Shown piece after piece: positions 1 to 64,000 of a stretch of DNA of 64,000 bases. The position numbers and the translations under genes were made by a program. Location: positions 413 through 64,412 of the forward strand of contig NZ_AOIJ01000030.1 in NCBI RefSeq assembly GCF_000337175.1, read 5' to 3'. This DNA is from Natrinema gari JCM 14663. GTDB taxonomy: Archaea > Halobacteriota > Halobacteria > Halobacteriales > Natrialbaceae. A model generated the notes under the pieces. The model had not been told where the DNA came from and did no database searches. It worked only from the letters and a program-made list of their open reading frames with translations. Position 1 is the first letter of the stretch. The number at the start of each line of letters is the position of its first letter.

Positions 1-174
1 GCCGCCGACGCCGAGAGTACCGACGAACGCCTCGTCGATGTCCCCGGCCTCGAGTCCCTTCGGTACGCTGTCCGTCGCCGCGTCGAACGCCGTACGGAAC
101 AGGGACCGGTAGCTCTCCGCGGGGAAAGCCCCGTAGTCCGACTGTCCTGCGCCGACGAGATATGCGTCTCGCAT
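1..174 (-). CDS. Thiolase-family protein, N-terminal 58 residues (gene runs off the window)
   Basis: Only the first 58 codons are inside the window. The start codon lies at 172-174 and the frame is open to base 1. The protein begins MRDAYLVGAGQSDYG and continues with a helix-forming stretch (SYRSLFRTAFDAA) and EAFVGTLG. This is the usual opening of thiolase/acetyl-CoA C-acetyltransferase-like proteins of the SCP-x thiolase type, where a first beta strand ending in G-x-G precedes the first helix. The catalytic Cys and His would lie outside the window, so activity cannot be judged. A divergent promoter region is shared with the DHH phosphoesterase that begins at 373. Confidence 0.6.
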   Translation of the reverse strand, partial: MRDAYLVGAGQSDYGAFPAESYRSLFRTAFDAATDSVPKGLEAGDIDEAFVGTLGVGG

Positions 175-372
175 ACACACTGTTTAGTGAGCCGGATGAA
201 ATAAGTGCCCGATTCGCACGGCTCGCGCCAGATAGCCCGTTTCGAGCCCACCGTCACGGGCGACCCGGCGATGGTCCTGTTGGACGGGACCGGAGCCGAC
301 ACGTCCCGGCTCAGTTTCGTCGCTCCTGAGACGCGACGCGGGATTCAAGCGTTTCGTTCCCGTACGCCGAAT

Positions 373-1371
373 ATGTCTCGTGCGGCCGACCTCGTGTCCG
401 TCCTCGAGCGGATCGACTCGCTGGCGATCGTCTGTCACGACAATCCCGATCCGGACTGTCTCGCCAGCGCGCTCGCACTCGAGGCGATCGCGTCCGACCA
501 CGCGGTCGAGGACGTGACGATCACCTACGGCGGCGAGATTTCCCACCAGCAAAACCGTGCGTTCGTCAACTTACTCGAGATCAGTCTCCGGACACTCTCG
601 GAGACGACGATCGAGGAGTACGACAGCGTGAGCTTCGTTGACCACACCAGACCGGGCGCGAACACCGAGGTCCCGGCAAGCGTCACTCCCGATGTCGTCA
701 TCGATCACCATCCAGGCGAGTCGGCCGGTGCCGCGTTCGAGGACGTTCGCGCCGACTACGGCGCGACGGCGACGATCTTCGTCGAGTACCTCCAGGAACT
801 CGAGGTCGATCTGACGTCGCGGCTGGCTTCCGCGTTGCTCTTCGCGCTCCACCGCGAGCGGCTGGACTTCGTCCGCGAACCCACGCGACGGGAGTACGAG
901 GCGGCGCTCGCGGTCTACCCCGACGCGGAACTCGAGATCCTAGAGCAACTGTACGGCAGCGCGTTCTCGCCGGGGACGCTGGACGCGATCGGACGGGCGA
1001 TCGTCAGCCGCGAACGCCGAGGCTCGTCGCTCGTCGCGAGCGTGGGCAAGACCGGTGAAACCGACGCGTTGCCACAGGCGGCGGATTACCTACTCAATCT
1101 CGAGGGCGTCGATACGGTACTGGTCTACGGCGTCGTCGGCGACGCGATCCGGCTGAGCGGCCGTTCGATCGATCCGCGAGTCCACATGGGCGAGACGCTG
1201 GAGGCGGGCTTCGATACACTCGGTGCGGTCGGCGGTCACCACGACATGGCGGGCGGTCGAATCGAACTCGGTCTCTTCGCGGACGAAGGCGGGGACGAGG
1301 ACGAACTGCTGTCCTTCGTGGGCGGACGACTCAGCCGCCGGTTTTTCGACGCGCTGAACCTCGACGAGTGA
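373..1371 (+). CDS. DHH/DHHA1 family phosphoesterase (RecJ/NrnA-like)
   Basis: 332 aa from the ATG at 373; an upstream in-frame GTG at 205 would add 56 poorly conserved residues and is less likely. The sequence shows the ordered metal-binding motifs of the DHH superfamily: DNPDPDC near the N terminus, VDHTRPG, the signature IDHH (about residue 110), and at the C terminus GGHHDMAGG, typical of the DHHA1 substrate-binding domain. Family members hydrolyse phosphodiester bonds of short oligonucleotides, pAp or cyclic dinucleotides with Mn2+. Which substrate applies cannot be told from sequence. It stands alone, divergent from the thiolase-like gene and convergent with hsp20. Confidence 0.88.
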   Translation: MSRAADLVSVLERIDSLAIVCHDNPDPDCLASALALEAIASDHAVEDVTITYGGEISHQQNRAFVNLLEISLRTLSETTIEEYDSVSFVDHTRPGANTEVPASVTPDVVIDHHPGESAGAAFEDVRADYGATATIFVEYLQELEVDLTSRLASALLFALHRERLDFVREPTRREYEAALAVYPDAELEILEQLYGSAFSPGTLDAIGRAIVSRERRGSSLVASVGKTGETDALPQAADYLLNLEGVDTVLVYGVVGDAIRLSGRSIDPRVHMGETLEAGFDTLGAVGGHHDMAGGRIELGLFADEGGDEDELLSFVGGRLSRRFFDALNLDE

Positions 1372-1440
1372 CGCCGACGGGAATCACCGAGATGCTCAGA
1401 GCCGGCGGCAACGAGCGAGCGACTCGCCGACGCGGGTCCG

Positions 1441-1905
1441 CTAGTCGATATCGATCGAGTGTGCGTCGGTCGAGGGCTCGTGCTTCGGCAGTCGAATCGT
1501 CAGGATGCCGTTGTTGACGCTCGCTCGAACCGCATCGACGTCGACCGGCTCCGGCACCCGAATCTGACGGCTGAACGACTGCGTTTTCCGTTCGCGCCGA
1601 ATGTACGTCTCCTCGTCGCCGCCGGTCTCTCGTCGCTGCTCCCGCTCGCCGGACACCGCCACTGTCTGCCCGGAGAGGCGCAACTCGAGGTCGTCGCTCT
1701 CGTACCCGGGGACGTCGACGGTGACGACGAACTCGTCACCCTCGTCCGTGAGGTCCAGACTCGTCTCGGCACCGCTCATCGAGAGATCGAGCTGACTTCG
1801 GGTGTCGACCTGCGATTCCCACGATCGGGCCGCCGTTTCGATCTGCCGGTTCAGTCGGTCGAGCAGGTCGTCGATACCGTCGAACGGACGCGGTCGGTCT
1901 GCCAT
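1441..1905 (-). CDS. Hsp20/alpha-crystallin small heat-shock protein
   Basis: 154 aa. The start is the ATG at 1903-1905, preceded by a near-perfect Shine-Dalgarno (GGAGGTGAT), so the longer upstream reading is rejected. After a short N-terminal arm (FDGIDDLLDRLNRQIE) comes an alpha-crystallin domain (about residues 45-145): EFVVTVDVPGYESDDLELRL, then RRERKTQSFSRQIRVPEPVD, ending with the conserved GILTIRLPK (G-x-L-x-I/V) strand. Small heat-shock proteins form oligomers that hold unfolded proteins without ATP. It is divergent from a DJ-1/PfpI-like gene across a 152-bp intergenic region, a plausible shared stress-promoter arrangement. Confidence 0.93.
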   Translation of the reverse strand: MADRPRPFDGIDDLLDRLNRQIETAARSWESQVDTRSQLDLSMSGAETSLDLTDEGDEFVVTVDVPGYESDDLELRLSGQTVAVSGEREQRRETGGDEETYIRRERKTQSFSRQIRVPEPVDVDAVRASVNNGILTIRLPKHEPSTDAHSIDID

Positions 1906-2057
1906 GAGATCACCTCCCGAAGATAGGGCGTCGACGGCGAAAAAAGCCACCCTTGGTCACCGTGATGCTCCCACAGACGAACCTGTTAGCGCAGGGACTT
2001 GCGGCAGAACCGAGGGGTGGGCTGGTCGTTTTTACGCTCCTCGTCGTAGAGGGGGGT

Positions 2058-2747
2058 ATGACGGACGCACTATTCGTCGTCAGCGAAGAAGGATACTGGG
2101 GAGAGGAATGCGTCGAGCCGCTCGAGACGCTCTCGAACGCGGGCGTCGAGATCACGGTCGCGACGCCGTCGGGGAGTCCGCCGGTCATCGACGAGCGGTC
2201 GCTCGACCCCGACGAGGTCGGCGAGGAGACCGCCGAACACGTCCGCGAAGTCCACGAGACCGACGAGCGACTGAACGATCCGATCCCGGTCGCACAGGCC
2301 GACGCCGAGGGGTACGACACCGTCGTCTTCCCCGGCGGCCACGGCACCGCGTGGGATATCAACCAGGACAAACACGCTCGCGAACTCCTCCGGGACATCG
2401 TCGAGGGTCACGGCAAGGCGCTCGTCGTCTGCCACGCCGTCGGCATGCTCGGGTTCGCCCGTGACAGCCACGGCGCGTTCATCGTCAACGGACGCGACGT
2501 GACCGGATTCCCCAACGAGTGGGAGGAGGGCATCGTCGACGAGGCCGATCGCATGCCTGACGGTCGCAAACTGCCCTACTGGACCGAAGACGAAGTGACA
2601 GCGGCCGGCGGCAACTGGGACGCCGAACTCGAGTCGGAGACCAGCGTCACCGTCGACGGCGACCTGATCACCGCCCGCGGGCCCGGTTCCTCGAGCGCGG
2701 CCGCCGAAACCCTCCTCGAGGAACTCGACGTCGAACTCGAGGCCTAA
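2058..2747 (+). CDS. DJ-1/PfpI (type 1 glutamine amidotransferase-like) family protein
   Basis: 229 aa from the ATG at 2058, preceded by a G-rich RBS. The sequence is typical of the DJ-1/ThiJ/PfpI superfamily: an N-terminal beta strand (ALFVVSEEGYWGEECVEPLETL), the FPGGHGTAWD loop, and the nucleophile elbow ALVVCHAVGML with the conserved Cys after a strand. The region NGRDVTGFPNEWEEGIV resembles Hsp31-like class members, which are chaperones or glyoxalase/deglycase-type enzymes. The exact reaction is not settled for the archaeal branch. It is divergent from hsp20, consistent with a protein- or carbonyl-stress role (inference). Confidence 0.88.
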   Translation: MTDALFVVSEEGYWGEECVEPLETLSNAGVEITVATPSGSPPVIDERSLDPDEVGEETAEHVREVHETDERLNDPIPVAQADAEGYDTVVFPGGHGTAWDINQDKHARELLRDIVEGHGKALVVCHAVGMLGFARDSHGAFIVNGRDVTGFPNEWEEGIVDEADRMPDGRKLPYWTEDEVTAAGGNWDAELESETSVTVDGDLITARGPGSSSAAAETLLEELDVELEA

Positions 2748-2893
2748 ACGGACCGAGAGCCGATTCGCCGCGGTCGCTGTTCTTCGATCGAGGCGTCCGT
2801 CCCTGCGAGTCCGTTCCAGGCGGTCGCCGTGTCGCCGAACCAAGAGCACACGCCGAGTCGGCTGTGACGGTATGTGACCGCGTCTGAGCTCCG

Positions 2894-3076
2894 TTATTCG
2901 CCGTCGTAGACTCGCGTGTACTGCAAAACTAACCGGTCTTTCTCATCCGTGTCGGTCTCCACGGCAAAGACATCACCCCGCTCGATGTCGAACTCCCGGG
3001 TAATCGCCGCTGGAATGGAGAGATCCATCGTCGCGGTCCCTTTTCGCCCACGTACCTTCACAGTCTTCTTCACCAT
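2894..3076 (-). CDS. AbrB/SpoVT-type swapped-hairpin DNA-binding protein
   Basis: 60 aa from the ATG at 3074-3076 (MVKKTVKVRGRKG). The protein is essentially one AbrB/MazE-type domain: a beta-hairpin (VKVRGRKGTATMDLSIPAAI) followed by REFDIERGDVFAVE, the usual D-x-x-x-G-D motif, and a final strand. Such proteins dimerise to bind DNA and act as small transcription factors or as antitoxins. No toxin gene lies beside it, because the next gene is a HalOD1 protein on the other strand. A solitary regulator is therefore more likely than half of a toxin-antitoxin pair. Confidence 0.72.
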   Translation of the reverse strand: MVKKTVKVRGRKGTATMDLSIPAAITREFDIERGDVFAVETDTDEKDRLVLQYTRVYDGE

Positions 3077-3238
3077 CGTACGTCCTGTTGGCGTCGATAC
3101 GCAGATACACCTTTTTAGGTATATTGCGTACAATGTACATCGATGATTATTCTATTGACCTGTTCAAAATCCTTAAAACGCTTAGGCATCAACACACGAT
3201 TGAAAACACGGGGAACGGCCCCAGCAAACCCGAAACCC

Positions 3239-3463
3239 ATGATCGTACGCCAGATCCAGGGGAGTGATTCCCCGAGTCATACCGTCCTCCGCGCTGTCGC
3301 TACGGAAACGAATACACCAGTCCTGGAGCTCGAGCCGTTGTACGAGACGATCGACCCCGAGTCCCTCAATACACTCGTCACCGGTGATGCCGCTGTCCGC
3401 GTCGCATTCGACTACCAGGACTTCACAGTGACCGTTGATGCGGAGCGAGTGGTTCTCGAATGA
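3239..3463 (+). CDS. HalOD1 output-domain protein
   Basis: 74 aa from the ATG at 3239; a longer reading from 3143 adds an atypical basic stretch. The sequence has the HalOD1 pattern: HTVLRAVATETNTPVLELEPLYETIDPESLNTLV, then a strand-rich end (VRVAFDYQDFTVTVDAERVVLE). HalOD1 is a haloarchaeal domain often found at the end of signalling proteins and also as free-standing small proteins. Its biochemical role is unknown. A second free-standing HalOD1 gene is found at 38790-39044. Confidence 0.75.
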   Translation: MIVRQIQGSDSPSHTVLRAVATETNTPVLELEPLYETIDPESLNTLVTGDAAVRVAFDYQDFTVTVDAERVVLE

Positions 3464-3770
3464 GCCGGGTTTGCCTCCGTCGTGTGACGTATCACCCCGG
3501 TTTCCTGGTAGCCGTGTGTCGTTCCTTCCGATCGTCCCACCCAAGCCGAGTGCCACACTGAACACACAGCCGTCGTGCGCTCAGGTGTGCAGTGACGGTC
3601 CGTGGGTACGCTCTCCGTTGAACTCCGCTTCTGGACACCGCTTTCTCCATCCGAATCGTTCCGAGAACCTCGTCACGCGGCCTGCAACGACGGTTACGTC
3701 CGCCTGACGGCGACGATACTGGGACGTCCAAATCAGTCCCTTTTTACACGCAGACGGGGAACCACAATTC
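3464..3770. other. Intergenic stretch without a supported gene
   Basis: 307 bp between the HalOD1 gene and the next small gene. Open frames here are GC-driven and have no recognisable domain. The last 40 bp hold an AT-rich patch (CCCTTTTTACACG, about 3739-3751) that would serve as the TATA region for the gene beginning at 3771. Nothing else was recognised. Confidence 0.5.
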
Positions 3771-3971
3771 ATGAGCTTCGAGGAAGACGATCGCGTCGTC
3801 CTACACGACGAGCACAGCGAGTTCGACGGCGAAACCGGCACCGTCTCCCAGACGATGGAGTCGATGTTCGGCGACGTTACCTACACCATCAGCTTCGACG
3901 ACGGTCAGGAGGCCGGCGTCCCAGAGGACGATCTCGAGGCGGCTGCTGCCGACGACGCCGACGACGAGTAA
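3771..3971 (+). CDS. Small acidic haloarchaeal protein, SH3/KOW-like
   Basis: 66 aa. It starts MSFEEDDRVVLHDEHSEFDG, continues GETGTVSQTMESMFGDVTYTISFDDGQEAGVPEDDL, and ends in an acidic A/D tail. The arrangement D-R-V-x-L, G-x-T-G-T-V, YTISFDDG and V-P-E-D-D-L is what small SH3-like/KOW beta-barrels look like, as in DUF1918-type proteins that pack against nucleic acid or protein. Function is unknown. It is 76 bp upstream of the COG1325-like RNA-binding gene on the same strand, so co-transcription is possible. Confidence 0.72.
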   Translation: MSFEEDDRVVLHDEHSEFDGETGTVSQTMESMFGDVTYTISFDDGQEAGVPEDDLEAAAADDADDE

Positions 3972-4047
3972 ACACCACTTGCGGCCCGGCCTCTCGAGTC
4001 CCGTCACCATCGCGCCCGCACTCACCACACCGACTTTCGAATCGCAG

Positions 4048-4497
4048 ATGCCACAAATCCCGCTTCACTACGTCGATTTACGGACGTTCTGTTACGCCAC
4101 CGAGGACGAAAAACGCGTCGAGGAAGCGCTTCGCACCTTCCTCCCCGACGGCGACGATGAGCCGTTCGAGATCGAGCGCACCGAGAGCGAAGGCCACTAC
4201 GGCGACCGTATCCTCGTCCTCTCGGCCCGCGTCGAGAACGCCGACGATCTCCGACACGTCCTTTCGCGGCTGGCCGACCTCGAGCGCTTCGACGAACTGA
4301 TGGACGAACTCGACGAACGGGTCACCGAGAACACCGAACTCTTCTTGCGACTCGACAAGCAGGCGGCCTTCGCGGGGGACGTCCGCCTCGGACAGGGAAT
4401 CACCTTCCGCGGGAAGGTCGAGGCCTACCCGGCGAAGAAGGAACAAGCCGTCGAGAACGCCGAAACGGTTCTCGAGCGCCTGCGCGACCGGGAGTAA
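4048..4497 (+). CDS. RNA-binding protein of the COG1325 (archaeal exosome-linked) family
   Basis: 149 aa from the ATG at 4048 (MPQIPLHYVDLR); the earlier ATG at 3979 would add a proline-rich leader. The body matches the archaeal family described as an exosome-associated RNA-binding protein of dsRBD-like fold: an N-terminal strand HYVDLRTFCYATEDEKRVEEAL, a central FEIERTESEGHYGDRILVLSARVENAD, and a C-terminal FLRLDKQAAFAGDVRLGQG followed by I-x-F-R-G-K-V-E-A-Y-P. These proteins are thought to assist RNA processing or degradation. The assignment rests on pattern recognition of the family. Confidence 0.78.
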   Translation: MPQIPLHYVDLRTFCYATEDEKRVEEALRTFLPDGDDEPFEIERTESEGHYGDRILVLSARVENADDLRHVLSRLADLERFDELMDELDERVTENTELFLRLDKQAAFAGDVRLGQGITFRGKVEAYPAKKEQAVENAETVLERLRDRE

Positions 4498-4625
4498 GCC
4501 TCGCCGATCGCTCCGAAGCGAACCGGCTCAGTCCGGTCTCCGAGAGCGAGTTCGACGCGTCTCAGCCCTCCCGGGGTGATCCCGTCTGATTCGACCGAAC
4601 GTGATCGCCGGTTGCGAAGGGCTTT

Positions 4626-4639
4626 TGACTGGCCAGTCA
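4626..4639. promoter_or_regulatory. Perfect 14-bp palindromic operator upstream of the TetR gene
   Basis: TGACTGGCCAGTCA is a perfect palindrome, embedded in TTTTGACTGGCCAGTCAGTAA and lying 25 bp before the tetR start codon. The sequence (G)ACTGGCCAGT(C) has the length and symmetry of classical TetR-family operators. Its position would cover the TATA/transcription start region, so binding by the downstream TetR protein would shut off the tetR-MATE operon. The protein-site pairing is inferred from adjacency. Confidence 0.7.
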
Positions 4640-4664
4640 GTAAGTTCGTGTAGAGATTTTCTGA

Positions 4665-5285
4665 ATGACAGATGGGACGATTGACGATCTCATGGACGCA
4701 ACGTACGGCGCGCTGTGCAAGCACGGCTACGCGGAGTTGACGATGCAGGACATCGCCGAGGAATCGAGCAAAAGCAAGGGAACCCTTCACTATCACTTCG
4801 AGGGGAAACAGGACCTCCTCGAGTCGTTTCTGGCGTTTCTCCTGAACAGGTTCGAGGAGCGGACGCGGACGATTCCCGGGGAGACGCCGACCGAGCGACT
4901 TCACGAGTTCCTCGATGAGTTGCTGACCCCGACCGACGAGGAGTCCGCAGAGGAGTTCCGGACGGCGATCCTCGAGATCAAGGCCCAGTCACCGTACAAC
5001 GAGGCCTATCGGGAGCAACTGGCCGAGTTTGACAGGGCGCTCCACGAGCGTCTCACAAGCCTCATCGCGGACGGTCTCGAGGCCGGGGAGTTCCGCGCTG
5101 ATGTCGATCCGGACGAGACGGCCGACTTCCTCGTCACGGTCTCGAACGGGACGGAGACGCGAGCGGCCGCGGTCGATCGGTCTCCGGAGCGAACGAAACG
5201 TCACGTCCACCAGTACATCGACGAATTCCTCCTGGCGGACGACACGGACACGACGGTCGACGACGAGATGGAGGCTGCCGAATGA
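4665..5285 (+). CDS. TetR/AcrR family transcriptional regulator
   Basis: 206 aa. The N-terminal helix-turn-helix is clear: IDDLMDATYGALCKHGYAELTMQDIAEESSKSKGTLHYHFEGKQDLL, the hallmark T-x-x-x-I-A-x-x-x-x-x-S-x-G-x-x-Y-x-H-F motif at about residues 25-46. The rest is the helical ligand-binding and dimer domain. Its stop overlaps the start of the MATE gene by 4 bp (ATGA), so the two are translated from one message. A perfect palindrome upstream (4626-4639) is the probable autoregulatory operator. The inducing ligand would be a drug-like or metabolic substrate of the exporter (inference). Confidence 0.93.
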   Translation: MTDGTIDDLMDATYGALCKHGYAELTMQDIAEESSKSKGTLHYHFEGKQDLLESFLAFLLNRFEERTRTIPGETPTERLHEFLDELLTPTDEESAEEFRTAILEIKAQSPYNEAYREQLAEFDRALHERLTSLIADGLEAGEFRADVDPDETADFLVTVSNGTETRAAAVDRSPERTKRHVHQYIDEFLLADDTDTTVDDEMEAAE

Positions 5286-6757
5286 GCCTCCTGGATCGGC
5301 TTTCCCGACTGTTTAGAACGGGTCTCCTGAATCGAATTTCCCGACTGTTCAAAGGTCGCGACGAGTTCGATCTCACCTCGGGCGGCATCGCGAAACCGCT
5401 GTTTTACCTGTCGCTGCCGATCATCGTGACGAATCTGCTGCAGACGGCCTACAACCTCATCGATACGTTCTGGCTCGGCCAGTACAATACCGAGGCGCTC
5501 GCGGCGATCAGCTTTGCGTTCCCGATGGTTTTCCTGCTCATCTCCGTCGGGATGGGGCTATCGGTCGCCGGTAGCGTCTTGGTTGCACAGCATATCGGTT
5601 CCGACGAGGAAGCCAAGGCCGAGTACGCTGCCTCCCAGACAGTCGCGCTGTCGCTGCTCGGCGCGTCGCTGCTGGGGCTCATCGGCTACGTTTTCGTCGA
5701 GGGACTGCTCGGACTCTTCGGCGCGTCACAGGACGTGTTACCGCTGGCGACCGACTACATGCAGGTTATCTCGCTGGGGATGCCGTTCATGTTCGGCTTC
5801 TTCGTCTTCATCGCGCTCATGCGGGGTTACGGCGACACGATCACGCCGATGCTGGTCATGTTCGGCTCCGTCCTGCTCAACGTCGTCCTCGACCCGTTCC
5901 TGATCTTCGGCTGGGGGCCGTTCCCGAGGTTAGGGATCGAGGGGGCGGCGATTGCGACGGTCTTCTCCCGTTCGCTCGCGCTCGTCGTCGGACTCGCGAT
6001 CATGTTCCGCGGGACACGCGGGGTCAAGATTCGGCTCCAACAGATGCGTCCGGACCTCGCCTTTGCCGAAAAAATCGTCTCGATCGGCTTTCCCGCGTCC
6101 ATCGAAGGCATGGGACGAGCCCTGTCGATCAACCTGCTGTTGGTGATCGTCGGCCTGTTCCCAACCCACGTCGTCGCCGCCTACGGCATCGGCACCCGCG
6201 TGTTCTCGGTCGTCTTCCTCCCGGCGATCGCGGTCGCCCGCGGCGTCGAGACGATGACCGGCCAGAACGTCGGGGCGGACAAACCGGACCGCGCGGCGGC
6301 CGCTGCCGACTTCGCCGCCCGAACCATGTTCCTCGTCCTCGGTGCGATGGGTATCGTCGCGTGGTTCGGCGCACGCCCCATCACCGCCGCCTTCACCAAC
6401 GACGCCCAGGTCATCGAGGTGGGCGTTACCTTCCTCCGGTATGTCGCACCGTCTTTCGGCTTCATCGGCGTCATGCGGGCCTACAACGGTAGCTTCCGTG
6501 GAACCGGGAAAACACTCACCGCAGCGGCGATCGTCCTCGTCACGTACGCTGCCGTCCGGCTCCCGATCGCCTACTCCCTCTCGCAGACGACGATGGAGTA
6601 CCGCGGCATCTGGATCGCCTTTGCCGTCTCGAACGTTGTCGGTGCCGGCCTCGCCTACGGCTGGTACCGACGGGGCACCTGGCGAGACGTCGCCGTCACC
6701 GAGGGCCCGTCGGGGCCGGCGATCGGTGACGACCTCGAGACCAGTACCGACGACTGA
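5282..6757 (+). CDS. MATE family efflux transporter
   Basis: 491 aa with about 12 hydrophobic segments. It begins with a soluble tail and then the MATE opening GGIAKPLFYLSLPIIVTNLLQTAYNLIDTFWLGQYNTEALAAIS. The mid-protein repeat (SIGFPASIEGMGRALSINLLLVIVGLFPTHVVAAYGIG) starts the second six-helix half. MATE proteins export cationic or drug-like compounds in exchange for Na+ or H+. It is the second gene of a tetR-MATE operon with a 4-bp overlap. The tail contains an unusual tandem repeat (LLDRLSRLFRTG / LLNRISRLFKGR, residues 3-26) before the core begins. Confidence 0.94.
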   Translation: MSLLDRLSRLFRTGLLNRISRLFKGRDEFDLTSGGIAKPLFYLSLPIIVTNLLQTAYNLIDTFWLGQYNTEALAAISFAFPMVFLLISVGMGLSVAGSVLVAQHIGSDEEAKAEYAASQTVALSLLGASLLGLIGYVFVEGLLGLFGASQDVLPLATDYMQVISLGMPFMFGFFVFIALMRGYGDTITPMLVMFGSVLLNVVLDPFLIFGWGPFPRLGIEGAAIATVFSRSLALVVGLAIMFRGTRGVKIRLQQMRPDLAFAEKIVSIGFPASIEGMGRALSINLLLVIVGLFPTHVVAAYGIGTRVFSVVFLPAIAVARGVETMTGQNVGADKPDRAAAAADFAARTMFLVLGAMGIVAWFGARPITAAFTNDAQVIEVGVTFLRYVAPSFGFIGVMRAYNGSFRGTGKTLTAAAIVLVTYAAVRLPIAYSLSQTTMEYRGIWIAFAVSNVVGAGLAYGWYRRGTWRDVAVTEGPSGPAIGDDLETSTDD

Positions 6758-6902
6758 CCGCCCTATCCAGTCAAGTGGCTGTGTGCCGTCACAGCCGACT
6801 GACCTCAGTTTCGAGAGGTGAGTCACCAGTGAGTCCACACCGGCAGGACCGACCGCGGGCCCCACGACACGTTCGACCGCCGGACGACGGGTGGCCGTAA
6901 CG

Positions 6903-7385
6903 ATGGTCGAAACCGTTTCCATCGATATCCTGAGCCTCCTCCTCGTTCTCTCGGTTGCGTGGGCGTTCGGTGCGATCGCCGAGCGCTTCGGCTATCCGAC
7001 GATGATGGGCGAACTGGTCGCCGGCATCGCCTTCGGCCCCGCGCTGTTCGGACTCCTGCGCCCCTCGGAACTCCTCTCGGTCCTCTCCGAGCTCGGGGTA
7101 TTCCTCCTGATGGTCTACGTCGGCATGGAGGTCGATCTGCGGGAACTGTTCGAATTCGGCCCTCAGTCCCTGCTGATCGCTTTCGGCGCGTTCGTCATTC
7201 CGTTCGGCCTCGGCTACGCGGCCGGCGTCTGGCTCGGCGTCTCCGTCGGCGCGGCGCTCTTTCTCGGACTCGCAATGGCCGCCACGTCGCTGGCTACGAA
7301 GTCCCGCATTCTCGCCGATCTCGAGCGGGGCGTTTTTGCCGCCTGCGCCTGCAGGGAGGAGTATGCAAGTCCACGTCGTGGGTGA
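6903..7385 (+). pseudogene. Truncated CPA2 (KefB-type) cation/proton antiporter, N-terminal fragment
   Basis: The reading from the ATG at 6903 gives 160 aa. Residues 1 to about 140 are a clean match to the first helices of CPA2 antiporters: LSLLLVLSVAWAFGAIAERFGYPTMMGELVAGIAFGP, then ELGVFLLMVYVGMEVDLREL and MAATSLATKSRILADLE. Full-length family members have about 400 residues and 12-13 helices. Here homology stops near base 7325 and the frame reads into the RBS and first codons of the YcaO gene, ending at 7385. The remaining two thirds of the transporter are absent, so this looks like a deletion remnant rather than a working transporter. Confidence 0.78.
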
Positions 7386-9123
7386 CGACCCGGTTCGCGA
7401 GGCGGTCGTCACCGCGCTCGATGACGTCGATATCGGTGTCCGCGAGGCCGAGCCGGCGGCGCTCACGGACGCCCGTTTCGCGGTCGTCAGCGACGTCGCC
7501 GGTTCGGCGACGTTCGACCGAGCGACCGAGGCCGCCCGCACGGGCGGAACGCCCTGGATCGCCGTCGAGATCGGCGGCGTCGGAGGCCACCCGATGCCGG
7601 ACGTCGACGCCGCGATCACTGGATTCGCGCCTTCGACGGGGTGTTTCGACTGTCTGCGCGCCCGCGTCGCGTCGAACGTCGAAGAGCGGGCCGACGGGCC
7701 ACAGGCCGACCGCAGCGAAGCGCGATTCGCCGGGGCGGTCGCCGGCCGGGAGTGCGTGCGCGTCCTCTCGGGCGACGAGCGATCGATCATGGGGCAGGTA
7801 CTCGAGGTGCCCCACGCCCGACGCCGGCTGCTGCCTGTGCCTGGATGCGAGTGTGCCGACGGCGGCCGGGATCGCGCGCTCGACCGCGACGCCGCGTCGC
7901 TCACCCTCGACGCCGCTGTCGACCGCGCTGAGGGGGCGATCGACGACCGCGTCGGACCGATCACCAGTATCGGCGAGATCGAGTCGTTCCCGGCACCCTA
8001 CTACCTGTCGACGGTCGCGGACACCGCCGCATACAGCGACGCGAGCGCACCGCGACAGGCGGCTGGCGTCGCGACCGACTGGAACGCAGCACTGATGAAA
8101 GCCGTCGGCGAGGGCCTCGAGCGCTACTGCGCCGGCGTCTACCGCGAGGCCGATTTCGTCCGCGCGAGCGAGGACGCCCTCGAGAACGCGGTCGCACCGA
8201 CAGCCTTCGTTCGGCCAGCCGACGCGCCGGCCGATGACGGGCGCGACGACCGCCGGTGGGTTCCCGGCGAGGACCTCGTGACCGGCGAGACCGCGCACCT
8301 GCCCGCCGCGGCGGTGCAGTTCCCCCAGCCCGGCGCGTCGCCGCTCCCGGCGATCACGACCGGGCTGGGACTGGGCTCCTCGACCGTCGATGCGCTGCTT
8401 TCGGGGCTGACAGAAGTCATCGAGCGCGACGCGACGATGGTCGCGTGGTACTCGACGTTCGACCCCCTCGAACTGTCGGTCGAGACGGACGCCTTCGGCA
8501 CGCTCGAGCGCCGTGCCCGGAGCGAGGGGCTGTCGGTGACGCCGCTGCTTGTCACACAGGACATCGACGTTCCCGTCGTCGCCGTCGCGGTTCATCGCGA
8601 CCCGGACGGGCTCGAGGGGGACGGAGTCGGAGCCGACGACGACGCCTGGCCGGCATTCGCCGTCGGCTCGGCGGCCGGACTCGACGCCGCGGCGGCCGCG
8701 ACATCGGCGCTCGAGGAGGCGCTCCAGAACTGGATGGAACTCCGCCATCTCGGACCGGCGGAGGCCGACGATGCCGGCGGGGAGATCGGCGAGTACGCCT
8801 CGTTCCCGGAGCGGGCGCGAGCGTTCGTCGACACCGAGCGGACAGTTCCGGCGGCGAGCGTCGGCCCCGATCCCGTGCCGACCGGCCGCGACCGGCTCGA
8901 GGCGCTGTGTTCGCGGACGGCCGATGTCGGACTGACGCCGTACGCCGCCCGGTTGACGACCCGCGATATCGACGACCTCGGGTTCGAAGCCGTCCGCGTC
9001 CTGGTTCCGGGCGCACAACCGCTGTTCACCGACGAGCCGTGCTTCGGCGAGCGAGCGCGGACGGTCCCGACGGCACTCGGCTTCGAACCGCGCCTCGAGC
9101 GGGCGTTCCATCCGTATCCCTGA
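7363..9123 (+). CDS. YcaO-domain protein fused to an N-terminal E1-like/zinc domain
   Basis: 586 aa from the ATG at 7363, which has a strong RBS (GGGAGGAGT). Residues 1 to about 190 form a Rossmann-like/E1-type partner domain with a putative Zn site: CFDC (Cys94, Cys97) and CEC (Cys162, Cys164). Residues about 200-586 are the YcaO domain, with the ATP/Mg-binding segments GEGLERY (249-255) and SSTVDALLSGLTEVIERDA, a later SALEEALQNW helix, and a proline-containing end (HPYP). YcaO enzymes phosphorylate peptide amides to form azolines, thioamides or amidines. No precursor peptide, TfuA or dehydrogenase gene is adjacent, so the substrate is unknown. Confidence 0.88.
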   Translation: MQVHVVGDDPVREAVVTALDDVDIGVREAEPAALTDARFAVVSDVAGSATFDRATEAARTGGTPWIAVEIGGVGGHPMPDVDAAITGFAPSTGCFDCLRARVASNVEERADGPQADRSEARFAGAVAGRECVRVLSGDERSIMGQVLEVPHARRRLLPVPGCECADGGRDRALDRDAASLTLDAAVDRAEGAIDDRVGPITSIGEIESFPAPYYLSTVADTAAYSDASAPRQAAGVATDWNAALMKAVGEGLERYCAGVYREADFVRASEDALENAVAPTAFVRPADAPADDGRDDRRWVPGEDLVTGETAHLPAAAVQFPQPGASPLPAITTGLGLGSSTVDALLSGLTEVIERDATMVAWYSTFDPLELSVETDAFGTLERRARSEGLSVTPLLVTQDIDVPVVAVAVHRDPDGLEGDGVGADDDAWPAFAVGSAAGLDAAAAATSALEEALQNWMELRHLGPAEADDAGGEIGEYASFPERARAFVDTERTVPAASVGPDPVPTGRDRLEALCSRTADVGLTPYAARLTTRDIDDLGFEAVRVLVPGAQPLFTDEPCFGERARTVPTALGFEPRLERAFHPYP

Positions 9124-9213
9124 CGCGGTCGCCGATCCCGTCCGGTATCGTCGCCGCTGACCGTCACTGCACACCTGCTCGCAGGATGGCTGTGGGATGG
9201 CGTGTGAATCGGT

Positions 9214-9786
9214 TCAGTCAGTACTATCGCCGTCGGACGGGGGCTCGCGTTCGGTTGCCGGCGCGTCCCCGGTTCCCGACTCGCCGTCGCTCGGCTCGGA
9301 TTCGTTCATCGCGGGGCCGGCCGATTCGGAGCCGTTCGTCACGGTTTCGTGCGGTTCGGGCTCGGCGGTCGGCCCCGGACCGTCCGCTTCCTCGCTCCGT
9401 TGGACATCCAAAATGAGATCGTCGTCGGTGATCCGTACGTTCACGAACGTCGTGTTCGGCGTGATCGTGACTTCCCTGAACGCCAACTCCTCGCCATCCC
9501 GGCCGTACTTGACCACGCGAAGTGTCTGCTCGACTGCATCGAGATGCGGGGGCGAGGCCGACTGGTTCGCCGTGATCGTGTAACTCTCGTCGTAGGTCCG
9601 CTGTTTCGTCCCGGGCTTGTACGCCTCGAGCGTGATATCGTAGTGGCGTTCAGCCTCACTGTGGATCTCGATGGGCACCAGCCCCTGGAAACTGCCCTGA
9701 TAGTGCTCCTCGAGCGCCTCGAGACAGCCCGAGAGCCCGACGATCGCGCCCATCCCGGCGGTCCGAAGTACCGTACGGCGGTTCAC
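9214..9786 (-). CDS. Tat-exported lipoprotein of unknown function
   Basis: 190 aa. The N terminus MNRRTVLRTAGMGAIVGLSG followed by Cys is a twin-arginine signal with a haloarchaeal lipobox, so the mature protein should be lipid-anchored outside the membrane at Cys21. The middle (IEIHSEAERHYDITLEAYKPGTKQRTYDESYTITANQ) is beta-rich and could be an immunoglobulin-like fold. The last 50 residues are a low-complexity acidic P/E/S/D tail. No enzyme motif is visible. It is convergent with the YcaO gene. Confidence 0.85.
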   Translation of the reverse strand: MNRRTVLRTAGMGAIVGLSGCLEALEEHYQGSFQGLVPIEIHSEAERHYDITLEAYKPGTKQRTYDESYTITANQSASPPHLDAVEQTLRVVKYGRDGEELAFREVTITPNTTFVNVRITDDDLILDVQRSEEADGPGPTAEPEPHETVTNGSESAGPAMNESEPSDGESGTGDAPATEREPPSDGDSTD

Positions 9787-9918
9787 GTGTGTGGCTCCGG
9801 GTCGGACGACTGTATGCGTTACTCTTCTTGGAACACGATCCGGCAGCGGACACAGTCGTAGACTACGTCAGTCATCGCCACCCATGGGACTTTTGTCTCG
9901 AGAGACGAACGACAACAC

Positions 9919-10398
9919 ATGGAGAAAGTCGCGATCGACGACGTCGACATCGAACGCAACCCCATGGATGTCCACTCGGTGAGACGGCCGGTCTCGGACG
10001 CGCTCGGCTTCTCGGATTTCGCGATGAACTACTTCGAACTCGAGCCCGGCGAGTCGTTCTCGGGCGGGATGCACACCCACTACGACCAGGAAGAAGTCTT
10101 CTACATACAGGCCGGGACCGCGACGTTCGACACTGACGACGGGACGGTCACGGTCGACGAGGGCGAGGTCATCCGGTTCGAGCCCGGCGACTTCCAGCAC
10201 GGCTACAACGACGGCGACGGGAAGGTCGTCGGGTTCGCCTTCGGCGCGCCCAAGTCCAAACACGACTGGGACCAACTCGAGTCACTGGTCTACTGCCAGG
10301 ACTGCGAGGCCGAGGTCGGCCACGGCCTCGACCTCACCGCCGACGGGGACTTCCGGCTGACCTGTACCGAGTGCGGACACGCGTTCGTGCCGCAGTAG
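9919..10398 (+). CDS. Cupin-domain protein with C-terminal zinc ribbon
   Basis: 159 aa. The cupin 2 core is visible: GGMHTHYDQEEVFYIQAGTATFD holds the G-x-x-x-H-x-H-x-x-x-x-E first motif (metal ligands His, His, Glu), and EVIRFEPGDFQHGYND holds the second motif with its His. The C terminus carries CQDC (about residues 125-128) and CTEC (about 150-153), a likely zinc ribbon. Such proteins are small metal-binding sensors or enzymes of unknown substrate. A GACTTTTG patch lies shortly before the start. Confidence 0.85.
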   Translation: MEKVAIDDVDIERNPMDVHSVRRPVSDALGFSDFAMNYFELEPGESFSGGMHTHYDQEEVFYIQAGTATFDTDDGTVTVDEGEVIRFEPGDFQHGYNDGDGKVVGFAFGAPKSKHDWDQLESLVYCQDCEAEVGHGLDLTADGDFRLTCTECGHAFVPQ

Positions 10399-10546
10399 CG
10401 GTCGCGCGGGTACGACCGACGGCGATCGAGTCCGGATCGTCCACACCTGTGTGACGCGTTCGGCTCCAGACCCCGCACGACACACCGAGCGAAACCGGGC
10501 CCGAAAGAGGGGAACGTTGTTGGTGTGGGGCCGCGATAATCGACGT

Positions 10547-11158
10547 ATGGCTGCACAAGACAGTTCGAGTGCGGAGATCGACACGTCCCTCTTTATCACC
10601 GTCTCCGGGCCACCGGGCTGCGGTGCAACGACCCTCTGTGAGCGACTCGCCGATGCGATCGGCTGTCCGTACGTCTCGGGGGGCGACATCTTCCGCGAGC
10701 TTGCCGACGATCGGGAGATGAGCCTCAACCAACTGACCGCGAAGGCCGACGAGTCCGACGAGATCGACCGCGCGTTAGACCAGCGACTCCAACAGATCGC
10801 AGAGGAGTGGGGCATGGCCAACAAACCGTTCATCCTCGAGTCCCGGCTGGCTGGCTGGCTCGCCGGCGACCGCGCGGACCTGCGGATCTGGCTCGACGCC
10901 CCGGAACCCGTCCGCCTCGAGCGGATCGACGACCGCACGGAGACCGAGGCCGAGATGCGGGTTCGGGAAGTCAGCGAGGCGGGCCGCTACGAATCGTACT
11001 ACGAGATCGACATCGGCGACCGCTCGTTCTACGATCTACACATCAACACCGCCCGCTGGAGCAAGGCCGGCGTGTTTACGCTGGCCCGAGCGGCGATCGA
11101 GGAGTACGATCCGGAACTCGACGAAGGCGCGTTCACCACCCCGTCGATGGACATCTAA
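10547..11158 (+). CDS. cmk: Cytidylate kinase (archaeal type)
   Basis: 203 aa from the ATG at 10547. It opens with the P-loop FITVSGPPGCGATTLCERLADAIG (Walker A GPPGCGAT) and continues SGGDIFRELADDREM, the CMP-binding pattern of the archaeal cytidylate kinase family. Later come ESRLAGWLA, RIWLDAPEPVRLERI and YESYYEIDIGDRSFYDLHINT. The enzyme phosphorylates CMP and dCMP to the diphosphates. It is convergent with guaB downstream, so two nucleotide-synthesis genes sit side by side but are transcribed towards each other. Confidence 0.87.
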   Translation: MAAQDSSSAEIDTSLFITVSGPPGCGATTLCERLADAIGCPYVSGGDIFRELADDREMSLNQLTAKADESDEIDRALDQRLQQIAEEWGMANKPFILESRLAGWLAGDRADLRIWLDAPEPVRLERIDDRTETEAEMRVREVSEAGRYESYYEIDIGDRSFYDLHINTARWSKAGVFTLARAAIEEYDPELDEGAFTTPSMDI

Positions 11159-11225
11159 GGCCGCCGGTCCGCGAGCCGTCACACTGTGTCCCTTCCAGCC
11201 GCGTGTGCCGTGCCGGATCGGTGTG

Positions 11226-12728
11226 TTAGTTGCTGTCGGGCGAGTAGTTCGGCGCTTCGTCGGTAATCACGACGTCGTGAGCGTGGCTTTCGGCCTGTCC
11301 GGCCGAGGAGACGCGGACGAACTCGCTGCGTTGCTTGAATTCGGGGATCGTCGCCGCACCAACGTAGCCCATGCCCGACTGCATGCCGCCGGCGAGCTGG
11401 TGGAGTTCGGATTTGAGCGTTCCCTTGTAGGGGGTCGCCGCTTCGACACCTTCGGGGACGTACTCGTCTTCCTCCTCGGGTTCGTCCTTGAGATAGCGGT
11501 CGCCGTCGCCGGATTTCATCGCACCGACCGACCCCATGCCGCGGTACTGTTTGTACTTCTTGCCGTTCATGGTGACGACGCGGCCGGGCGCTTCGTCGGT
11601 GCCGGCGAAGTACGAGCCAAGCATGACCGCGTCGGCACCGGCGGCGATCGCCTTGATCGCGTCGCCGGAGTAGCGGATACCGCCGTCCGCGATCACGGGC
11701 ACGTCGTGTTCGGCGGCCACGTCTGCGACCTGCGCGACGGCCGTGATCTGTGGCATGCCCGAGCCCGAGACGACGCGGGTGGTACAGATCGATCCCGGTC
11801 CGATGCCGACCTTCAGCCCGTCGGCGAAGTCGACGAGGGCTTCGGCCGCTTCTCGCGTCCCGATGTTGCCCACGACGACGTCCGCGTCGACGGCGTCCGT
11901 AATCTCGCGGGCCCCCTCGATGACGTTCCGGTTGTGCGCGTGCGCGGTGTCGATAAAGATGATATCCGCACCGGCCTCGTCGGCGGCCGTCGCACGGTCC
12001 TGCTCGAACGGGCTGACGGCGACGCCACAGCGGAGGCGGCCGTCCTCGTCGCGGACGGCCTCCTTGTACTCGCGGCGCTGGAGGATGCCCTGCATTGTGA
12101 CCAGTCCCACGAGGAGGTTCTCGTCGTCGACGACCGGAACGCGCTCGATCTTGTGATCGTACATCAACTCGAACGCGTCGCGGGAGTCGACGTCCTCGGG
12201 AGCCGTGATGACCTCGTCGGTCATCGCTTCGGTGACCGGATCGTCCTCGTTGACCTCGAGGTGGGGCCGAATGTCCGTACTCGAGATGATCCCCAGGACT
12301 TCGCCGTTGGTGTTGACGACGGGTGCGCCGCCGACGCCGTGGCGAGCCATCAGTTCGTCGACCTCGCGGACGGACATCTCCGGAGAAGCGGTGACGACCG
12401 AATCCAGCGGGATGATGAGTTCGTCGGCGCTCTTGACGCGACCGATCTCCTCGACCATCTCGTCAACGTTCATGTTGCGATGGAGCACGCCGAGACCGCC
12501 GTGGCGGGCCATTGCGATGGCCATGTCGCTCTCGGTGACGGTGTCCATCGCCGCCGAGAGGATCGGGACGGAGACCTCGACGTTTTTCGAGACGTTCGAC
12601 GTGAGGTCAGCGTCGTCGGGTTCGACGCGACTCTCCTTGGGGCGGAGAAGGACATCGTCGAACGTTAGCGCTTCCGGTACCTGCAGTTTCGAAGAATAGG
12701 GCTCGTGCTCGGGAACGTCGTTCGCCAT
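11226..12728 (-). CDS. guaB: Inosine-5'-monophosphate dehydrogenase
   Basis: 500 aa, the full family length. It begins with the (beta/alpha)8 opening ALTFDDVLLRP, holds two CBS motifs (about residues 95-215: VTASPEMSVREVDELMARHGVGG and VITAPEDVDSRDAFELM), and continues with ADIIFIDTAHAHN, VGNIGT and the catalytic loop GIGPGSICTTR, in which the Cys attacks IMP. GMGSVGAM and GGMQSGMGY follow at the usual places. It oxidises IMP to XMP with NAD+, the committed step to GMP. Confidence 0.97.
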   Translation of the reverse strand: MANDVPEHEPYSSKLQVPEALTFDDVLLRPKESRVEPDDADLTSNVSKNVEVSVPILSAAMDTVTESDMAIAMARHGGLGVLHRNMNVDEMVEEIGRVKSADELIIPLDSVVTASPEMSVREVDELMARHGVGGAPVVNTNGEVLGIISSTDIRPHLEVNEDDPVTEAMTDEVITAPEDVDSRDAFELMYDHKIERVPVVDDENLLVGLVTMQGILQRREYKEAVRDEDGRLRCGVAVSPFEQDRATAADEAGADIIFIDTAHAHNRNVIEGAREITDAVDADVVVGNIGTREAAEALVDFADGLKVGIGPGSICTTRVVSGSGMPQITAVAQVADVAAEHDVPVIADGGIRYSGDAIKAIAAGADAVMLGSYFAGTDEAPGRVVTMNGKKYKQYRGMGSVGAMKSGDGDRYLKDEPEEEDEYVPEGVEAATPYKGTLKSELHQLAGGMQSGMGYVGAATIPEFKQRSEFVRVSSAGQAESHAHDVVITDEAPNYSPDSN

Positions 12729-13071
12729 GTAAACCGTCAGACCCCCCGGGCAAAAAGCGTTGCGAGATATCCGCGGGTGTCAACGGTTGACGCCCCCAGA
12801 AACGGGTACTGCTGCCCGCTAGCACCTGGACCCGCGATCCCGTTTTGGACGGCCGTCCCCCTCGAGCGGACGGCTTCCTTCCTGATCTTTCGTGTGCGAA
12901 TGAGAACCATTGTGTCTGCCTGGACGCGGGGCAATCTCGGTTACGAGTGCCCACATCCGAGTCAGACCTGTTCATTTCCGTTCGGATCTGGCCGCCGCTG
13001 TCGAAACGCTACCGGATCGTGAAATGGTGTCCCACGCAACGTTTATTGACAATCCACCCATCTGTCGGAGT
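12729..13071. other. Intergenic region upstream of guaB
   Basis: 343 bp. On the minus strand it supplies the guaB promoter. Toward the right end there is a TATA-like GTTTATTG (13041-13048), about 28 bp before the possible small gene at 13072. I recognise no RNA gene, repeat or supported coding frame in the rest. Confidence 0.5.
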
Positions 13072-13269
13072 ATGTTCGCTGTGAGTGCAGCCGACGCCCG
13101 AACCGCTGGCCGGATGAGTGCCGCCTCCGTTGCCACTTTCGGGAATTTTACACAGAAACTCACAGCTCGAGGCCTTCTTCCCACTCCGATCGACTGGCGT
13201 CCGGACCGATCGGGACGGGATTGTCCATCATATCACCCGCAGGCCTCGGGTCATGGCCATCGACTCTGA
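13072..13269 (+). CDS. Possible small protein upstream of the membrane gene (weak)
   Basis: A 65-codon frame beginning MFAVSAADARTAGRM. Three things favour it: a GGAG just before the ATG, a TATA-like element about 28 bp upstream, and a stop codon only 3 bp before the start of the next gene, as in a tight operon. Against it, the protein has no recognisable domain, ends in a His/Gly-rich tail and shows little codon-position bias. It may instead be an untranslated leader of the membrane-protein gene. Confidence 0.28.
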   Translation: MFAVSAADARTAGRMSAASVATFGNFTQKLTARGLLPTPIDWRPDRSGRDCPSYHPQASGHGHRL

Positions 13270-13272
13270 TCG

Positions 13273-14193
13273 ATGAGTACGTCACAACACCCAGTCGCGC
13301 TCCAGATGGAGCGTATCATCGGGGGTAACGCCAGGCTCCTCGCGCTGGTCATGATGCTGCCGCTAGTCGACGGCGTCTTCCCCGCGTTGATCCTGGCCGG
13401 GGCGCTCAACCAACCGCTCGATGCGATTCAGATCGGGCTATTGATCTTCGGCGGGAGCGCCACCGTCGCCGTGATCCTTGCGGAGATGGACGGGACGCCC
13501 CGCGAGCAGGCGGCGGTCGTCCTGCTCGTTGGTATCCCACTGATACTGCTGTCGGCAGTTCAGGCCGCGCTCGCGCCGGCGATCGAGAGCGTGATCGATA
13601 TCGTCATCTTCGAGCGGTTCGCGGCGCTGGTGATCGCCGCCATCGCGGCCAAGACCGCCAGCGCGACGATCGGCGACTACCTCCCCAACCCCGCCGTCAT
13701 CATCGGGCTGGGGCTGGTCGCGAGTCTCGAGCCCTCCGGGGCGACGTTCTCGCTGATGACCGAGCCTGCACTCGTGGCCAACGCGACGCTGGCCGCGGCC
13801 GTCGGCGTCGCCTTCGCGCTGGCCATCGCGCTGACTGGGCCGTACCTGCGGGAGTACATGGACATCGACCGGTTCCGCTTCGGGAGTGCCGTCGCGCTCG
13901 GCCTGCTCCCGCCGTCCCTACTCTGGATGGCCTTCGGGCAGGCCCCGCTGGTCGCCCTGCTCGTCGCCGCCCTGTTCGCCGTCGAGTTCCCGTTCCGGGA
14001 GTCCGACGACGCCGACTCGGGCCCCGAGCCGGACGCCGACGTAGACGACACGACCGCGCGGATGGGCGCGGTGACCGACGGCGGGGGCGCAAGCGCCTCG
14101 AGCGAGCCGCCGGCCGCGGAGCGCGACGAGGAGCCGAACGCGTATCCGGGCGACGATGGGACGGACACCGCGGGACGGGCCCCGTGGCTGTAG
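13273..14193 (+). CDS. Haloarchaeal multi-pass membrane protein (DUF5794-like)
   Basis: 306 aa. Seven or eight hydrophobic stretches are visible, among them LLALVMMLPLVDGVFPALILAGAL, IGLLIFGGSATVAVILAEM, AAVVLLVGIPLILLSAVQAAL, FAALVIAAIAAKTAS and VALGLLPPSLLWMAF. After about residue 240 the chain turns into a soluble, acidic, low-complexity cytoplasmic tail. It resembles a haloarchaea-only family of unknown function (DUF5794 from memory, not checked). No transport or catalytic motif is evident. Confidence 0.8.
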   Translation: MSTSQHPVALQMERIIGGNARLLALVMMLPLVDGVFPALILAGALNQPLDAIQIGLLIFGGSATVAVILAEMDGTPREQAAVVLLVGIPLILLSAVQAALAPAIESVIDIVIFERFAALVIAAIAAKTASATIGDYLPNPAVIIGLGLVASLEPSGATFSLMTEPALVANATLAAAVGVAFALAIALTGPYLREYMDIDRFRFGSAVALGLLPPSLLWMAFGQAPLVALLVAALFAVEFPFRESDDADSGPEPDADVDDTTARMGAVTDGGGASASSEPPAAERDEEPNAYPGDDGTDTAGRAPWL

Positions 14194-14250
14194 GGCGATT
14201 CCGGTCCGAATCGAAACCACTTTACGGTACATCCCCCAACTGGGACTCGA

Positions 14251-14425
14251 GGGGTCGTGGCCAAGCCAGGCATGGCGGCTGACTCCAGAGGCAACGCGCC
14301 CGGGACGACACTCCAGACTGATATACTGATCGGGCACCTGATCAGTGCTCGTGTGATGACCCTCTGGAGTTCCGAGGCGCACCGGAGATATCAGTAGATC
14401 GGGGGTTCAAATCCCTCCGACCCCA
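14251..14425 (+). tRNA. trnW: tRNA-Trp (anticodon CCA) with a 101-nt intron
   Basis: Exon 1 is 14251-14288 and exon 2 is 14390-14425. The spliced RNA folds as a standard tRNA: acceptor GGGGTCG/CGACCCC, D stem GCCA/TGGC, anticodon stem GCTGA/TCAGT with loop CTCCAGA (anticodon CCA), and a T arm with TTCAAAT. No CCA tail is encoded. The splice sites form a canonical bulge-helix-bulge: central helix CTCC (14283-14286) with GGAG (14384-14387), flanked by 3-nt bulges AGA (14287-14289) and ATA (14388-14390). This is the structure cut by the archaeal splicing endonuclease. Confidence 0.96.
14289..14389 (+). ncRNA. Box C/D guide RNA inside the tRNA-Trp intron
   Basis: The intron contains box C GTGATGA (14353-14359), box D CTGA (14326-14329) and a D'-like CCGA (14372-14375). 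The guide before CCGA (CTCTGGAGT) pairs with ACTCCAGAG of exon 1 and the intron start, and its fifth base pairs with C34. The guide before CTGA (CTGATAT) pairs with ATATCAG across the 3' splice site, and its fifth base pairs with U39. This matches the known haloarchaeal pre-tRNA-Trp intron that directs 2'-O-methylation of C34 and U39. Because the second target spans the splice junction, it must act on the unspliced precursor. Confidence 0.93.
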
Positions 14426-14811
14426 TTCTCATCTTAACTTTAACGTAACCCTTCAGAGAGAAAGATCTTGGAGAATACCCTATTTTTCGGGGTGGTGCGC
14501 ATGACGGTTTTCGAGCGCACCGAGTATACTCGATACTTCAGTTATCGGTGCCGTCACCCATGGTGTCGATGGCAATGCCTCAATCGAGCGGACGACTTCG
14601 TCATCTGGGGACGAGTCTGTCACGATCACCACATCTCATCGACGGTGGCGACTTCCGTGATCGGCTGTACCCTGCTCTCCAGTTACTGACGATCGCTCTC
14701 GAGGACCGCGGGCTCGTCGAGTGTGCTATACCAGGGGCCACAGAAGCGGCCGAAGCTCCTCCTTGTGGAGGCTGAGGCTGCTGCCCTCTATGTAGTTTGT
14801 CTGAAGCAGTT
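14426..14811. other. AT-richer intergenic region after tRNA-Trp, with a repeat and hairpin
   Basis: 386 bp without a supported gene. Short open frames (for example 14468-14689 and 14548-14775) lack any recognisable domain. Near the right end is a copy of a repeat (14725-14762) and a hairpin CCTCC-TTGT-GGAGG (about 14759-14772). The hairpin lies just beyond the stop codon of the minus-strand nuclease gene and could serve as its 3' end. Confidence 0.5.
14725..14762 (+). repeat. Imperfect direct repeat, copy A, flanking the nuclease gene
   Basis: GCTATACCAGGGGCCACAGA followed by AGCGGCCGAAGCTCC. The first 26 bases match copy B (15980-16018) at 22 positions. The copies lie on either side of the AT-rich gene at 14812-15837. 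They may be remnants of a mobile element or of the event that brought the gene in. Confidence 0.5.
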
Positions 14812-15837
14812 TTACTCGGCGAACTCGATATTGGTGTATTTGAAGGGGTACGTTCTCACGCCTTCCTCGCTGCAGTAGTCGGCTAACTCCCTTACGGGCG
14901 TTTGTTTCCAATCAGAGCCGTTCTCAGTCAGTTGCTCAACGAATACAACGTTGACTGCTTCGTATCCCCTCTCTTCTGGATCAAGTCGCTCCGTCACAAG
15001 GCCAGTGTTGGGATCTTCGTCTTCTGTCTTGACGACACGATCTCCTGGCTCAAAGGGATTCTTCGCTAACTCCAGATTCGAGTACTTATACGGATACGTC
15101 CGTATGTTCTGATCGTCGCAGTACGATGCAAGCTTAGCGGGGTGGATCTCTCTCCAATCCCCTGGTCCCTCATCCAGTTGCGGAACGAACGCTACGTTGA
15201 CCGCTTCATAGCTTAACTTCTCTGGCGGCAATCGCTCAATCACAACGGCAGTGTCCGAATCCTCCTCTTCTCCCTTCACGACCCGATCGCCAGGTGTGAA
15301 TGGATTCTTCGGGTTCTGCTTCATTTGAGCAGTGCTCGGCCCGAGTTCGATCAGTTCGTTCATCGGTCGCGCAGCGAGGTGGTCCAGTTTGTCCGGCTCG
15401 TCGCCAGAATATTCCTCCTGCGTTTCCGCCTTCGATTTCAGCGTCTCTACGCGCTCCCAGCCGAGTAGAATCAGGGCATCTTCGTTATCCCGATGCCACG
15501 CCATCACGATGATATCATCTTGGTCATCCGTCTCGAGCATTCGCTCTGGAAGAAATGCAGAGACGTCACGCGAAGTCTTCACATCTATCTCATAGCCGAA
15601 GACCTCGAAGTCATAACCAGAGAAGCTTTCTGGATTACATCTCCGCATAGCATATTCGTTTTCCCAGTCCCACATTTCGACAGGGATAAATTCTCGACAG
15701 AACCGTTCGAATGCCATTTCCCCTAGGTTTCCAATTCGTTTCACGTCAACGTCGCCTGCGTTCGTTTCCGTGACCTGTTTGAGTGCCTGGTGATGCGCAC
15801 GCTCCTGGTCGATCTCGTCGGGAGTATATCGGTACAT
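14812..15837 (-). CDS. PD-(D/E)XK-like nuclease with two tandem C-terminal repeat domains
   Basis: 341 aa. The N-terminal domain (about residues 30-130) has the order of PD-(D/E)XK nucleases: a helix with Glu40 (RIGNLGEMAFERF), Asp76 in SGYDFEV, then the strand YEIDVKTS with Asp85-x-Lys87. This resembles DUF3883-type or restriction-like endonucleases. Residues about 178-257 and 260-339 are two copies of one module: NPFTPGDRVVK / NPFEPGDRVVK, SYEAVNVAFV / GYEAVNVVFV and RTYPYKYSN / RTYPFKYTN, with a period of 82 residues. The gene is much richer in A+T than its neighbours. No methylase or partner is adjacent. A single-gene defence or DNA-repair role is only a guess. Confidence 0.75.
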   Translation of the reverse strand: MYRYTPDEIDQERAHHQALKQVTETNAGDVDVKRIGNLGEMAFERFCREFIPVEMWDWENEYAMRRCNPESFSGYDFEVFGYEIDVKTSRDVSAFLPERMLETDDQDDIIVMAWHRDNEDALILLGWERVETLKSKAETQEEYSGDEPDKLDHLAARPMNELIELGPSTAQMKQNPKNPFTPGDRVVKGEEEDSDTAVVIERLPPEKLSYEAVNVAFVPQLDEGPGDWREIHPAKLASYCDDQNIRTYPYKYSNLELAKNPFEPGDRVVKTEDEDPNTGLVTERLDPEERGYEAVNVVFVEQLTENGSDWKQTPVRELADYCSEEGVRTYPFKYTNIEFAE

Positions 15838-16249
15838 ACTATCGGAGATAACTGCTGAATCTGGTTGGCCAGATAAAAAGTCTACCTATCATCGGTCTTC
15901 CTCGTGCCACAACTGCTCTGACCGACTCTGCCACCCACCGACCAACCCAGTATGGTCGGGTCCGGATCGTCACCAGTTCGCTAAACCAGAGGCCATAGAA
16001 GCGGTCTCAGCCCTCGCCAGCAGGACCCTCGGCCGCTTCTAATTAGTAGATACGAACAGTCCACTCTGTTGAATCGGTGCTGAGTCACGCGGTTCACACA
16101 GTCGGTCACTGTTGATAATGGCGACTGTCGGGACGTTTTCACGGAACTTCGATACCAGCCAAGCGCTCGCACGGCATCGCCGAGCGCTTCCTGACCGCTG
16201 GTGGACTCGCCCGAAACTGTTAGGCTCATCCACACGTCAGCGGACGGTA
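15838..16249. other. Intergenic region with element remnants
   Basis: 412 bp. The left end holds the nuclease promoter (minus-strand TTTTTATC about 40 bp before its ATG). The middle carries repeat copy B and a third, inverted partial copy (16033-16040 with flanks), forming an AGAAGCGG / CCGCTTCT inverted pair. Minus-strand frames near 16040-16235 look like scraps of a degraded gene, but I cannot name a family. Confidence 0.45.
15980..16018 (+). repeat. Imperfect direct repeat, copy B, with a nearby inverted partial copy
   Basis: GCTAAACCAGAGGCCATAGA followed by AGCGGTCTCAGCC matches copy A at 14725-14762 (22 of the first 26 bases). The motif AGAAGCGG at 15997-16004 recurs inverted at 16033-16040 (CCGCTTCT). 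The inverted copy reads AGAAGCGGCCGA on the minus strand, closer to copy A than to copy B. This suggests terminal repeats of a small degraded element. Confidence 0.5.
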
Positions 16250-17311
16250 ATGGCTTCCCTCACAGCGTCGGCGATCGGAACGGTCACTGCAGCCGCGATC
16301 TCCGGTCTCGATCTGGTCGTCTTGCTCGGTCTCCTACACGTATGGGGGCTCGTTGTCGGGATCGACGCCGCCAACGACAACGTGCTGTCGGGACTCGACT
16401 GGGCCAGACGCCGGTTCCACGTCGGCACACGATTGTATGCACTCCTCATGCTCGGTGCGACAGTCGTCGTCTGGCTGCCGTTTGCCGTCGGTTCGTACCC
16501 GTTCTTCGGAGCCGGTCCCGTCGGCGGATCGCAGCGCGTTATCGTCCCCATCGCCGTCGGTGGCCTACTGGTCGGCAGCGGGTGGTATTTCCTCGGCGGG
16601 CTGCTCACGACGCTCCGTTCCTATGTCTCCCTTCGGCGGGCGACCGTCACCGACGCCGGTGCCGTCGAAGGCGGGCTCGTCGCCGTCTCCGGACGCGTCG
16701 CTCCGCTCCGCGAGCCGCTCGAGGCACCCCTCACTGGCTGTGACGCGGTCTGGTATCAACTCACGGTGACGACGCTCCGCTCGGCTGATGACGAAGACTG
16801 GCCCGGGGGCGCTGCCGACTCACTGCTTCGGAGCGTCATGACGTACTCGACCGATCCGCCCCGTCTGCTCGCGGATCGGCGGACCCCGTTCGCCATCGAA
16901 ACCGATACCGGCCGAGTCGTCGTCGATCCCACGGCGGCGGCGGCGTGCCGACTCGAGCGGACGGCGTCGAGACGGATCGCCGCCGACGAGCGTCCGCCGG
17001 AACCGCTCGCGAGTCGGCTCCGGGAGGCGGCCGACTTCGAGATCAGTGACCGTGATCGGTGCTACCGCGAGGGGGCCCTCGCGGTCGGCGAGACGGCAAC
17101 CGTACTGGGCGTCGTCGACTCCGCGGACGGCAAGGGGTCGATCGCCGCGACCGACGACTGGCGCACCGATTTCATTGTCGCTTCCGGGAGCACCCGGGAG
17201 GTTGCTCGAGCCCTGCGAGAGACGATCAGTGGCTGTGCCCTCGCCGCGGTCGTCTTGATCGGCAGCGGGACCGCCCTCCTGTGGTGGTTCGCTGGACACG
17301 GCCTCCCGTGA
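16250..17311 (+). CDS. GIDE-domain (MULAN-like) membrane protein
   Basis: 353 aa from the ATG at 16250. Two or three N-terminal membrane segments (VVLLGLLHVWGLVVGI, LYALLMLGATVVVWLPFAVG, IVPIAVGGLLVGSGWYFLGGLL) are followed by a soluble region and a last C-terminal helix (CALAAVVLIGSGTALLWWF). The soluble part has the GIDE pattern: EGGLVAVSGRVAPLREPLEAPLTGCDAVWYQL, FAIETDTGRVVVDPTAA, GETATVLGVVDS. In eukaryotes this domain precedes the RING of the mitochondrial ligase MULAN; here there is no RING, as usual in prokaryotes. Function in archaea is unknown; a membrane-stress role is speculation. Confidence 0.8.
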   Translation: MASLTASAIGTVTAAAISGLDLVVLLGLLHVWGLVVGIDAANDNVLSGLDWARRRFHVGTRLYALLMLGATVVVWLPFAVGSYPFFGAGPVGGSQRVIVPIAVGGLLVGSGWYFLGGLLTTLRSYVSLRRATVTDAGAVEGGLVAVSGRVAPLREPLEAPLTGCDAVWYQLTVTTLRSADDEDWPGGAADSLLRSVMTYSTDPPRLLADRRTPFAIETDTGRVVVDPTAAAACRLERTASRRIAADERPPEPLASRLREAADFEISDRDRCYREGALAVGETATVLGVVDSADGKGSIAATDDWRTDFIVASGSTREVARALRETISGCALAAVVLIGSGTALLWWFAGHGLP

Positions 17312-17444
17312 ACTCGTCGAAAGAAACTGAGATCGGAGCATCAGGCGGTCGGAGTGTCCGCAGTGAGCGACAGCCGAATGGGCCGCCAAGTTGTCCGACT
17401 GGAACCGGTTCCTAATACCGTCTCGATAACCGACCCCGCGGGAA

Positions 17445-18155
17445 CTAGTCGAGGGTCATGAGGTGCTCGAGTACGTCGTCGAGCGGGGCCGAGGTGACCG
17501 CCAGCGAGTAGCCGTCGATGCGCGCGAGTTCCCGCGCGTGGTCCCAGAGGTCCGCCTCTTCGAGCCCGTGAAGGATCACGGCGTTCGGCGTCGGATTGAC
17601 GACCCGCAGCGCGATGCCGACGCCCTCACCCTGCGTGACGTTCGTGAACACGAGGACGCGGTTCGTACTCTGCCCGTAGAGGCGAAAGAACTCCTCGCTC
17701 GAGAGGCGGGTGATCGCCTCGATGCTGTCGATGACGGTGTGGCCGCTGACCTGCTCGGTCCCGCTCGAGGCCACTTCGGTCGCCTCGAGATCGTCGTACA
17801 GTCGCGTGAGGGGAAGCGAGGTGGCGTACTCCCGGAGGTCGTAGACGACATCGCTCTCGAAGCCAGCCGAGAGGACGCGGCCGTACTGTCGAATGCGCTC
17901 CCCGCCGCGGCGTTCGTCGATCGCGAGCATCCCCTCGACGAGTCGCCCGACGACGCCGATACCGGGGCTCTCCCGGCGGCCGCTCTCGTAGTCGGAGATG
18001 ACCGACGACGAGACATCGAGTTCGGCCGCGAGATCGGTCTGTGAGACGTCGAAGTCGGTCCGCCACTTCCGAAGCGTCGCACCGGGGTCCTCACTCAGCG
18101 TGATCTCCCCGGCGATTTTCTCCGCGAGTTCCCGTTTCGGTCCGCGTCCGCTCAT
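17445..18155 (-). CDS. XRE-type HTH transcriptional regulator (COG1709-like archaeal family)
   Basis: 236 aa. Residues about 28-75 are a Cro/XRE helix-turn-helix: LRKWRTDFDVSQTDLAAELDVSSSVISDYESGRRESPG. The C-terminal half (SGHTVIDSIEAITRLSSEEFFRLYGQSTNRVLVFTNVTQGEGVGIALRVVNPTPNAVILHG) is the conserved companion domain of an archaeal regulator family (COG1709-like), probably a ligand-binding fold. Targets are unknown. The gene is divergent from the DUF457 protein and convergent with the GIDE gene. Confidence 0.87.
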   Translation of the reverse strand: MSGRGPKRELAEKIAGEITLSEDPGATLRKWRTDFDVSQTDLAAELDVSSSVISDYESGRRESPGIGVVGRLVEGMLAIDERRGGERIRQYGRVLSAGFESDVVYDLREYATSLPLTRLYDDLEATEVASSGTEQVSGHTVIDSIEAITRLSSEEFFRLYGQSTNRVLVFTNVTQGEGVGIALRVVNPTPNAVILHGLEEADLWDHARELARIDGYSLAVTSAPLDDVLEHLMTLD

Positions 18156-18283
18156 ACCCGACCGTCTCCCGGTCGATGCAAGTAGCTACCGGAGACCGAC
18201 CGCCCGTCAGGACCGAGAGTCGACGCTCGGTTCCGACTCGAGCGACCCAACAGTCAAGCCCTCGCGGTTCGAGTCCGCGGAAC

Positions 18284-18928
18284 GTGCCATCGACCGTCGT
18301 CCACGTCGCGTTCGCAGGCTTGCTCGGGGTCGCACTGCTCGGCGACGAGTTCGATACCCGTGCAATCGCGATCGTGATGGGCTGTGCCGCCGTCCTCGAT
18401 CTCGATACGCTGATCGGCATCGTCGTCCCCGGGACGCATCGTGCGGCGTTGCACAACGTCTGGATCGTTCTCGTCCCCGCCGCCGCGTTACTGTGGGACG
18501 GGACGATCCGCGAGGAATCGATGCTCCGGGATCGGTGGGGGAGCTACGGCCACCGCGTCGCGTGGGTCAGTTTGGCCGGACTGCTCTTCGCCCACGTCCT
18601 GTTCGACGCGTTCTTCAACGGCGTCAATCTCTTTTGGCCGCTCCACGACCGATTCTACGACCTGTCGGGATCGCTGCTCGTGACCGATCAACGCGGCCTC
18701 GTCCAGACGTTCGTCGAACTCGACGCCGGCCGTCTGGCGGAGTCGACGGCCCGCGGGACCACCGAGAACACCCATTACAGAACCGGGTTCGATCCCACTC
18801 GAGACGAGCCGGCGACCGCCGTCGAGCGGATCTTCCCCATCGCGGCGACCGGTGAACGATTCGTGCTCACCGTCGCCGGGTTCGGAACGGTGCTCGTTCG
18901 GATCGTCGAAGGGCGGCGGGCCGACTGA
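18284..18928 (+). CDS. DUF457/YdjM-type metal-dependent hydrolase-like membrane protein
   Basis: 214 aa from a GTG at 18284, which gives the typical opening (M)PSTVVHVAFAGLLGVALLGD; starting at the ATG 18176 would add a basic, low-complexity leader. The pattern THRAALHNVWIVLVPAAALLWDG with an earlier ASP-rich LDLDTLIGIVVPG, then LFAHVLFDAFFNGVNLFWPL, is the His/Asp-containing membrane core of the LexA-regulated YdjM (DUF457) family, often annotated as a metal-dependent hydrolase. True activity is unproven. Four membrane segments are likely. Confidence 0.8.
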   Translation: MPSTVVHVAFAGLLGVALLGDEFDTRAIAIVMGCAAVLDLDTLIGIVVPGTHRAALHNVWIVLVPAAALLWDGTIREESMLRDRWGSYGHRVAWVSLAGLLFAHVLFDAFFNGVNLFWPLHDRFYDLSGSLLVTDQRGLVQTFVELDAGRLAESTARGTTENTHYRTGFDPTRDEPATAVERIFPIAATGERFVLTVAGFGTVLVRIVEGRRAD

Positions 18929-18991
18929 GAGCGACGGTCGACCGCGGCCAGGCGAGCCGACCATCCGCTGTCGCGAGTCACAGCGGAACGG

Positions 18992-19753
18992 TCACTCGGA
19001 TGCCCCCTCGCTCGCGGACGGCGGCGCGGTCGTCTCGACGCGCTCGCGGAGCCACGCTATCGCCTCCTCAACCGTTTCCGGGTCAGTACTCGAGACGCGA
19101 ATCCGTCCGGGCCGGTTCTCGCTGCGCGGATAGCTGCCGACTGAAACGTCGAAGCGCTCGGTAACCCCCTCGAGCGCCTCGTGCAGCGATCCCTCGGGTG
19201 CCGGCGTGTACAGCGTCTCCGCGGTCGAATCGCCCTCGAACTCGTCGGCGACCGATTCGAACATCGCCCGCATCTCGTCGGGGATGCCGGCGAAGACGTA
19301 GACGTTCTCGACGAGACAGCCCGGTGCCCATCCCTCGTTGACGACGATCGGCGTCGCACCCTCCGGAATCGAGGCTGCGGCGTCGATATCCAGCTGGAGA
19401 TCGTACTCCTCGACCATCTCGGGGTTCTCGTCGCGGAACGCGGCCGCCTTCTCGACGAGTCGCTCCCGGATCTCGCCGTGGACGACGAACTCGCGTCCCA
19501 AGCCGTCGGCGACGGCTTCGACGGTCACGTCGTCGGGCGTGCCGCCGATGCCGCCGGTGACGATCACCGCGTCGAAGGCATCGCTCCAGCGGTCGACGTA
19601 GTCCGCGATGAGAGCGCGGTCGTCGGGGATCGTCAGGATTCGCTGGACCGTGCTGCCACGTTCGGTGAGCCGCTCGGCCAGCCACGATGCGTTCGTATTG
19701 GTCGTCGATCCCGCGAGAATCTCGTCGCCGACGGTGACGATCGCGACGTCCAT
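18992..19753 (-). CDS. CinA-like molybdopterin-binding (MoCF) domain protein
   Basis: 253 aa. It begins VAIVTVGDEILAGSTTNTNASWLAERLTERG, the G-D-E-I-L-x-G-x-x-x-x-x-N motif of the MoeA/MogA/CinA domain, and has VIVTGGIGGTPDDVTVEAVADGLG, the T-G-G-x-G-x-T-x-D motif. It continues with the CinA companion region (VVNEGWAPGCLVENVYVFAGIPDEM). The C-terminal amidohydrolase domain (PncC) of bacterial CinA is absent. Members are linked to NAD or ADP-ribose metabolism or competence in bacteria. The archaeal role is unsettled. Confidence 0.9.
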   Translation of the reverse strand: MDVAIVTVGDEILAGSTTNTNASWLAERLTERGSTVQRILTIPDDRALIADYVDRWSDAFDAVIVTGGIGGTPDDVTVEAVADGLGREFVVHGEIRERLVEKAAAFRDENPEMVEEYDLQLDIDAAASIPEGATPIVVNEGWAPGCLVENVYVFAGIPDEMRAMFESVADEFEGDSTAETLYTPAPEGSLHEALEGVTERFDVSVGSYPRSENRPGRIRVSSTDPETVEEAIAWLRERVETTAPPSASEGASE

Positions 19754-20111
19754 AGCCGCGGTTCGGCGGCCGGCCAGTTATCCGCTCGGGTTCCGGCCGG
19801 CGGTCGGTCGGGGACGGGACCGAGGTCCGATCGCCGGACACGTACCCGCGTGATCGAACACGCGCTCGCGGCCGTCGGAACTGATCCCCGATCGTCGATC
19901 GCCAGCGCCACGATTTTGTAAGCCCTGTGCCAAGTGACCGTATGGGAGTGTTCACCGGCGACGAGCGGTTCGCTGTGTCCCCGTCGCCGAACGATAGCCG
20001 CCGCCCGTCCGGTGCTGACACGGCGGCGGAGCGAACCGACGATCGAACCCGACGCGGATTCGATGCGAGCCCGACGACGCGGGAGCCGTCGCGACGACCG
20101 GGGTGGGCCCG
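19754..20111. other. Upstream region of the CNNM/CorC gene with a possible short leader frame
   Basis: 358 bp. A TATA-like GATTTTGTAAG (19911-19921) lies about 25 bp before an ATG at 19942. That ATG opens a 58-codon frame whose stop (20116-20118) overlaps the start of the next gene (20112) in ATGGTAG. The peptide is Arg/Asp/Ser-rich and unrecognised. It could be a coupled leader peptide, or the frame may be chance in a long 5' leader. Confidence 0.35.
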
Positions 20112-21473
20112 ATGGTAGCCGCCGACCTCGCCTTCTCGTTCGGGCGGCTCCTCTTTGCCCTCTTCCTGGTTTTCCTGAACGGCTTTTTCGTCGCCGCTGA
20201 GTTCGCGTACGTCCGCATTCGGCCGACACAGATCGAAGAACTCGTCGCGGACGGGCGGTCGTCGGCGAAGCTCGTCCAGGAGGCCGAGGAGAATCTAGAC
20301 GACTACCTCGCGACGACCCAACTCGGCATTACGATCGCCTCGCTGGGGCTCGGCTGGGTCGGCGAACCGGCCATCGCTTCGCTGCTCGAGCCCGTTCTGG
20401 GACCGGTGCTTCCCGCAGGAACGCTTCATCTGGTCTCCATCGCGATCGGGTTCAGTATCATCACGTTCCTGCACGTCGTCTTCGGGGAGCTCGCGCCCAA
20501 GACCCTCGCTATCGCGGACGCCGAGCGGATCGCGTTGCTCGTCGCCGCGCCGATGAAGGTCTTCTACTACGTCTTCATCCCTGGGATTATCGTCTTCAAC
20601 GGCACGGCGAACTTCTTCACGCGGTTCATCGGCGTTGCGCCGGCCTCCGAGCGCGACGAGGGCCACAGCGAAGAGGAGATCCGACGGATCGTCGCCCAGT
20701 CGGGCGAACAGGGTGTCGTCGATGCGGACGAAGTCGAGATGATCGAATCCGTCTTCGACCTCGGTGAGACGGTCGCTCGCGAAGTCATGATTCCCCGTCC
20801 CGATGTCGTTACCGTCCGTGCCGGCATGCCCCTCTCCGAACTTCGCGGCATCGCCGCCAGCGGGAGCTACACGCGATTCCCTGTCGTCGACGACGACGCC
20901 GACGAACCGGTCGTCGGATTCGTTCACGCGAAGGACGTTCTCAAAGCCATCGAAGCCACAGACAGCGACGACGGCCGAGCGGGCGACGAACCGACCGCAC
21001 GCGACCTCGCTCGAGAGGTCCTCATCGTCCCCGAAACGCGCCGCATCGACGAAATCCTCGCCGAGTTCCGCCAGCGCAACGTCCAACTGGCCGTCGTCAT
21101 CGACGAGTGGGGTACGTTCGAGGGCATTCTGACCATCGAGGACGTCATCGAGGAGGTGGTCGGCGAGATCCAAGACGAGTTCGACGTCGCCGACATGGTG
21201 CCCTCGATCGACGACCTCGCCGACGGTCGATACGCCATGGACGGCGGCGTCCCGCTCGCCGATGTCAACGAAGCGCTCGGCACGACCTTCGAAGGCGACG
21301 CGTTCGATACCATCGGCGGCCTAGTGTTGAGTCGCATCGGCCGCGCTCCCGAAGTCGGGGACGCGATCGAAGTCGACGGCTACGAACTCACCGTCGACGA
21401 CGTGGAGGGGACGCGCATCTCGCGGGTGACCGTCAGCGAGGCCGTGCCGGAGGCCGACGAGTCGTCCCACTGA
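20112..21473 (+). CDS. CNNM/CorC (HlyC-type) CBS-domain transporter-like protein
   Basis: 453 aa from the ATG at 20112. The N-terminal DUF21/CNNM domain has about four membrane spans, with LFLVFLNGFFVAAEFAYVRIR (residues 12-32), TTQLGITIASLGLGWVGEPA and HVVFGELAPKTLAI. Two CBS motifs follow (MIPRPDVVTVRAGMPLSEL and VLIVPETRRIDEILAEF...ILTIEDVIEEVVGEI), then a CorC_HlyC domain (LADGRYAMDGGVPLADVNEALG). CNNM proteins move Mg2+ or Na+ and sense nucleotides through CBS. It was formerly labelled hemolysin, but no toxin function is implied. Confidence 0.94.
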   Translation: MVAADLAFSFGRLLFALFLVFLNGFFVAAEFAYVRIRPTQIEELVADGRSSAKLVQEAEENLDDYLATTQLGITIASLGLGWVGEPAIASLLEPVLGPVLPAGTLHLVSIAIGFSIITFLHVVFGELAPKTLAIADAERIALLVAAPMKVFYYVFIPGIIVFNGTANFFTRFIGVAPASERDEGHSEEEIRRIVAQSGEQGVVDADEVEMIESVFDLGETVAREVMIPRPDVVTVRAGMPLSELRGIAASGSYTRFPVVDDDADEPVVGFVHAKDVLKAIEATDSDDGRAGDEPTARDLAREVLIVPETRRIDEILAEFRQRNVQLAVVIDEWGTFEGILTIEDVIEEVVGEIQDEFDVADMVPSIDDLADGRYAMDGGVPLADVNEALGTTFEGDAFDTIGGLVLSRIGRAPEVGDAIEVDGYELTVDDVEGTRISRVTVSEAVPEADESSH

Positions 21474-21723
21474 CGCCATCGACGGGGGTTCGCTGCGTAC
21501 TCGATGGGTGGCGCACTCGAGCGGGCCGACCACCACCAGTCCGAGGTGGTCTCCCGTGTCGAATCGCAGAGTGGTGTCGCGGTCGGACGCGACGGCCCGC
21601 GACGGAGGTGGTGTTCCGGGACGACGGGCGGATGGGGCGGACGGGCATGTACGTGTCGATGACTGTACTCGAACATGATATACGTGCTATGTTTTTATCA
21701 AGTGAGATGTCCTCCGTCGGGAT

Positions 21724-22674
21724 ATGAACCGACGGACGTTCGTGATCGTCTCCGGTCTCGGACTCGGTCTCGCGGGCTGTCTGAATCCGCGTGCCGATAC
21801 GCCCACGGATTCGAACGGGTTGCGTAGCGATCCCGACCTCGCCGCCGAGAACGCGACGGACGGGGGCACCGAAGAGACGGGCCGGAACGGCGATCCGTCA
21901 ACAGACACCGAGGCCGAGACGGAGACGGAGACTGCGGGGACCGGTGACGACTCCGGCGGCGAGAGCGGGGACGCGGGGCCAGCCGTCACGTTTCCCTCGT
22001 GCACTCGAGCGGAGGTTACGGGGACGTTCGCGGCCGACGATGTCGCCTTCGCGAGCACGGACTTCTATGAGGACGGACTGTACGGAAACACCATGCTCGA
22101 GGACGGGATCGTGTTCGGCGAGGACGTGGCTGCACCGTTCTCCGGTACGGTCGCGTTCGAGATCGGGGAGACCGCGGCCGTTCGCGAGGCGGCCGACGAG
22201 ATCGTCGTCGAGTTGCCGCCCTACGGCAGTGACGGGACCGTCATCTCGTCGGTCACGACCGAGCGGGAGGCATATCTCACCGGCGGTGTCACCCATGGAA
22301 ATCCGCACGCCCGCGAGTGTCTGCGCGAAATCGACGCCGGCGATGGCGGGGATACCGCCGTCGAAACCTCTGCCGCGTTCGAGATCGTGCGTCTCGAGAC
22401 GAACGCGCCGATCGACGCCGGCGATGTCCTCGACGTGAGTGCGACGATCGAGAACACCGGCGGCACCGACGGCACGCACGACCTCGCGTTGATCGTCGGC
22501 CACAGTTCCGAACGGGTCGACCGGCGGACAGTGAGCCTCGCGGCCGGCGAACGGACGACCATCACGACGGGGTACGAAACGCCGCGCGTCGACGCCGATC
22601 AGGAGTTTCCCGTCCGCATCGAAGCGGGCGACGCCGCGGCCGAACGGTCCGTGCTCGTCCACGGGACGGACTGA
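21724..22674 (+). CDS. Tat-exported lipoprotein with a C-terminal CARDB-like domain
   Basis: 316 aa. MNRRTFVIVSGLGLGLAG followed by Cys is a Tat signal plus lipobox, with Cys19 the likely lipid attachment. Residues 20-85 are an acidic T/E/D/G linker. The middle contains four dispersed Cys and a beta-rich region (FPSCTRAEVTGTFAADDVAF). Residues about 220-312 (IDAGDVLDVSATIENTGGTDGTHDLALIVG... SLAAGERTTITTGY) follow the CARDB adhesion-domain pattern. It is probably a surface protein. No partner gene is nearby. Confidence 0.85.
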   Translation: MNRRTFVIVSGLGLGLAGCLNPRADTPTDSNGLRSDPDLAAENATDGGTEETGRNGDPSTDTEAETETETAGTGDDSGGESGDAGPAVTFPSCTRAEVTGTFAADDVAFASTDFYEDGLYGNTMLEDGIVFGEDVAAPFSGTVAFEIGETAAVREAADEIVVELPPYGSDGTVISSVTTEREAYLTGGVTHGNPHARECLREIDAGDGGDTAVETSAAFEIVRLETNAPIDAGDVLDVSATIENTGGTDGTHDLALIVGHSSERVDRRTVSLAAGERTTITTGYETPRVDADQEFPVRIEAGDAAAERSVLVHGTD

Positions 22675-22825
22675 GACCCCTCGCGCTCACGCCGGTCTCC
22701 GACGCCCACGTCGAGACAGCGCCTCCTCGAATCGAACAGCGGTCGGGGGGCTCGAGCGACGACACGCTCGAGGCGTCGTCCCGTCTCGAGCGAGGGTCGG
22801 TCACGATTGACAGGCAGAATGGGTA

Positions 22826-22843
22826 TTCCCACATATCGGGGAA
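22826..22843. promoter_or_regulatory. Inverted repeat and TATA region before the VapBC pair
   Basis: TTCCC (22826-22830) and GGGAA (22839-22843) form a 5-bp inverted pair separated by ACATATCG. An AT-rich GTTTTTATTTTC (22845-22856) just after it is the likely TATA element, about 25 bp before the ATG at 22876. Antitoxins of this type normally repress their own operon, so the inverted repeat is a candidate operator (inference). Confidence 0.45.
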
Positions 22844-22875
22844 CGTTTTTATTTTCACCCATCGTACACCGAGGT

Positions 22876-23106
22876 ATGTCAGACGTAGCGCTGGACGACC
22901 GTGGCCGTCTCACGCTCCCGAAGGAGGTCCGAGAGCGATACGGGGACCGATATCACGTCGTCCAACTTCCCGACGGGGTCAAACTGGTACCGGTCGCCAA
23001 CGACCCGCTGGAGGCACTCAGGGAGGAATTCGCGGACATCGAGAAGTCGGCCGACGACCTTCGTGACGAAGCACGTGAAGCGTCGCTCGACGAGGCCGGA
23101 CGATAG
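22876..23106 (+). CDS. vapB: VapB-type antitoxin (AbrB fold)
   Basis: 76 aa from the ATG at 22876. The N-terminal part (SDVALDDRGRLTLPKEVRERYGDRYHVVQLPDGVKLVPV) is an AbrB/SpoVT swapped-hairpin DNA-binding domain, with the D-x-x-G-R-L-x-L-P-x-x-V pattern. The C-terminal helix (LREEFADIEKSADDLRDEAREAS) would wrap the toxin. The stop codon is directly followed by the ATG of the PIN gene with no gap, a classic toxin-antitoxin operon. Confidence 0.88.
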   Translation: MSDVALDDRGRLTLPKEVRERYGDRYHVVQLPDGVKLVPVANDPLEALREEFADIEKSADDLRDEAREASLDEAGR

Positions 23107-23481
23107 ATGTATGCGGAAACCGATTTCCTGCTCGCGCTGATTAAGGACGATGACTGGCTCGGAGACGCCGCCGAGTCGGTGTACCGAGACCACCGCGACG
23201 AGTTATGGACGTCACAGTTCACGCTTATCGAACTCCTGATGGTCGCGTACCGCGAGGAACGTGATACCGAACGCGTCGTTTCCAATGCCGCCACCCTCGT
23301 CGAAGTACGCGGTGACGTGGACACGGTCATTACGGCGGCGACGTACGTGGAAGACCACGATTTCACACCATTCGACGCGCTTCACCTCGTCGAATCGAAC
23401 GGTGACCCCATCGTCTCGAGCGACGATACGTATGCGGACGTTACGTCCCGTCTTGACCTGCGGTCGGTCACCGAGGAGTGA
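23107..23481 (+). CDS. vapC: VapC-type PIN-domain ribonuclease toxin
   Basis: 124 aa. PIN-domain acidic residues are all present: Asp6 in YAETDFLLAL, Glu in FTLIELLMVAYRE (about residue 42), Asp in FTPFDALHLV (about 95) and Asp-Asp in IVSSDDTYAD (about 108). VapC toxins cleave RNA, often tRNA or rRNA, with Mg2+ or Mn2+ when freed from VapB. It is immediately downstream of vapB and 43 bp upstream of rfcL, an essential gene transcribed in the same direction. Confidence 0.9.
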   Translation: MYAETDFLLALIKDDDWLGDAAESVYRDHRDELWTSQFTLIELLMVAYREERDTERVVSNAATLVEVRGDVDTVITAATYVEDHDFTPFDALHLVESNGDPIVSSDDTYADVTSRLDLRSVTEE

Positions 23482-23524
23482 TGCTCCGCAATCCCTAAAC
23501 GCCGAACACACCAATGACAGTGCA

Positions 23525-25027
23525 ATGACCGACTGGACCGAGACGTACCGTCCGACGACGCTGTCGGAGGTACGCGGCAACAACAAGGCCCGCGACCAAC
23601 TCGAGGAGTGGGCCGAGACGTGGGACGACCACCGCAAGTCGGTGATCGTCCACGGCAGTCCCGGCGTGGGGAAGACCTCCGCCGCCCACGCGCTGGCCGG
23701 TGACATGGGGTGGCCGGTGATGGAACTCAACGCAAGCGACAGCCGCGGGGCCGATGTCATCGAGAAGATTGCCGGCGAGGCCGCCAAGAGCGGGACCCTC
23801 ACCGGCGGCGAGGCGGGTCGCCGGCTCGTCGTTCTCGACGAGGCGGACAACTTCCACGGGAACGCCGACTACGGCGGGTCTCGAGAGGTCACGCGCGTCG
23901 TCAAGGACGCAAGCCAGCCGATCGTCCTCGTCGCAAACGAGTTTTACGAGATGAGCAAATCGCTGCGAAACGCCTGTGAGACGATCGAGTTCCGCGATGT
24001 CTCGAAGCGGTCGATCGTCCCCGTCTTGCGGGACATCTGTCGGCGCGAAGGAGTCGAATTCGAGGAAGAGGCCCTCGAGAAGATCGCCGAGTCGACCAGC
24101 GGCGACCTGCGCTCGGCGGTCAACGACCTGCAGGCGGTCGCCGAGGAGGCCGAGCGCCTGACCGTCGACGACGTGGTGACGAGCGAGCGCGACACCACCG
24201 AGGGGATCTTCGATTTCCTCGACGAACTGATCAAAGAGAAGGACGCCGAGGGTGCGCTGCGGGCCGCCTACGACGTCGACGAGACGCCGGACGATCTGCT
24301 CAACTGGATCGAGGACAACGTGCCGAAAGACTACGAAGGGGCCGAACTCGCCGACGCCTACGAGTTCCTCTCGAACGCCGACCGCTGGCTGGGGCGGGTC
24401 CGGGCGACACAGGACTACTCCTACTGGCGGTACGCGACCGACAACATGACCGCCGGCGTCGCCGCTTCGAGACGGGGCGAGAAGGGCGGCTGGACCCGCT
24501 ACGGCCCGCCGAGCTACTGGTCGAAACTCGGCCGTACCAAAGGGACCCGGAACACCCGCGATTCGATCGCCGAGCGCATCGCCGAGCGGGAAGGCGCAAG
24601 CGTCGCAACCGCCCGCCGGGAGATCCTCCCCTTCCTGTCGGCGATGACCCACCACTGCAAGAACCGGGCACTGACCGTCCGCATGGCCGCGGCCTACGAT
24701 CTCGACGAATCCGAGGTCTCCTTCGTTACCGGCAGCGGATCGGACACCAACAAAGTCGAATCGGTCGTCGCGGACGCCGCCGAACTGAAAGCCGAAACAG
24801 CGGTCGAGCACTCGGGCACCGCCTTCTTCGAGGCCGAGCGCTCGAGCGATGACGACGGGACGGCCGCCGCTGCGACCGACGACAGCGGCGACAGCGACGA
24901 CTCGAGCGGGCAGCAGGCGCTCACGGCGGCGACATCGGACGAGAGTGACACCGGCTCCGTGTCGGACGACACGTCGTCGGCCGACGACCCCGACGACGAT
25001 CAGGCCGGGCTGAGCGACTTCATGTGA
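23525..25027 (+). CDS. rfcL: Replication factor C large subunit
   Basis: 500 aa from the ATG at 23525. The AAA+ clamp-loader core shows Walker A GSPGVGKT (residues 44-51), Walker B LVVLDEADN and the RFC motifs YRPTTLSEVRGN and NDLQAV. A middle lid/collar region and an acidic low-complexity tail follow. The chain ends QAGLSDFM, a C-terminal PIP box (Q-x-x-L-x-x-F) that docks on the PCNA clamp. With RfcS subunits it loads PCNA onto primed DNA. The product of this gene is essential in archaea. Confidence 0.97.
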   Translation: MTDWTETYRPTTLSEVRGNNKARDQLEEWAETWDDHRKSVIVHGSPGVGKTSAAHALAGDMGWPVMELNASDSRGADVIEKIAGEAAKSGTLTGGEAGRRLVVLDEADNFHGNADYGGSREVTRVVKDASQPIVLVANEFYEMSKSLRNACETIEFRDVSKRSIVPVLRDICRREGVEFEEEALEKIAESTSGDLRSAVNDLQAVAEEAERLTVDDVVTSERDTTEGIFDFLDELIKEKDAEGALRAAYDVDETPDDLLNWIEDNVPKDYEGAELADAYEFLSNADRWLGRVRATQDYSYWRYATDNMTAGVAASRRGEKGGWTRYGPPSYWSKLGRTKGTRNTRDSIAERIAEREGASVATARREILPFLSAMTHHCKNRALTVRMAAAYDLDESEVSFVTGSGSDTNKVESVVADAAELKAETAVEHSGTAFFEAERSSDDDGTAAAATDDSGDSDDSSGQQALTAATSDESDTGSVSDDTSSADDPDDDQAGLSDFM

Positions 25028-25168
25028 CCGGCGTGCCGTCGGCGGCGCACCGACACCGGGTGACGGCGGGGCGGCGTTCGGATACCCTCGCCAACATATG
25101 TCTACATATTGACTGACCGGCACTATTACGTCGCTGAACGATGAGTGTACCTCTTGGTGACCCGCCGA

Positions 25169-25366
25169 ATGACTAACCCACATAGCTGCCCGCTCTGTAC
25201 GGAGACGTACGACGACCGCAACGCCCTTCGCGTCCACCTCGAGGTGACCCACCGGAAATCCGAGGTCGTCTCCTCTCTGGTCGAACTCGACGCGGCAGTG
25301 ACCGATATGTCGTCCGACCACGAGTCGACGACGGTCGACGAAGAACCACAGGCGCCGTCCGCCTGA
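25169..25366 (+). CDS. Small C2H2 zinc-finger protein
   Basis: 65 aa from the ATG at 25169 (GTG starts at 25145 and 25157 are also in frame). It contains one C2H2 finger, CPLCTETYDDRNALRVHLEVTH, with spacing C-x2-C-x12-H-x4-H, followed by a short helix and an acidic tail. Short single-finger proteins are common in haloarchaea and their targets are mostly unknown. A TATA-like CACTATTACG lies upstream at about 25121. Confidence 0.8.
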   Translation: MTNPHSCPLCTETYDDRNALRVHLEVTHRKSEVVSSLVELDAAVTDMSSDHESTTVDEEPQAPSA

Positions 25367-25383
25367 GCGAGTGCGAATACGGA

Positions 25384-26091
25384 TCAGCGGTCTTCTACCG
25401 GGAGTCGATCACGAAACGCCGCCGACAGTGCGTCGCTGACGCCCGCAGCGAGGGCAGGCGGCTCGAGATCGCCATCGGTTTCGGTCCCATCCAGCGGCGG
25501 GACCGTCGTGACCGGGTAGCCGGTCATCCGCTCGAGTTCGTCGGGATTCGTCCGCTCGGCGGTCGTTTCGCCTGCGTACTCGTTGACGACGATCCCACAG
25601 ATATCGATGTCCCGGGCCTCGAGCGCATCGACCGAGAGTGCGGTGTGGTTGAGTGTGCCCAGTCCCGACCGCGTGACGACGACTGCCGCGGCCGCGAGGT
25701 CGGCGACGAGATCGAGGACCTCCCGGTCGCCGGCCAGCGGGACGCGGAGGCCGCCGATCCCCTCAACGACCGGGACCGGGGTCGCCTCGATCTCCCGCTC
25801 GCAGGCCACACGGAGCGCCTCGTAGGAGAGGTCCTCCCCGGCAACCTCGGCCGCGACCCGCGGTGCAAGCGCTGGCTCGAGATAGCGGGGACAGGTCGCG
25901 GCCGCCGGAGCGCCACAGGCCGCGGCGACGAACGCCGCGTCGTCGTCCGGCGGATGCCCGGTCTGGGCCGGTTTGATCGCCCGTGCGTCGTAGCCCTCCT
26001 CGCGGAGCAGGCGCGTGAGCCCGGCCGTCACGACGGTCTTCCCGACACCCGTTCCGGTGCCGACGACGGCGATCGGTTGCCGGGCGCTCAC
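25384..26091 (-). CDS. bioD: Dethiobiotin synthetase
   Basis: 235 aa, starting at a GTG (26089-26091) that overlaps the bioF stop as GTGA. The P-loop VVGTGTGVGKTVVTAGLTRLL (residues about 9-29) and the following AIKPAQTG (the K-P-x-Q-T/S-G motif) define BioD. VPVVEGIGGLRVPL (E-G-x-G-G) and LGTLNHTALSVDALE are also in place. It forms the ureido ring of dethiobiotin from DAPA, CO2 and ATP; in BioU pathways it is reported to accept DAPA carbamate. It is the last gene of the biotin operon. Confidence 0.95.
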   Translation of the reverse strand: MSARQPIAVVGTGTGVGKTVVTAGLTRLLREEGYDARAIKPAQTGHPPDDDAAFVAAACGAPAAATCPRYLEPALAPRVAAEVAGEDLSYEALRVACEREIEATPVPVVEGIGGLRVPLAGDREVLDLVADLAAAAVVVTRSGLGTLNHTALSVDALEARDIDICGIVVNEYAGETTAERTNPDELERMTGYPVTTVPPLDGTETDGDLEPPALAAGVSDALSAAFRDRLPVEDR

Positions 26092-27311
26092 AACAGTCCG
26101 ACCTCCTTGCCCGCGGCACGAAACGCCTCGAGACAGGCGATGATGTCGCTCCGATCGTGGGTAGCCATCGGAACGACGCGGATGCGACTGGTTCCCTCCG
26201 GAACCGTCGGCGGCCGGATCGCCGGCGCGATGACGTCCCGTTCGCGGACCCCGTCGGCGAGCGTGATGGCGTCCTTGCGGTCGCCCACGATGACGGGGAG
26301 GATCTGGGAGTCGCCCCACACTTCGAAGCCCATCGATTCGAGGCCGTCCCGGAGATGGGCGACGTTCTCCCAGAGTCGCTCCCGGACACCGCCGTGACGG
26401 GCGACGTGGAGCGCCTCGCTTGCCGCTGCGGCCGCCGGCGGCGCGAGCCCGGTCGAGAAGACGAACGAACGCGCGTCGTTGAGCACGCATTCGATCAACT
26501 CCGCGCTGCCGGCGATATACCCGCCTTGACTGGCCAGCGCTTTCGAGAGCGTCCCCATCTGTACGTGGACGCGGTCCTCGAGCCCTTCCGCCTGAACGAC
26601 GCCGCCGCCGTTCGCGTAGAGGCCGGTCGCGTGGGCCTCGTCGACCATCACCCACGCGCCGAACTCCGCGGCGGCGGCACAGATCGCATCAAGGGGCGCG
26701 ACGGTGCCGTCCATGCTGAACACCGAATCGGTGACGATCAGCCAGGACTCGTCGGCCGGCTCCCGGCCGTTTCGAGCAGCCCGCTCGGCCCGGTCCGCGA
26801 GCTTCGATCGCAGGCTCGCCGCATCGCAGTGATCGTAGACGACCGTCTCGGCGTCCGTGAGTCGACAGCCGTCGATGATGCTCGCGTGATTCAACTCGTC
26901 GGAGAAGACGATGTCCGGCTCGAGCGCCGTGATCGTGCCGACGTTCGCGGCGTACCCCGACGAAAAGGCCAGCGCGCGCTCGGTGCCTTTCACCTCGGCG
27001 AGTTGCCGCTCGAGGTCCCGGTGGACCATCGTATCGCCGGTGACGAGTCGGCTCGCCCCGGCACCCGTCCCGACGGTCGCGGCGGCCTGCCGGGCCGCGT
27101 CCTGTATCCGCTGGTCGTCGGTCAATCCCAAGTAGTTGTTCGAGGCGAAGACGAGCGCCTTCGCCGTCTCGAGGACGGGCAACTCGCCGCCCGATGGCTC
27201 GGCGAAGTAGCCGTGCTCGGCAACCCGGTCGACGGGCGAGAGGGTACGTTTCAAGTCGTGCTCCTCGAGCGTCTCGAGTCGGTTCTCGAGGTCGAACCCG
27301 CGGTCGGCCAT
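26088..27311 (-). CDS. bioF: 8-amino-7-oxononanoate (KAPA) synthase
   Basis: 407 aa from the ATG at 27309-27311 (MADRGFDLENRL); an ATG 24 bp upstream is the alternative. It is a fold-type I PLP enzyme of the alpha-oxoamine synthase family: FASNNYLGLTDDQRI, GAGASRLVTGD, DELNHASIIDG, WVMVDEAHATGLY (Asp on PLP) and the Schiff-base lysine in GTLSKALASQGGYIAG. In this context it joins pimeloyl thioester to alanine to give KAPA. Its stop overlaps the bioD start by 4 bp. Because the related 2-amino-3-ketobutyrate ligase looks similar, the assignment rests partly on the neighbours. Confidence 0.93.
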   Translation of the reverse strand: MADRGFDLENRLETLEEHDLKRTLSPVDRVAEHGYFAEPSGGELPVLETAKALVFASNNYLGLTDDQRIQDAARQAAATVGTGAGASRLVTGDTMVHRDLERQLAEVKGTERALAFSSGYAANVGTITALEPDIVFSDELNHASIIDGCRLTDAETVVYDHCDAASLRSKLADRAERAARNGREPADESWLIVTDSVFSMDGTVAPLDAICAAAAEFGAWVMVDEAHATGLYANGGGVVQAEGLEDRVHVQMGTLSKALASQGGYIAGSAELIECVLNDARSFVFSTGLAPPAAAAASEALHVARHGGVRERLWENVAHLRDGLESMGFEVWGDSQILPVIVGDRKDAITLADGVRERDVIAPAIRPPTVPEGTSRIRVVPMATHDRSDIIACLEAFRAAGKEVGLL

Positions 27312-27455
27312 TCGGCTAAACCGACTCAGCGCCATGGTTTGATTCTCACGGTTCGGATCGAGTGGCCGGATCGGCGTTGCTGCGGCTCGAGGAGCCCGAT
27401 ATGCGATAGTTCCGGGTGGCGTCGTCGTCTCCCATCGAAACGACCCCCCACGGGG

Positions 27456-28514
27456 TTAGAAGCCGGGCAGCAGGTCGGCCGGGCCGAAGACGCCGTACTC
27501 GCCCGCTCGGTTCCGGCGGACGCCGGCTTTCAGATAGCCCAGCGCGGGCCCGTTGACGTTGGCCTCCATGCTCGTGTCGTCGCCCAGTTGGAACGTGTTC
27601 GTCGCCGTCTCGCCGTCGAAGGTGCGGCCGGTCACGCGAACCGTCGTCGTCGTCGGCTTCTCGTCGTTGCGAACGTCGAGAACCCCGCCGACGGTGACGT
27701 CGTCGGCGTCACAGACGCCCGCGCGCTCGAGCAGGACATCGTCGGCGTGTTCCATGTCCTCGAACTCGATGACGCCGTCGTGGTCGTCGATGATGGCTTC
27801 GATCTCGGACTCGGAGAGCGCGCGCGCGGTTTCGATGTCGTACCCGGGCAGGTGGGCGATGTCCTCGCGGACGGTGCCGCGGTTGTCCTCGTATCCGGAC
27901 TTGAGACCGACGCCCCACCAGATGTCGACGTCAGTGACCTCGACGAACGACTGGGCGGCTAGCGCGGCGGCACCGGTCAGCAGGCCGGGTGTCGCGCCCG
28001 CCCCGCAGATGAACGTGATGCCCGCGTCCTCGAACTCGTCGCTGCGCTCGTCGAGCATGTCGATCACGCGCGAGCGCTTGAGCACGTCGATCATGACCCC
28101 GGAGTAGCCGCCGTCGACGAATCGGTCGGCGGTGCGGGGAATGAAGTCGTGTTCGTAGTTCGGCAGCGCCAACAGCACGGCGTCGATCCGGTCGCCGCGG
28201 TCGATGATCTCCTGAATGGCGTCCTCGCTCGGACGGGCCTGACTCGAGGCGACGACGCCCCTATCCTCGCCGTGTTGTTTGACGCCGCTCTCGGCGGTCG
28301 CCGCGCCCGTGCCGCCGTCGGTCGCGACCTCGCTGTCGATGTTCCCTTCCGTCGCCGCCAGCAGTTCGTCGACGTCGAGGCCGTCGAAGTCGATGGCGAC
28401 GCCGTGGCGGTCACACGCCGCGACGGGCGTCAACGCGTCCTTGTGCTGGCTCACTTCGAGCGCTCGTCGGCCGATACCTCCGGTTCCGAGTACCGCAAAC
28501 GTGATTTCGTCCAT
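27456..28514 (-). CDS. bioU: BioU-like saccharopine-dehydrogenase-type oxidoreductase of the biotin operon
   Basis: 352 aa. The N terminus EITFAVLGTGGIGRRALEV is a Rossmann NAD(P)-binding motif (G-x-G-x-I-G). Further on are DAVLLALPNYEHDFIP, MIDVLKRSRVIDML, ITFICGAGATPGLL and a C-terminal strand-rich half. Such proteins are usually labelled saccharopine dehydrogenase-like. The gene lies between bioB (30 bp upstream) and bioF, and no bioA is in the operon, which is the context of BioU. BioU, first described in cyanobacteria, replaces BioA in turning KAPA into DAPA. The cyanobacterial enzyme sacrifices its own lysine; whether Lys146 or another residue plays that part here is unknown. Confidence 0.75.
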   Translation of the reverse strand: MDEITFAVLGTGGIGRRALEVSQHKDALTPVAACDRHGVAIDFDGLDVDELLAATEGNIDSEVATDGGTGAATAESGVKQHGEDRGVVASSQARPSEDAIQEIIDRGDRIDAVLLALPNYEHDFIPRTADRFVDGGYSGVMIDVLKRSRVIDMLDERSDEFEDAGITFICGAGATPGLLTGAAALAAQSFVEVTDVDIWWGVGLKSGYEDNRGTVREDIAHLPGYDIETARALSESEIEAIIDDHDGVIEFEDMEHADDVLLERAGVCDADDVTVGGVLDVRNDEKPTTTTVRVTGRTFDGETATNTFQLGDDTSMEANVNGPALGYLKAGVRRNRAGEYGVFGPADLLPGF

Positions 28515-28544
28515 GGATGTCGATGTGCTGAATGCGTCGTATCG

Positions 28545-29648
28545 TCAGTCGTCGCTCGGTTCCGCGCCCGCACTCGCCGTCTCGGTCGCCGAGTCCGCCG
28601 CCTCGCTGTGACGGGCCTTGACCGCTTCCGGATCGAAGTCGTTCGTGTCCGTATTGGGCTCCAGCCCCGCACGCTCGACAATCTCCAAGTCCTCGCCGGG
28701 TGACTGCCCGCCGGTCGTCAGGTAGTCGCCGGTGAGGAGACCGTCCGCGCCGGCCTCGAGCGGCAGGTGCTGCTCGTCGGGTGCCAAGTTGACCTCACGG
28801 CCGCCGGTCAGGCGGACCCGCGACTCGGGGTGGAGCAGTTTGTATACCGCAACCGTCTTGACGATCTCGTCGGTCGAGATGTCGACTCCTTGCTCGGCCA
28901 GCGGCGTTCCCGCGACCGGATTGAGCACGTTCACCGGCAGCGAGGAGATCCCGATGTCCTGCAGGGCGATCGCGGCCTCGACCCGGTCGGTCGGCGTCTC
29001 GCCCATCCCGAGGATCACGCCCGCACAGAGGTCCATCCCGGCCTCCTTGGCCACCTCGAGGGTCTCTACCCGGTCCTCGAAGCTGTGCGAATCGACGATC
29101 TCGGGGAAGTAGTTCGGCGAGGTCTCGATGTTGTGATTGTAGTGATTGATCCCTTCCTCGGCGAGGATCGCGGCCTCTTCCTCGGTCAGAATGCCCAGTG
29201 AGGCGTCGACCTCGAGATCGCACTCGTCGCGGACGCGGCGGATCGACTCGAGGACTTCTTCCCACTCGTCGGGGCGGTGTTCCTTCGAGACGCCCTTCTC
29301 GGCGACGACGATGCCGAACCGCTGGGCACCGTCGCGTTCGGCCCGTTTCGCGGCCTCGAGGATCTTCTCGGGGCCGAGGAAGCCGTAGGTGTCGATGCCG
29401 GTGTCGAAGTGGACCGACTGCGCACAGAAGCCACAGTCCTCGGCGCAGTTGCCGGCCTTCGCGTTGACGATCGAGCAGGCGTCGACCGTGCCGTCGCCGA
29501 AGTGATCGCGTACGGCCGCACCCGCCTCCGCGAGCGCGTCGGTCGGCTGGGCCATCAACGCGACCCCGTCGGTCCGATCGAGCCGCTCGCCGGCCATCAC
29601 CCGCTCGAGCGCGTCGTCGACCGTCTCGTTTCCAGTCTCGTAAACCAC
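28545..29648 (-). CDS. bioB: Biotin synthase (radical SAM)
   Basis: 367 aa from the GTG at 29646-29648, chosen because the TATA box (29671-29680) lies about 27 bp upstream, making this a leaderless start. The radical-SAM cluster motif is CAEDCGFC (C-x3-C-x2-C) followed by AQS. Also present are YNHNIETSPNYFPEIV and AGVILGMGET, plus VNVLNPVAGTPL, all typical of BioB. It inserts sulfur into dethiobiotin. First gene of the operon bioB-bioU-bioF-bioD. The C terminus has an extra acidic low-complexity tail. Confidence 0.96.
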   Translation of the reverse strand: MVYETGNETVDDALERVMAGERLDRTDGVALMAQPTDALAEAGAAVRDHFGDGTVDACSIVNAKAGNCAEDCGFCAQSVHFDTGIDTYGFLGPEKILEAAKRAERDGAQRFGIVVAEKGVSKEHRPDEWEEVLESIRRVRDECDLEVDASLGILTEEEAAILAEEGINHYNHNIETSPNYFPEIVDSHSFEDRVETLEVAKEAGMDLCAGVILGMGETPTDRVEAAIALQDIGISSLPVNVLNPVAGTPLAEQGVDISTDEIVKTVAVYKLLHPESRVRLTGGREVNLAPDEQHLPLEAGADGLLTGDYLTTGGQSPGEDLEIVERAGLEPNTDTNDFDPEAVKARHSEAADSATETASAGAEPSDD

Positions 29649-29669
29649 GCTATGATGTGTGGTTAACAA
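29638..29669 (-). promoter_or_regulatory. BirA-type operator over the bioB start
   Basis: On the minus strand the site reads TTGTTAACC, 14 bases, GGTTTACGA (half sites 29661-29669 and 29638-29646). This is the architecture of the BirA operator, whose consensus is TTGTAAACC-N14/15-GGTTTACAA, with related TTGTTAAC forms in archaea and Gram-positives. It begins right after the TATA box and covers the transcription and translation start of bioB, so a bound repressor would block initiation. No birA gene is in the window. Confidence 0.82.
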
Positions 29670-29670
29670 G

Positions 29671-29680
29671 ACTATAATGA
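29671..29680 (-). promoter_or_regulatory. TATA box of the biotin operon
   Basis: Minus-strand TCATTATAGT, centred about 27 bp before the GTG of bioB. That spacing puts the transcription start at or next to the GTG, giving a leaderless mRNA. Confidence 0.7.
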
Positions 29681-29782
29681 TTGTGGATTTTCACGGTGGG
29701 TGACCCGTCACGGTCCGTCTCAGTTGTCGCCTTCGTCGACCGCACCTGCGTCGATCGCTGTCAGGTGGTCCGAGTCGACCCG

Positions 29783-31033
29783 TTACCGCGGTGTCTCCGC
29801 GCCCCACTTCTCGAGGGCCGTCGCCAGTTCCGCGTGGTCGTCGGCGTAGGTCTCGAGGTCCGTGCCCGCCATCGAGGCCTCGACGGACTGTCGGAGCGCT
29901 TTCGCACCCGCGTGCGTGCCGTCCGGGTGGCCGTGGATGCCGCCGCCGGCCTGCACGATGATGTCGGTTCCCAGCGCGTCGATGAGTTGATCGACCACGC
30001 CGGGATGCAGTCCGCCGGAGGCGACCGGGAGGACGGGCCTGAGACCGTGACAGTCGCTCGTGAGCCACTCGTTGATCCCCGGCGTGTCCTCGTTCGCGAG
30101 CTTTCCCAACCCCGCGGTCCCGGTGTGGATGTGGTCGACGCCACAGAGGCGGGCGATCTGGGCGATGACGCGCATCGATACCCCATGGTGGTCCAGTCGG
30201 TCGAAGGCGGCGTGCATCGCGCGGTGGGCGTGGATCGCCAGCCCGTGGTCCTCGCAACGCTCCCGAACCGACTGGACGGCCGCCCAGCCACAGGTGATCA
30301 CGTCGACCATGACGAACCCGCCGCCGTGTTCGGCGACGAGGTCGACCCGCTCGAGCATCTCGGTGGTCTCGGCGGTCACGTTCACGAGGTAGTCCTTGCG
30401 CTCGCCGGTCTCCTCCTGGGCGCGGTCGCGGGCGGCGAGGCTCTCGGCGAGTCGGTCCGCGAAGGGGTTAAACGCCTGATCGGTGAGGTTCTCGTCGTCT
30501 TTCAGCAGGTCGACACCGCCGCGCCAGGCCTCCTCGCCGATCCGGGCATGGGCGTCGGTCGAGAGGCCCACCTTGGGTTTCGGCACCGTCGCCAACACCG
30601 GCCGCTCGCCCGCGTCCAGTTTCTCGCGCGCGACGCTTGGCCCGAACTGCGGGCCCGGGAACCCGCTCGTGATCGATTCCGGCCAATCGCAGTCCTCGAG
30701 TCGGATCGAGTCGACGGCTTTCATCCCCAGGATGTTGCCGGCGATACACGAGAGGATCTGGGGCATGCTGCCGGCCTCGAACAGTGCGGTCGGGTACGCG
30801 ACCGTAACCGTCCGTCCGTCAATGCCACAGGCGACTGCACCGAGCTCCGTGAGTTCGTCCTCGTCGACGTGTAAGGCGGCCCAAGTGCCGTTCGATGACT
30901 CCGAGGCGACGCGACTCGCCGCCGCCTCCATCGACATCCCCGCGGCCGGTTCGATCGTGAATTCACAGACTAGTTCCGTCCCAGCGGGCTCGTATCCGAG
31001 GTCCAGAAAGTCGTCGTACTCGATCCCTGTCAT
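29783..31033 (-). CDS. rbcL: Type III ribulose-1,5-bisphosphate carboxylase
   Basis: 416 aa from the ATG at 31031-31033, about 30 bp after a TATA-like element on the minus strand (31060-31067); an ATG at 31048 is the alternative. Active-site segments are all present: KPKVGLS, the carbamylated lysine loop GGVDLLKDDENL, HAHRAMHAAF, HIHTGTAGLGKLA, SGGLHPG and GGGIHGHPDG. This is the archaeal form III, which acts in the AMP/nucleoside degradation route by turning ribulose bisphosphate into two 3-phosphoglycerates, not in a Calvin cycle. AMP phosphorylase and ribose-1,5-bisphosphate isomerase genes are not in the window. Confidence 0.95.
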   Translation of the reverse strand: MTGIEYDDFLDLGYEPAGTELVCEFTIEPAAGMSMEAAASRVASESSNGTWAALHVDEDELTELGAVACGIDGRTVTVAYPTALFEAGSMPQILSCIAGNILGMKAVDSIRLEDCDWPESITSGFPGPQFGPSVAREKLDAGERPVLATVPKPKVGLSTDAHARIGEEAWRGGVDLLKDDENLTDQAFNPFADRLAESLAARDRAQEETGERKDYLVNVTAETTEMLERVDLVAEHGGGFVMVDVITCGWAAVQSVRERCEDHGLAIHAHRAMHAAFDRLDHHGVSMRVIAQIARLCGVDHIHTGTAGLGKLANEDTPGINEWLTSDCHGLRPVLPVASGGLHPGVVDQLIDALGTDIIVQAGGGIHGHPDGTHAGAKALRQSVEASMAGTDLETYADDHAELATALEKWGAETPR

Positions 31034-31307
31034 GATACCGTCCGACATACGACGCGTCGAGTAATAGTGCTTGTGCCGGCTCCCGGCGAGTCGCTACGAA
31101 TGGGCAATATATGCCGACTTTAGCCACGAACGACGATTTTCCCGATTGTCTCTCGTTCCGCTCGTATTCTGCCCGATCGTCAACCCCAACCACCATCGAT
31201 GGCCGCTAACGGCCAGTACACTAATATTTCACTTCCCAAATCTATCGCGCCGGGAAAAATTCCGAAAATTAAAGTCGTGTGATAATCCACTAGTAGCAAG
31301 CGGGTTC

Positions 31308-32192
31308 ATGACAGATAGTACGACAAACAGTCCGGGCGACAGTGGGTTCGACGTGGATGCGAGCACCGACGAGCTGTTCGGGGACCTCGAGGAAACCGAC
31401 ACGGGAACTGGGCAGCGAACGGAACGGGAGGACGACGCCGACGGTGACGAGCCGGACGAGGTCGAAGACAGGACGGCCGCCGAAGTCTTCGATCAGCTCC
31501 GTGCCGAAACCGCGGACGAGGGCGGTACCGACGACGTGCTCGCGGACGAAACGCCGGACGACATCATCGCGAGCGCGGCGGAGCCGGACCCCGACCCGGC
31601 GACGCCCGTCGACGACGACCTGCTCGCTGACGAGGACGAACTCACGGATCTGCTTCTCACTGGCCGCACGAAAGACGGGGAATTCCTCTGGGTCGACACC
31701 GCTGATTCCGACGACCGACGGGACGACGAACCCGACGATTCCACTCCCCCCACGACTGCGGAGTCCGACAGCGGCGACACCGAGACGCCGACCGCCGAGA
31801 CACAGGCCGACTCACGGACTGCGACGACGACCGCCGGGTCCGTGGAGCCCTCCGACGGCGACCCCACCCTCGAGCACGGGACGGACAGCGCCGTCGAGCC
31901 CGACGCGGCTGCGGTGACCGAAACGGACGCGGAGAGCGACGCCGACGCCACACGCGATACGAACGCCGCTCCGGAGACGCCGTCGGACGCGGATGCCGAC
32001 TCGTCGGTCCAACGCGACGAGGCGGAGTCGCGTCTCGAGGACGGGACGGATGCATCCGCGGTCGACGGTCCCGACACGGCCGACCGCGATACCGATGCCG
32101 ACGGGAGTGATCTCGATGCGACCGAGACCGAGTCCGCGGCCGACGACGACGCGGCGGGACTGCTCGGACGAGTGCGGTCGCTGTTCGGCTGA
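31308..32192 (+). CDS. Highly acidic low-complexity protein with amphipathic C terminus
   Basis: 294 aa from the ATG at 31308, in a strongly AT-rich upstream context. The sequence is dominated by D, E, T, S and A. Short ordered islands occur at DELFGDLEET, AAEVFDQLRAE, DELTDLLLTGRTKDGEFLWVDT and the very end, AAGLLGRVRSLFG, which would form a basic amphipathic helix. Most of the chain should be disordered even in high salt. The pattern of an acidic spacer with a terminal binding helix suggests an anchor or scaffold, but no homologue is recognised. Confidence 0.7.
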   Translation: MTDSTTNSPGDSGFDVDASTDELFGDLEETDTGTGQRTEREDDADGDEPDEVEDRTAAEVFDQLRAETADEGGTDDVLADETPDDIIASAAEPDPDPATPVDDDLLADEDELTDLLLTGRTKDGEFLWVDTADSDDRRDDEPDDSTPPTTAESDSGDTETPTAETQADSRTATTTAGSVEPSDGDPTLEHGTDSAVEPDAAAVTETDAESDADATRDTNAAPETPSDADADSSVQRDEAESRLEDGTDASAVDGPDTADRDTDADGSDLDATETESAADDDAAGLLGRVRSLFG

Positions 32193-32316
32193 TCGTTCCG
32201 AGCCCTCGAACGCGCGCCGCGAACCCGCGTCCGGTCGCCGAGAAATCCGCGCCGTCCGTATCGCGACGGCCCGGAACTGACCCGTTGTCCTTCTCGTCCC
32301 GTCGCCTCGAGTCCAA

Positions 32317-32472
32317 TCACACCTCGGGATGCCATGCGAGCCCGTCCCATCGAACCGTGTACGCGTTTGCACCACACTCCGGACATTGCGTCCCGCCCGT
32401 CGTCGGATCGGTCGTCCGCTCCGGGATCGTCTGCGTGGAGCCACAGCGATCACATTCGAGCCAGACCGGCAT
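32317..32472 (-). CDS. Small zinc-ribbon protein
   Basis: 51 aa from the ATG at 32470-32472; an ATG at 32499 would add nine residues. It is a minimal zinc ribbon: CDRC (residues 7-10) and CPEC (30-33) spaced by 19 residues, then TVRWDGLAWHPEV. The family is unrecognised; such proteins are frequent in haloarchaea. Convergent with the acidic protein. Confidence 0.62.
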   Translation of the reverse strand: MPVWLECDRCGSTQTIPERTTDPTTGGTQCPECGANAYTVRWDGLAWHPEV

Positions 32473-32657
32473 ACTCACACTGACGCGCCGGACGACCATG
32501 ATCGTGCTGCGGGAGAGCGACGGGGGCCGGCGCTGGGCGGTCATAGTACTGGACGCAGGACCTGCCGCCGCTCGAGTGGGCTCGAAACGGGACGCGAGAC
32601 CGCAACGGTCGGCCCGCGATTGCAGTTCCGGACCGACGCCTACGCGAGACGGCAGCG

Positions 32658-33530
32658 TTACGCGAGGAACTCTTCGATGTGGTCGGCGACTTCTTCGGGG
32701 GTGTCGCCGACGGGGACGCCGGCGTCGTTGAGGGCGCTGATCTTGCTCTCTGCGGTTCCCGTGCCGGAGCCGGAGACGATCGCGCCGGCGTGACCCATCC
32801 GCTTGCCCGGCGGTGCGGTGCGGCCGGCGATGAAGCCGGCGACCGGCGTGTCGACGTAGTCGTCGATGAACGCGGCCGCTTCCTCCTCGTCTTCGCCGCC
32901 GATCTCCCCGCACATGACGATGGCGTCGGTGTCGGGGTCGTCCTCGAACAGTTCGAGGGCGTCGACGAAGTCGGTCCCGATGATCGGGTCGCCACCGATG
33001 CCGATGGCGGTCGTCTGGCCGATCCCGCGATTGGTCAAGCTATCGACGACCTGGTAGGTCAGGGTCCCGGAGCGGGAGACGAGCCCGACGTTCCCCTCGG
33101 CGAAGATGTTCCCGGGGAGAATGCCGAGTTTCGCCTCGCCGGGCGTGATGAGGCCGGGACAGTTCGGACCGATGAGTCGGGTCTCCGTCTCGGAGAGGCG
33201 CTTGTTGACGCGCGCCATGTCCTGGGTCGGGATGCCTTCCGTGATCGCGACCGCGAGGTCAAGCTCCGAGTCGAGCGATTCGAAAATCGCGTCACCGGCA
33301 AAGGCCGGCGGAACGAAGATCACGGACGTATCCGCGTTCTCCTCGTCGACGGCCTCGTGGACCGTATCGTAGACCGGCACGCCGCTGACCTCCTGGCCAC
33401 CCTTGCCGGGGACCGCACCGGCGACGACGTTGGTGCCGTACTCCATCATCTGTTCGGCGTGGAACTTGCCTTCCCCGCCGGTGATGCCCTGTACCACGAC
33501 GCGCGTGTCGTCGTCGACTAGTACGCTCAT
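32658..33530 (-). CDS. sucD: Succinyl-CoA ligase, alpha subunit
   Basis: 290 aa. The CoA-binding Rossmann domain opens [53 protein letters not shown] and the phosphohistidine loop [19 protein letters not shown] (active His) follow. With the beta subunit it couples succinyl-CoA hydrolysis to ATP or GTP formation in the TCA cycle. Its start overlaps the sucC stop by 4 bp (ATGA). Confidence 0.97.
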
Positions 33531-34678
33531 TGGTCGTTCACCTCCCCAGCGTACTCGACAGCACGCTGAACCGCGTCCTCGAGGGTCTGTTCGACCGTCA
33601 CGAGGTCCTCGTTGAGAATCTCCATGCCTTCCTCCCAGTTCGTGCCGGCCAGTCGGACGACGACTGGCTTGGGGATCTCATCGAACTGCTCGAGCGCCTC
33701 GTTGATCCCCCGGGCGACCTCGTCGCCGCGGGTGATCCCGCCGAAGATGTTGAAGACGACCGAATCGACGTTGTCGTCGGAGAAGACCATGTCAAGCGCG
33801 TTCGCGATGCGGGCGGCCTTCGCGCCGCCGCCCACGTCGAGGAAGTTGGCGGGTTCGCCGCCGTAGTGGTCGACCAGGTCGAGCGTCGTCATCACGAGCC
33901 CGGCACCGTTGCCGATGATCCCCGTGTTGCCATCGAGACGGACATAGTCGAAGCCGTACTCGTCGGCCTTCTGCTCGAGATCGTCGCCGCCGGCCGCTTC
34001 CTCTTCCATCTCGGCGAGTTCGGGCTGGCGGAACAGAGCGTCCTCGTCGATGTTCATCACAGCGTCGGCCGCGATGACCTCGTCGTCGGCCGTGACCATC
34101 AGCGGGTTGATCTCGGCGTCGGCTCCGTCTTTGTCGTCCCAGAGCTGGTAGAGCGTGGTGAGGACGCTCGAGACGTCGCGCGCGACCGACTGGTCGACGC
34201 CGGCGTCGTAGACGGCTTTGCGGGCCTGGTATGGGTGCATCCCGAAGGAGGGATCGATGTGTTCGCGGGCGATCGCGTCGGGATCTTCCTCGGCGACTTC
34301 CTCGATGTTGACGCCGCCTTTGGTCGAGACCATCGCGACGGGCTTGCCCTCGCCGCGGTCCATCGTGATCCCCACGTAGAGTTCGTTCACGAAGTCGACC
34401 GCTTCCTCGACGAGGACCCGATCGACGTGATACCCTTTCAGATCCATGCCGAGAATGGAGTCGGCCGCGTCCCGGGCCTCGTCCGCGTCCTCGACGAGTT
34501 TAATTCCGCCGGCCTTCCCACGGCCGCCGACCTGTACCTGCGCTTTCACCGCTACTGGGTATCCGATTTCCTCGGCCGCGGATACCACACCGTCGACGTC
34601 GGACGCGAGTTGCGAGTCCGGCGTCGGAATCCCGGCATCGGCGAAGACGGTCTTCGCCTGATATTCGTGTAATTTCAT
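33527..34678 (-). CDS. sucC: Succinyl-CoA ligase, beta subunit
   Basis: 383 aa. ATP-grasp fold: [52 protein letters not shown]-like segment ([14 protein letters not shown]), [21 protein letters not shown] and [19 protein letters not shown]. First gene of the sucCD operon. A minus-strand TTTAAG element (around 34709) sits about 30 bp before the ATG, so the message is nearly leaderless. Confidence 0.97.
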
Positions 34679-34995
34679 GCCATTCGAACGGGCGTGCCGA
34701 CCTTGCTTAAATCATGCCAGTTTCCACTCGCCGCGGGCGTTCTATCGACGTGCAGCAACGACACCGGGTGCGTCACGGCCGTCCTGTTTTCTCAACCGCT
34801 CTCTTTGTGTGGGTTCTCAACTGAGGGCGGGTGTGACCTACCCGCACGTCCGGACTCCGGGCGGATTCCTCGCGATGAAGAGGTCGGCCGATCGCTCGGA
34901 CGGGTCTCCCGCGACGCTCGCGGCGACCGGCCGACAGGAGCCGACACAGCATTCAAACGTCGCCTCTCCTAAGGGCACGGACAAGGGGCACCGCC
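34679..34995. other. Intergenic region between sucC and the UbiA-family gene
   Basis: 317 bp between two divergent genes. It holds the sucC TATA element at 34705-34713 (minus) and the 5' region of the UbiA-family gene (plus). Short frames inside lack recognisable domains. Confidence 0.5.
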
Positions 34996-35868
34996 GTGAG
35001 AAATTCCACCGCGACGCATCGCCCACCCGGCTGGGTGGCATCCGTCAAGACCGGGCTCCGGGTTCTGGTCCATAGCAACCTCTTCATCTCGCTTGCGACG
35101 GTCAGCGTCGCCGTGACGACCGTTCTTCTCGCAAACCTGCCGCTCGAGCCCCTACCGCTGTTCATCGTTTTTGCGGCGACGATGTTCGTCTACACCGTCA
35201 ACCGGTTTACCGACCTCGCGGAGGACGAACGGAACGTCCCACAGCGTGCGGCGTTTACCAAGCGGTACGGAACGCTCTGGTTGGCCGTTGGGGTCGGCCT
35301 CTACGTCGCCGCAGTCGGACTCGCCGTCGCGGTCGGCGTTCCCGGCGCGGTGTACATGTTCCTCCCGCTCGTGGTCGTACTCCTGTACTCCGTCGGCGGG
35401 GTCAAGCAACTCTTTCTCGTGAAGAACCTCGTGGTCGGCTTCGCCTGGGGCGCGATCCCGTTGGGCGTCGGCTACTACTACGGCCAGTTGCGCTCGCCGG
35501 CGATCCTGTTTCTGTTCGGGTATATCACGACCATGATCACCATCGCCGCGGTGATCTTCGACGTGAAGGACATCGAGGGGGACCTCGCGGAGGGCATCCC
35601 GACGGTCCCCAACCTGTTCGGCCCGCGCTGGACCCGCCTCCTGTCGTTGCTGGCGACCGTCGCCGTCGCCGCAGCGGTGATCGCCCTCGTCGTCGGTGGC
35701 GCGATCGCACACGAGTTCCTCGTCGTGCTCGCGATGAACGCCTACGTCTGTGCGTACATCCCCTTCGCGACCACCGATCGCGGGCCGCTGTACTACGGGT
35801 TCGTCGTCGACGGCGAACACGTCTTCCTCGCGGCCGTCGTCGCCGCGCTCGAGTGGCTGATCTGGTAG
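34996..35868 (+). CDS. UbiA-family prenyltransferase-like membrane protein
   Basis: 290 aa from the GTG at 34996. About eight hydrophobic helices. The first UbiA Asp-rich motif appears as NRFTDLAED (residues 69-77), in place of N-D-x-x-D-x-x-x-D, and the second as DVKDIEGD (about residue 190). Family members transfer isoprenoid chains to aromatic or other acceptors in membranes (menaquinone, lipid or carotenoid synthesis). The replaced Asp in motif 1 makes the substrate uncertain. Confidence 0.83.
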   Translation: MRNSTATHRPPGWVASVKTGLRVLVHSNLFISLATVSVAVTTVLLANLPLEPLPLFIVFAATMFVYTVNRFTDLAEDERNVPQRAAFTKRYGTLWLAVGVGLYVAAVGLAVAVGVPGAVYMFLPLVVVLLYSVGGVKQLFLVKNLVVGFAWGAIPLGVGYYYGQLRSPAILFLFGYITTMITIAAVIFDVKDIEGDLAEGIPTVPNLFGPRWTRLLSLLATVAVAAAVIALVVGGAIAHEFLVVLAMNAYVCAYIPFATTDRGPLYYGFVVDGEHVFLAAVVAALEWLIW

Positions 35869-36004
35869 CGGCTGCGCTCGACGCGACACGCACTGGCAGC
35901 GTCACGACAGCCAAAAAGGACACGACACCGCGTTCCGTTCGACGGCGAGTGCCGCGACGACAGCGGCCGCTATCGGTCGGCCGTCGACGCTCGGCTCGGG
36001 CGGT

Positions 36005-36232
36005 TCAGTCGCGGTCGGCTTCGCTCCAGTCGCAGTCCTGGCACTTCCAGCCGGTGACGAGTTCGGTGACCGACGGCATGTAAACAACCCGCAAGACGTT
36101 CCCGGTACACTCCGGACACTCTTCGTCGGCCTCCTCGATCGAGTCGACCTCCATCACGGCGTCGCCCTCGACGAGTTCCGCGAGTTTTTCGGCCGTCACC
36201 ATTCGCCCCTGAACGACGCGATTCTCGCTCAC
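36005..36232 (-). CDS. Small zinc-ribbon protein (DUF5795-like)
   Basis: 75 aa. N-terminal helix (VTAEKLAELVEGDAVMEVDSIEEA) followed by a zinc ribbon: CPEC (39-42) and CQDC (64-67), ending in WSEADRD. It is recalled as a haloarchaeal family (DUF5795) but this is not verified. Function unknown. Confidence 0.68.
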   Translation of the reverse strand: MSENRVVQGRMVTAEKLAELVEGDAVMEVDSIEEADEECPECTGNVLRVVYMPSVTELVTGWKCQDCDWSEADRD

Positions 36233-36575
36233 ACTCGGGCTACCGGCCGCGATACCCTAAGCGTTTCCTGATTCGGTCGTCGCCTCGAGCGAGATCGATT
36301 GGGGCGGGATCGGAGCGCGTCGCGATCGAAAACCGAAGCGGTTCCAGCGGGTCGGAACCGGGGCCGGCGTCGCAGCGGCCCTCGCTATCGTCCGTCCGTC
36401 GGCAACCCCATCCAGTAGCCGTCAGCGGCGTCCGAGAGCGCGCTTGCGGGTCTCCACCTACCGCATCGTAGTTGCCGAGTCGAAGTGATATCAGTGTATC
36501 CCGCACAGCATGTGCACGGCGTGCACGCACCGCGGTCGCGGACCGACCGGAAGCGTCCCCGATCACCAGCGGCGG
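36233..36575. other. Intergenic region without a supported gene
   Basis: 343 bp between two minus-strand genes: the zinc-ribbon gene promoter and the 3' flank of the FilR1-like regulator. The long frame that spans it (36240-36566) is Arg/Asp-rich with no domain and is treated as chance. Confidence 0.5.
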
Positions 36576-37373
36576 CTACTCGAGGCTGTCCATCGCCGTT
36601 GCGTGCCGTTCGAGGGCGTCGAATCGATCGATCGCCCACTCCCTGACTCGCGTCTCGGTCGACTCGAGCAGCGCCGTCGGGAGCCCGTTCTCGTCGTGGA
36701 CGCCGATCTGAACCGCGTCGTCGACGATCCCCAGATAGAATGGCACTTCGTTGGCGACGACCGCGACGGAAAGCGACTCGGCGTCGGCCATCGCCGCGAA
36801 CGTGTCCGCGACCGGCGGCTCCGTCCGCAGCGTCTCCGCGACTGACTCGGTGACGAGCAACTCGAAGACGGCCCCCGATTCGAGTGCTTCCCGCGACGTC
36901 TCGAGCGGTTTCGCCGCCGTCGCCGGCAGCATGGCCCTGACGTACTCCGCGTCGGAGAGACTCGCCGCGCGGTATTCGGTCGGCGCGTAGGGGTTTGCCG
37001 TCGTGGACTCGACGACCGTCGCGTCGACCAGCCCCTCGAGATCGAAGTCGAGTTCGATCGCCGGAATCCGCTCGAGCACCGGCCGTAACCGAACCATCGC
37101 GTCGACCCGGTCCAGCGTTTCCGTCACCGCCCCCGTCGCGAGGGCCCCGGCCGACGTGAGTTCGTACCGTCGACCCCGTTCGCGGAGCAGTCCGCGTTCT
37201 CCCAATCCATCCAGATTTCGTTGTAGCGTCGTTCGCACGACATCGACCTCGGCCCGTAGCGCATCCTTCGAAACGGCACCCTCCGCTGCCAGCGTCTCGA
37301 GGATCCGTACTCGGGTCGGTGAACGCGCCACGTACTCGAGCGTCTCGATCGCAGCCCCCGTTCGATCACCCAT
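36576..37373 (-). CDS. Winged-HTH regulator of the FilR1-like haloarchaeal family
   Basis: 265 aa from the ATG at 37371-37373. Residues about 1-85 are a winged helix-turn-helix (SPTRVRILETLAAEGAVSKDALRAEVDVVRTTLQRNLDGLGERGLLRERGRRYELTSAG). The rest follows the FilR1 middle-domain pattern (LRPVLERIPAIELDFDLEGLVDATVV... AAKPLETSREALESGAVFELLVTESVAETLR ... VPFYLGIVDDAVQIGVHDENGLPTALLES). The founding methanogen protein regulates chain growth in response to acyl-homoserine-lactone-like signals. The haloarchaeal ligands are unknown. Confidence 0.84.
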   Translation of the reverse strand: MGDRTGAAIETLEYVARSPTRVRILETLAAEGAVSKDALRAEVDVVRTTLQRNLDGLGERGLLRERGRRYELTSAGALATGAVTETLDRVDAMVRLRPVLERIPAIELDFDLEGLVDATVVESTTANPYAPTEYRAASLSDAEYVRAMLPATAAKPLETSREALESGAVFELLVTESVAETLRTEPPVADTFAAMADAESLSVAVVANEVPFYLGIVDDAVQIGVHDENGLPTALLESTETRVREWAIDRFDALERHATAMDSLE

Positions 37374-37552
37374 CACGTCTCGGTTCTCCAACCGAGCCCA
37401 CTTTATCGCACTGGCCACTGCCGGGGCGCTTCGTCCCCGTACCCGCAATCCGAGCGACCGCTATGGTCGAGCGCTGTAACCGATTGGGACGCCGTGATCG
37501 GCCTGTGTCTGCGGGCACAATCGTATAGACGGTCACGGCCGAACCAGCGAAT

Positions 37553-37882
37553 ATGGAGACGCGCTGGGCGACCGTCGACGGCGTCACCCTCGAACTACCG
37601 GCCGACAGTACCGTCAACGAACTCCGGGACGCGCTCTACAAACCCGACGACGCGGTGCTGGTCGCGGTAACGGGTGATCTCGTCTCGGTCGTCCACGACG
37701 AGGATCGACGGCTCTCCGAACTGGTCGCCGGCTGTGCCGAGACCTATTACTTCCGGCGGCGGGACGGTCCCGAGCGAAACGACCTGCTGGCCGCGCCGGA
37801 ACTCGAGGACGCACTGGCCGACTCGAGCGACGGCCGGGAGGTTGCCGAGACGACGTTCCAGCGGCCGGGCATCGACCACTAG
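37553..37882 (+). CDS. Hypothetical protein, possibly beta-grasp (ubiquitin-like)
   Basis: 109 aa. TLELPADSTVNELRDAL near the N terminus, followed by alternating short strands, recalls the strand-strand-helix opening of beta-grasp proteins such as RnfH or MoaD. There is no C-terminal Gly-Gly, and the last 40 residues are acidic and unstructured. The fold idea is inference only. It is convergent with the MOSC gene and both stop codons share one CTAG (37879-37882). Confidence 0.68.
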   Translation: METRWATVDGVTLELPADSTVNELRDALYKPDDAVLVAVTGDLVSVVHDEDRRLSELVAGCAETYYFRRRDGPERNDLLAAPELEDALADSSDGREVAETTFQRPGIDH

Positions 37883-38652
37883 TTCCGGCTGATTTCGACC
37901 GGGTCACCGACGCGGAGCGTCCGGCCGCGATCGGACGCGGGGACACGCGTGATAAGCATCAGCGAGTAGTAGTGATCGAACGCGTCGAGGTCGGCCCACT
38001 CGGGAAACGTCTCCTCTCGCTTTCGAACGAACCGCGTTCGGAACTCCTCGGTCGGGTCGCCCGTATCGGGATCGCGCCGGGGGACGACACAGCGGCCACA
38101 GGGTGTCACCCCGTCGAATCGGATGCCACCGATCTCGAACGCCGGTGCGTTCGCGCCGACGAATCGATCTTCCCAGAACGGGTCGACGCCGGCGACCTCG
38201 ATGTTCGCTCGGAGTCGTCGTCGTGCACCCGCGACGGTCATCCCGTCGAACCAGGACGCGACCGTCTCGAGCGTCGCCGTACTGACCACCGACGGCCCCA
38301 TCTCGCGCCGATCGACGAACCCCAGCGACGTGTCCCGCTCGAACGACAGTTCGACGTCGAAAAACTCGCTGAACCAGGTGGCGGCAGTTTCGCGGTCGGC
38401 CTCGAGATCGAACTGCCGCTCCTCGCCGTCGGACGTCTCGACCGCGAGCAGGCCCGTCGCGGGATCGTAATCGGTCTCGAGAGCGTGGACGCGCTCAGTC
38501 CGTTTGCCGTTGAGAACGTCACCACCGGTATCGAACAGTGCGTACTCCCTGTCGTGGGCCACCGTCCCGCCTTCGAGAACATCGGCCGCCTCGAGATCGA
38601 TGCCGTCGAGTCCCTTCACCGGATACACCCTGAGCCGGGCAAGTCGCGCCAT
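37879..38652 (-). CDS. MOSC-domain protein
   Basis: 257 aa from the ATG at 38650-38652. The N-terminal MOSC_N barrel (LARLRVYPVKGLDGIDLEAADVLEGGTVAHDREYALFD) precedes the MOSC domain, in which FRANIEV-like RLRANIEVAG, W-E-D-R and the conserved Cys pair CGRCVVPRRDPDTG (about residues 197-210) are visible. MOSC proteins bind molybdenum cofactor or transfer sulfur; mitochondrial ones reduce N-hydroxylated compounds. The electron partner here is unknown. Confidence 0.92.
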   Translation of the reverse strand: MARLARLRVYPVKGLDGIDLEAADVLEGGTVAHDREYALFDTGGDVLNGKRTERVHALETDYDPATGLLAVETSDGEERQFDLEADRETAATWFSEFFDVELSFERDTSLGFVDRREMGPSVVSTATLETVASWFDGMTVAGARRRLRANIEVAGVDPFWEDRFVGANAPAFEIGGIRFDGVTPCGRCVVPRRDPDTGDPTEEFRTRFVRKREETFPEWADLDAFDHYYSLMLITRVPASDRGRTLRVGDPVEISRN

Positions 38653-38789
38653 TGCCACCACGTACCGGGCGAACCCCTATCAGTCTTCTTTCGATCAGGA
38701 TCGGAATGCAACTCACGGCCGCGGTTCGTGGCCCTCCATCGGCGATCGAACCGCGCAATCGAGCGATCGCTCGGAGCCGATCCCCGCGA

Positions 38790-39044
38790 TCAGTCGATCG
38801 TCACGACAGGATCGTCGCGCTGATCGAACTCGACCGTTATCTCGTGGTCAGCGTACGAAAACCCGATCCGACCGGCCCGGCGCTCGCCCGATTCGGTCGT
38901 CGCAAAGATCGCTGCGAGGGCATCGGGATCGACCGCCTCGAACAACGGCGGCAACGACAGCGGATCGATGCCCTCGAGCGTCGCGACGCCGGTGACGATA
39001 CGCTCGTGCACCTCGTCGGTGTCGACTGCGAGGGATTGGCCCAT
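38790..39044 (-). CDS. HalOD1 output-domain protein
   Basis: 84 aa. Pattern VHERIVTGVATLEGIDPLSLPPLFEAVDPDALAAIF, then GRIGFSYADHEITVEFD, as in the HalOD1 gene at 3239-3463. Small stand-alone signalling-linked protein of unknown biochemistry. Upstream of the ATG at 39044 is an AT-rich TATTAATAACTTG region suitable for a promoter. Confidence 0.82.
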   Translation of the reverse strand: MGQSLAVDTDEVHERIVTGVATLEGIDPLSLPPLFEAVDPDALAAIFATTESGERRAGRIGFSYADHEITVEFDQRDDPVVTID

Positions 39045-39173
39045 CGGTATCTACCGCCACATCGTGCTATTAATAACTTGCGGAACGACCGATTGTTGTG
39101 GTTATTACCGAACCAAACAAGTGTTGTCACGTATCGTTCGCGATCCGGGTCGGAGACCGCGGTCTTCGGCGGC

Positions 39174-39629
39174 TTACTCCGTGTCGAGTTCGAACTGTTC
39201 GTTCTCCGAGACGGAGTTGAGAACGATGCTCGTATTCGACTGATTGATGTCGGGATCGGTGATCAGCGTCTTGATCTGATCGTTCATATCGTCCGTGTCC
39301 TGAAACTTCCCGATGGCGATCACGTCGTAGTCACCAGTGACTTCGTACACCGAGATCATCTGCCGGTGCTCTCGCAGCGTCTCCGTGATCTCGGGGAGGG
39401 CGTTCCCTTCGGCTTTGAATTGCATGACGGCGGTGACGTCGTAACCGACGGCATCGTAGTCGACTTTCGGTGTGTAGCCCTCGATCACGCCCTCGTCCTC
39501 GAGATCGGAGAGGTGGTTCGAGACGGTCGTGACGGAGACATCGAGTTCCTCGGCGAGGCTTCGCAGACTCGCGCGGCCGTCGTCGAGCAGTTCGTTGACC
39601 AGATCGGCATCCAAGTGTTCGTAGGTCAT
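39174..39629 (-). CDS. Lrp/AsnC family transcriptional regulator
   Basis: 151 aa. The N-terminal HTH ([49 protein letters not shown]) and the C-terminal RAM domain ([53 protein letters not shown]) are complete. Archaeal Lrp proteins sense amino acids and control metabolism as dimers or octamers. No neighbouring amino-acid gene is evident, so its targets may be distant. Confidence 0.93.
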
Positions 39630-39875
39630 TGTCCGATATAAATTCCTCCTCGTACTAGGGGTTTACGAATATCCAGTTCTATCCGGTTCTATTGAGACGG
39701 TGTTGCGATGTGTGCGGACAAGTCGTGCGGAGGGGTGAATTAGTGACCGGCTCCCGAGCCACCGTCGCGGTCGCTCGCCGGAGACACCACCGTCCCTCGG
39801 TGCCCGATTGACGCGTATATGACTCGCGAACAATTCAATGAACGCGGTCATAGAGACCGAGCCGAAACGACCCGT

Positions 39876-40193
39876 ATGACCGACCTACTCGTGGGGGCAG
39901 TCCTTTTGCTCTGCCTCCTTCCGTCGCTGCTTTTCCTGGGGTTCTGGAATGGACTCGTCCGCATGCAACGGAGTTCACTGATCGCTCGGACGAACTCCCG
40001 TGCTGGCCACTCCGACCCTCGCGTCACGTGGAGCGATGTCATCGACGCGTACACCGATCCACGACACCGCTTTCTCGCGGCCCCGTCAGAACCGCAGTCG
40101 GCGACTACTCGTGACGGACGGTGTGCCGTATGTGCCACAGCGAACGACTCGATCGCGTCGTTCTGTCGCAACTGTGGCCACAAACTCGAGTGA
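39876..40193 (+). CDS. Single-pass membrane protein with C-terminal zinc ribbon
   Basis: 105 aa from the ATG at 39876. One hydrophobic segment (LLVGAVLLLCLLPSLLFLGFW, residues about 3-23) is followed by a linker with WSDVIDAYTDPRHRFL and a terminal CAVC...CRNCGHKLE zinc ribbon. This N-anchor plus zinc-ribbon layout is common among small archaeal membrane proteins of unknown function. Confidence 0.72.
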   Translation: MTDLLVGAVLLLCLLPSLLFLGFWNGLVRMQRSSLIARTNSRAGHSDPRVTWSDVIDAYTDPRHRFLAAPSEPQSATTRDGRCAVCATANDSIASFCRNCGHKLE

Positions 40194-40384
40194 GACGATC
40201 GCCCGCCGCTCACGGAGCGGTCGCCTCGTCGCTTCCTACCGGCCACGCGGGCGGATCGCCACCTGTGACCTGTCTCGGGAGCGAACGCGAGGCGTCCCGG
40301 AAATCGCCTCGCTTCGCTCGGACATCCGTGCGTCGGCTGCCGGAGCGTTCGCTCCCCGTTTCGTTACGTCGATCCTCAGGAGAA

Positions 40385-40459
40385 TGCTCCGTCTGGGATT
40401 TGAACCCAGGTCATCGGCTCGAAAGGCCGAAATGATTGGCCGGACTACACCAACGGAGC
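40385..40459 (-). tRNA. trnE: tRNA-Glu (anticodon TTC)
   Basis: Read on the minus strand it starts GCTCCGTTGGTGTAGTCCGG. The acceptor stem is GCTCCGT/ACGGAGC, the anticodon stem-loop is TCGGC-CTTTCGA-GCCGA with anticodon TTC, and the T loop is TTCAAAT within TGGG/CCCA. The discriminator base A is at 40385. No intron and no encoded CCA. Confidence 0.96.
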
Positions 40460-40868
40460 GTGCTTCGCAACTGGTTGTTGCCGAGGGCTAATGAAAAACG
40501 TTCCGTTCCGATCCAGCAGTGTCACGAGATCACGCACGCTAACCCGTTATTTCGCCGACAACAGACGGTATCGCCCGCTCGCGGACGCTGACTACTACCA
40601 CCCCTTGCTCTCGGTCAGCCGGGCGACCAGCTCGAGGCGGGAGAGCGAGCGTGGTCACCGAACCTTATCGGACCGGCGAGTCGCTGTCAGTACGAGGGTG
40701 AGAACCGTTGTCCGACGACCCGTCGAGCGAGACGACGCCGGTCTCCGAGGAAACGGGTCGGAGTGGGCGACGCTTTGTTTGCCGTGGCTGGACGCCCGGT
40801 CGTGGCCGTCGGCCGGGCAACACCCGCCTCCTCAATCCTTTTTAGCCCCTGCGCCCATTCCATTGAGC
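40460..40868. other. Intergenic region holding promoters of tRNA-Glu and the FAH gene
   Basis: 409 bp. An AT patch at 40487-40497 (read TTTTCATTAG on the minus strand) suits the tRNA promoter. CCTTTTTAG (about 40839-40847) suits the FAH-family gene starting at 40869. No gene was recognised. Confidence 0.5.
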
Positions 40869-41606
40869 ATGAAATACGTCCGCTTTCGCGATCCGGCCGG
40901 TGCGGTCCGCCGCGGCGAGTACGAGAACGGGACGGTTCGGTTCGGCACCGAGCGCTACGCGCTCGAGGACGACGATATCGATGTCCTCCCGCCGTCGGAG
41001 CCCTCGAAAGTCGTTTGCATCGGGAAGAACTACGCCGCCCACGCCGCGGAGTTCGACTCCGAGGTCCCCGACCGCCCGATGCTGTTCCTGAAGCCGCCGA
41101 ACGCGCTCGCGGCCCACGGCGACACCGTGTCCCCGCCCGCGGGCAAGGACCGGATCGACTACGAGGCCGAACTCGGCGTCGTCATCAGCGAGCAGTGCCG
41201 GCACGTCTCCGAGGCCGACGCGATGGACGTCGTGGAAGGGTTCACCTGCGTCAACGATCTCTCGAATCGCGACGACCAGCGCCAGGAGCAAAACTGGATC
41301 CGCGGCAAGGCGTTCGACGGCGCTGCGCCCATGGGTCCCGTCCTCGCGACGCCCGATGAAGTGCCCGCCGACGCGTCGGTGCGGACGCGAGTCAACGGCG
41401 AGCCGAAACAGGACGGCTCCCGCGAGCAACTCATCTTCTCGATCCCCGAACTGATCGCCGAGATCACGACCTACCTCACCTTGGAGCCCGGCGACGTGAT
41501 CGCGACCGGCACGCCCGAGGGCGTCGGGCCCCTGTCCGACGGCGACGAGATCGAGATCGAAATCGAGGGCGTCGGCACGCTCGAGCACGCTGTCCGGATT
41601 CCCTGA
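40869..41606 (+). CDS. Fumarylacetoacetate hydrolase (FAH) family protein
   Basis: 245 aa from the ATG at 40869. A short N-terminal domain leads to the FAH barrel: VVCIGKNYAAHAAEF, FLKPPNALAAHGDTVSPP, DYEAELGVVI (metal-binding Glu residues), CVNDLSNRDDQRQ, GKAFDGAAPMGPVL and VIATGTPEGVGPL. Family enzymes cleave C-C bonds of diketones or decarboxylate oxaloacetate, using Mg2+ or Mn2+. The specific substrate is not evident. Confidence 0.93.
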   Translation: MKYVRFRDPAGAVRRGEYENGTVRFGTERYALEDDDIDVLPPSEPSKVVCIGKNYAAHAAEFDSEVPDRPMLFLKPPNALAAHGDTVSPPAGKDRIDYEAELGVVISEQCRHVSEADAMDVVEGFTCVNDLSNRDDQRQEQNWIRGKAFDGAAPMGPVLATPDEVPADASVRTRVNGEPKQDGSREQLIFSIPELIAEITTYLTLEPGDVIATGTPEGVGPLSDGDEIEIEIEGVGTLEHAVRIP

Positions 41607-41678
41607 GTTGCGAGCCACGAACCGCGCCGCCGACGCGATCGGTGAACCTTTTTCGGGTCGCTCGAGGAACCACGAGGC

Positions 41679-42383
41679 ATGACGGTCCGATTCGACGCGA
41701 TAACGCTCGAGTGGCTCGGCCTCGCGACCGTCAGGCTCGAGGGACAGACCGGCGCGGTCGTCTACACGGACCCCGGCCCGGAACGAGCCGGCGTTCTGGA
41801 CGGCTCCGAGCCTCGGGACGGGGATTTGATACTCGTTTCTCACGACCACCACTACGATCCCGACTCGATTCGACGGGTCGCTCGCGATGATGCACTGGTC
41901 GTCGTCCACGAATCGATCGACGGAAGCGAGATCGAGGGGATCAGCGAGCGACCCGAGGACCTGCCGTTCGATGTCGAACGCGTCCGCGCGGACGAGTCGT
42001 TCGTCCTCGGACCGCTCGATCTCTTCACGACGCCGGCGTACAACGACCCCGACGGGCCGCACACGAACGAGGAGGGCGTGCCCTATCACCCCGAGGGACG
42101 AGGCTGTGGCTTCGGCATCACGATCGACGGCGTGACGGTCTTTTGGCCCGGCGATACTGATGGCCACGACGTTCACGACACCGTGTCCGTCGATTGCTTC
42201 CTGCCGCCGATCGACGGCACAGTCACGATGGATCGCCACGCGGCCGCGTCGCTGGCCGACCGAATCGAGCCCGACCTCGTGGTCCCGGTCCGCTACGATA
42301 CCGTCCCCGAGACCGAAGCCGACGTGGACGCGTTCGTCGTCGACGTCGCGAGACGCGGGATTCCGGTCGCCCTCGACGGATAG
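41679..42383 (+). CDS. MBL-fold metallohydrolase
   Basis: 234 aa. ITLEWLGLATVRLEG opens the metallo-beta-lactamase fold, and the zinc motif is HDHHYD (H-x-H-x-x-D) at about residues 55-60. A second-half FGITIDGVTVFWPGDTDGH supplies the Asp bridge and His, followed by DLVVPVRYDT. The family is close to L-ascorbate-6-phosphate lactonase/UlaG-like proteins. Substrate unknown. Confidence 0.87.
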   Translation: MTVRFDAITLEWLGLATVRLEGQTGAVVYTDPGPERAGVLDGSEPRDGDLILVSHDHHYDPDSIRRVARDDALVVVHESIDGSEIEGISERPEDLPFDVERVRADESFVLGPLDLFTTPAYNDPDGPHTNEEGVPYHPEGRGCGFGITIDGVTVFWPGDTDGHDVHDTVSVDCFLPPIDGTVTMDRHAAASLADRIEPDLVVPVRYDTVPETEADVDAFVVDVARRGIPVALDG

Positions 42384-42490
42384 ACGACACGACGGCCGCG
42401 CCGCGAGCGCCCCTCTCTCGAGCGACGAGCGCGGCTACGGCGGTCGTCACGGACACGTTAGAGGTGGTCGGGAAACACGTTGCGGTGGGA

Positions 42491-42796
42491 TCAGACGCCC
42501 AGTCGCGACCAGACGAACACCGTGAGACCGACGAGTACCACCACTGCGAACGCCGCCCACTGCCCGAACCCGGTGTCCGCGATCGGTGCGAACAGATCGA
42601 CGAGGCCGGTCCCTTGCAGGAGGCCCAGACCGAGCACCACCATGGCACCGATGGCGATGAGACCGATCGAGACGCCCTCCTTTAACATCCACGCGGTTTC
42701 GTCGGCCTCTTGGGCGGAGGAGGTCGTCGGCTCGTCGATCGCCTCCTCGTCGGGCTCGCTGTGCAACGGCCGTTCGCTGTCGTTGTCGTCGGCCAT
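42491..42796 (-). CDS. Small membrane protein with two transmembrane helices
   Basis: 101 aa. An acidic N-terminal 35 residues precede two hydrophobic helices (GVSIGLIAIGAMVVLGLGLLQG and WAAFAVVVLVGLTVFVWSRL). The family is unrecognised in detail; similar DUF-type proteins are common in haloarchaea. It is divergent from the Nramp-family gene. Confidence 0.72.
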   Translation of the reverse strand: MADDNDSERPLHSEPDEEAIDEPTTSSAQEADETAWMLKEGVSIGLIAIGAMVVLGLGLLQGTGLVDLFAPIADTGFGQWAAFAVVVLVGLTVFVWSRLGV

Positions 42797-43044
42797 ATCA
42801 CGAGTCTAGCCGAGACGACCCGCCACAGACGGGAACCGATTGCACCTGCAGTCACAGGGCACCGACGGGAGACTCACCCATCTAACCGACATGATCGGTA
42901 CCGATTCGAAAGTCGCACATTATAAGTGCCCCGTGGGGAATTCTCCGACAGTCATGATGGTTGTTACCATAGCCGGAGAGACGGTCCGACTCACCCCCGC
43001 GTTCCCGGGCAACGGGACGACACCCGGAACGATCGGTGATCCGG

Positions 43045-44397
43045 ATGGGCAGTGAGGAGACGACGGTCCCCGAACCGGACCTCGAGTACCCGGAGCAGGA
43101 CTGGCGGGGGTTTTTCAGGGAACACTTCGGCCCGTCGATGCTGTGGGCCCTGATCAGTATCGGTGGGAGCCACATCGTGCTCGCACCCACCCTCGGCGGG
43201 ACCTTCGGACTCGTCGCGATCTGGATGTTCGGTCTCATCTACGCCGCGAAGTACGGTGCCTGGGAGCTCGGCATCCGGTACAACTACGGCGCGGGCGCGA
43301 ACCCGATCGAAGCCTACGATCAGCTCCCCGGTCCCAAGAACTGGGCGCTCTGGGTGACGCTCCTCGTGTTCACCGGGATGTACACGTTCATCACGGCCAG
43401 CGTCGGAATGAGCACGGCCGCGTTCGTCGCCGCGCTCACGCCCGAGTGGGTCACCGCTCCCATCGCGTACGTCGTCTTCGTCGGCGGCGCGGGGCTGCTC
43501 GTCGTCGTCTCGCGGTACAGCCTGCTCGAGACGGCTCTGATCGCCTTTACCATCGCGCTGGGTCTGCTTGTCCTCCTGGGCGTGATCGTCGGCCCGCCGG
43601 CGGGCGATATCGTCCTCGAGACGGCCTTTGCGGTGCCCGATCCAACCGGGCCGGTCTTTGTCGGACTGTTCGCCGCCGCCGCGGGTTTCGCGCCGACCGG
43701 CTTCAGTACGAGCATCCTGATCGGGAGCTGGAGCATGGCGAAAGGCGACGGCGCGAGCGAACTCGAGGAGCGAGGGCTCGATCCCGACGACCCGAAACAC
43801 CACGACTACATCCGGGCGTGGATCCGGACCGGTCGCCGCGACTTCAATATCGGCTACGCGTTCAGCTTCCTGCTGATCGTCGCCATGGTGATGCTGGCGT
43901 CGAACGTGCTCTATCCGGAGCCGCCGACGGATACGAACCTCGCGGTTGCGATCGGCTCAATCCTGAGCGACTCCTTCGGCGAGTGGTCGTCCTACGCCAT
44001 GCTGCTCGGCGGGTTCGCCGCGCTGTACTCGACGGTCATCACGCTCCTGGATGGGGCTGCCCGCGCCACCGGTGACATCCTTCCGATGGCCCTCGAGAAC
44101 GACGACATCGACAGCGAACGGGTACGAAAACTGGTCGTCGTCGGCGTCGTCGCCGTCAGCAGCGCGATGGTTCTCGCGTTGGGCGAGGTTCCGGTGACGC
44201 TGTTGCTCTCCGTCGCCGCGGTGTTAGCGGTCACCGAGATATTTTTCTACCCGGCCAACTGGTACGTCGTCGAGAAGAATCTGCCCGACCCGTTCCGTCC
44301 CTCGCGGGTCTGGCACGCGTACTACGTCGTCAGCCTGCTCTTGGTGTTGCTTTTCGGGGCGATGGGAGCGGCGGTTCGACTCGGGGTCATCGGTTGA
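43045..44397 (+). CDS. Divergent Nramp-family transporter (no canonical metal ligands)
   Basis: 450 aa from the ATG at 43045. Eleven or so hydrophobic segments with an Nramp-like opening (REHFGPSMLWALISIGGSHIVLAPTLGGTFGL). The helix-1 metal motif DPGN is replaced by GGSH (residues 40-43). In helix 6 the canonical MPHN appears to be replaced by APTG, in GFAPTGFSTSI. Nramp proteins import Mn2+ or Fe2+ with protons. Loss of both ligand sets argues for another cargo or mechanism. A possible 33-codon frame (42955-43055) overlaps its start. Confidence 0.83.
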   Translation: MGSEETTVPEPDLEYPEQDWRGFFREHFGPSMLWALISIGGSHIVLAPTLGGTFGLVAIWMFGLIYAAKYGAWELGIRYNYGAGANPIEAYDQLPGPKNWALWVTLLVFTGMYTFITASVGMSTAAFVAALTPEWVTAPIAYVVFVGGAGLLVVVSRYSLLETALIAFTIALGLLVLLGVIVGPPAGDIVLETAFAVPDPTGPVFVGLFAAAAGFAPTGFSTSILIGSWSMAKGDGASELEERGLDPDDPKHHDYIRAWIRTGRRDFNIGYAFSFLLIVAMVMLASNVLYPEPPTDTNLAVAIGSILSDSFGEWSSYAMLLGGFAALYSTVITLLDGAARATGDILPMALENDDIDSERVRKLVVVGVVAVSSAMVLALGEVPVTLLLSVAAVLAVTEIFFYPANWYVVEKNLPDPFRPSRVWHAYYVVSLLLVLLFGAMGAAVRLGVIG

Positions 44398-44672
44398 CTG
44401 CCCGGGTTGGAACGCCGACGGCTCCACGGAATTCGTGTCGCAGTCACCGACGGACGACGATGCGCAGTGACCGCCCGCTCGAGCGGATACGGGCCGCGAG
44501 CCAGCGGGGACGATCGGCCGCGATGCGAACGCGGAACGGAACCGTGTCCGCAATCGCCGTTCGCGGGGATCGGTCGCACTCGAGACACGGACAGCGACCT
44601 CGAAGCGGAACCCGATCGCGTCCGGCCCGACCCGTCTGTGGGGTCGCCGGGAAATCGGTCCAGCAGCCCGTC

Positions 44673-45764
44673 TCAGAGGACGCCCATCTCGTCCAGTCGC
44701 TCCGGCAGATAGGTTTCGGTCACGAAGTCGAGGCCGTGAGACGCCAGCGACTGCTGTTCGGACTTCTTCCCGAGGTCGAGTTGCAGTTCGATCTGTTCCT
44801 CCCAGTACTCGGTCTGGAACCGCGGGTCCTCGAGTTCGCTCTCTAAAGCGTTGATGTCCGAGTCGGAGAGCGGGTCGGTCGGCAGTTCGTACTCGACAAT
44901 GTCGGCGGGCTGGATGCCGATGAAGTCCGCTTCGGGGGTCGCGAGGTACTCCGACAGGTGGGCGGACTTGATCGAGCCGTAGGCGACGGAGCCGTAGATG
45001 CGGTACGACCACGGGTCGCCGTCGGTAAACACGGTCACCGGGAGCCCGAGTTCGTCGTGGAGTCGCTTGGTGATCCGACGGGTCGCCCGCGCGGGTTGGC
45101 CCTTGAGATGGACGATCAGGGCGTTGTACTCCTCGTCGAACCCGTTCTCGACCAGTCGGTCCCGCATGCCACCGGTTTCGACGGCGAGAATGAAGTCGGC
45201 GTCACAGTCGAGAAACTCGATCGTGTCCGGGTTGTTCGGGATCTGGTACCCGCCCTCCCCGACGTCTTCCTGACAGTGGATCTCGCGTTCGCCCCGCCGG
45301 GTCTGCTCGCGGAGGTGCAGCGGCCCCATGAGGGTCGCACCGGATTCTTCGGGGCGCATGTGGAAGTCCTCGCGAGTGACCCCGGAGACGATTTCGAGGT
45401 CCTCGACCATGCTGTTGGACTCGTCCTGGTCGTTGAACTGGGCCTCGTCGTTGTCCCAACTCTCGGAGAGATAGTAGAGTTCACGCAGGGTCGACGAACG
45501 GTCCGCCTCGAGCTGGTCGGCGAGGAACTCGATCGTGTAGACCGCTTTCAGGAGCTTTCGCGCGCCGCGGACGGAGTTGGCCGATCGCGTCGACTCGCGG
45601 TCGCCGTAGACCCAGACATCCATCTCCTCGTCGTACTCGATGTTGTTCTTCGTCCGCGTCGGCACGGACATGTGGGGGATCTCGCCCAGTTCGAACTGGT
45701 CGTAGAACTGCGCCGCGAGATCGATCAACTGTTCTCGTGCCTGTTGGGTGTCGTCTGCGCTCAT
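44673..45764 (-). CDS. top6A: DNA topoisomerase VI subunit A
   Basis: 363 aa. The CAP domain carries the catalytic Tyr in [10 protein letters not shown]. The TOPRIM domain shows [12 protein letters not shown] (Glu) and [14 protein letters not shown] (D-x-D). It makes the transient double-strand break of this type IIB enzyme; Spo11 is its eukaryotic relative. Its start overlaps the top6B stop by 4 bp. Confidence 0.96.
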
Positions 45765-48244
45765 TGGTTTACGGTCAGTTTCTCGCTTTCGACGCCTTTG
45801 ATGTCCAGATCGAACGTCGCGTCGGCCGGGACCTCGTACTCGAGGGCCGCCTCGTCGTCGCTTCCCACCTCGGGTTCCCACTTGACGAACCACTCGCCGT
45901 CCATCTCGACGACCGTCGCGCCGTCCGAGAGGGCGGTCGGCTCCGCCGAAACGATGTCGGTGATCTCGAGGGATTCGTTCGTACTCGAGTTGTTTTCGAC
46001 CACGACCGAGACCGCCTGTCCGTCGCCGTTTTCGGTCACGTCGCGCTCGACGAGGACGTTGTTCATGATGCGGGCGATCGCGTCGTCGATGTCGGGCTCG
46101 TCGCGGCCGGTCACTTCGGCGACTTTTGTGGCCATCTCCGGGAGGATCTTCCCAAGGACGTTCTGTTTCTTCCGGCGCTGTTGCATCGACCGGCGCTTGT
46201 TGAGGTAGCTCTTGAGGTCGCGGGCCGCCTCCCTGATCGCGAGCTCGATCTCGTCTTCGATCTCCGGGACGTTCGCGACGGCGTCTTTCGACTCGCTCGT
46301 GAAGGGAACGTTCGTCGAGGCGACGTGGATCATGATTACGACCGGCCCGTTCGGCAGTCCGGAGCCCCCGGGCTGGTCGAGCCCGTAGTTGCGCCAGCCG
46401 ATCGACTTGACCACGTCCGTCGTCGCACAGGCACCGCGCTGATAGACCAGCGGCACGCGGTTCGCGAATCGCATGACGTCGCCGGTACCCTCCGCCGGTA
46501 ACTCGCCGCCGTAGGCGATCCCCGCCTCGACGATGAACGGATCGCCGCCGGAGACGCCCGCATCGCGGGTCGCGGAGGCGTAGAAGTCCGCATCGAACTC
46601 CTTCTTGAGACCGGCGGTGATGAGGTCCTCGGAGATCGGTGCGAGACACCGCGTCGGCGGTGCCATGATGTCGGTCGCGCGCATCGCGTCGACGAGGTCG
46701 CTGGTGGCGTCGCGGTCGCCGTCGAGTTCCCGGACGAGCGGCGGGTCGTCCGGCACGGTGGCCATCACGTCCCAGATCGCATCGGTGACGTTCCCGCGGG
46801 CCGTCTCGCCGAAGGAGACGTCGTCGTACTCCTCGGTGAGGTCGGCGACCCGGTCGACGTGTTCCCGGAGGTCCGTGCGGGTGAGTCGGTGGCGAACGTT
46901 CCCGCCGTCCTCCTCGTCGCTCTCGAGTTCGGCGTCGAACTTGGCGGCGAGTCGGTCGGCGAAGGCGTGGATGATCTCGTCGTCCTTGCGGGTACTCGTC
47001 GCCTCATCCGCGAGGTCGGAGAGGTCGGCGACCAGCCGGGAATCGCTGTCTCCCTCGGCCCCGTCGCTCTCGTCCGTCTCCGCGTCCGCCTCGGCGTCGA
47101 TCAGTTCGAGCCAGACCGCTTCGACTGCGTTCTCGCGGACGGTGTCGCCGAACGTCGTTCCGTGCTCGTCCTCGACCGCTTCGGCCGCCGATTCGACCGT
47201 CTCGAGCAGTTCGTGGTGTGCGATGCGGTCGTGGTCGGCGACGCCGTCGGCGATGGCCGCGGCGAACGCCGCCGTCGCCTCGGCACCCTTGTTCGCCGTC
47301 GCGTCCTCGACCGCGGCGTGGAGGTCAACGGCCTCGTGTGTGGCCGGCGGCCGCCAGCGCATTTCGCGGCCGTAGTAGCGGTCGCGGAACGCGTCGATGA
47401 TCGAGTCGGCGGTCTTCTTGCCGACGCGGGTGAACTCCTCCTGGACGAACCCCGAGACCGTCTGGGAGTCCGTCGCCGTCAGCATCTTCATCACGGTGCC
47501 GAGTTCGACGCCGTGGGGGTGGGGCCGGATCTCCTCGGTCTCCTCGGGAAGCTGGTCGGTCGCGCGCTCGAACTTGAAGTGTTCCTGCGGTTCGCGCAAC
47601 TCGAGGCGGGCGTGGGGGTTGACGACCGCCGTGTGCTTGATGTAGTCGTGGAGTTGCTGACGGGCGCGCATGTTCGCCTCCATCTCGAGTTCGATGCGCG
47701 TCCCGTGGGGGCGATCCCAGGTGGTCGTCTCCTCGACGCTGATCTCGGGCTCGTTGGTATCGGTGTCGACGATGAGTTCGAAGTACTCGGCCTCCTCGGA
47801 GCCCTGCGTGCGACTGGTGATCTTGGCGGGTTTGCCGCTGGTCAGTTGGGCGTAGAGCACGGCAGCGGAAATCCCGATCCCCTGCTGTCCGCGAGATTGT
47901 TCGCGTGCGTGGAAGCGAGAGCCGTAGAGCAGTTTCCCGAAAACCTTCGGGAGCGATTCCTTGGTCAACCCCGGACCGTTGTCCTCGACGATCAGGCGAT
48001 AGTAGTCGCCGACTTCCTGAATTTCGACGTAGATATCCGGGAGAATACCCGACTCCTCGGCGGCGTCCAAGGCGTTGTCGACGGCCTCCTTGACGGCCGT
48101 GACGAGGCCTCGAGCGCCGCTGTCGAAGCCGAGCATGTGCTTGTTCTTCTCGAAGAACTCGGCGATGGAGATCGACTGCTGGCTCTCGGCCAGCTCCTCG
48201 GCGATCCCCGGCTCGTCACCGAGTGTCGACTGGAACGACGTCAT
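45761..48244 (-). CDS. top6B: DNA topoisomerase VI subunit B
   Basis: 827 aa from the ATG at 48242-48244. The Bergerat ATPase motifs are clear: [14 protein letters not shown] (N box), IVEDNGPGL (G1) and QQGIGISAA (G2). The H2TH region, transducer domain and a C-terminal immunoglobulin-like extension follow. A long acidic insert lies in the middle (about residues 370-430). It binds ATP to drive strand passage. The operon is top6B-top6A. Confidence 0.97.
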
Positions 48245-48363
48245 CGTCACCCTGTACTAACGGCGGGGCTAAAAGCTGTGTGCTACCGGAGTGAAAGTGA
48301 ATCCGCAGCGGCGTTTTCACTGCGTCGGTGCCACAACCCGGGACGTTTGCGGGCTCCACCCCG

Positions 48364-48720
48364 TTAGTAGGTGATGATCCCGTAGTCGTCGGCGACCAGC
48401 GAACGGATGCTCGGGTGGCCCTCATTGTCGTCGATCGTGACGACCCCGGCATCGTCGATCGCATCCTCGACGCCGAACGCGCCCGCGCAGTAGTCACAGG
48501 CCGCCGCCTCGTCGCTGACCGACCGATAGAGGTCGTGGTAGTCGTGGTCCTCGTCTTCCAGTTCCGGAATCCACTGGGTCCCGGCCCCGTCGAAGATGAG
48601 TTCGAGGTCGTCGTCGGGGTTCTCGGCGAACTCCCTGGCCGCCTCGAGACCGTTGACGAGTCGCCCGGTATCGCTGTGCGATTCGGTGCCTGCCAGGATT
48701 ACGATTGCTGCGTTCGTCAT
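48364..48720 (-). CDS. DsrE-family small protein
   Basis: 118 aa. AAIVILAGTESHSDTGRLVNGLEAAREF, LIFDGAGTQWIPEL and AAACDYCAGAFGVEDAI (two Cys) fit the DsrE/DsrF-like sulfur-relay fold. It may handle sulfane sulfur or act as a small redox carrier. Just upstream, on the same strand, lies the FAD-dependent disulfide reductase, a possible redox partner (inference). Confidence 0.84.
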   Translation of the reverse strand: MTNAAIVILAGTESHSDTGRLVNGLEAAREFAENPDDDLELIFDGAGTQWIPELEDEDHDYHDLYRSVSDEAAACDYCAGAFGVEDAIDDAGVVTIDDNEGHPSIRSLVADDYGIITY

Positions 48721-48870
48721 TAGGGAGGAAGGTATGCCGGTGGACTACAAAAGGGAACGGCGGTCGTGTGCCGCGGTCGAAGAGCCGTCGCGGCGGCGAC
48801 TGTCAGTCGACTCGAGGCGTGCGATATCGGGGACGGAACGCGACGGGCGGTCTCATCCTGCCGGATGGTG

Positions 48871-50310
48871 TCAGTGATCGTGGCTGTGATCGTGATCGTA
48901 CCCGCCACCCTGCGTAAACTGCCCCGAGAAGGCCCGCTGGACGACCTCCGAGAGCGCGGGGTGGATGTGGACCGACTCCCGGATGTCCCGAACCGTCCCG
49001 GAGCCGGCCGTCATCGCGACGACGACCTCCTGGATGAGATCCGAGGCGTCGGGACCGATGATGTGACAGCCGAGGATTTCCCCCTCGAGGTCGATGATCG
49101 GCTTGACGAACCCCTCGGCGTTCATCGCCGATCCGCGGGCGGTATCCTCGTAGCGGTAGGTCCGCTTCGCATACTCCCGCCCGGCGTCGCGAAGTTCTTG
49201 CTCGGTGAGGCCGACGCCGGCGACTTCCGGCGAGCCGAAGACGGCGAAGGGCATCGCCGAGTAGTCGACCGGCTCGAGGACCTCGCCAAACAGGTTCCGT
49301 GCGACGGCCTGCGCCTCGTGGTTCGCGTTGTGTTTCAGCAGATACTCGCCGACGATATCGCCCAGCGCCCAGACGCCGTCGGCAGTCGTCCGTAGGTACT
49401 CGTCCGTCTCGACGAAGCCGGCTGCGTCGGTTTCGATGCCGGCGGCCGCGACGTTCAGCGTGTCCGTGTTGGGAACGCGGCCGGCCGCGACGAGCAGTTC
49501 GTCGCCGGTGACCGAGACGGGATCGACGTCGCGTCCGTCCCCCTCGGGTTCCGGAAACGGGCGCGCTTCGACAGTGATCGACTCTCCCGACTGCATGGCC
49601 GCAGTGGCCTCGGAGCCAGTGTAGACGTCGAACCGGTCAGCGTAGCGCTCAGTGAACGCGGCGGCGACCTCCGCGTCGGCGTCGGGCAGCAGGTGTGGGC
49701 GGCGGCCGATGATCGACACGTCGCTGCCGAAGGTGCCGAAGAATCGTCCCAGTTCGGCGGCGATGTAGCCGCCGCCGACGATGACCAGGTGATCCGGCGG
49801 GGACTCGAGTTGGAGCGCCTCGCGGCTGGTGAGGGAGTCGACGGACTCGATACCGTCGATCGGCGGGACTGCCGGGCGGGTCCCGGCCGCCACGAGGACG
49901 GTGTCGGCGGTGAGCTGCTCGCCGTCGTGATCGCCGCCGGCGAGTTCGATCGTCCGCTCGTCGACGAACCGGGCCTCCGCTTGGTACAGGTCATGGCGGT
50001 CCGACGAGGCGAGGCCGCGCTCGATCGAGTCGGAACTGCCGTGGACGTCCGCGGTGACCCCGCGGACGATCTCGGCGAAGTCGACGTCCTCGACGGTCGC
50101 GTCGATGTGGAACGCATCAGCCTGCTCGATCGTTTCCAGCACATCGGCGTGATACAACAACCGTTTCGAGGGGATACAGCCCCGATTCAGACAGGTCCCG
50201 CCGAGCCGTCCCTTCTCGACGATCGCGACCGACTGGCCCTGATTCGCCGCCGCGTTCGCCACGTCGAGCCCCGATCCGGAGCCGATGACGAGGAAGTCGT
50301 ACTCCTCCAT
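48871..50310 (-). CDS. Pyridine nucleotide-disulfide oxidoreductase (dihydrolipoyl dehydrogenase-like) with His-rich tail
   Basis: 479 aa from the ATG at 50308-50310. FAD motif FLVIGSGSGLDVANAA, redox disulfide CLNRGCIPSK (Cys41 and Cys46, approximately), NAD motif LVIVGGGYIAAELGRFFG, ALGDIVGEY, and the C-terminal dimer domain with HIHPALSEVV. The last residues GGGYDHDHSHDH form a potential metal-binding tail. It may be a mycothione/NADPH-type disulfide or mercuric-reductase-like enzyme; no lipoate-complex genes lie nearby, so a 2-oxoacid dehydrogenase role is unsupported. Confidence 0.9.
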   Translation of the reverse strand: MEEYDFLVIGSGSGLDVANAAANQGQSVAIVEKGRLGGTCLNRGCIPSKRLLYHADVLETIEQADAFHIDATVEDVDFAEIVRGVTADVHGSSDSIERGLASSDRHDLYQAEARFVDERTIELAGGDHDGEQLTADTVLVAAGTRPAVPPIDGIESVDSLTSREALQLESPPDHLVIVGGGYIAAELGRFFGTFGSDVSIIGRRPHLLPDADAEVAAAFTERYADRFDVYTGSEATAAMQSGESITVEARPFPEPEGDGRDVDPVSVTGDELLVAAGRVPNTDTLNVAAAGIETDAAGFVETDEYLRTTADGVWALGDIVGEYLLKHNANHEAQAVARNLFGEVLEPVDYSAMPFAVFGSPEVAGVGLTEQELRDAGREYAKRTYRYEDTARGSAMNAEGFVKPIIDLEGEILGCHIIGPDASDLIQEVVVAMTAGSGTVRDIRESVHIHPALSEVVQRAFSGQFTQGGGYDHDHSHDH

Positions 50311-50417
50311 GGGCGGCAGACGGCCCCCGAGGCAATGAATACCGGGCCGCGTTTCCGCGGGACCCGAGCGGAATCCGCGCCGGTGGTGTTCGAAAACTAC
50401 CGAAAACCGACCCTGTG

Positions 50418-51422
50418 CTACTCCTCTACCGGCGGCCACTCCCAGGCGTCCGCCTCGACCACGCCGAGGAGTCGCCGTCGCCGGTCAGTCAGGTCGGCGA
50501 GCGCCTCGGCGAAGGCCTCGTCGGAAACGGTCGGGATATCGTCCTCGCGCAGGCGATCGAGGTCCGGCGCTCGCGGGACCGACGGCGCGGGATCGATGAA
50601 CGACTCGTCCAACGTCTCGAGGTAGCTCCGTGCGCTCGAGCGCCCGTTTTCGACGAGTGCAGGGTCGAGCCCCGCCTCCTCGGGCATCGCGTATCGGGAT
50701 AGCATGAGCGCCTCGTCGAGGATCGGAACGGCGACGGCCGAGGCCCGCTCGGCCTGCTCGCTGTGGTAGTAGTGCAGGATCGGGTAGGATTTGTGTTGTT
50801 CGGCGAGGGAACTGAGATCCGCCGCGAGCGACTCGACGGTCAGCTCGAGCCCGCGGAAATCCGTGCCGTTCCAGCCGGTTCGGAGGACCGCCTCGCTGCG
50901 GGTTCCCAACCCCGTCACGGTGCTGGCGAAGGAGCGTTTGTCGGCGACGGCACCGAGGACTGTCAGGACGTAGGAGACGCCGAGCGTGACGAAGGCCATT
51001 CCGGAGGCCGTCGTGAACGCGCTGGCGACCTCCCAGACGTTACCGCCGTACACGGGAGTGTAGTCGCCGTTACCGTCCGTGAACATCGTGTAGGCGACGT
51101 AGTAGAACCGCCCCCACCAGTCGGCGGGACCGCCGGTCCGGCTGTTGACGACGGCGAGGGGCTCGCTCGAGAAGATGATCGTCCAGCCGATCCAGATGAG
51201 GCCGATCCACATCGCGAGCGTAAGGATAAGAATGAGCGGGCCGGCGAGGCTGAGCGCCCGGTTGCGGTCCCCCGTCGCGGCGCGTAGCCCCTTCCAGACG
51301 CCGGTCGTGAACCGACCGGAAACGGGGCCGGAGCCGCCGTCGACCCACAGCGTCGTCCAGATGATGTCGACGATTCCGGTGCCGAGGACGGCGATCCCGA
51401 CGACGAGAGAGACCGGGTTCAT
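50418..51422 (-). CDS. Ion-channel-like membrane protein
   Basis: 334 aa. Hydrophobic segments lie at about residues 3-22, 60-84 and 128-160. Between the last two is a pore-helix/filter-like stretch FYYVAYTMFTDGNGDYTP (106-123), resembling the T-x-G-x-G-D-x-x-P filter of K+ channels. The second half is a soluble region (about 160-334) rich in helices. Its start codon overlaps the stop of the SGNH-like gene by 4 bp. Ion selectivity cannot be told from sequence. Confidence 0.75.
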   Translation of the reverse strand: MNPVSLVVGIAVLGTGIVDIIWTTLWVDGGSGPVSGRFTTGVWKGLRAATGDRNRALSLAGPLILILTLAMWIGLIWIGWTIIFSSEPLAVVNSRTGGPADWWGRFYYVAYTMFTDGNGDYTPVYGGNVWEVASAFTTASGMAFVTLGVSYVLTVLGAVADKRSFASTVTGLGTRSEAVLRTGWNGTDFRGLELTVESLAADLSSLAEQHKSYPILHYYHSEQAERASAVAVPILDEALMLSRYAMPEEAGLDPALVENGRSSARSYLETLDESFIDPAPSVPRAPDLDRLREDDIPTVSDEAFAEALADLTDRRRRLLGVVEADAWEWPPVEE

Positions 51423-52678
51423 TCGGCGACCGCCCGCTCCTCGATGACCGCGGCCAGCACCTGCGCGATCTCGGCGTTGGTCTCGGGGCTGTAGTGGCCA
51501 CCCTCACCGCGCTCGACGTACAGCGACTCGACATCGCCGTCGTCGGGGACGAGATGCGTGGCCATGTCGATCGTCGTCAACGCGTCGTATCGATCCTCGA
51601 GTCGCTCGAGCAGGTCGCCGTAGATGGGGCCGTGTTCTGACTCGTAGGTCGCGTACCGAAGTTGCTGGACCATCACGAACGTCGGCTCGAAATCCCGTTC
51701 GGCCGCGTAGTCGACGAACTCCTCGACGAGCGCATCGAAGAGGAACGCGTGGGTCTCGAACAGCCGCTCGTGATACCGGACGCGAGGGTGCTCCAGTCGC
51801 AGTGCCGACCGGGTCTGGGCGAGATCGAAGTCGATCCCCGGCAGCGATTGGCCGAGTCGCCGCTCGAGTTCCTTTGCGGCCGTATACGCCGCATACCGGA
51901 CGTGTTCGTTCCGCTCGAGGAAGGCCGCGGTGTAGGGTCGGGTCGCGAAATGTGGTTTGAACCAGTGATCGTAGTGGAAGTCGTACTCCCGGAGGACGTC
52001 GGCTTTCGACTCGAGATCGAGCAACTCCGCCTTCTCGTCGACGGGGCTCTCGATCCGTTCTAACTCGCCGTCCTCGAGGACGTACCGAGGCTTGACCGCG
52101 AGGACGTTCCCGAACTCCTGATAGTGTTTCCAGACCGAGAGGATGCGCGCGATCGAGGACGCGGTGACGACCATGAACACGTGGTCGGTCGGGTCGTCCG
52201 GATACTGGCGCTTGAGCCGCATGAGCGCCTGGTCGAGGCCGTAGTTCCCGCCGCCGTAGTTGGCGACGTGAGTGTCGAGTTCCGCCGCGAGATAGTGTTG
52301 GAACGTCTCGTCGTTGTCGACCTCCCGGCAGAAGCAGTAGGAGTCGCCGTAGGTCGAGACGGTGAGCTCGGCGTCGGGGTCGCGCGCTGCCGCCGGACAG
52401 ACCCGGCTCGCGTACTCGTCGGTGGCGTAGGTCACGACGCTCCGGACCTCCTCGCCGGGAAGATGGTCACCGGTGTCTTTCTGTTTTTTCCGGTTCGGCT
52501 GGGGACACCAGCCCAGTTCGGGGTCGAAGCTGCTGAACTTGTCCAGTAACTCCCGATCGATCTCGGGGAACTCCTCGGTGGCGACCGACGGAATCACTTC
52601 GAGCGCCCGATACGACACGACCTCGAGAACCACCGCACAACCGACGAGAACGAGCACGCCGGCGACGAGCGGAAGCAT
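51419..52678 (-). CDS. SGNH/GDSL hydrolase-like membrane-anchored protein
   Basis: 419 aa. A single N-terminal membrane helix (LVAGVLVLVGCAVVLEVVSYRA) precedes a soluble domain in which STYGDSYCF (residues 108-116) is the GDS block, NYGGGNYGLDQALMRL (140-155) the Gly/Asn block, and EGGHYSPETNAEIAQVL near the C terminus holds the catalytic His. It fits an SGNH esterase or acetyltransferase-like fold facing the cell exterior. The stop overlaps the start of the channel-like gene, so the two are probably translated together. Confidence 0.76.
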   Translation of the reverse strand: MLPLVAGVLVLVGCAVVLEVVSYRALEVIPSVATEEFPEIDRELLDKFSSFDPELGWCPQPNRKKQKDTGDHLPGEEVRSVVTYATDEYASRVCPAAARDPDAELTVSTYGDSYCFCREVDNDETFQHYLAAELDTHVANYGGGNYGLDQALMRLKRQYPDDPTDHVFMVVTASSIARILSVWKHYQEFGNVLAVKPRYVLEDGELERIESPVDEKAELLDLESKADVLREYDFHYDHWFKPHFATRPYTAAFLERNEHVRYAAYTAAKELERRLGQSLPGIDFDLAQTRSALRLEHPRVRYHERLFETHAFLFDALVEEFVDYAAERDFEPTFVMVQQLRYATYESEHGPIYGDLLERLEDRYDALTTIDMATHLVPDDGDVESLYVERGEGGHYSPETNAEIAQVLAAVIEERAVAE

Positions 52679-52942
52679 CGGCCCAGCCTACCAGAACGGG
52701 GGATAAGTCGATTGTGCTGGAGCATGCCACATTCGGAACGACGGCGACGGCCGTCCCGTTTCGCTCCGGTGGACCGGATCGGCGAGGGTCTCGACGGGCA
52801 ACTCCCGACGAGGGAAGGGGGCAGTCGAGACGCACGAACGGTCCAGTGAGCGGGCCGAAAAGCAGTTCGGACGGCGGTGAGACCCGTTCCCGACGTCTCC
52901 ACACCGGGACCGCTGACTCCGTCGCCCGCCAACGGGCCGCTC

Positions 52943-54181
52943 TCAGAGGAGGTCGACGATCGATCGAGTCAGCGATTCGGCCGTCACGAGCGAGATCAGG
53001 AACATCAGCACCACGGCGGCGAGGAAGACCGCTTGCTCGAGTCGACTCGGATCGACGTATCGCTTGATCGCCGCGAACAGCGCCAGCGCCGTGATCGGCA
53101 GGCCGATGACACCGTTGACCGCGGGCATCAGGAGCGCCAGTCTGACGGGTGTGAACTCGGTAAACGCCAGGATCGGGATCGCAAGGGCGACGGAGAGCCC
53201 GATGAGGAAGTGAACGGTCCGGCGGAAATGCATGTCGCCGAACTGCGTGTGCAGTGCGTAGGATTGGGGCACCATGAACCCGGCGGCGAACAGCGTGCCA
53301 GTCGCGCTGGTAAAGGATGCAGCGCCGACGGCGAGGACGAACACGCCGAGGACCCACGGTCCGATCATGTCCATGAGCGGCTGTGCGGGTGCGGTTAGCG
53401 TGAGCGTCCCGTCGGGAACGGCCATCGCCGCCGCGATGATCACCGTCGCGCTGAGGACGACGACGGCGGCCAGTCCGAACGTGTGGTCTTTCCGGTACCG
53501 GGAGACGGCCTCCCAGTCCTTTTCGTGTTGCATGCTCGTCTGAATGAAGAAGTTCGGATAGTAGACCGTCGTCCCCATCAGCGCGATGATCATCGTCAGG
53601 TAGTCGAAGTCAGCGGAAATCGTCGGGACGAAACCGAGGGCGACCCCTCCAAGCGACGGCTGGAGGTTCGCGACGATAACGAGATACGAGGCGAAGATCC
53701 CGAGCACGAGCGTGGCAATGACGCCCTCGATACGGCTGTAGACGCGGAGTTCGACCAGCGAGATCCCGAGCGCAGCCATGACGATAATTCCCACGTACAA
53801 GCTCGAGAGCGGGGTGAGAAAGACCAGTGCGGCCCCGGCGAGCGCGTAGTTGGCGACGCTCCAGAACTGCATGATGAATGCGATCCCGATGGCGAACGGT
53901 TTCGCCGCCGTCGGCCCGATCACGTCCCTGATGTACTCCATGAGCGGTTGGTTTCTCGCCGCCAGCCGGGCCGACATTTCGTGCATCGTTAGCCCGACGG
54001 CGAGCGCCAGCGGCATGACCCACAACAGACCGAACCCGAAGCTGACGCCCGCCTGCGTCAGAATGTACACGGACCCGGCTCCGAAAATATTCGCCGCAAG
54101 GAGGAGCCCGAGCCCGTATTGCTGAATGGTTTCTTTGGCCTTTTCGACGGAAACGTCCACCGCGGTACTGTGTTTTTCCAT
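52943..54181 (-). CDS. Second divergent Nramp-family transporter
   Basis: 412 aa from the ATG at 54179-54181. Eleven membrane segments. The helix-1 region LLLAANIFGAGSVYILTQAG holds FGAGS (33-37) where Nramp proteins have DPGN. The helix-6 region GTTVYYPN (203-210) replaces the usual MPHN. As in the gene at 43045, the metal-binding Asp, Asn and Met are missing, so Mn2+/Fe2+ transport is doubtful. It could carry a different cation or solute. Confidence 0.84.
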   Translation of the reverse strand: MEKHSTAVDVSVEKAKETIQQYGLGLLLAANIFGAGSVYILTQAGVSFGFGLLWVMPLALAVGLTMHEMSARLAARNQPLMEYIRDVIGPTAAKPFAIGIAFIMQFWSVANYALAGAALVFLTPLSSLYVGIIVMAALGISLVELRVYSRIEGVIATLVLGIFASYLVIVANLQPSLGGVALGFVPTISADFDYLTMIIALMGTTVYYPNFFIQTSMQHEKDWEAVSRYRKDHTFGLAAVVVLSATVIIAAAMAVPDGTLTLTAPAQPLMDMIGPWVLGVFVLAVGAASFTSATGTLFAAGFMVPQSYALHTQFGDMHFRRTVHFLIGLSVALAIPILAFTEFTPVRLALLMPAVNGVIGLPITALALFAAIKRYVDPSRLEQAVFLAAVVLMFLISLVTAESLTRSIVDLL

Positions 54182-54600
54182 GAGTCGTGGCGTCCCGAAA
54201 AGCGGCAGGTGTCTCGGCCACCTCGAGCCACCGACGGCCGCCGGTCGCGAGGCGGGCCGGCCGGAATGCACGCACCTGTACGGAATGCTGTACCGGAACG
54301 ACGGCCGGGGATCGGTTGAGGGGAACGCTTGAGATAGCAGACGGCTCTTTCGGTGGCCGGCTCGAGAACGGTCGTCGGCACCGGAATCCGATACGTGTCT
54401 TGGAAACGGGTGCGACGCCGTCGGACCGTGCGGACGACCGCCGAGCGGCTCCGAACGACCACGCCGCGATCCCGCGCTCGCGGCGTATGCTGGCAGTACG
54501 TTCTTGTGTGTCCGGGACGGACCGACCGTCGTAGGCCAGGTTGCCTTCAGAAGAAGGCCTATATATTTCTATCCCTTACCAGAGGTGAAGACTGAAATCT
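54182..54600. other. Intergenic region before psmA
   Basis: 419 bp between the Nramp gene (minus) and psmA (plus). It contains the psmA TATA box. Arg-rich frames in this stretch have no domain and are not accepted as genes. Confidence 0.5.
54559..54568 (+). promoter_or_regulatory. TATA box of the psmA-psmB operon
   Basis: CTATATATTT, centred about 37 bp before the psmA ATG, predicts a transcript with a short 5' leader of about 10 nt. Confidence 0.65.
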
Positions 54601-55344
54601 ATGCAAGGACAATCCAATCAGCAGGCGTACGATCGGGGAATCACCATTTTCTCCCCGGACGGACGCCTCTACCAGGTCGAGTACGCCCGCGAGGCCGTCA
54701 AGCGCGGCACCGCGAGCGTCGGTCTTCGAACGTCCGATGGCGTCGTTCTCGCCGCCAATCGGCAGGTCAGTTCGCCGCTCATGGAACGCGAGAGCGTCGA
54801 AAAGATCCACAAGGCCGACGACCACGTCGGCGTCGCGAGCGCCGGTCACGTCGCCGACGCCCGCCAACTCGTCGATCTCGCTCGCCGCCGCGCGCAGGGA
54901 GAACAGCTCCGGTACGGCCAGCGAATCGGCGTCGAAACGCTGACCCGTGCGGTCACCGACCACATCCAGGAGTACACACAGACCGGCGGTGCCCGGCCGT
55001 TCGGCGTCGCCCTCCTCGTCGGCGGCATCGACGACGGCGAGCCGAAACTGTTCGAGACCGACCCTTCGGGGACGGACTACGAGTGGAAGGCGGCCGCCAT
55101 CGGCGGCGATCGCGACACCATCCAGGGCTACCTTGAGGAGCACTACCGTGAAGACCTCGACGTCGACGGCGGCATCGAACTCGCCTTGAGCGCGCTCAGC
55201 GCGGCCGAGGACGACCTCGTCGACGCCGTCGACGTCGATGTCGCGACGGTCACGACCGACGACGAATCGTTCCACTCGGTCGAACCCGACCGCCTCGAGT
55301 CGATCCTCGCGGAGATCGACACGCCGGAGGAGACCGATGAATAA
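54601..55344 (+). CDS. psmA: Proteasome alpha subunit
   Basis: 247 aa. YDRGITIFSPDGRLYQVEYAREAVKRG is the alpha-subunit signature, and the N-terminal gate region precedes it. The chain ends in an acidic tail. Alpha rings cap the 20S core and bind PAN ATPases. Overlaps psmB by 8 bp. Confidence 0.97.
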   Translation: MQGQSNQQAYDRGITIFSPDGRLYQVEYAREAVKRGTASVGLRTSDGVVLAANRQVSSPLMERESVEKIHKADDHVGVASAGHVADARQLVDLARRRAQGEQLRYGQRIGVETLTRAVTDHIQEYTQTGGARPFGVALLVGGIDDGEPKLFETDPSGTDYEWKAAAIGGDRDTIQGYLEEHYREDLDVDGGIELALSALSAAEDDLVDAVDVDVATVTTDDESFHSVEPDRLESILAEIDTPEETDE

Positions 55345-56056
55345 CTGGAATCAGCCGTCGACACCCCAGGGGAACGGCGACCCGTCGCCGTACGAGCCCG
55401 AACTGGGCTCGCTTCCTGCTGGCAGCCAGGCGAGCGACGACTACGGCGAGAACGTCAACTCCACGGGGACGACGACCATCGGCATCACGACCGACGCGGG
55501 CGTCGTCATCGCGACGGACATGCGTGCCAGTCTGGGCGGGCGGTTCGTCTCGAACAAGGACGTCCAGAAGGTCGAGCAGATCCACCCCACGGGTGCGCTG
55601 ACGCTGGTCGGTTCGGTCGGCGGCGCGCAGTCGTTCATCCGAACGCTTCGCGCCGAGGTCAACCTCTATGAATCGCGTCGCGGCGAGCCGATGCCCATCG
55701 AGGCGCTGGCAACGCTTGCGGGTAACTTCGCCCGCGGCGGTCCGTTCCGTGCGATCAACCCCATCCTCGGCGGCGTCGACGACGAGGGGAGCCATGTCTA
55801 CAGCATCGATCCTGCCGGCGGCGTGATGGCCGACGACTACACCGTCACCGGCAGCGGGATGCAACTCGCCTACGGCCTCCTTGAGCAGGAGTACGAGGAC
55901 GACCTCTCGCTCGAGGCCGCCCAGTCGGTGGCTGCTCGTGCGATCAAAAGTGCCGTCGAGCGCGATACCGTCTCCGGGAACGGCGTCTTCCTCGCGGCGG
56001 TCACCGACGAGGGCGTCGACATTCGGGGCCACGACGACTTCGACGCGGTTATCTAG
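55337..56056 (+). CDS. psmB: Proteasome beta subunit
   Basis: 239 aa. A 44-residue propeptide ends NSTG, and cleavage exposes Thr45 (TTTIGITTDAGVVIATD), the catalytic N-terminal threonine; the Asp at mature position 17 and a Lys about position 34 are in place. The C-terminal part holds GGVDDEGSHVYSIDPAGG. It forms the inner proteolytic rings with PsmA, in an operon with an 8-bp overlap. Confidence 0.97.
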   Translation: MNNWNQPSTPQGNGDPSPYEPELGSLPAGSQASDDYGENVNSTGTTTIGITTDAGVVIATDMRASLGGRFVSNKDVQKVEQIHPTGALTLVGSVGGAQSFIRTLRAEVNLYESRRGEPMPIEALATLAGNFARGGPFRAINPILGGVDDEGSHVYSIDPAGGVMADDYTVTGSGMQLAYGLLEQEYEDDLSLEAAQSVAARAIKSAVERDTVSGNGVFLAAVTDEGVDIRGHDDFDAVI

Positions 56057-56110
56057 GCCACGCACGGGGCCGTTCGTCCGGCGTTGTTCCGGCGCTGTCC
56101 TGGTCGCGCT

Positions 56111-56126
56111 CGCGCGCGTACACGTG
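56111..56126 (+). promoter_or_regulatory. Alternating purine-pyrimidine tract just before the gyrB TATA box
   Basis: CGCGCGCGTACACGTG is 16 bases of unbroken alternating pyrimidine and purine, able to form Z-DNA under negative supercoiling. It ends just before the AT-rich CTTTTATTAG (56128-56137), the likely gyrB TATA region. An analogous RY tract makes the Halobacterium bop promoter sensitive to supercoiling (established for bop; for gyrB it is inference). Confidence 0.55.
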
Positions 56127-56168
56127 ACTTTTATTAGGGCCGGACTGCTATCCGAAAGCAGGTTTTAC

Positions 56169-58097
56169 ATGTCCCAGGAAAGCGAGTACGGAGCCGGACA
56201 GATTCAGGTCTTGGAAGGCCTGGAGGCTGTACGAAAGCGTCCGGCGATGTACATCGGCTCTACCGATTCTCGAGGACTCCACCATCTAGTCTACGAAGTG
56301 GTGGACAACTCGATCGACGAGGCACTGGCCGGCCACTGCGACGACATCACCGTCTCGATCCACGAGGACGGCTCGGTGAGCGTCGCGGACGACGGCCGTG
56401 GTATCCCCGTCGATACACACGAGGAGTACGACCGCCCTGCGCTCGAGGTCATTCTGACCGTCCTCCATGCCGGCGGCAAGTTCGACAACAAGTCCTATCA
56501 GGTCTCCGGCGGCCTCCACGGCGTCGGCGTCTCCGTCGTCAACGCCCTCTCCGAACGCCTCGAGGCCGAGGTCAAACGCGACGGTGTCTTCCGTCACGCG
56601 TTCGAGGCCGGGGAACCCGTTGGCGACATGGAGCGCGTACGCGACATGGAACCCGACGACGAAACGGGCACGGAGATCCGGTTCTGGCCGGATACCGACA
56701 TCTTCGAGACCGGCGAGATCTCGTTTTCGACGCTGTCGAACCGGCTTCGAGAACTGGCATTCCTCAACTCGGGGGTTCGCATCACGCTCCGCGACGAGCG
56801 CGAGGAGACCGATGCGGGCGATCCAGTCACCGAGACCTACGAGTACGACGGCGGCATCCGCGAGTTCGTCAACTATCTGAACGAGACGCGCTCGGCGATG
56901 CACGACGACGTCATCTACTTCGAGGACGAAGCACAGAACATCCAGGTCGAAGTCGCGATGCAGGCCACCGAGGAGTTGCAGGGGTCGATCCACGCCTTCG
57001 CGAACAACATCAACACCCGCGAGGGTGGGACCCACCTCACCGGCTTCAAGACCGCGCTGACGCGGTGTGTCAACGACTACGCCAACGAGAACGACCTCCT
57101 CTCGGACCTCGATGACAACCTCAAAGGCGAGGACATCCGCGAGGGGTTGACGGCGGTCATCTCGATCAAACACCCCGATCCCCAGTTCGAGGGGCAGACG
57201 AAGACGAAACTCGGCAACTCCGAAGTACGGGGCATCGTCGAGAGCGCCATGCACGAGGGGCTTGGCACCTACTTCGAGGAACACCCCGACACCGCCGAGG
57301 CGATCGTTGCCAAAGCAGTCGAGGCCGCGAAGGCCCGGATGGCCGCCCAGAAGGCCGAGGAACTCACCCGCCGGAAATCCGCCCTGGAGTCCACCTCGTT
57401 GCCCGGGAAACTGGCGGACTGCCAGACCAAAGACCCCGACGAGGCCGAACTGTTCATCGCGGAGGGCGACTCCGCGGGCGGCAGCGCGAAACAGGCCCGG
57501 AACCCCGACTTCCAGGCCATCCTCCCCATCAAGGGGAAGATTCTGAACGTCGAAAAACACCGTCTCGATCGCATCCTCGAGAACGACGAGATCCGGAACA
57601 TGATCACCGCCATCGGGGCGGGGATCGGCGACGAGTTCGACATCGAAGACGTCCGCTACAAGAAGATCATCATGGCGACCGACGCCGACGTTGACGGGGC
57701 CCACATCCGAACGCTCCTGTTGACGTTCTTCTACCGGCACATGCGCCCGCTGCTCGAGGGTGGGTACGTCTACGCGACCCAGCCGCCGCTGTACCGCATC
57801 CGGTATCGCGGGGAGACCTACGACGCGATGACGGAGGCCGAACGCGACGCGATCGTCGCGGAGAAATGTGACGGCACCCCTTCGCAAGTCCAACGGTTCA
57901 AGGGACTCGGCGAGATGAACCCCGAACAGCTCTGGGAGACGACGATGAACCCTGACAACCGCATCTTAAAGCAGATCACCATCGAGGACGCGGCCGCGGC
58001 GGACAAGATGTTCTCCGTCCTGATGGGAGACGCCGTCGAACCCCGCAAGCAGTTCATCAAGGACCACGCCCCCGAAGCCGAGTGGATCGACATATAG
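56169..58097 (+). CDS. gyrB: DNA gyrase subunit B
   Basis: 642 aa from the ATG at 56169. GHKL ATPase: YEVVDNSIDEALAG, DDGRGIPV (75-82), GGLHGVGVSVVNAL. The TOPRIM domain shows AEGDSAGGSAKQARNPDFQA and KIIMATDADVDGAHIRTLLL. A short inverted pair CTGCT/AGCAG (56145-56161) lies between the TATA region and the ATG. It supplies ATP-driven negative supercoiling with GyrA; the operon is gyrB-gyrA with an 18-bp gap. Confidence 0.98.
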   Translation: MSQESEYGAGQIQVLEGLEAVRKRPAMYIGSTDSRGLHHLVYEVVDNSIDEALAGHCDDITVSIHEDGSVSVADDGRGIPVDTHEEYDRPALEVILTVLHAGGKFDNKSYQVSGGLHGVGVSVVNALSERLEAEVKRDGVFRHAFEAGEPVGDMERVRDMEPDDETGTEIRFWPDTDIFETGEISFSTLSNRLRELAFLNSGVRITLRDEREETDAGDPVTETYEYDGGIREFVNYLNETRSAMHDDVIYFEDEAQNIQVEVAMQATEELQGSIHAFANNINTREGGTHLTGFKTALTRCVNDYANENDLLSDLDDNLKGEDIREGLTAVISIKHPDPQFEGQTKTKLGNSEVRGIVESAMHEGLGTYFEEHPDTAEAIVAKAVEAAKARMAAQKAEELTRRKSALESTSLPGKLADCQTKDPDEAELFIAEGDSAGGSAKQARNPDFQAILPIKGKILNVEKHRLDRILENDEIRNMITAIGAGIGDEFDIEDVRYKKIIMATDADVDGAHIRTLLLTFFYRHMRPLLEGGYVYATQPPLYRIRYRGETYDAMTEAERDAIVAEKCDGTPSQVQRFKGLGEMNPEQLWETTMNPDNRILKQITIEDAAAADKMFSVLMGDAVEPRKQFIKDHAPEAEWIDI

Positions 58098-58115
58098 ACG
58101 ACGTGATGTAACCAT

Positions 58116-60599
58116 ATGAGTTCAGACGTACCCGATCCGACGGACGTAGAGGCACGGTCAGTCGAAAACGTCCGTATCGAAGACGAGATGGAGCAGAGTT
58201 ACATCGACTACGCGATGAGCGTCATCGCCGGTCGCGCACTACCGGACGCCCGTGACGGACTCAAACCCGTCCACCGGCGCATCCTCTATGCGATGCACGA
58301 GATGGGTGTCTCGAGCGGCTCGAGCCACCGCAAGTCCTCCTCGATCGTCGGGGAGACAATGGGTGACTACCACCCACACGGCGACAGCGCGATTTACGAC
58401 ACCTTGGTCCGGATGGCCCAGGATTTCTCGATGCGATATCCGCTGGTCGACGGCCAGGGGAACTTCGGCTCGATGGACGGCGATCCGGCCGCCGCACCCC
58501 GATACACGGAGGCCCGGATGGCCCCCGTCGCCGAGGAGTTGCTCGAGGACATCGACAAGGATACGGTCGACTTCTCGGCGAACTACGACGACCGCCTCCA
58601 AGAGCCCGACGTGCTTCCGGCGGCGTTCCCGAACCTGCTTGTCAACGGGTCCTCGGGGATCGCGGTCGGGATGTCGACGAACATCCCGCCGCACAACTTG
58701 GGCGAAGTCATCGACGCGACGATCGAACTGATCGACGATCCCGACGCGACCGTCGACGACCTGATGGAGCACGTCAACGGCCCCGACTTCCCGACGGGCG
58801 CGAACATCGTCGGCCGGGATGCGATCTACTCGGCGTACAAGACCGGTCGCGGCCGCCTCCGCGTTCGCGCCGAGTTCGAGGTCGAGGAATGGAAATCGAA
58901 CCGGGAGCGGATCGTCGTCACCGAACTCCCCTTCCAGGCCAACAAGGCTCGTCTGGTCGAGCGCATCGCCGATGACGTCAACGAGGGCGAGCTCGACGGG
59001 ATCACCGACCTGCGCGACGAGTCCGACCGCGATGGTGTCCGTATCGTCATCGAACTCAAACGCGGGGCCAACGCCGAGGTCGTCAAGAACAAACTGCTCG
59101 AGAACCATCTCGAGCGAACGTTCGGCGTGATCAACCTCGCGCTGGTCGATGGCCAGCCGCGCGTGCTCTCGCTCAAGGAGACGCTCGAGGAGTACATCTC
59201 CCACCGTCGCGAGGTCGTCCGCCGACGCAGCGAGTACGACCTCGCGGAAGCCGAGGATCGAGCACACATTCTCGAGGGGCGGCTAACGGCCGTCGAGAAC
59301 GCCGAGGACGTGGTCGAGTTGATCCGGGACAGCGAGACGCGGTCGGACGCGAAGGAGAATCTCCAGGCGGCCTACGACTTCTCCGCGGACCAGGCCGACC
59401 ACATCGTCCGCATGCAACTGGGTAGCCTCACCTCGATGGAGGCCGCCGAGATCAACGAGGAGTACGAGGAGGTCCAGGCCGAGATCGAACGGCTGACGGC
59501 GATCCTCGAGAGCGAGGACGAACTGCTCTCGGTCATCAAAGACGAACTCCGCGAAATCAAAGACGAGTACGCCGACGACCGTCGGACCTCGATCATCGAA
59601 GACGAGGGGACGGTCACTCACGAGGATCTCATCCCGGAAGAGGAGGTGTTCGTGGTCATGACCGAAGACGACTACGTCAAGCGGATGCCGATCGAGCAGT
59701 TCGACCCCCAGGGTCGCGGCGGGAAAGGGATAATCGGCGCGGACGTCAAAACGGACGACAGCGTCTCGACGGTCTTCCGGGCGAACACTCACGATTACCT
59801 GCTGTGCTTTACGAATCAGGGTGCAGTCTACCGGCTCAAGACCTACGAGATCCCGGAGATGGGACGGACCGCACGCGGGAAATCCGCCGTCAACATCCTC
59901 GATCTCGATCCCGGTGAGGACATCACGGCTATCGTCGACACGGACGCCTTCGGCGACGACGAGTTCGTGACGATGGCGACCCGGAACGGCTACGTCAAGC
60001 GGACCGCCGGCGAGGAGTTCGACAACATCCTCTCGACGGGCATCATCGCCGCGGACCTGGAAGACGGCGACGAACTCGTCGACGTCGAGGTCACCGACGG
60101 CTCGCAGGACCTCGTCATCGCGACCGAAGGCGGCATGACGATCCGCTTCGACGAGGCGGAAGTCCGAGCGATGGGCCGGAACGCACGCGGCGTCAACGGC
60201 ATCAAACTACAGGAGGGCGATGCCGTGGCTGGCCTCGTCGCGACCGACGAGGACGACGAGCAGGCGCTGTTGACCGTCACGGAGAACGGCTACGGCAAGC
60301 GGACGCTGCTCTCCGCGTATCGTACCCAGTCCCGGTACGGCAAGGGGCTGATCGATATCAAGACCGGTGAACGAAACGGTCCCGTGACGGCCGTCAAGGC
60401 GGTCGACGACGACGATCAACTCGTGGTGATGAGCGAGCGCGGCCAGATCGTCCGGACCCGCGTCGACGAGATCTCGACCGTCGGCCGCAACACGATGGGC
60501 GTGATCGTCATGGAAGTCGAAGACGATGACGCGGTCGCCGCGGTCGACGACATCCCCGCGTCGGCGACCGCCGACGACGCGTCCGACGCGGCCGACTAA
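58116..60599 (+). CDS. gyrA: DNA gyrase subunit A
   Basis: 827 aa. Breakage-reunion domain with catalytic Tyr130 in APRYTEARM. The quinolone-resistance region is [18 protein letters not shown], with Ser91 and Asp95 at the positions of E. coli Ser83 and Asp87 (the sensitive type). A long coiled-coil tower and a C-terminal beta-pinwheel of repeated blades follow (for example [45 protein letters not shown]). The end is an acidic tail. Confidence 0.98.
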
Positions 60600-60775
60600 C
60601 GCGTTTTCGGCGGCCGAACACGACTCGAGACAGGCAGTTGGGGTCGGTCGACGGCAGGAGAACGAACGGTCGCGGAGTCGCCGAGATGTCCGCTGCTCGC
60701 GCGGCCGTCATACGAGCGGAGATCAAGAGACGGTGGCAACGCTCGAAGAGAGGGAGAACGCGGCCGCCCGGCGGA

Positions 60776-61309
60776 TCAGTGAGCCGGTTCCTCGGCGGGC
60801 GCGACCATGTCGTCGATCCGCAGGATGAGGATGTTGTTCGTGTCGTCTTTGCCGTCGACTGTCCCCTCGATGAGGAGCTTCGAGAGCGGCGTCGGACCGA
60901 CGGTGACGGAGTCGTCCTCGTGAATCTCGCTGAGTGTGCCCTGAATGTGGACCTCCGCGCGGCAGAGTTCCGGATGGTGAACGCTCGAGAGGTCGATCTC
61001 TTCGATGATGGTGTCGTCGATGGGCTCGCCCTCGTGTTGCATCGGGACGGCGGCGGGTTCGTCCATCTGCTGGATCTCGAGGGCCTCGTAGGCGGCTGCC
61101 GTCGGTTTGTACCCGCCTTTCGGGCCGGGGACGCCTTCGACCAGTTGGAGGGCCTTGAGGCTCTGCATCTGGTTGCGGATCGTCCCCGGGTTGCGGTCGA
61201 CCTGTTCGGCGATATCCTCGCCTTTGATGGCGTCTTCGGTCTCCTTGTGGAGGTTCGTGAGCGCGCGGAGAATTTTCTTCTGGCTCGGCGTGAGTTCGAT
61301 TGATGACAT
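60776..61309 (-). CDS. Winged-HTH regulator (Rrf2/MarR-like), haloarchaeal family
   Basis: 177 aa. Residues about 1-75 form a winged helix (ELTPSQKKILRALTNLHKETEDAIKGEDIAEQVDRNPGTIRNQMQSLKALQLVEGVPGPKGGYKPT). The remainder (AEVHIQGTLSEIHEDDSVTVGPTPLSKLLIEGTVDGKDDTNNILILRIDDMV) is a beta-rich, probably ligand- or nucleic-acid-binding domain. Regulated genes unknown. Confidence 0.84.
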   Translation of the reverse strand: MSSIELTPSQKKILRALTNLHKETEDAIKGEDIAEQVDRNPGTIRNQMQSLKALQLVEGVPGPKGGYKPTAAAYEALEIQQMDEPAAVPMQHEGEPIDDTIIEEIDLSSVHHPELCRAEVHIQGTLSEIHEDDSVTVGPTPLSKLLIEGTVDGKDDTNNILILRIDDMVAPAEEPAH

Positions 61310-61483
61310 AGGTATTTATTCGTATTTGGATTCCTTAAACCCGGCGGGTCAGCGGAATCGTTTCGCCAGGATTGTGACGTTTGAATCGGGTATGGGAAGG
61401 TGTTTCTCTTCGTTCGTCGGGGAGAGTAGACTGTGGAGTCGCTTGCCAGCGAGTTGGAAAGAGCGGGTCGCAGTCCGGATCGG

Positions 61484-62164
61484 CTACGCCTCGGGCTCTG
61501 CGGGCGCTGCGACCCAGACGTGGCTCGCGACGGACTCCGGCAGTGACACGGGATCGTCGGCCTCGCTCGAGCGGGCCGTCACCATCCCGAAGGGCGCGAT
61601 TTCGATGATCTCGAGTTCGACGCCGGGTTCGACGCCGTGCTCGGCGAGATAGGAGAGGACTTCCGGATCGCGGTCGGCGACCTCGGCGACGGTCACGACG
61701 GTCCCCTCCTCGAACTCGGCGATCGATTTCCCCTCAGGCCGCGTCGGGGGTTCGAGGTCGGCGCTCGGAATCGGCGAGCCGTGGGGGTCGACCTCGGGTT
61801 CGCCGAGGGCGTCCGCGACGCGCGCCTCGAAGTCCTCGCTGATGTGGTGTTCGAGTCGATCGGCCTCCGCGTGGACCTCCGACCAGTCGTAATCGAGGTG
61901 CTCGGTGAGGTAGGCCTCGAGCAGCCGGTGATGGCGGACGATCTCCAGGGCGACGGTCTCGCCCTCGTCGGTCAGGGTCACGCCACGATACTTCTCGCGA
62001 TCGACGAGTTCCCGGTCCTCGAGTTTGTCGAGCATACTGGTGACCGTCGGCGACGTGACATCCAGCTCCTCGGCGATCTCAGAGGTCTTGATCCGATCGT
62101 CGGTCTCGCGTTGAAGCTGGTAGATCGCTTTGAGGTAGTCTTCCATCACGTCGCTCAGCATCAT
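61484..62164 (-). CDS. DtxR-family metalloregulator with MntR-like residues
   Basis: 226 aa (starts at 62164 or one codon later). HTH DYLKAIYQLQRETDDRIKTSEIAEELDVTSPTVTSMLDKLEDRELV, dimer/metal domain HHRLLEAYLTEHLDYDWSEVHAEADRLEHHIS, and a C-terminal SH3-like FeoA domain (SIAEFEEGTVVTVAEV). Asp9 and Asp102 occupy the positions that in B. subtilis MntR are Asp8 and Glu99 and in DtxR are Met10 and Cys102. Acidic ligands favour Mn2+ over Fe2+ (inference). A palindrome at 62177-62190 is a likely autoregulatory operator. Confidence 0.92.
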   Translation of the reverse strand: MMLSDVMEDYLKAIYQLQRETDDRIKTSEIAEELDVTSPTVTSMLDKLEDRELVDREKYRGVTLTDEGETVALEIVRHHRLLEAYLTEHLDYDWSEVHAEADRLEHHISEDFEARVADALGEPEVDPHGSPIPSADLEPPTRPEGKSIAEFEEGTVVTVAEVADRDPEVLSYLAEHGVEPGVELEIIEIAPFGMVTARSSEADDPVSLPESVASHVWVAAPAEPEA

Positions 62165-62176
62165 GCTATGCCGAGT

Positions 62177-62190
62177 TTAGACGGGTCTAA
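62177..62190. promoter_or_regulatory. Inverted repeat between the DtxR-family gene and arginase
   Basis: TTAGAC-GG-GTCTAA has two 6-bp arms around a 2-bp centre, located 13 bp upstream of the regulator's ATG in the 97-bp intergenic region shared with arginase. Size and AT/GC pattern fit a DtxR/MntR-type site. Binding is inferred from position. Confidence 0.6.
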
Positions 62191-62261
62191 CCCTAAAGCT
62201 GTCGCCAGAGCGACCGCACCGCAATCGCCACGACCAAGCCGGGCGGTGATCTATCGGGCGT

Positions 62262-63182
62262 ATGGAACGGACCGTCAGAATCATCGGGGCACCGATGGAC
62301 TACGGAGCGAACCGCCGCGGCGTCGACATGGGACCGTCAGCGATTCGATACGCGGACCTCGCGGACGGCCTCGAGCGAGCAGGCGTCGACCCGATCGATG
62401 ACGGCGACTTGACGATGCCGCGGGCCGAAGAGCGCGATCCGGACGCCGATCAGCCCAGACGGGGGGACGCGAAGTTCCTCCGGGAGATCGAGGACGTCTG
62501 TAAGCGGGTGCGCGATCGGGTCGCGACAACGCTCGCGGACGGCGAGTTCCCGCTCGTGCTGGGCGGGGATCATTCGGTCGCGATCGGGTCGCTGACTGGT
62601 TCGGCACGCGACGCCGACCTCGGGGCGATCTGGTTCGACGCCCACGCCGACCTCAACACGCCCGAAACCTCTCCCAGCGGGAACGTCCACGGGATGCCGC
62701 TGGCCGCCGCCCTCGGCCGCGGCGCGTTCGGCGAAACGGAGTGGGCACCTGCGCCTCGGCTCCAGGAGTCGTCGATTGCTTACGTCGGACTCCGGAGCAT
62801 CGACGACCGCGAGCGCGAACTGATCCGTGAAAGCGAGATCACCGCCTTCACCATGGCCGACATCGATCAGCGGGGCATCTCCGCGGTCGTCGACGACGCC
62901 CTCGCGGTCGCGACCGACGGCACCGACGGCGTCCACGTGAGCCTCGACCTCGACTGGCTCGATCCCAAGACGGCACCCGGGGTTGGCACTCCCGTCCGCG
63001 GCGGTGTCACCTACCGGGAAGCCCACGCCGCGCTCGAGACGCTGTCCCGACGCGACGAGGCGGAGGGGATCCTCCGATCAATGGACGTCGTCGAAGTGAA
63101 CCCAATCCTAGACGAGGGGAACGAAACGGCGACGCTAGCGGCGGAGCTAACGGCCAGCACGTTCGGCAAACGAATCCTCTGA
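62262..63182 (+). CDS. rocF: Arginase (ureohydrolase family)
   Basis: 306 aa. Mn-binding motifs: GGDHSVAIG (His), WFDAHADLNTP (D-x-H-x-D) and SLDLDWLDP (D-x-D). The substrate loop SGNVHGMP is the arginase signature, which separates it from agmatinase. It cleaves arginine to ornithine and urea. It is divergent from the MntR-like regulator, and its binuclear Mn centre makes a regulatory link plausible. Confidence 0.9.
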   Translation: MERTVRIIGAPMDYGANRRGVDMGPSAIRYADLADGLERAGVDPIDDGDLTMPRAEERDPDADQPRRGDAKFLREIEDVCKRVRDRVATTLADGEFPLVLGGDHSVAIGSLTGSARDADLGAIWFDAHADLNTPETSPSGNVHGMPLAAALGRGAFGETEWAPAPRLQESSIAYVGLRSIDDRERELIRESEITAFTMADIDQRGISAVVDDALAVATDGTDGVHVSLDLDWLDPKTAPGVGTPVRGGVTYREAHAALETLSRRDEAEGILRSMDVVEVNPILDEGNETATLAAELTASTFGKRIL

Positions 63183-63285
63183 GGGCACTGGCGACGGGGT
63201 TCGGCCGAGCCGACGGCCTGTCAATCGTAACCATGCCGAGTCCTGTTTCAACAGCTTTGTATCATAGTGCTTCCCAGTGTGGCAT

Positions 63286-64000
63286 ATGACTGAGAACGTC
63301 GTCGTGCTCGGTGCTGGATACGCCGGTACTGGTGCAATCAACAAGCTCCAGTCGGAGCTCGGGGGTAACGCGCGGCTGACCTGGATCGCCGATGTCGACT
63401 ATCATCTCGTGCTACACGAAGCACACCGCGTTATTCGGGACCCGGACGTTCGATCCGACATCACGTTCCCGACCACGCAGATCGCCGACCCGTCGACCCG
63501 GTTCATCCAGGACGAAGTCACCGGCCTCGACATCGACGAACAGGTCGTCGAACTCGCCGACGGCGACGATGTCGAGTACGATTACGTCCTCGTCGGACTC
63601 GGCAGCCAGACCGCCTACTACGGCATTCCGGGCCTCGAGGAGCACTCCCTGACCCTCAAGAGCTTGGACGACGCCCTCGAGATCCACGAGGCCGTCAGCG
63701 ACGCCAGCCGCGACGCAACCCGTGGCGAGCCCGCACAGGTCGTCATCGGCGGTGCCGGCCTCTCCGGCATCCAGACTGCCGGCGAGATCGCCGAGTTCCG
63801 CGACGAACACCGCGCACCCATCGAGATCCATCTCGTCGAAGCACTCGAGGAGATCTTCCCGGGCAACGATCCGGAGATTCAACAGGCGCTGCGCGACCTG
63901 CTCGAGCAAGCGGGCGTCCAGATCCATACGGACGACCCGATCACCGAGGCCACTGCGGATCACATCGAGTTCGACGAGGGCGAGCCCCTCGACCACGACG
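63286..64000 (+). CDS. Type II NADH dehydrogenase-like FAD oxidoreductase (5' part)
   Basis: The first 238 codons lie in the window. FAD motif VVVLGAGYAGTGAINKL, then YHLVLHEAHRVIRDPDVRSDITFP, DYVLVGLGSQTAYYGIPGLEE (A-T-G-like segment) and NAD motif QVVIGGAGLSGIQTAGEIAEF. This is the layout of Ndh-2 enzymes, which pass NADH electrons to menaquinone without pumping protons. The C-terminal membrane-associating part is beyond the window. Confidence 0.85.
   Translation, partial: MTENVVVLGAGYAGTGAINKLQSELGGNARLTWIADVDYHLVLHEAHRVIRDPDVRSDITFPTTQIADPSTRFIQDEVTGLDIDEQVVELADGDDVEYDYVLVGLGSQTAYYGIPGLEEHSLTLKSLDDALEIHEAVSDASRDATRGEPAQVVIGGAGLSGIQTAGEIAEFRDEHRAPIEIHLVEALEEIFPGNDPEIQQALRDLLEQAGVQIHTDDPITEATADHIEFDEGEPLDHD

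Follow-up and report, generated by a model that had tools for sequence, protein, structure and literature searches.

What does a single AT-rich gene beside a tRNA gene encode, and how did it come to lie in a haloarchaeal genome? The gene occupies positions 14812..15837 on the minus strand of the window, the 64,000-nucleotide stretch of Natrinema gari JCM 14663 DNA analysed here. Its open reading frame starts with ATG and encodes a protein of 341 amino acids. The GC content is 52.3%, compared to 65.1% for the whole 64-kb window, in agreement with the AT-richness recorded in a first-pass annotation of the sequence.

A haloarchaeal protein family and its N-terminal core

The protein belongs to the haloarchaeal family phrog_18072 (PHROGs v4, no assigned function), whose profile it matches at E 1.7e-154. 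This match, accompanied by the low dN/dS ratio against the closest copy given below, places the ORF beyond chance. No significant match was obtained in Pfam, NCBIfam or PDB sequences, and none of the PADLOC models matched at E<=10. The family was matched in 121 of the 391 Halobacteria genomes sampled. Among 392 genomes of the phylum, all 27 family matches fall in the same order, and no homologues were found outside Halobacteria. A single bacterial plasmid match (E 2e-2) was taken as chance, and the viral contigs searched to deepen the alignment contained zero family members. From 102 full-length rows, 96 distinct members were retained as the set for all family conservation counts. The protein of G004, a genome of the same genus, is identical to that of Natrinema altunense AJ2 (contig L037). 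HfxHg1_080 of Haloferax virus Halfgib1 belongs to the same family, with 62% identity (tblastn).

The open subset of PubMed Central, which subscription papers mostly lie outside, yielded no paper that deals with the family or with a defence slot in pleolipoviruses. A copy of the family gene is carried by plasmid pHLAC01, which strain ACAM34_UNSW has lost; for the resistance of this strain, its authors suggested CRISPR (PMC10544981). The loss of the plasmid indicates nothing specific about the gene.

Upstream of the gene lies a TATA-like box at 15872..15880 (minus strand), corresponding to positions -43 to -35 relative to the ATG. Across 70 family upstream regions, the AT fraction is highest at -34 to -26, reaching about 0.9 at six of these nine positions, so that the box of the window copy is situated about nine bases further upstream than the family box. 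Judged by composition, the family peak fits a TATA box combined with leaderless transcripts.

Residues 1-176 (15310..15837, minus strand) form the N-terminal core, for which a nuclease of the PD-(D/E)XK type had been proposed on the basis of Glu40, Asp76 and Asp85-x-Lys87. All four residues are found at these places, and none of them varies among the 96 distinct family members. They are also retained in all three distant homologues (L157, L158 and L160), whose identity to the core of the window protein is 27-36%; L159, a near copy of L158 (97%), was excluded from this count. Absence of the acidic residues in homologues, which the first-pass annotation had named as an argument against a nuclease, is thus not observed. 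The four loci L157 to L160 carry the same N-terminal motif joined to a different C-terminal part. The core contains 54 columns that are invariant in the family, of which 13 are also common to the three distant homologues, and the chance that all four motif residues fall within these 13 is 0.002. The order Glu, Asp, Asp-x-Lys is shared with lone PD-(D/E)XK restriction enzymes (type II or type IV-like, e.g. Mrr). DNA cutting is common to both readings, and for the family we infer it from the motif.

The nuclease-like motif is thus retained even in distant homologues, and neither a profile match nor a structure match supports the core fold. AlphaFold models of the core from 10 and 11 sequences were both poor. 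The core-only model (mean pLDDT 49) places a helix at 30-50, strands at 76-79, 82-85, 110-117 and 121-128, and a helix at 130-139, and at this low confidence the order of elements is compatible with a PD-(D/E)XK domain (alpha-beta-beta-beta-alpha-beta). Fold searches with this model gave no meaningful PDB match, with no restriction enzyme among the matches listed, and hhalign against Mrr gave a probability of 0.3% and no usable profile-profile score. Because the models are poor and no PDB match was found, it is on motif evidence that we call the core a likely PD-(D/E)XK-like nuclease.

Predicted SH3/Tudor-like barrels in the C-terminal half

The C-terminal half is composed of the two tandem modules already recognized in the first-pass annotation, with their NPFxPGDRVVK and RTYP(Y/F)KY motifs. 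Module 1 comprises residues 177-258 (15064..15309, minus strand) and is the conserved one, while module 2 comprises residues 259-341 (14815..15063, minus strand). The two modules of the window protein, of 82-83 residues each, are 57% identical in protein and 71% identical over 143 nt in DNA. Structure prediction, which had been suggested for one module, pointed to a fold that the earlier account had missed: AlphaFold models the modules as small barrels with block pLDDT values mostly of 75-87. Tudor/Agenet proteins occupy the top Foldseek rows (E 7e-4 to 3e-2), and VIA-align gives module Z scores of up to 7.3 against SH3-like barrels, a value below 8 that therefore identifies the fold class and not the function. 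We accordingly describe the modules as predicted SH3/Tudor-like barrels. The Tudor/Agenet proteins ZGPAT, AGDP1, 53BP1 and Crb2 contain tandem barrels, as modelled for the family protein. They are, however, eukaryotic and mostly histone readers, with 8-15% identity to the modules and no sign of a common ligand. The usual reader domains of lone restriction enzymes are SRA, EVE/PUA and winged-helix domains. In their place, the phrog_18072 protein would carry SH3/Tudor-like modules.

A survey of module architecture, also suggested in the first-pass annotation, showed two modules in 80 of the 96 distinct members and one in the remaining 16, the latter organization being that of the 265-residue Halfgib1 protein, compared to two modules in the 341 residues of the window protein. 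Mean pairwise identity is 82% for the core, 73% for module 1 and 47% for module 2 (78 two-module members, leaving out the window copy and that of G028, another species of the genus). The diverged loops DEGPGDW and TENGSDW are present as described, but the accompanying suggestion that the two modules recognize distinct targets is unsupported: DEGPGDW of module 1 is nearly constant across the family, and module 2 merely evolves faster. Module 2 of the window protein is closest to its own module 1, at an identity that is the highest among the 80 two-module proteins and is shared with the G028 copy, and the window protein is placed in a mostly one-module clade of the family tree. We considered an independent duplication in the window lineage and did not retain it, since losing a module in the sister branch makes an equally short account, and a single module-2 clade is not rejected by the AU test (p 0.70). 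Among 74 members with neighbourhoods, one-module proteins occur in proviruses in 12 of 15 cases, compared to 9 of 59 for two-module proteins (Fisher 4e-6). Independent tree pairs (3 to 5 pairs) do not support a rule linking one module to proviruses, and the association is a pattern only.

A provirus relic behind tRNA-Trp

The tRNA gene noted beside the 341-aa gene is located at 14251..14425 (plus strand). This intron-containing gene of 175 nt is found by Rfam and missed by ARAGORN; its anticodon, CCA by inspection, identifies it as tRNA-Trp, and the site is an integration hotspot. Comparison of 20 genomes of the genus showed a conserved left flank and tRNA. In 19 of them, the DNA following the tRNA departs from that of the window after no more than about 80 bp; in the remaining one, G004, the contig stops at the tRNA. 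The right flank of the window picks up again at 16194 in G004 and G034. The comparison of flanks therefore delimits 14426 to 16193 (1.8 kb) as the variable segment of the window.

The nearest copy of the gene, that of G028, encodes a protein with 98% identical residues. There, some 11 kb separate the gene from the same tRNA-Trp upstream, and it is embedded in a pleolipovirus-like provirus with a GC content of 54%, similar to that of the window gene. This stretch encodes homologues of the Halfgib1 proteins Rep (40%), VP3 (46%), spike (24%), ORF7 (39%), VP8 NTPase (47%), a repressor-like wHTH protein (41%) and integrase (28%). The window and G028 genes differ by 72 synonymous and 7 non-synonymous changes, and the resulting dN/dS of 0.02 spans both lineages and gives no date for the loss of the remaining provirus. 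Judged from these substitutions, the window gene is under strong purifying selection, with its function kept.

Three pieces of DNA around the window gene recur in G028. The post-tRNA sequence at 14427..14505 (plus strand) is common to G028 (75%) and in part to G163 and G302. A hairpin segment at 14742..14782 has a counterpart close to the gene in the provirus of G028 (95% over 41 nt), and the segment at 15931..16004 (87% over 75 nt) lies there on the opposite side of the gene. The post-tRNA sequence, the two short provirus segments and the nuclease-like gene are what is left in the window. A search of the 64 kb for provirus proteins returned none besides the 341-aa gene product, so that the window copy does not sit among pleolipovirus genes. 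On the strength of the flanking DNA shared with G028, the window copy is a provirus relic. We read 14426-16193 as this relic plus repeat debris, and the gene is apparently the last one of a dead virus that still works. New relative to the first-pass annotation are the barrel fold, the virus family and the origin from a provirus.

Two further features were observed in the segment. Direct repeats of 20 bp (14730..14749 and 15985..16004, both plus strand) flank the gene 1,255 bp apart and are identical at 18 of 20 positions, compared to a best of 14-15 of 20 in shuffled sequence; the adjoining segments are ordered differently in the G028 provirus. At 16064-16186, an approximately 120-bp sequence with many copies in several genus genomes is perhaps an insertion-sequence or MITE relic.

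The provirus slot and the candidate exclusion function

Neighbourhoods were available for 86 family loci, some of them broken copies, after 11 locus names had been set aside as duplicates. Apart from the window, these comprise 21 pleolipovirus proviruses (20 recognized through VP8 and the other through spike, wHTH and integrase) and 64 loci without a provirus by the criterion used. In all 13 provirus loci with both neighbours scored, the family gene is positioned between the VP8 NTPase and the integrase. An independent search for VP8-NTPase loci (E<=1e-50, 391 genomes) returned 49, of which 16 carry the family gene within 8 kb (0.09 expected by chance) and 33 lack it; it is therefore frequent but dispensable cargo.

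Furthermore, we scanned 10 of the 31 other genes of this slot, mostly the larger ones, with genes of 411, 274 and 248 aa left out. PADLOC matches at E<=1e-20 were obtained for 5 of the 10, compared to about 6 of 140 control genes (7 if two CARF rows are not counted as one protein; Fisher ~2e-4). Three of the five belong to one virus, Halfgib1: a type II enzyme (REase_II 3.1e-30), a type II methylase (5.2e-107) and a SIR2 protein (1.5e-52). The others are PDC-S45 in L097 (1.1e-25) and PDC-S59 in L092 (2.0e-29); L089 gave weak matches, and four of the scanned genes gave none. The predicted type II enzyme, the cytosine methylase, the family nuclease-like gene and the SIR2 protein are adjacent in the Halfgib1 genome (L181, 8994-14219). 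The Halfgib1 provirus has been described (PMC7911831) and its SIR2 protein noted (PMC9503650); the passages concerned do not discuss the family nuclease.

Outside proviruses, no conserved partner gene was found in the 86 neighbourhoods, consistent with the one-gene unit proposed earlier. The defence islands whose survey had been recommended did not clearly emerge there: PADLOC matches among 146 neighbours are not clearly above those of 140 random-region genes. Within the best 25 of 57 families, these matches include PDC-S11 in 5, HNH in 2 and REase_II in 2. Annotated plasmids with the family gene show islands (BREX, restriction genes) in some cases and a plain context in others. On a Salinigranum marinum plasmid (L212, 3378-5465), E2/UBC and ThiF genes lie a few genes from the family copy.

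We give about an even chance to the explanation that the protein is a provirus-derived, self-contained, one-gene restriction-like exclusion nuclease, probably a DNA-cutting defence against rival viruses. The gene would be transcribed from its own promoter, suggested by the conserved TATA-like box, and expression in the dormant provirus state is likely because it adjoins the repressor and integrase genes with that promoter. One or two SH3/Tudor-like barrels would attach the protein to foreign DNA or to a DNA-bound protein, and the N-terminal PD-(D/E)XK-like domain would then cleave the DNA, keeping competing viruses or plasmids out of the provirus-carrying cell. Prophage-carried defence cargo for superinfection exclusion is likewise accessory and adjoins repressor-like and integrase genes, together with other defence genes. 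Here, the carrier is a pleolipovirus.

Among the alternatives, the most probable, although unlikely, is an abortive-infection or toxin-like nuclease with triggered cutting of host DNA or RNA, whose barrels would sense an infection protein. It requires no methylase, and the SIR2 neighbour in Halfgib1 is of the effector type, but the 86 neighbourhoods contain no conserved antitoxin or sensor partner. Next in standing, and improbable, is a nuclease serving the virus itself in replication, resolution, packaging or takeover. The fixed place between VP8 and integrase agrees with such a role; against it, the gene is missing near two thirds of the VP8 loci (33/49), 64 of 86 loci show no provirus by the criterion used, and among 24 records with a VP8-like match in a phage collection the nuclease occurs in Halfgib1 only.

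More doubtful still is a restriction enzyme from a standard type II restriction-modification pair whose methylase is encoded elsewhere. In Halfgib1 the dcm gene adjoins the family gene, and a Dam-like gene lies two genes away in five other loci. Homologues of the two seeds used (Dcm and Dam), however, lie within 8 genes of the family gene in just 6 of 86 loci, and Halfgib1 dcm is flanked on its other side by its own predicted type II enzyme. The same two seeds found no homologue in the 64-kb window, in line with the earlier view that this is not a plain restriction system. A regulator that binds DNA or protein and only resembles a nuclease in its motif would suit the poor core models and the lack of a profile match, but is the least probable reading given the four motif residues retained in the 96 members and the three distant homologues.

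For the exclusion nuclease, self-protection through methylation is unlikely because homologues of the two methylase seeds are near in so few loci and the methylase of Halfgib1 comes with a predicted enzyme of its own. What therefore remains is a type IV-like rule, in which a modification or structure would be found only in the invader, or a protein-docking rule with a docking partner; either would most simply spare self, and both fit a Tudor-like reader as modelled.

More tentatively, we postulate that pleolipoviruses may hold a dedicated defence-cargo slot between NTPase and integrase, with the family as a frequent tenant, and that this tenant could represent a new nuclease class, free of any methylase, guided by a modification or a protein, equipped with a Tudor-like reader and kept by the host after virus decay. 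No paper naming such a slot was found in the open PubMed Central subset. Such a slot would mark the place of accessory defence genes in small archaeal membrane-vesicle viruses. For an uncharacterised family present in about one third of the haloarchaeal genomes sampled, these observations propose a testable function, that of a possible restriction-like enzyme with an unusual predicted reader fold. Should the barrels recognize modified DNA, prokaryotic restriction would gain a novel kind of reader.

Follow-up and report, generated by a model that had tools for sequence, protein, structure and literature searches.

The gene at positions 27456-28514 on the minus strand of the window (the whole stretch of 64,000 nucleotides of Natrinema gari JCM 14663 DNA that was analysed) is very probably a bioU, whose product fills the BioA step of the biotin pathway. 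This identification follows from the sequence and fold of the protein, the conserved operon position, the co-occurrence with bioB and the lack of any bioA-grade aminotransferase, and on those grounds the BioU-type enzyme proposed in a preliminary description of this DNA is upheld. The protein adds an archaeal member to an enzyme family that is already known, and it is mislabelled in public records, where it is called 'transcriptional regulator' or 'hypothetical protein'. The features of the locus, in the order of transcription, are as follows.

28545..29669, minus strand: bioB, biotin synthase (TIGR00433, 337 bits for a cut-off of 225; start codon approximate)
27456..28514, minus strand: bioU, very probable BioU-type 8-amino-7-oxononanoate (KAPA) amination enzyme, 352 aa, ATG start
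28470..28487, minus strand: glycine motif GTGGIG of bioU, nucleotide-binding, residues 10-15, a Rossmann strand-helix in the model
28077..28079, minus strand: codon of K146, equivalent to the donor Lys124 of Slr0355 in the alignment to 6ir4
27747..27749, minus strand: codon of H256, equivalent to His233 of Slr0355 in the alignment to the BioU entries
26088..27335, minus strand: bioF, 8-amino-7-oxononanoate synthase (TIGR00858 is the best family, 390 bits, just below the cut-off of 426)
about 25384..26094, minus strand: bioD, dethiobiotin synthase (TIGR00347, 106 bits for a cut-off of 83; start approximate)

The minus-strand gene order is bioB, bioU, bioF and bioD, with 30 bp between bioB and bioU, 120 bp between bioU and bioF, and an overlap of about 7 bp between bioF and bioD. 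The preliminary description had read the operon as bioB, an oxidoreductase, bioF and bioD, and the open reading frame and its neighbours do lie there; the tight spacing that it cited is likewise seen between bioB and bioU and in the bioF/bioD overlap, the 120-bp gap having gone unmentioned. The GC content of bioU by codon position (0.70/0.44/0.89) matches that of the adjoining genes, which is what a genuine coding sequence should show. The genome around the window is Natrinema-like, with 98% protein identity to N. altunense AJ2. On the same strand, 113 bp upstream of bioB, lies a gene for a type III RuBisCO (29783-31048), a pairing that was not found to be general among the related loci.

When compared with all PDB sequences using phmmer, the 352-aa protein gave significant matches only to the chains of Synechocystis Slr0355/BioU (E 2e-89 to 6e-88), to which it aligns in two stretches, residues 6-54 and 86-352. 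Residues ~58-83 form a low-confidence, acidic, Gly/Ala-rich segment within the nucleotide-binding domain, which is 6-71 residues long in homologues and, as a difference from the cyanobacterial enzyme, is absent or short in Slr0355. The glycines G10, G12 and G15 of the GTGGIG motif are invariant in the haloarchaeal set. Among protein families, NCBIfam NF047886 (BioU) is the best by far (349 bits, E 2e-104), but the score falls short of the 600 bits required for naming (the equivalog cut-off), as it does in all of the 292 haloarchaeal genomes searched, none of which passes; the names in the public records can be explained by this unmet cut-off, which seems to have been chosen to suit proteins nearer to the founding members. 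The preliminary description had stated that most databases label the protein as saccharopine-dehydrogenase-like, and this is not supported by the public records seen, which carry the two names given above; no Pfam family matches the protein above its gathering score.

The predicted structure points to the same family. An AlphaFold model built with 34 haloarchaeal sequences (pLDDT 83.7, pTM 0.83) retrieved the five BioU entries as its top five Foldseek matches (E about 1e-38 to 1e-40, TM 0.84-0.91), and with VIA-align the five were again on top, with Z 41.5-42.1 and rmsd 2.1-2.3 over 320-322 residues at 45% identity, whereas the next family, carboxyspermidine dehydrogenase, reached Z 20. The Synechocystis sp. 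PCC 6803 enzyme (Slr0355; 6IR4, 6ITD, 6K36, 6K37, 6K38) shares the whole-chain fold (Z 42), as well as the donor lysine Lys124, His233, the glycine motif and a biotin pathway with bioF, bioD and bioB and without bioA; it differs from the window protein, which is archaeal and encoded within a bioBUFD operon.

Other functions were weighed against these data, and three possibilities, namely a saccharopine dehydrogenase, a regulator of transcription and an overlooked bioA, were rejected for the reasons that follow. A saccharopine dehydrogenase, or another amino-acid or amine dehydrogenase of the same fold, would account for the common two-domain architecture, given that lysine dehydrogenase (Z 18.6) and saccharopine reductase (Z 16.4, 15% identity) are also found by VIA-align with the model. 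However, these values compare with Z 42 and 45% identity for BioU, the dehydrogenases being at 10-18% identity; in addition, the BioU-specific lysine and histidine are invariant and no such family appears in the PDB sequence search, so that this function is extremely unlikely. A fold match to true saccharopine reductase together with a lack of BioU-specific residues, which the preliminary description had named as evidence against its own proposal, did not emerge, the best fold match being BioU (Z 42) and not saccharopine reductase (Z 16). A role as transcriptional regulator has in its favour only the label in the public annotation, carried by RefSeq-derived plasmid records; we give it next to no probability, since no DNA-binding domain family is found in Pfam or NCBIfam and the alignment with an enzyme of solved structure extends over the entire chain. 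Finally, the BioA step could be carried out by a remote class-III aminotransferase, with the operon protein as an accessory, and the host genome (4.02 Mb, 88 contigs, 99.95% complete) does encode five class-III aminotransferases, whose specificities are predicted. The best of them nevertheless scores 215 bits for bioA where the TIGR00508 cut-off is 405, and for each of the five a different family gives the better fit (diaminobutyrate transaminase, 720 bits; ArgD/LysJ, 388; acetylornithine-family, 299 and 288; HemL, 307). None adjoins the bio genes or lies in the bio operon, and none in the genome exceeds the bioA cut-off, while in every haloarchaeal bio operon that was read this place is taken by bioU; a remote aminotransferase is therefore very unlikely. 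The genome search thus found no bioA gene, whose expression from elsewhere in the genome would have refuted the proposal according to the preliminary description, and in the 292 haloarchaeal genomes no class-III aminotransferase exceeds the bioA cut-off either. BioA itself (DAPA aminotransferase, TIGR00508) catalyses the same step as BioU but is an unrelated PLP enzyme with catalytic turnover.

In Synechocystis, the amino group of BioU Lys124 is joined to KAPA in an NAD(P)H-dependent conjugation; carboxylation of the conjugate follows, an NAD(P)+-dependent release yields DAPA-carbamate, and with the loss of its lysine each BioU molecule acts once (PMC12915131, PMC7133116). Haloarchaeal BioU in all likelihood performs the KAPA-to-DAPA step, and by homology to the Synechocystis enzyme the reaction, the carboxylation and the single turnover are most likely shared. 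KAPA made by BioF would be converted by BioU to 7,8-diaminononanoate (DAPA, as the 7-carbamate) for use by BioD. The side-chain amino group of K146 would condense with the ketone of KAPA, the conjugate would be reduced by NAD(P)H, and CO2 would then add; oxidation by NAD(P)+ would free the product with the lysine nitrogen and leave allysine in the protein, allowing one turnover per BioU molecule. Provided that the protein is a BioU, we consider a single turnover likely.

The correspondence of K146 with Lys124 and of H256 with His233 is anchored by mutant PDB entries, since the K124A entries 6ITD and 6K37 read Ala at the K146 column and the H233A entry 6K38 ('conjugated with DAPA') reads Ala at the H256 column; the placement of His233 in the active site relies on this H233A-DAPA conjugate entry. 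The set of homologues comprised 148 distinct proteins from loci and genomes, 145 of which span the lysine site, the other three being fragments. A lysine occupies the donor site in all 145, so that no Lys-less haloarchaeal variant was found among the proteins spanning it, and both K146 and H256 are invariant in the 138 full-length homologues, each at least 66% identical to the window protein. Of 119 positions that are invariant in haloarchaea and aligned to Slr0355, 82 are identical in the cyanobacterial protein and 37 differ. The alignment at Lys124, suggested by the preliminary description as a way to decide between a suicidal and a catalytic form, therefore returns a lysine that is invariant in the haloarchaeal set, which is the residue pattern of the suicide type, and judged by this residue haloarchaeal BioU is probably the single-turnover form.

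The conservation of the lysine fits suicide chemistry, and at the level of sequence it would be compatible with repair or with an outside amino donor as well. BioU could make DAPA as a multi-turnover catalyst, its lysine being regenerated or a free amine (e.g. L-lysine) serving as the donor with K146 otherwise employed. In support of such a catalyst it can be said that turnover is beyond the reach of sequence data, and a non-suicide form of BioU reportedly occurs in Haloferax mediterranei. On the other hand, none of the haloarchaeal proteins examined, among them a Haloferax larsenii protein, departs from the donor lysine or from the DVLKRS motif around it, and no Lys-less variant was found; we therefore regard multiple turnover as rather unlikely. 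The specific case in which the donor lysine is kept, with K146 restored in each cycle (e.g. by re-amination of allysine) or acting as a free-amine relay, appears quite improbable, and if true it would make this a suicide enzyme that can be repaired.

In 292 haloarchaeal genomes, BioU was found in 107 (E 1e-30 or better), bioB in 128 and both in 106, with a bioF-family match in 105 of the 107 BioU genomes; the Fisher value for the co-occurrence of BioU and bioB is 5e-56, a figure that is descriptive only since it ignores the kinship of the genomes. The order bioB-bioU-bioF-bioD is present in 56 of 64 related haloarchaeal loci, and the other eight consist of two bioU-bioF-bioD arrangements (close to the end of a contig or with a detached bioB), five bioB-bioU pairs and one fragment. 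In a comparison of the neighbours of 32 loci, only bioB, bioU, bioF and bioD were general, a downstream RFC large-subunit gene being found in one group. When the phylum was searched for BioU outside the haloarchaea, 247 genomes gave 10 matches, all of them in the window's own order, and this confined distribution makes an origin by transfer from bacteria plausible. The whole bioBUFD unit was also observed on large plasmids in several haloarchaea (loci L102, L103, L104 and L105), a location which suggests that it moves between strains.

BioU is missing from 22 of the genomes with bioB, and 20 of their neighbourhoods were read. In 15 of these, bioB stands without bioF, bioU or bioD nearby. Remnants of bioU occupy the slot in three others (L118, L120 and L121), for example, in L120, stretches of 25 and 28 residues interrupted by a frameshift and a stop, and in the remaining two (L122 and L123) bioB adjoins bioF and bioU is gone; at these loci bioD is absent or fragmentary. 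BioU seems to be lost when the pathway is lost, and this pattern, as an association only, fits a role of the protein in the pathway. The bioB-only genomes perhaps use scavenged dethiobiotin. The bioU frameshifts of L094 and L096 fall where the contigs contain N, and they resemble gaps in the assembly rather than marks of pseudogenes.

If bioU is counted, the late biotin pathway is complete in about one third of the sampled haloarchaea, where annotation leaves a hole and a 'transcriptional regulator'. By its sequence, the window protein extends the BioU type with donor lysine to archaea, and it offers genetically tractable hosts for measuring the cost of a one-shot enzyme. A literature search that did not include the original 2020 BioU paper found no discussion of haloarchaeal BioU, and an earlier report is possible. 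With regard to the source of the pimelate moiety, the host genome gave no match at all to BioW and none to BioC above the cut-off. The BioB of the window scores higher against PDB 8VDW (275 bits) than against E. coli BioB 1R30 (177 bits), and it has no cysteine at the E. coli RFC and EAC sites (Cys97 and Cys128), one cysteine being kept at DLCAG; it may carry a different auxiliary cluster ('type II').

A comparable haloarchaeal vitamin enzyme is Thi4 of Haloferax volcanii (HVO_0665, PMC4215014), for which a single turnover at the expense of the enzyme's own side chain, Cys165, has likewise been proposed; it differs from BioU in fold, in the vitamin concerned and in the donor, a cysteine sulfur rather than a lysine nitrogen. 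The host of the window also encodes a Thi4 thiazole synthase (L229:1156-2085, minus strand) with the motif REITCVDP, the context of Cys165 in H. volcanii Thi4, and since this is the cysteine type, the same cell may depend on self-consuming enzymes for two of its vitamins.
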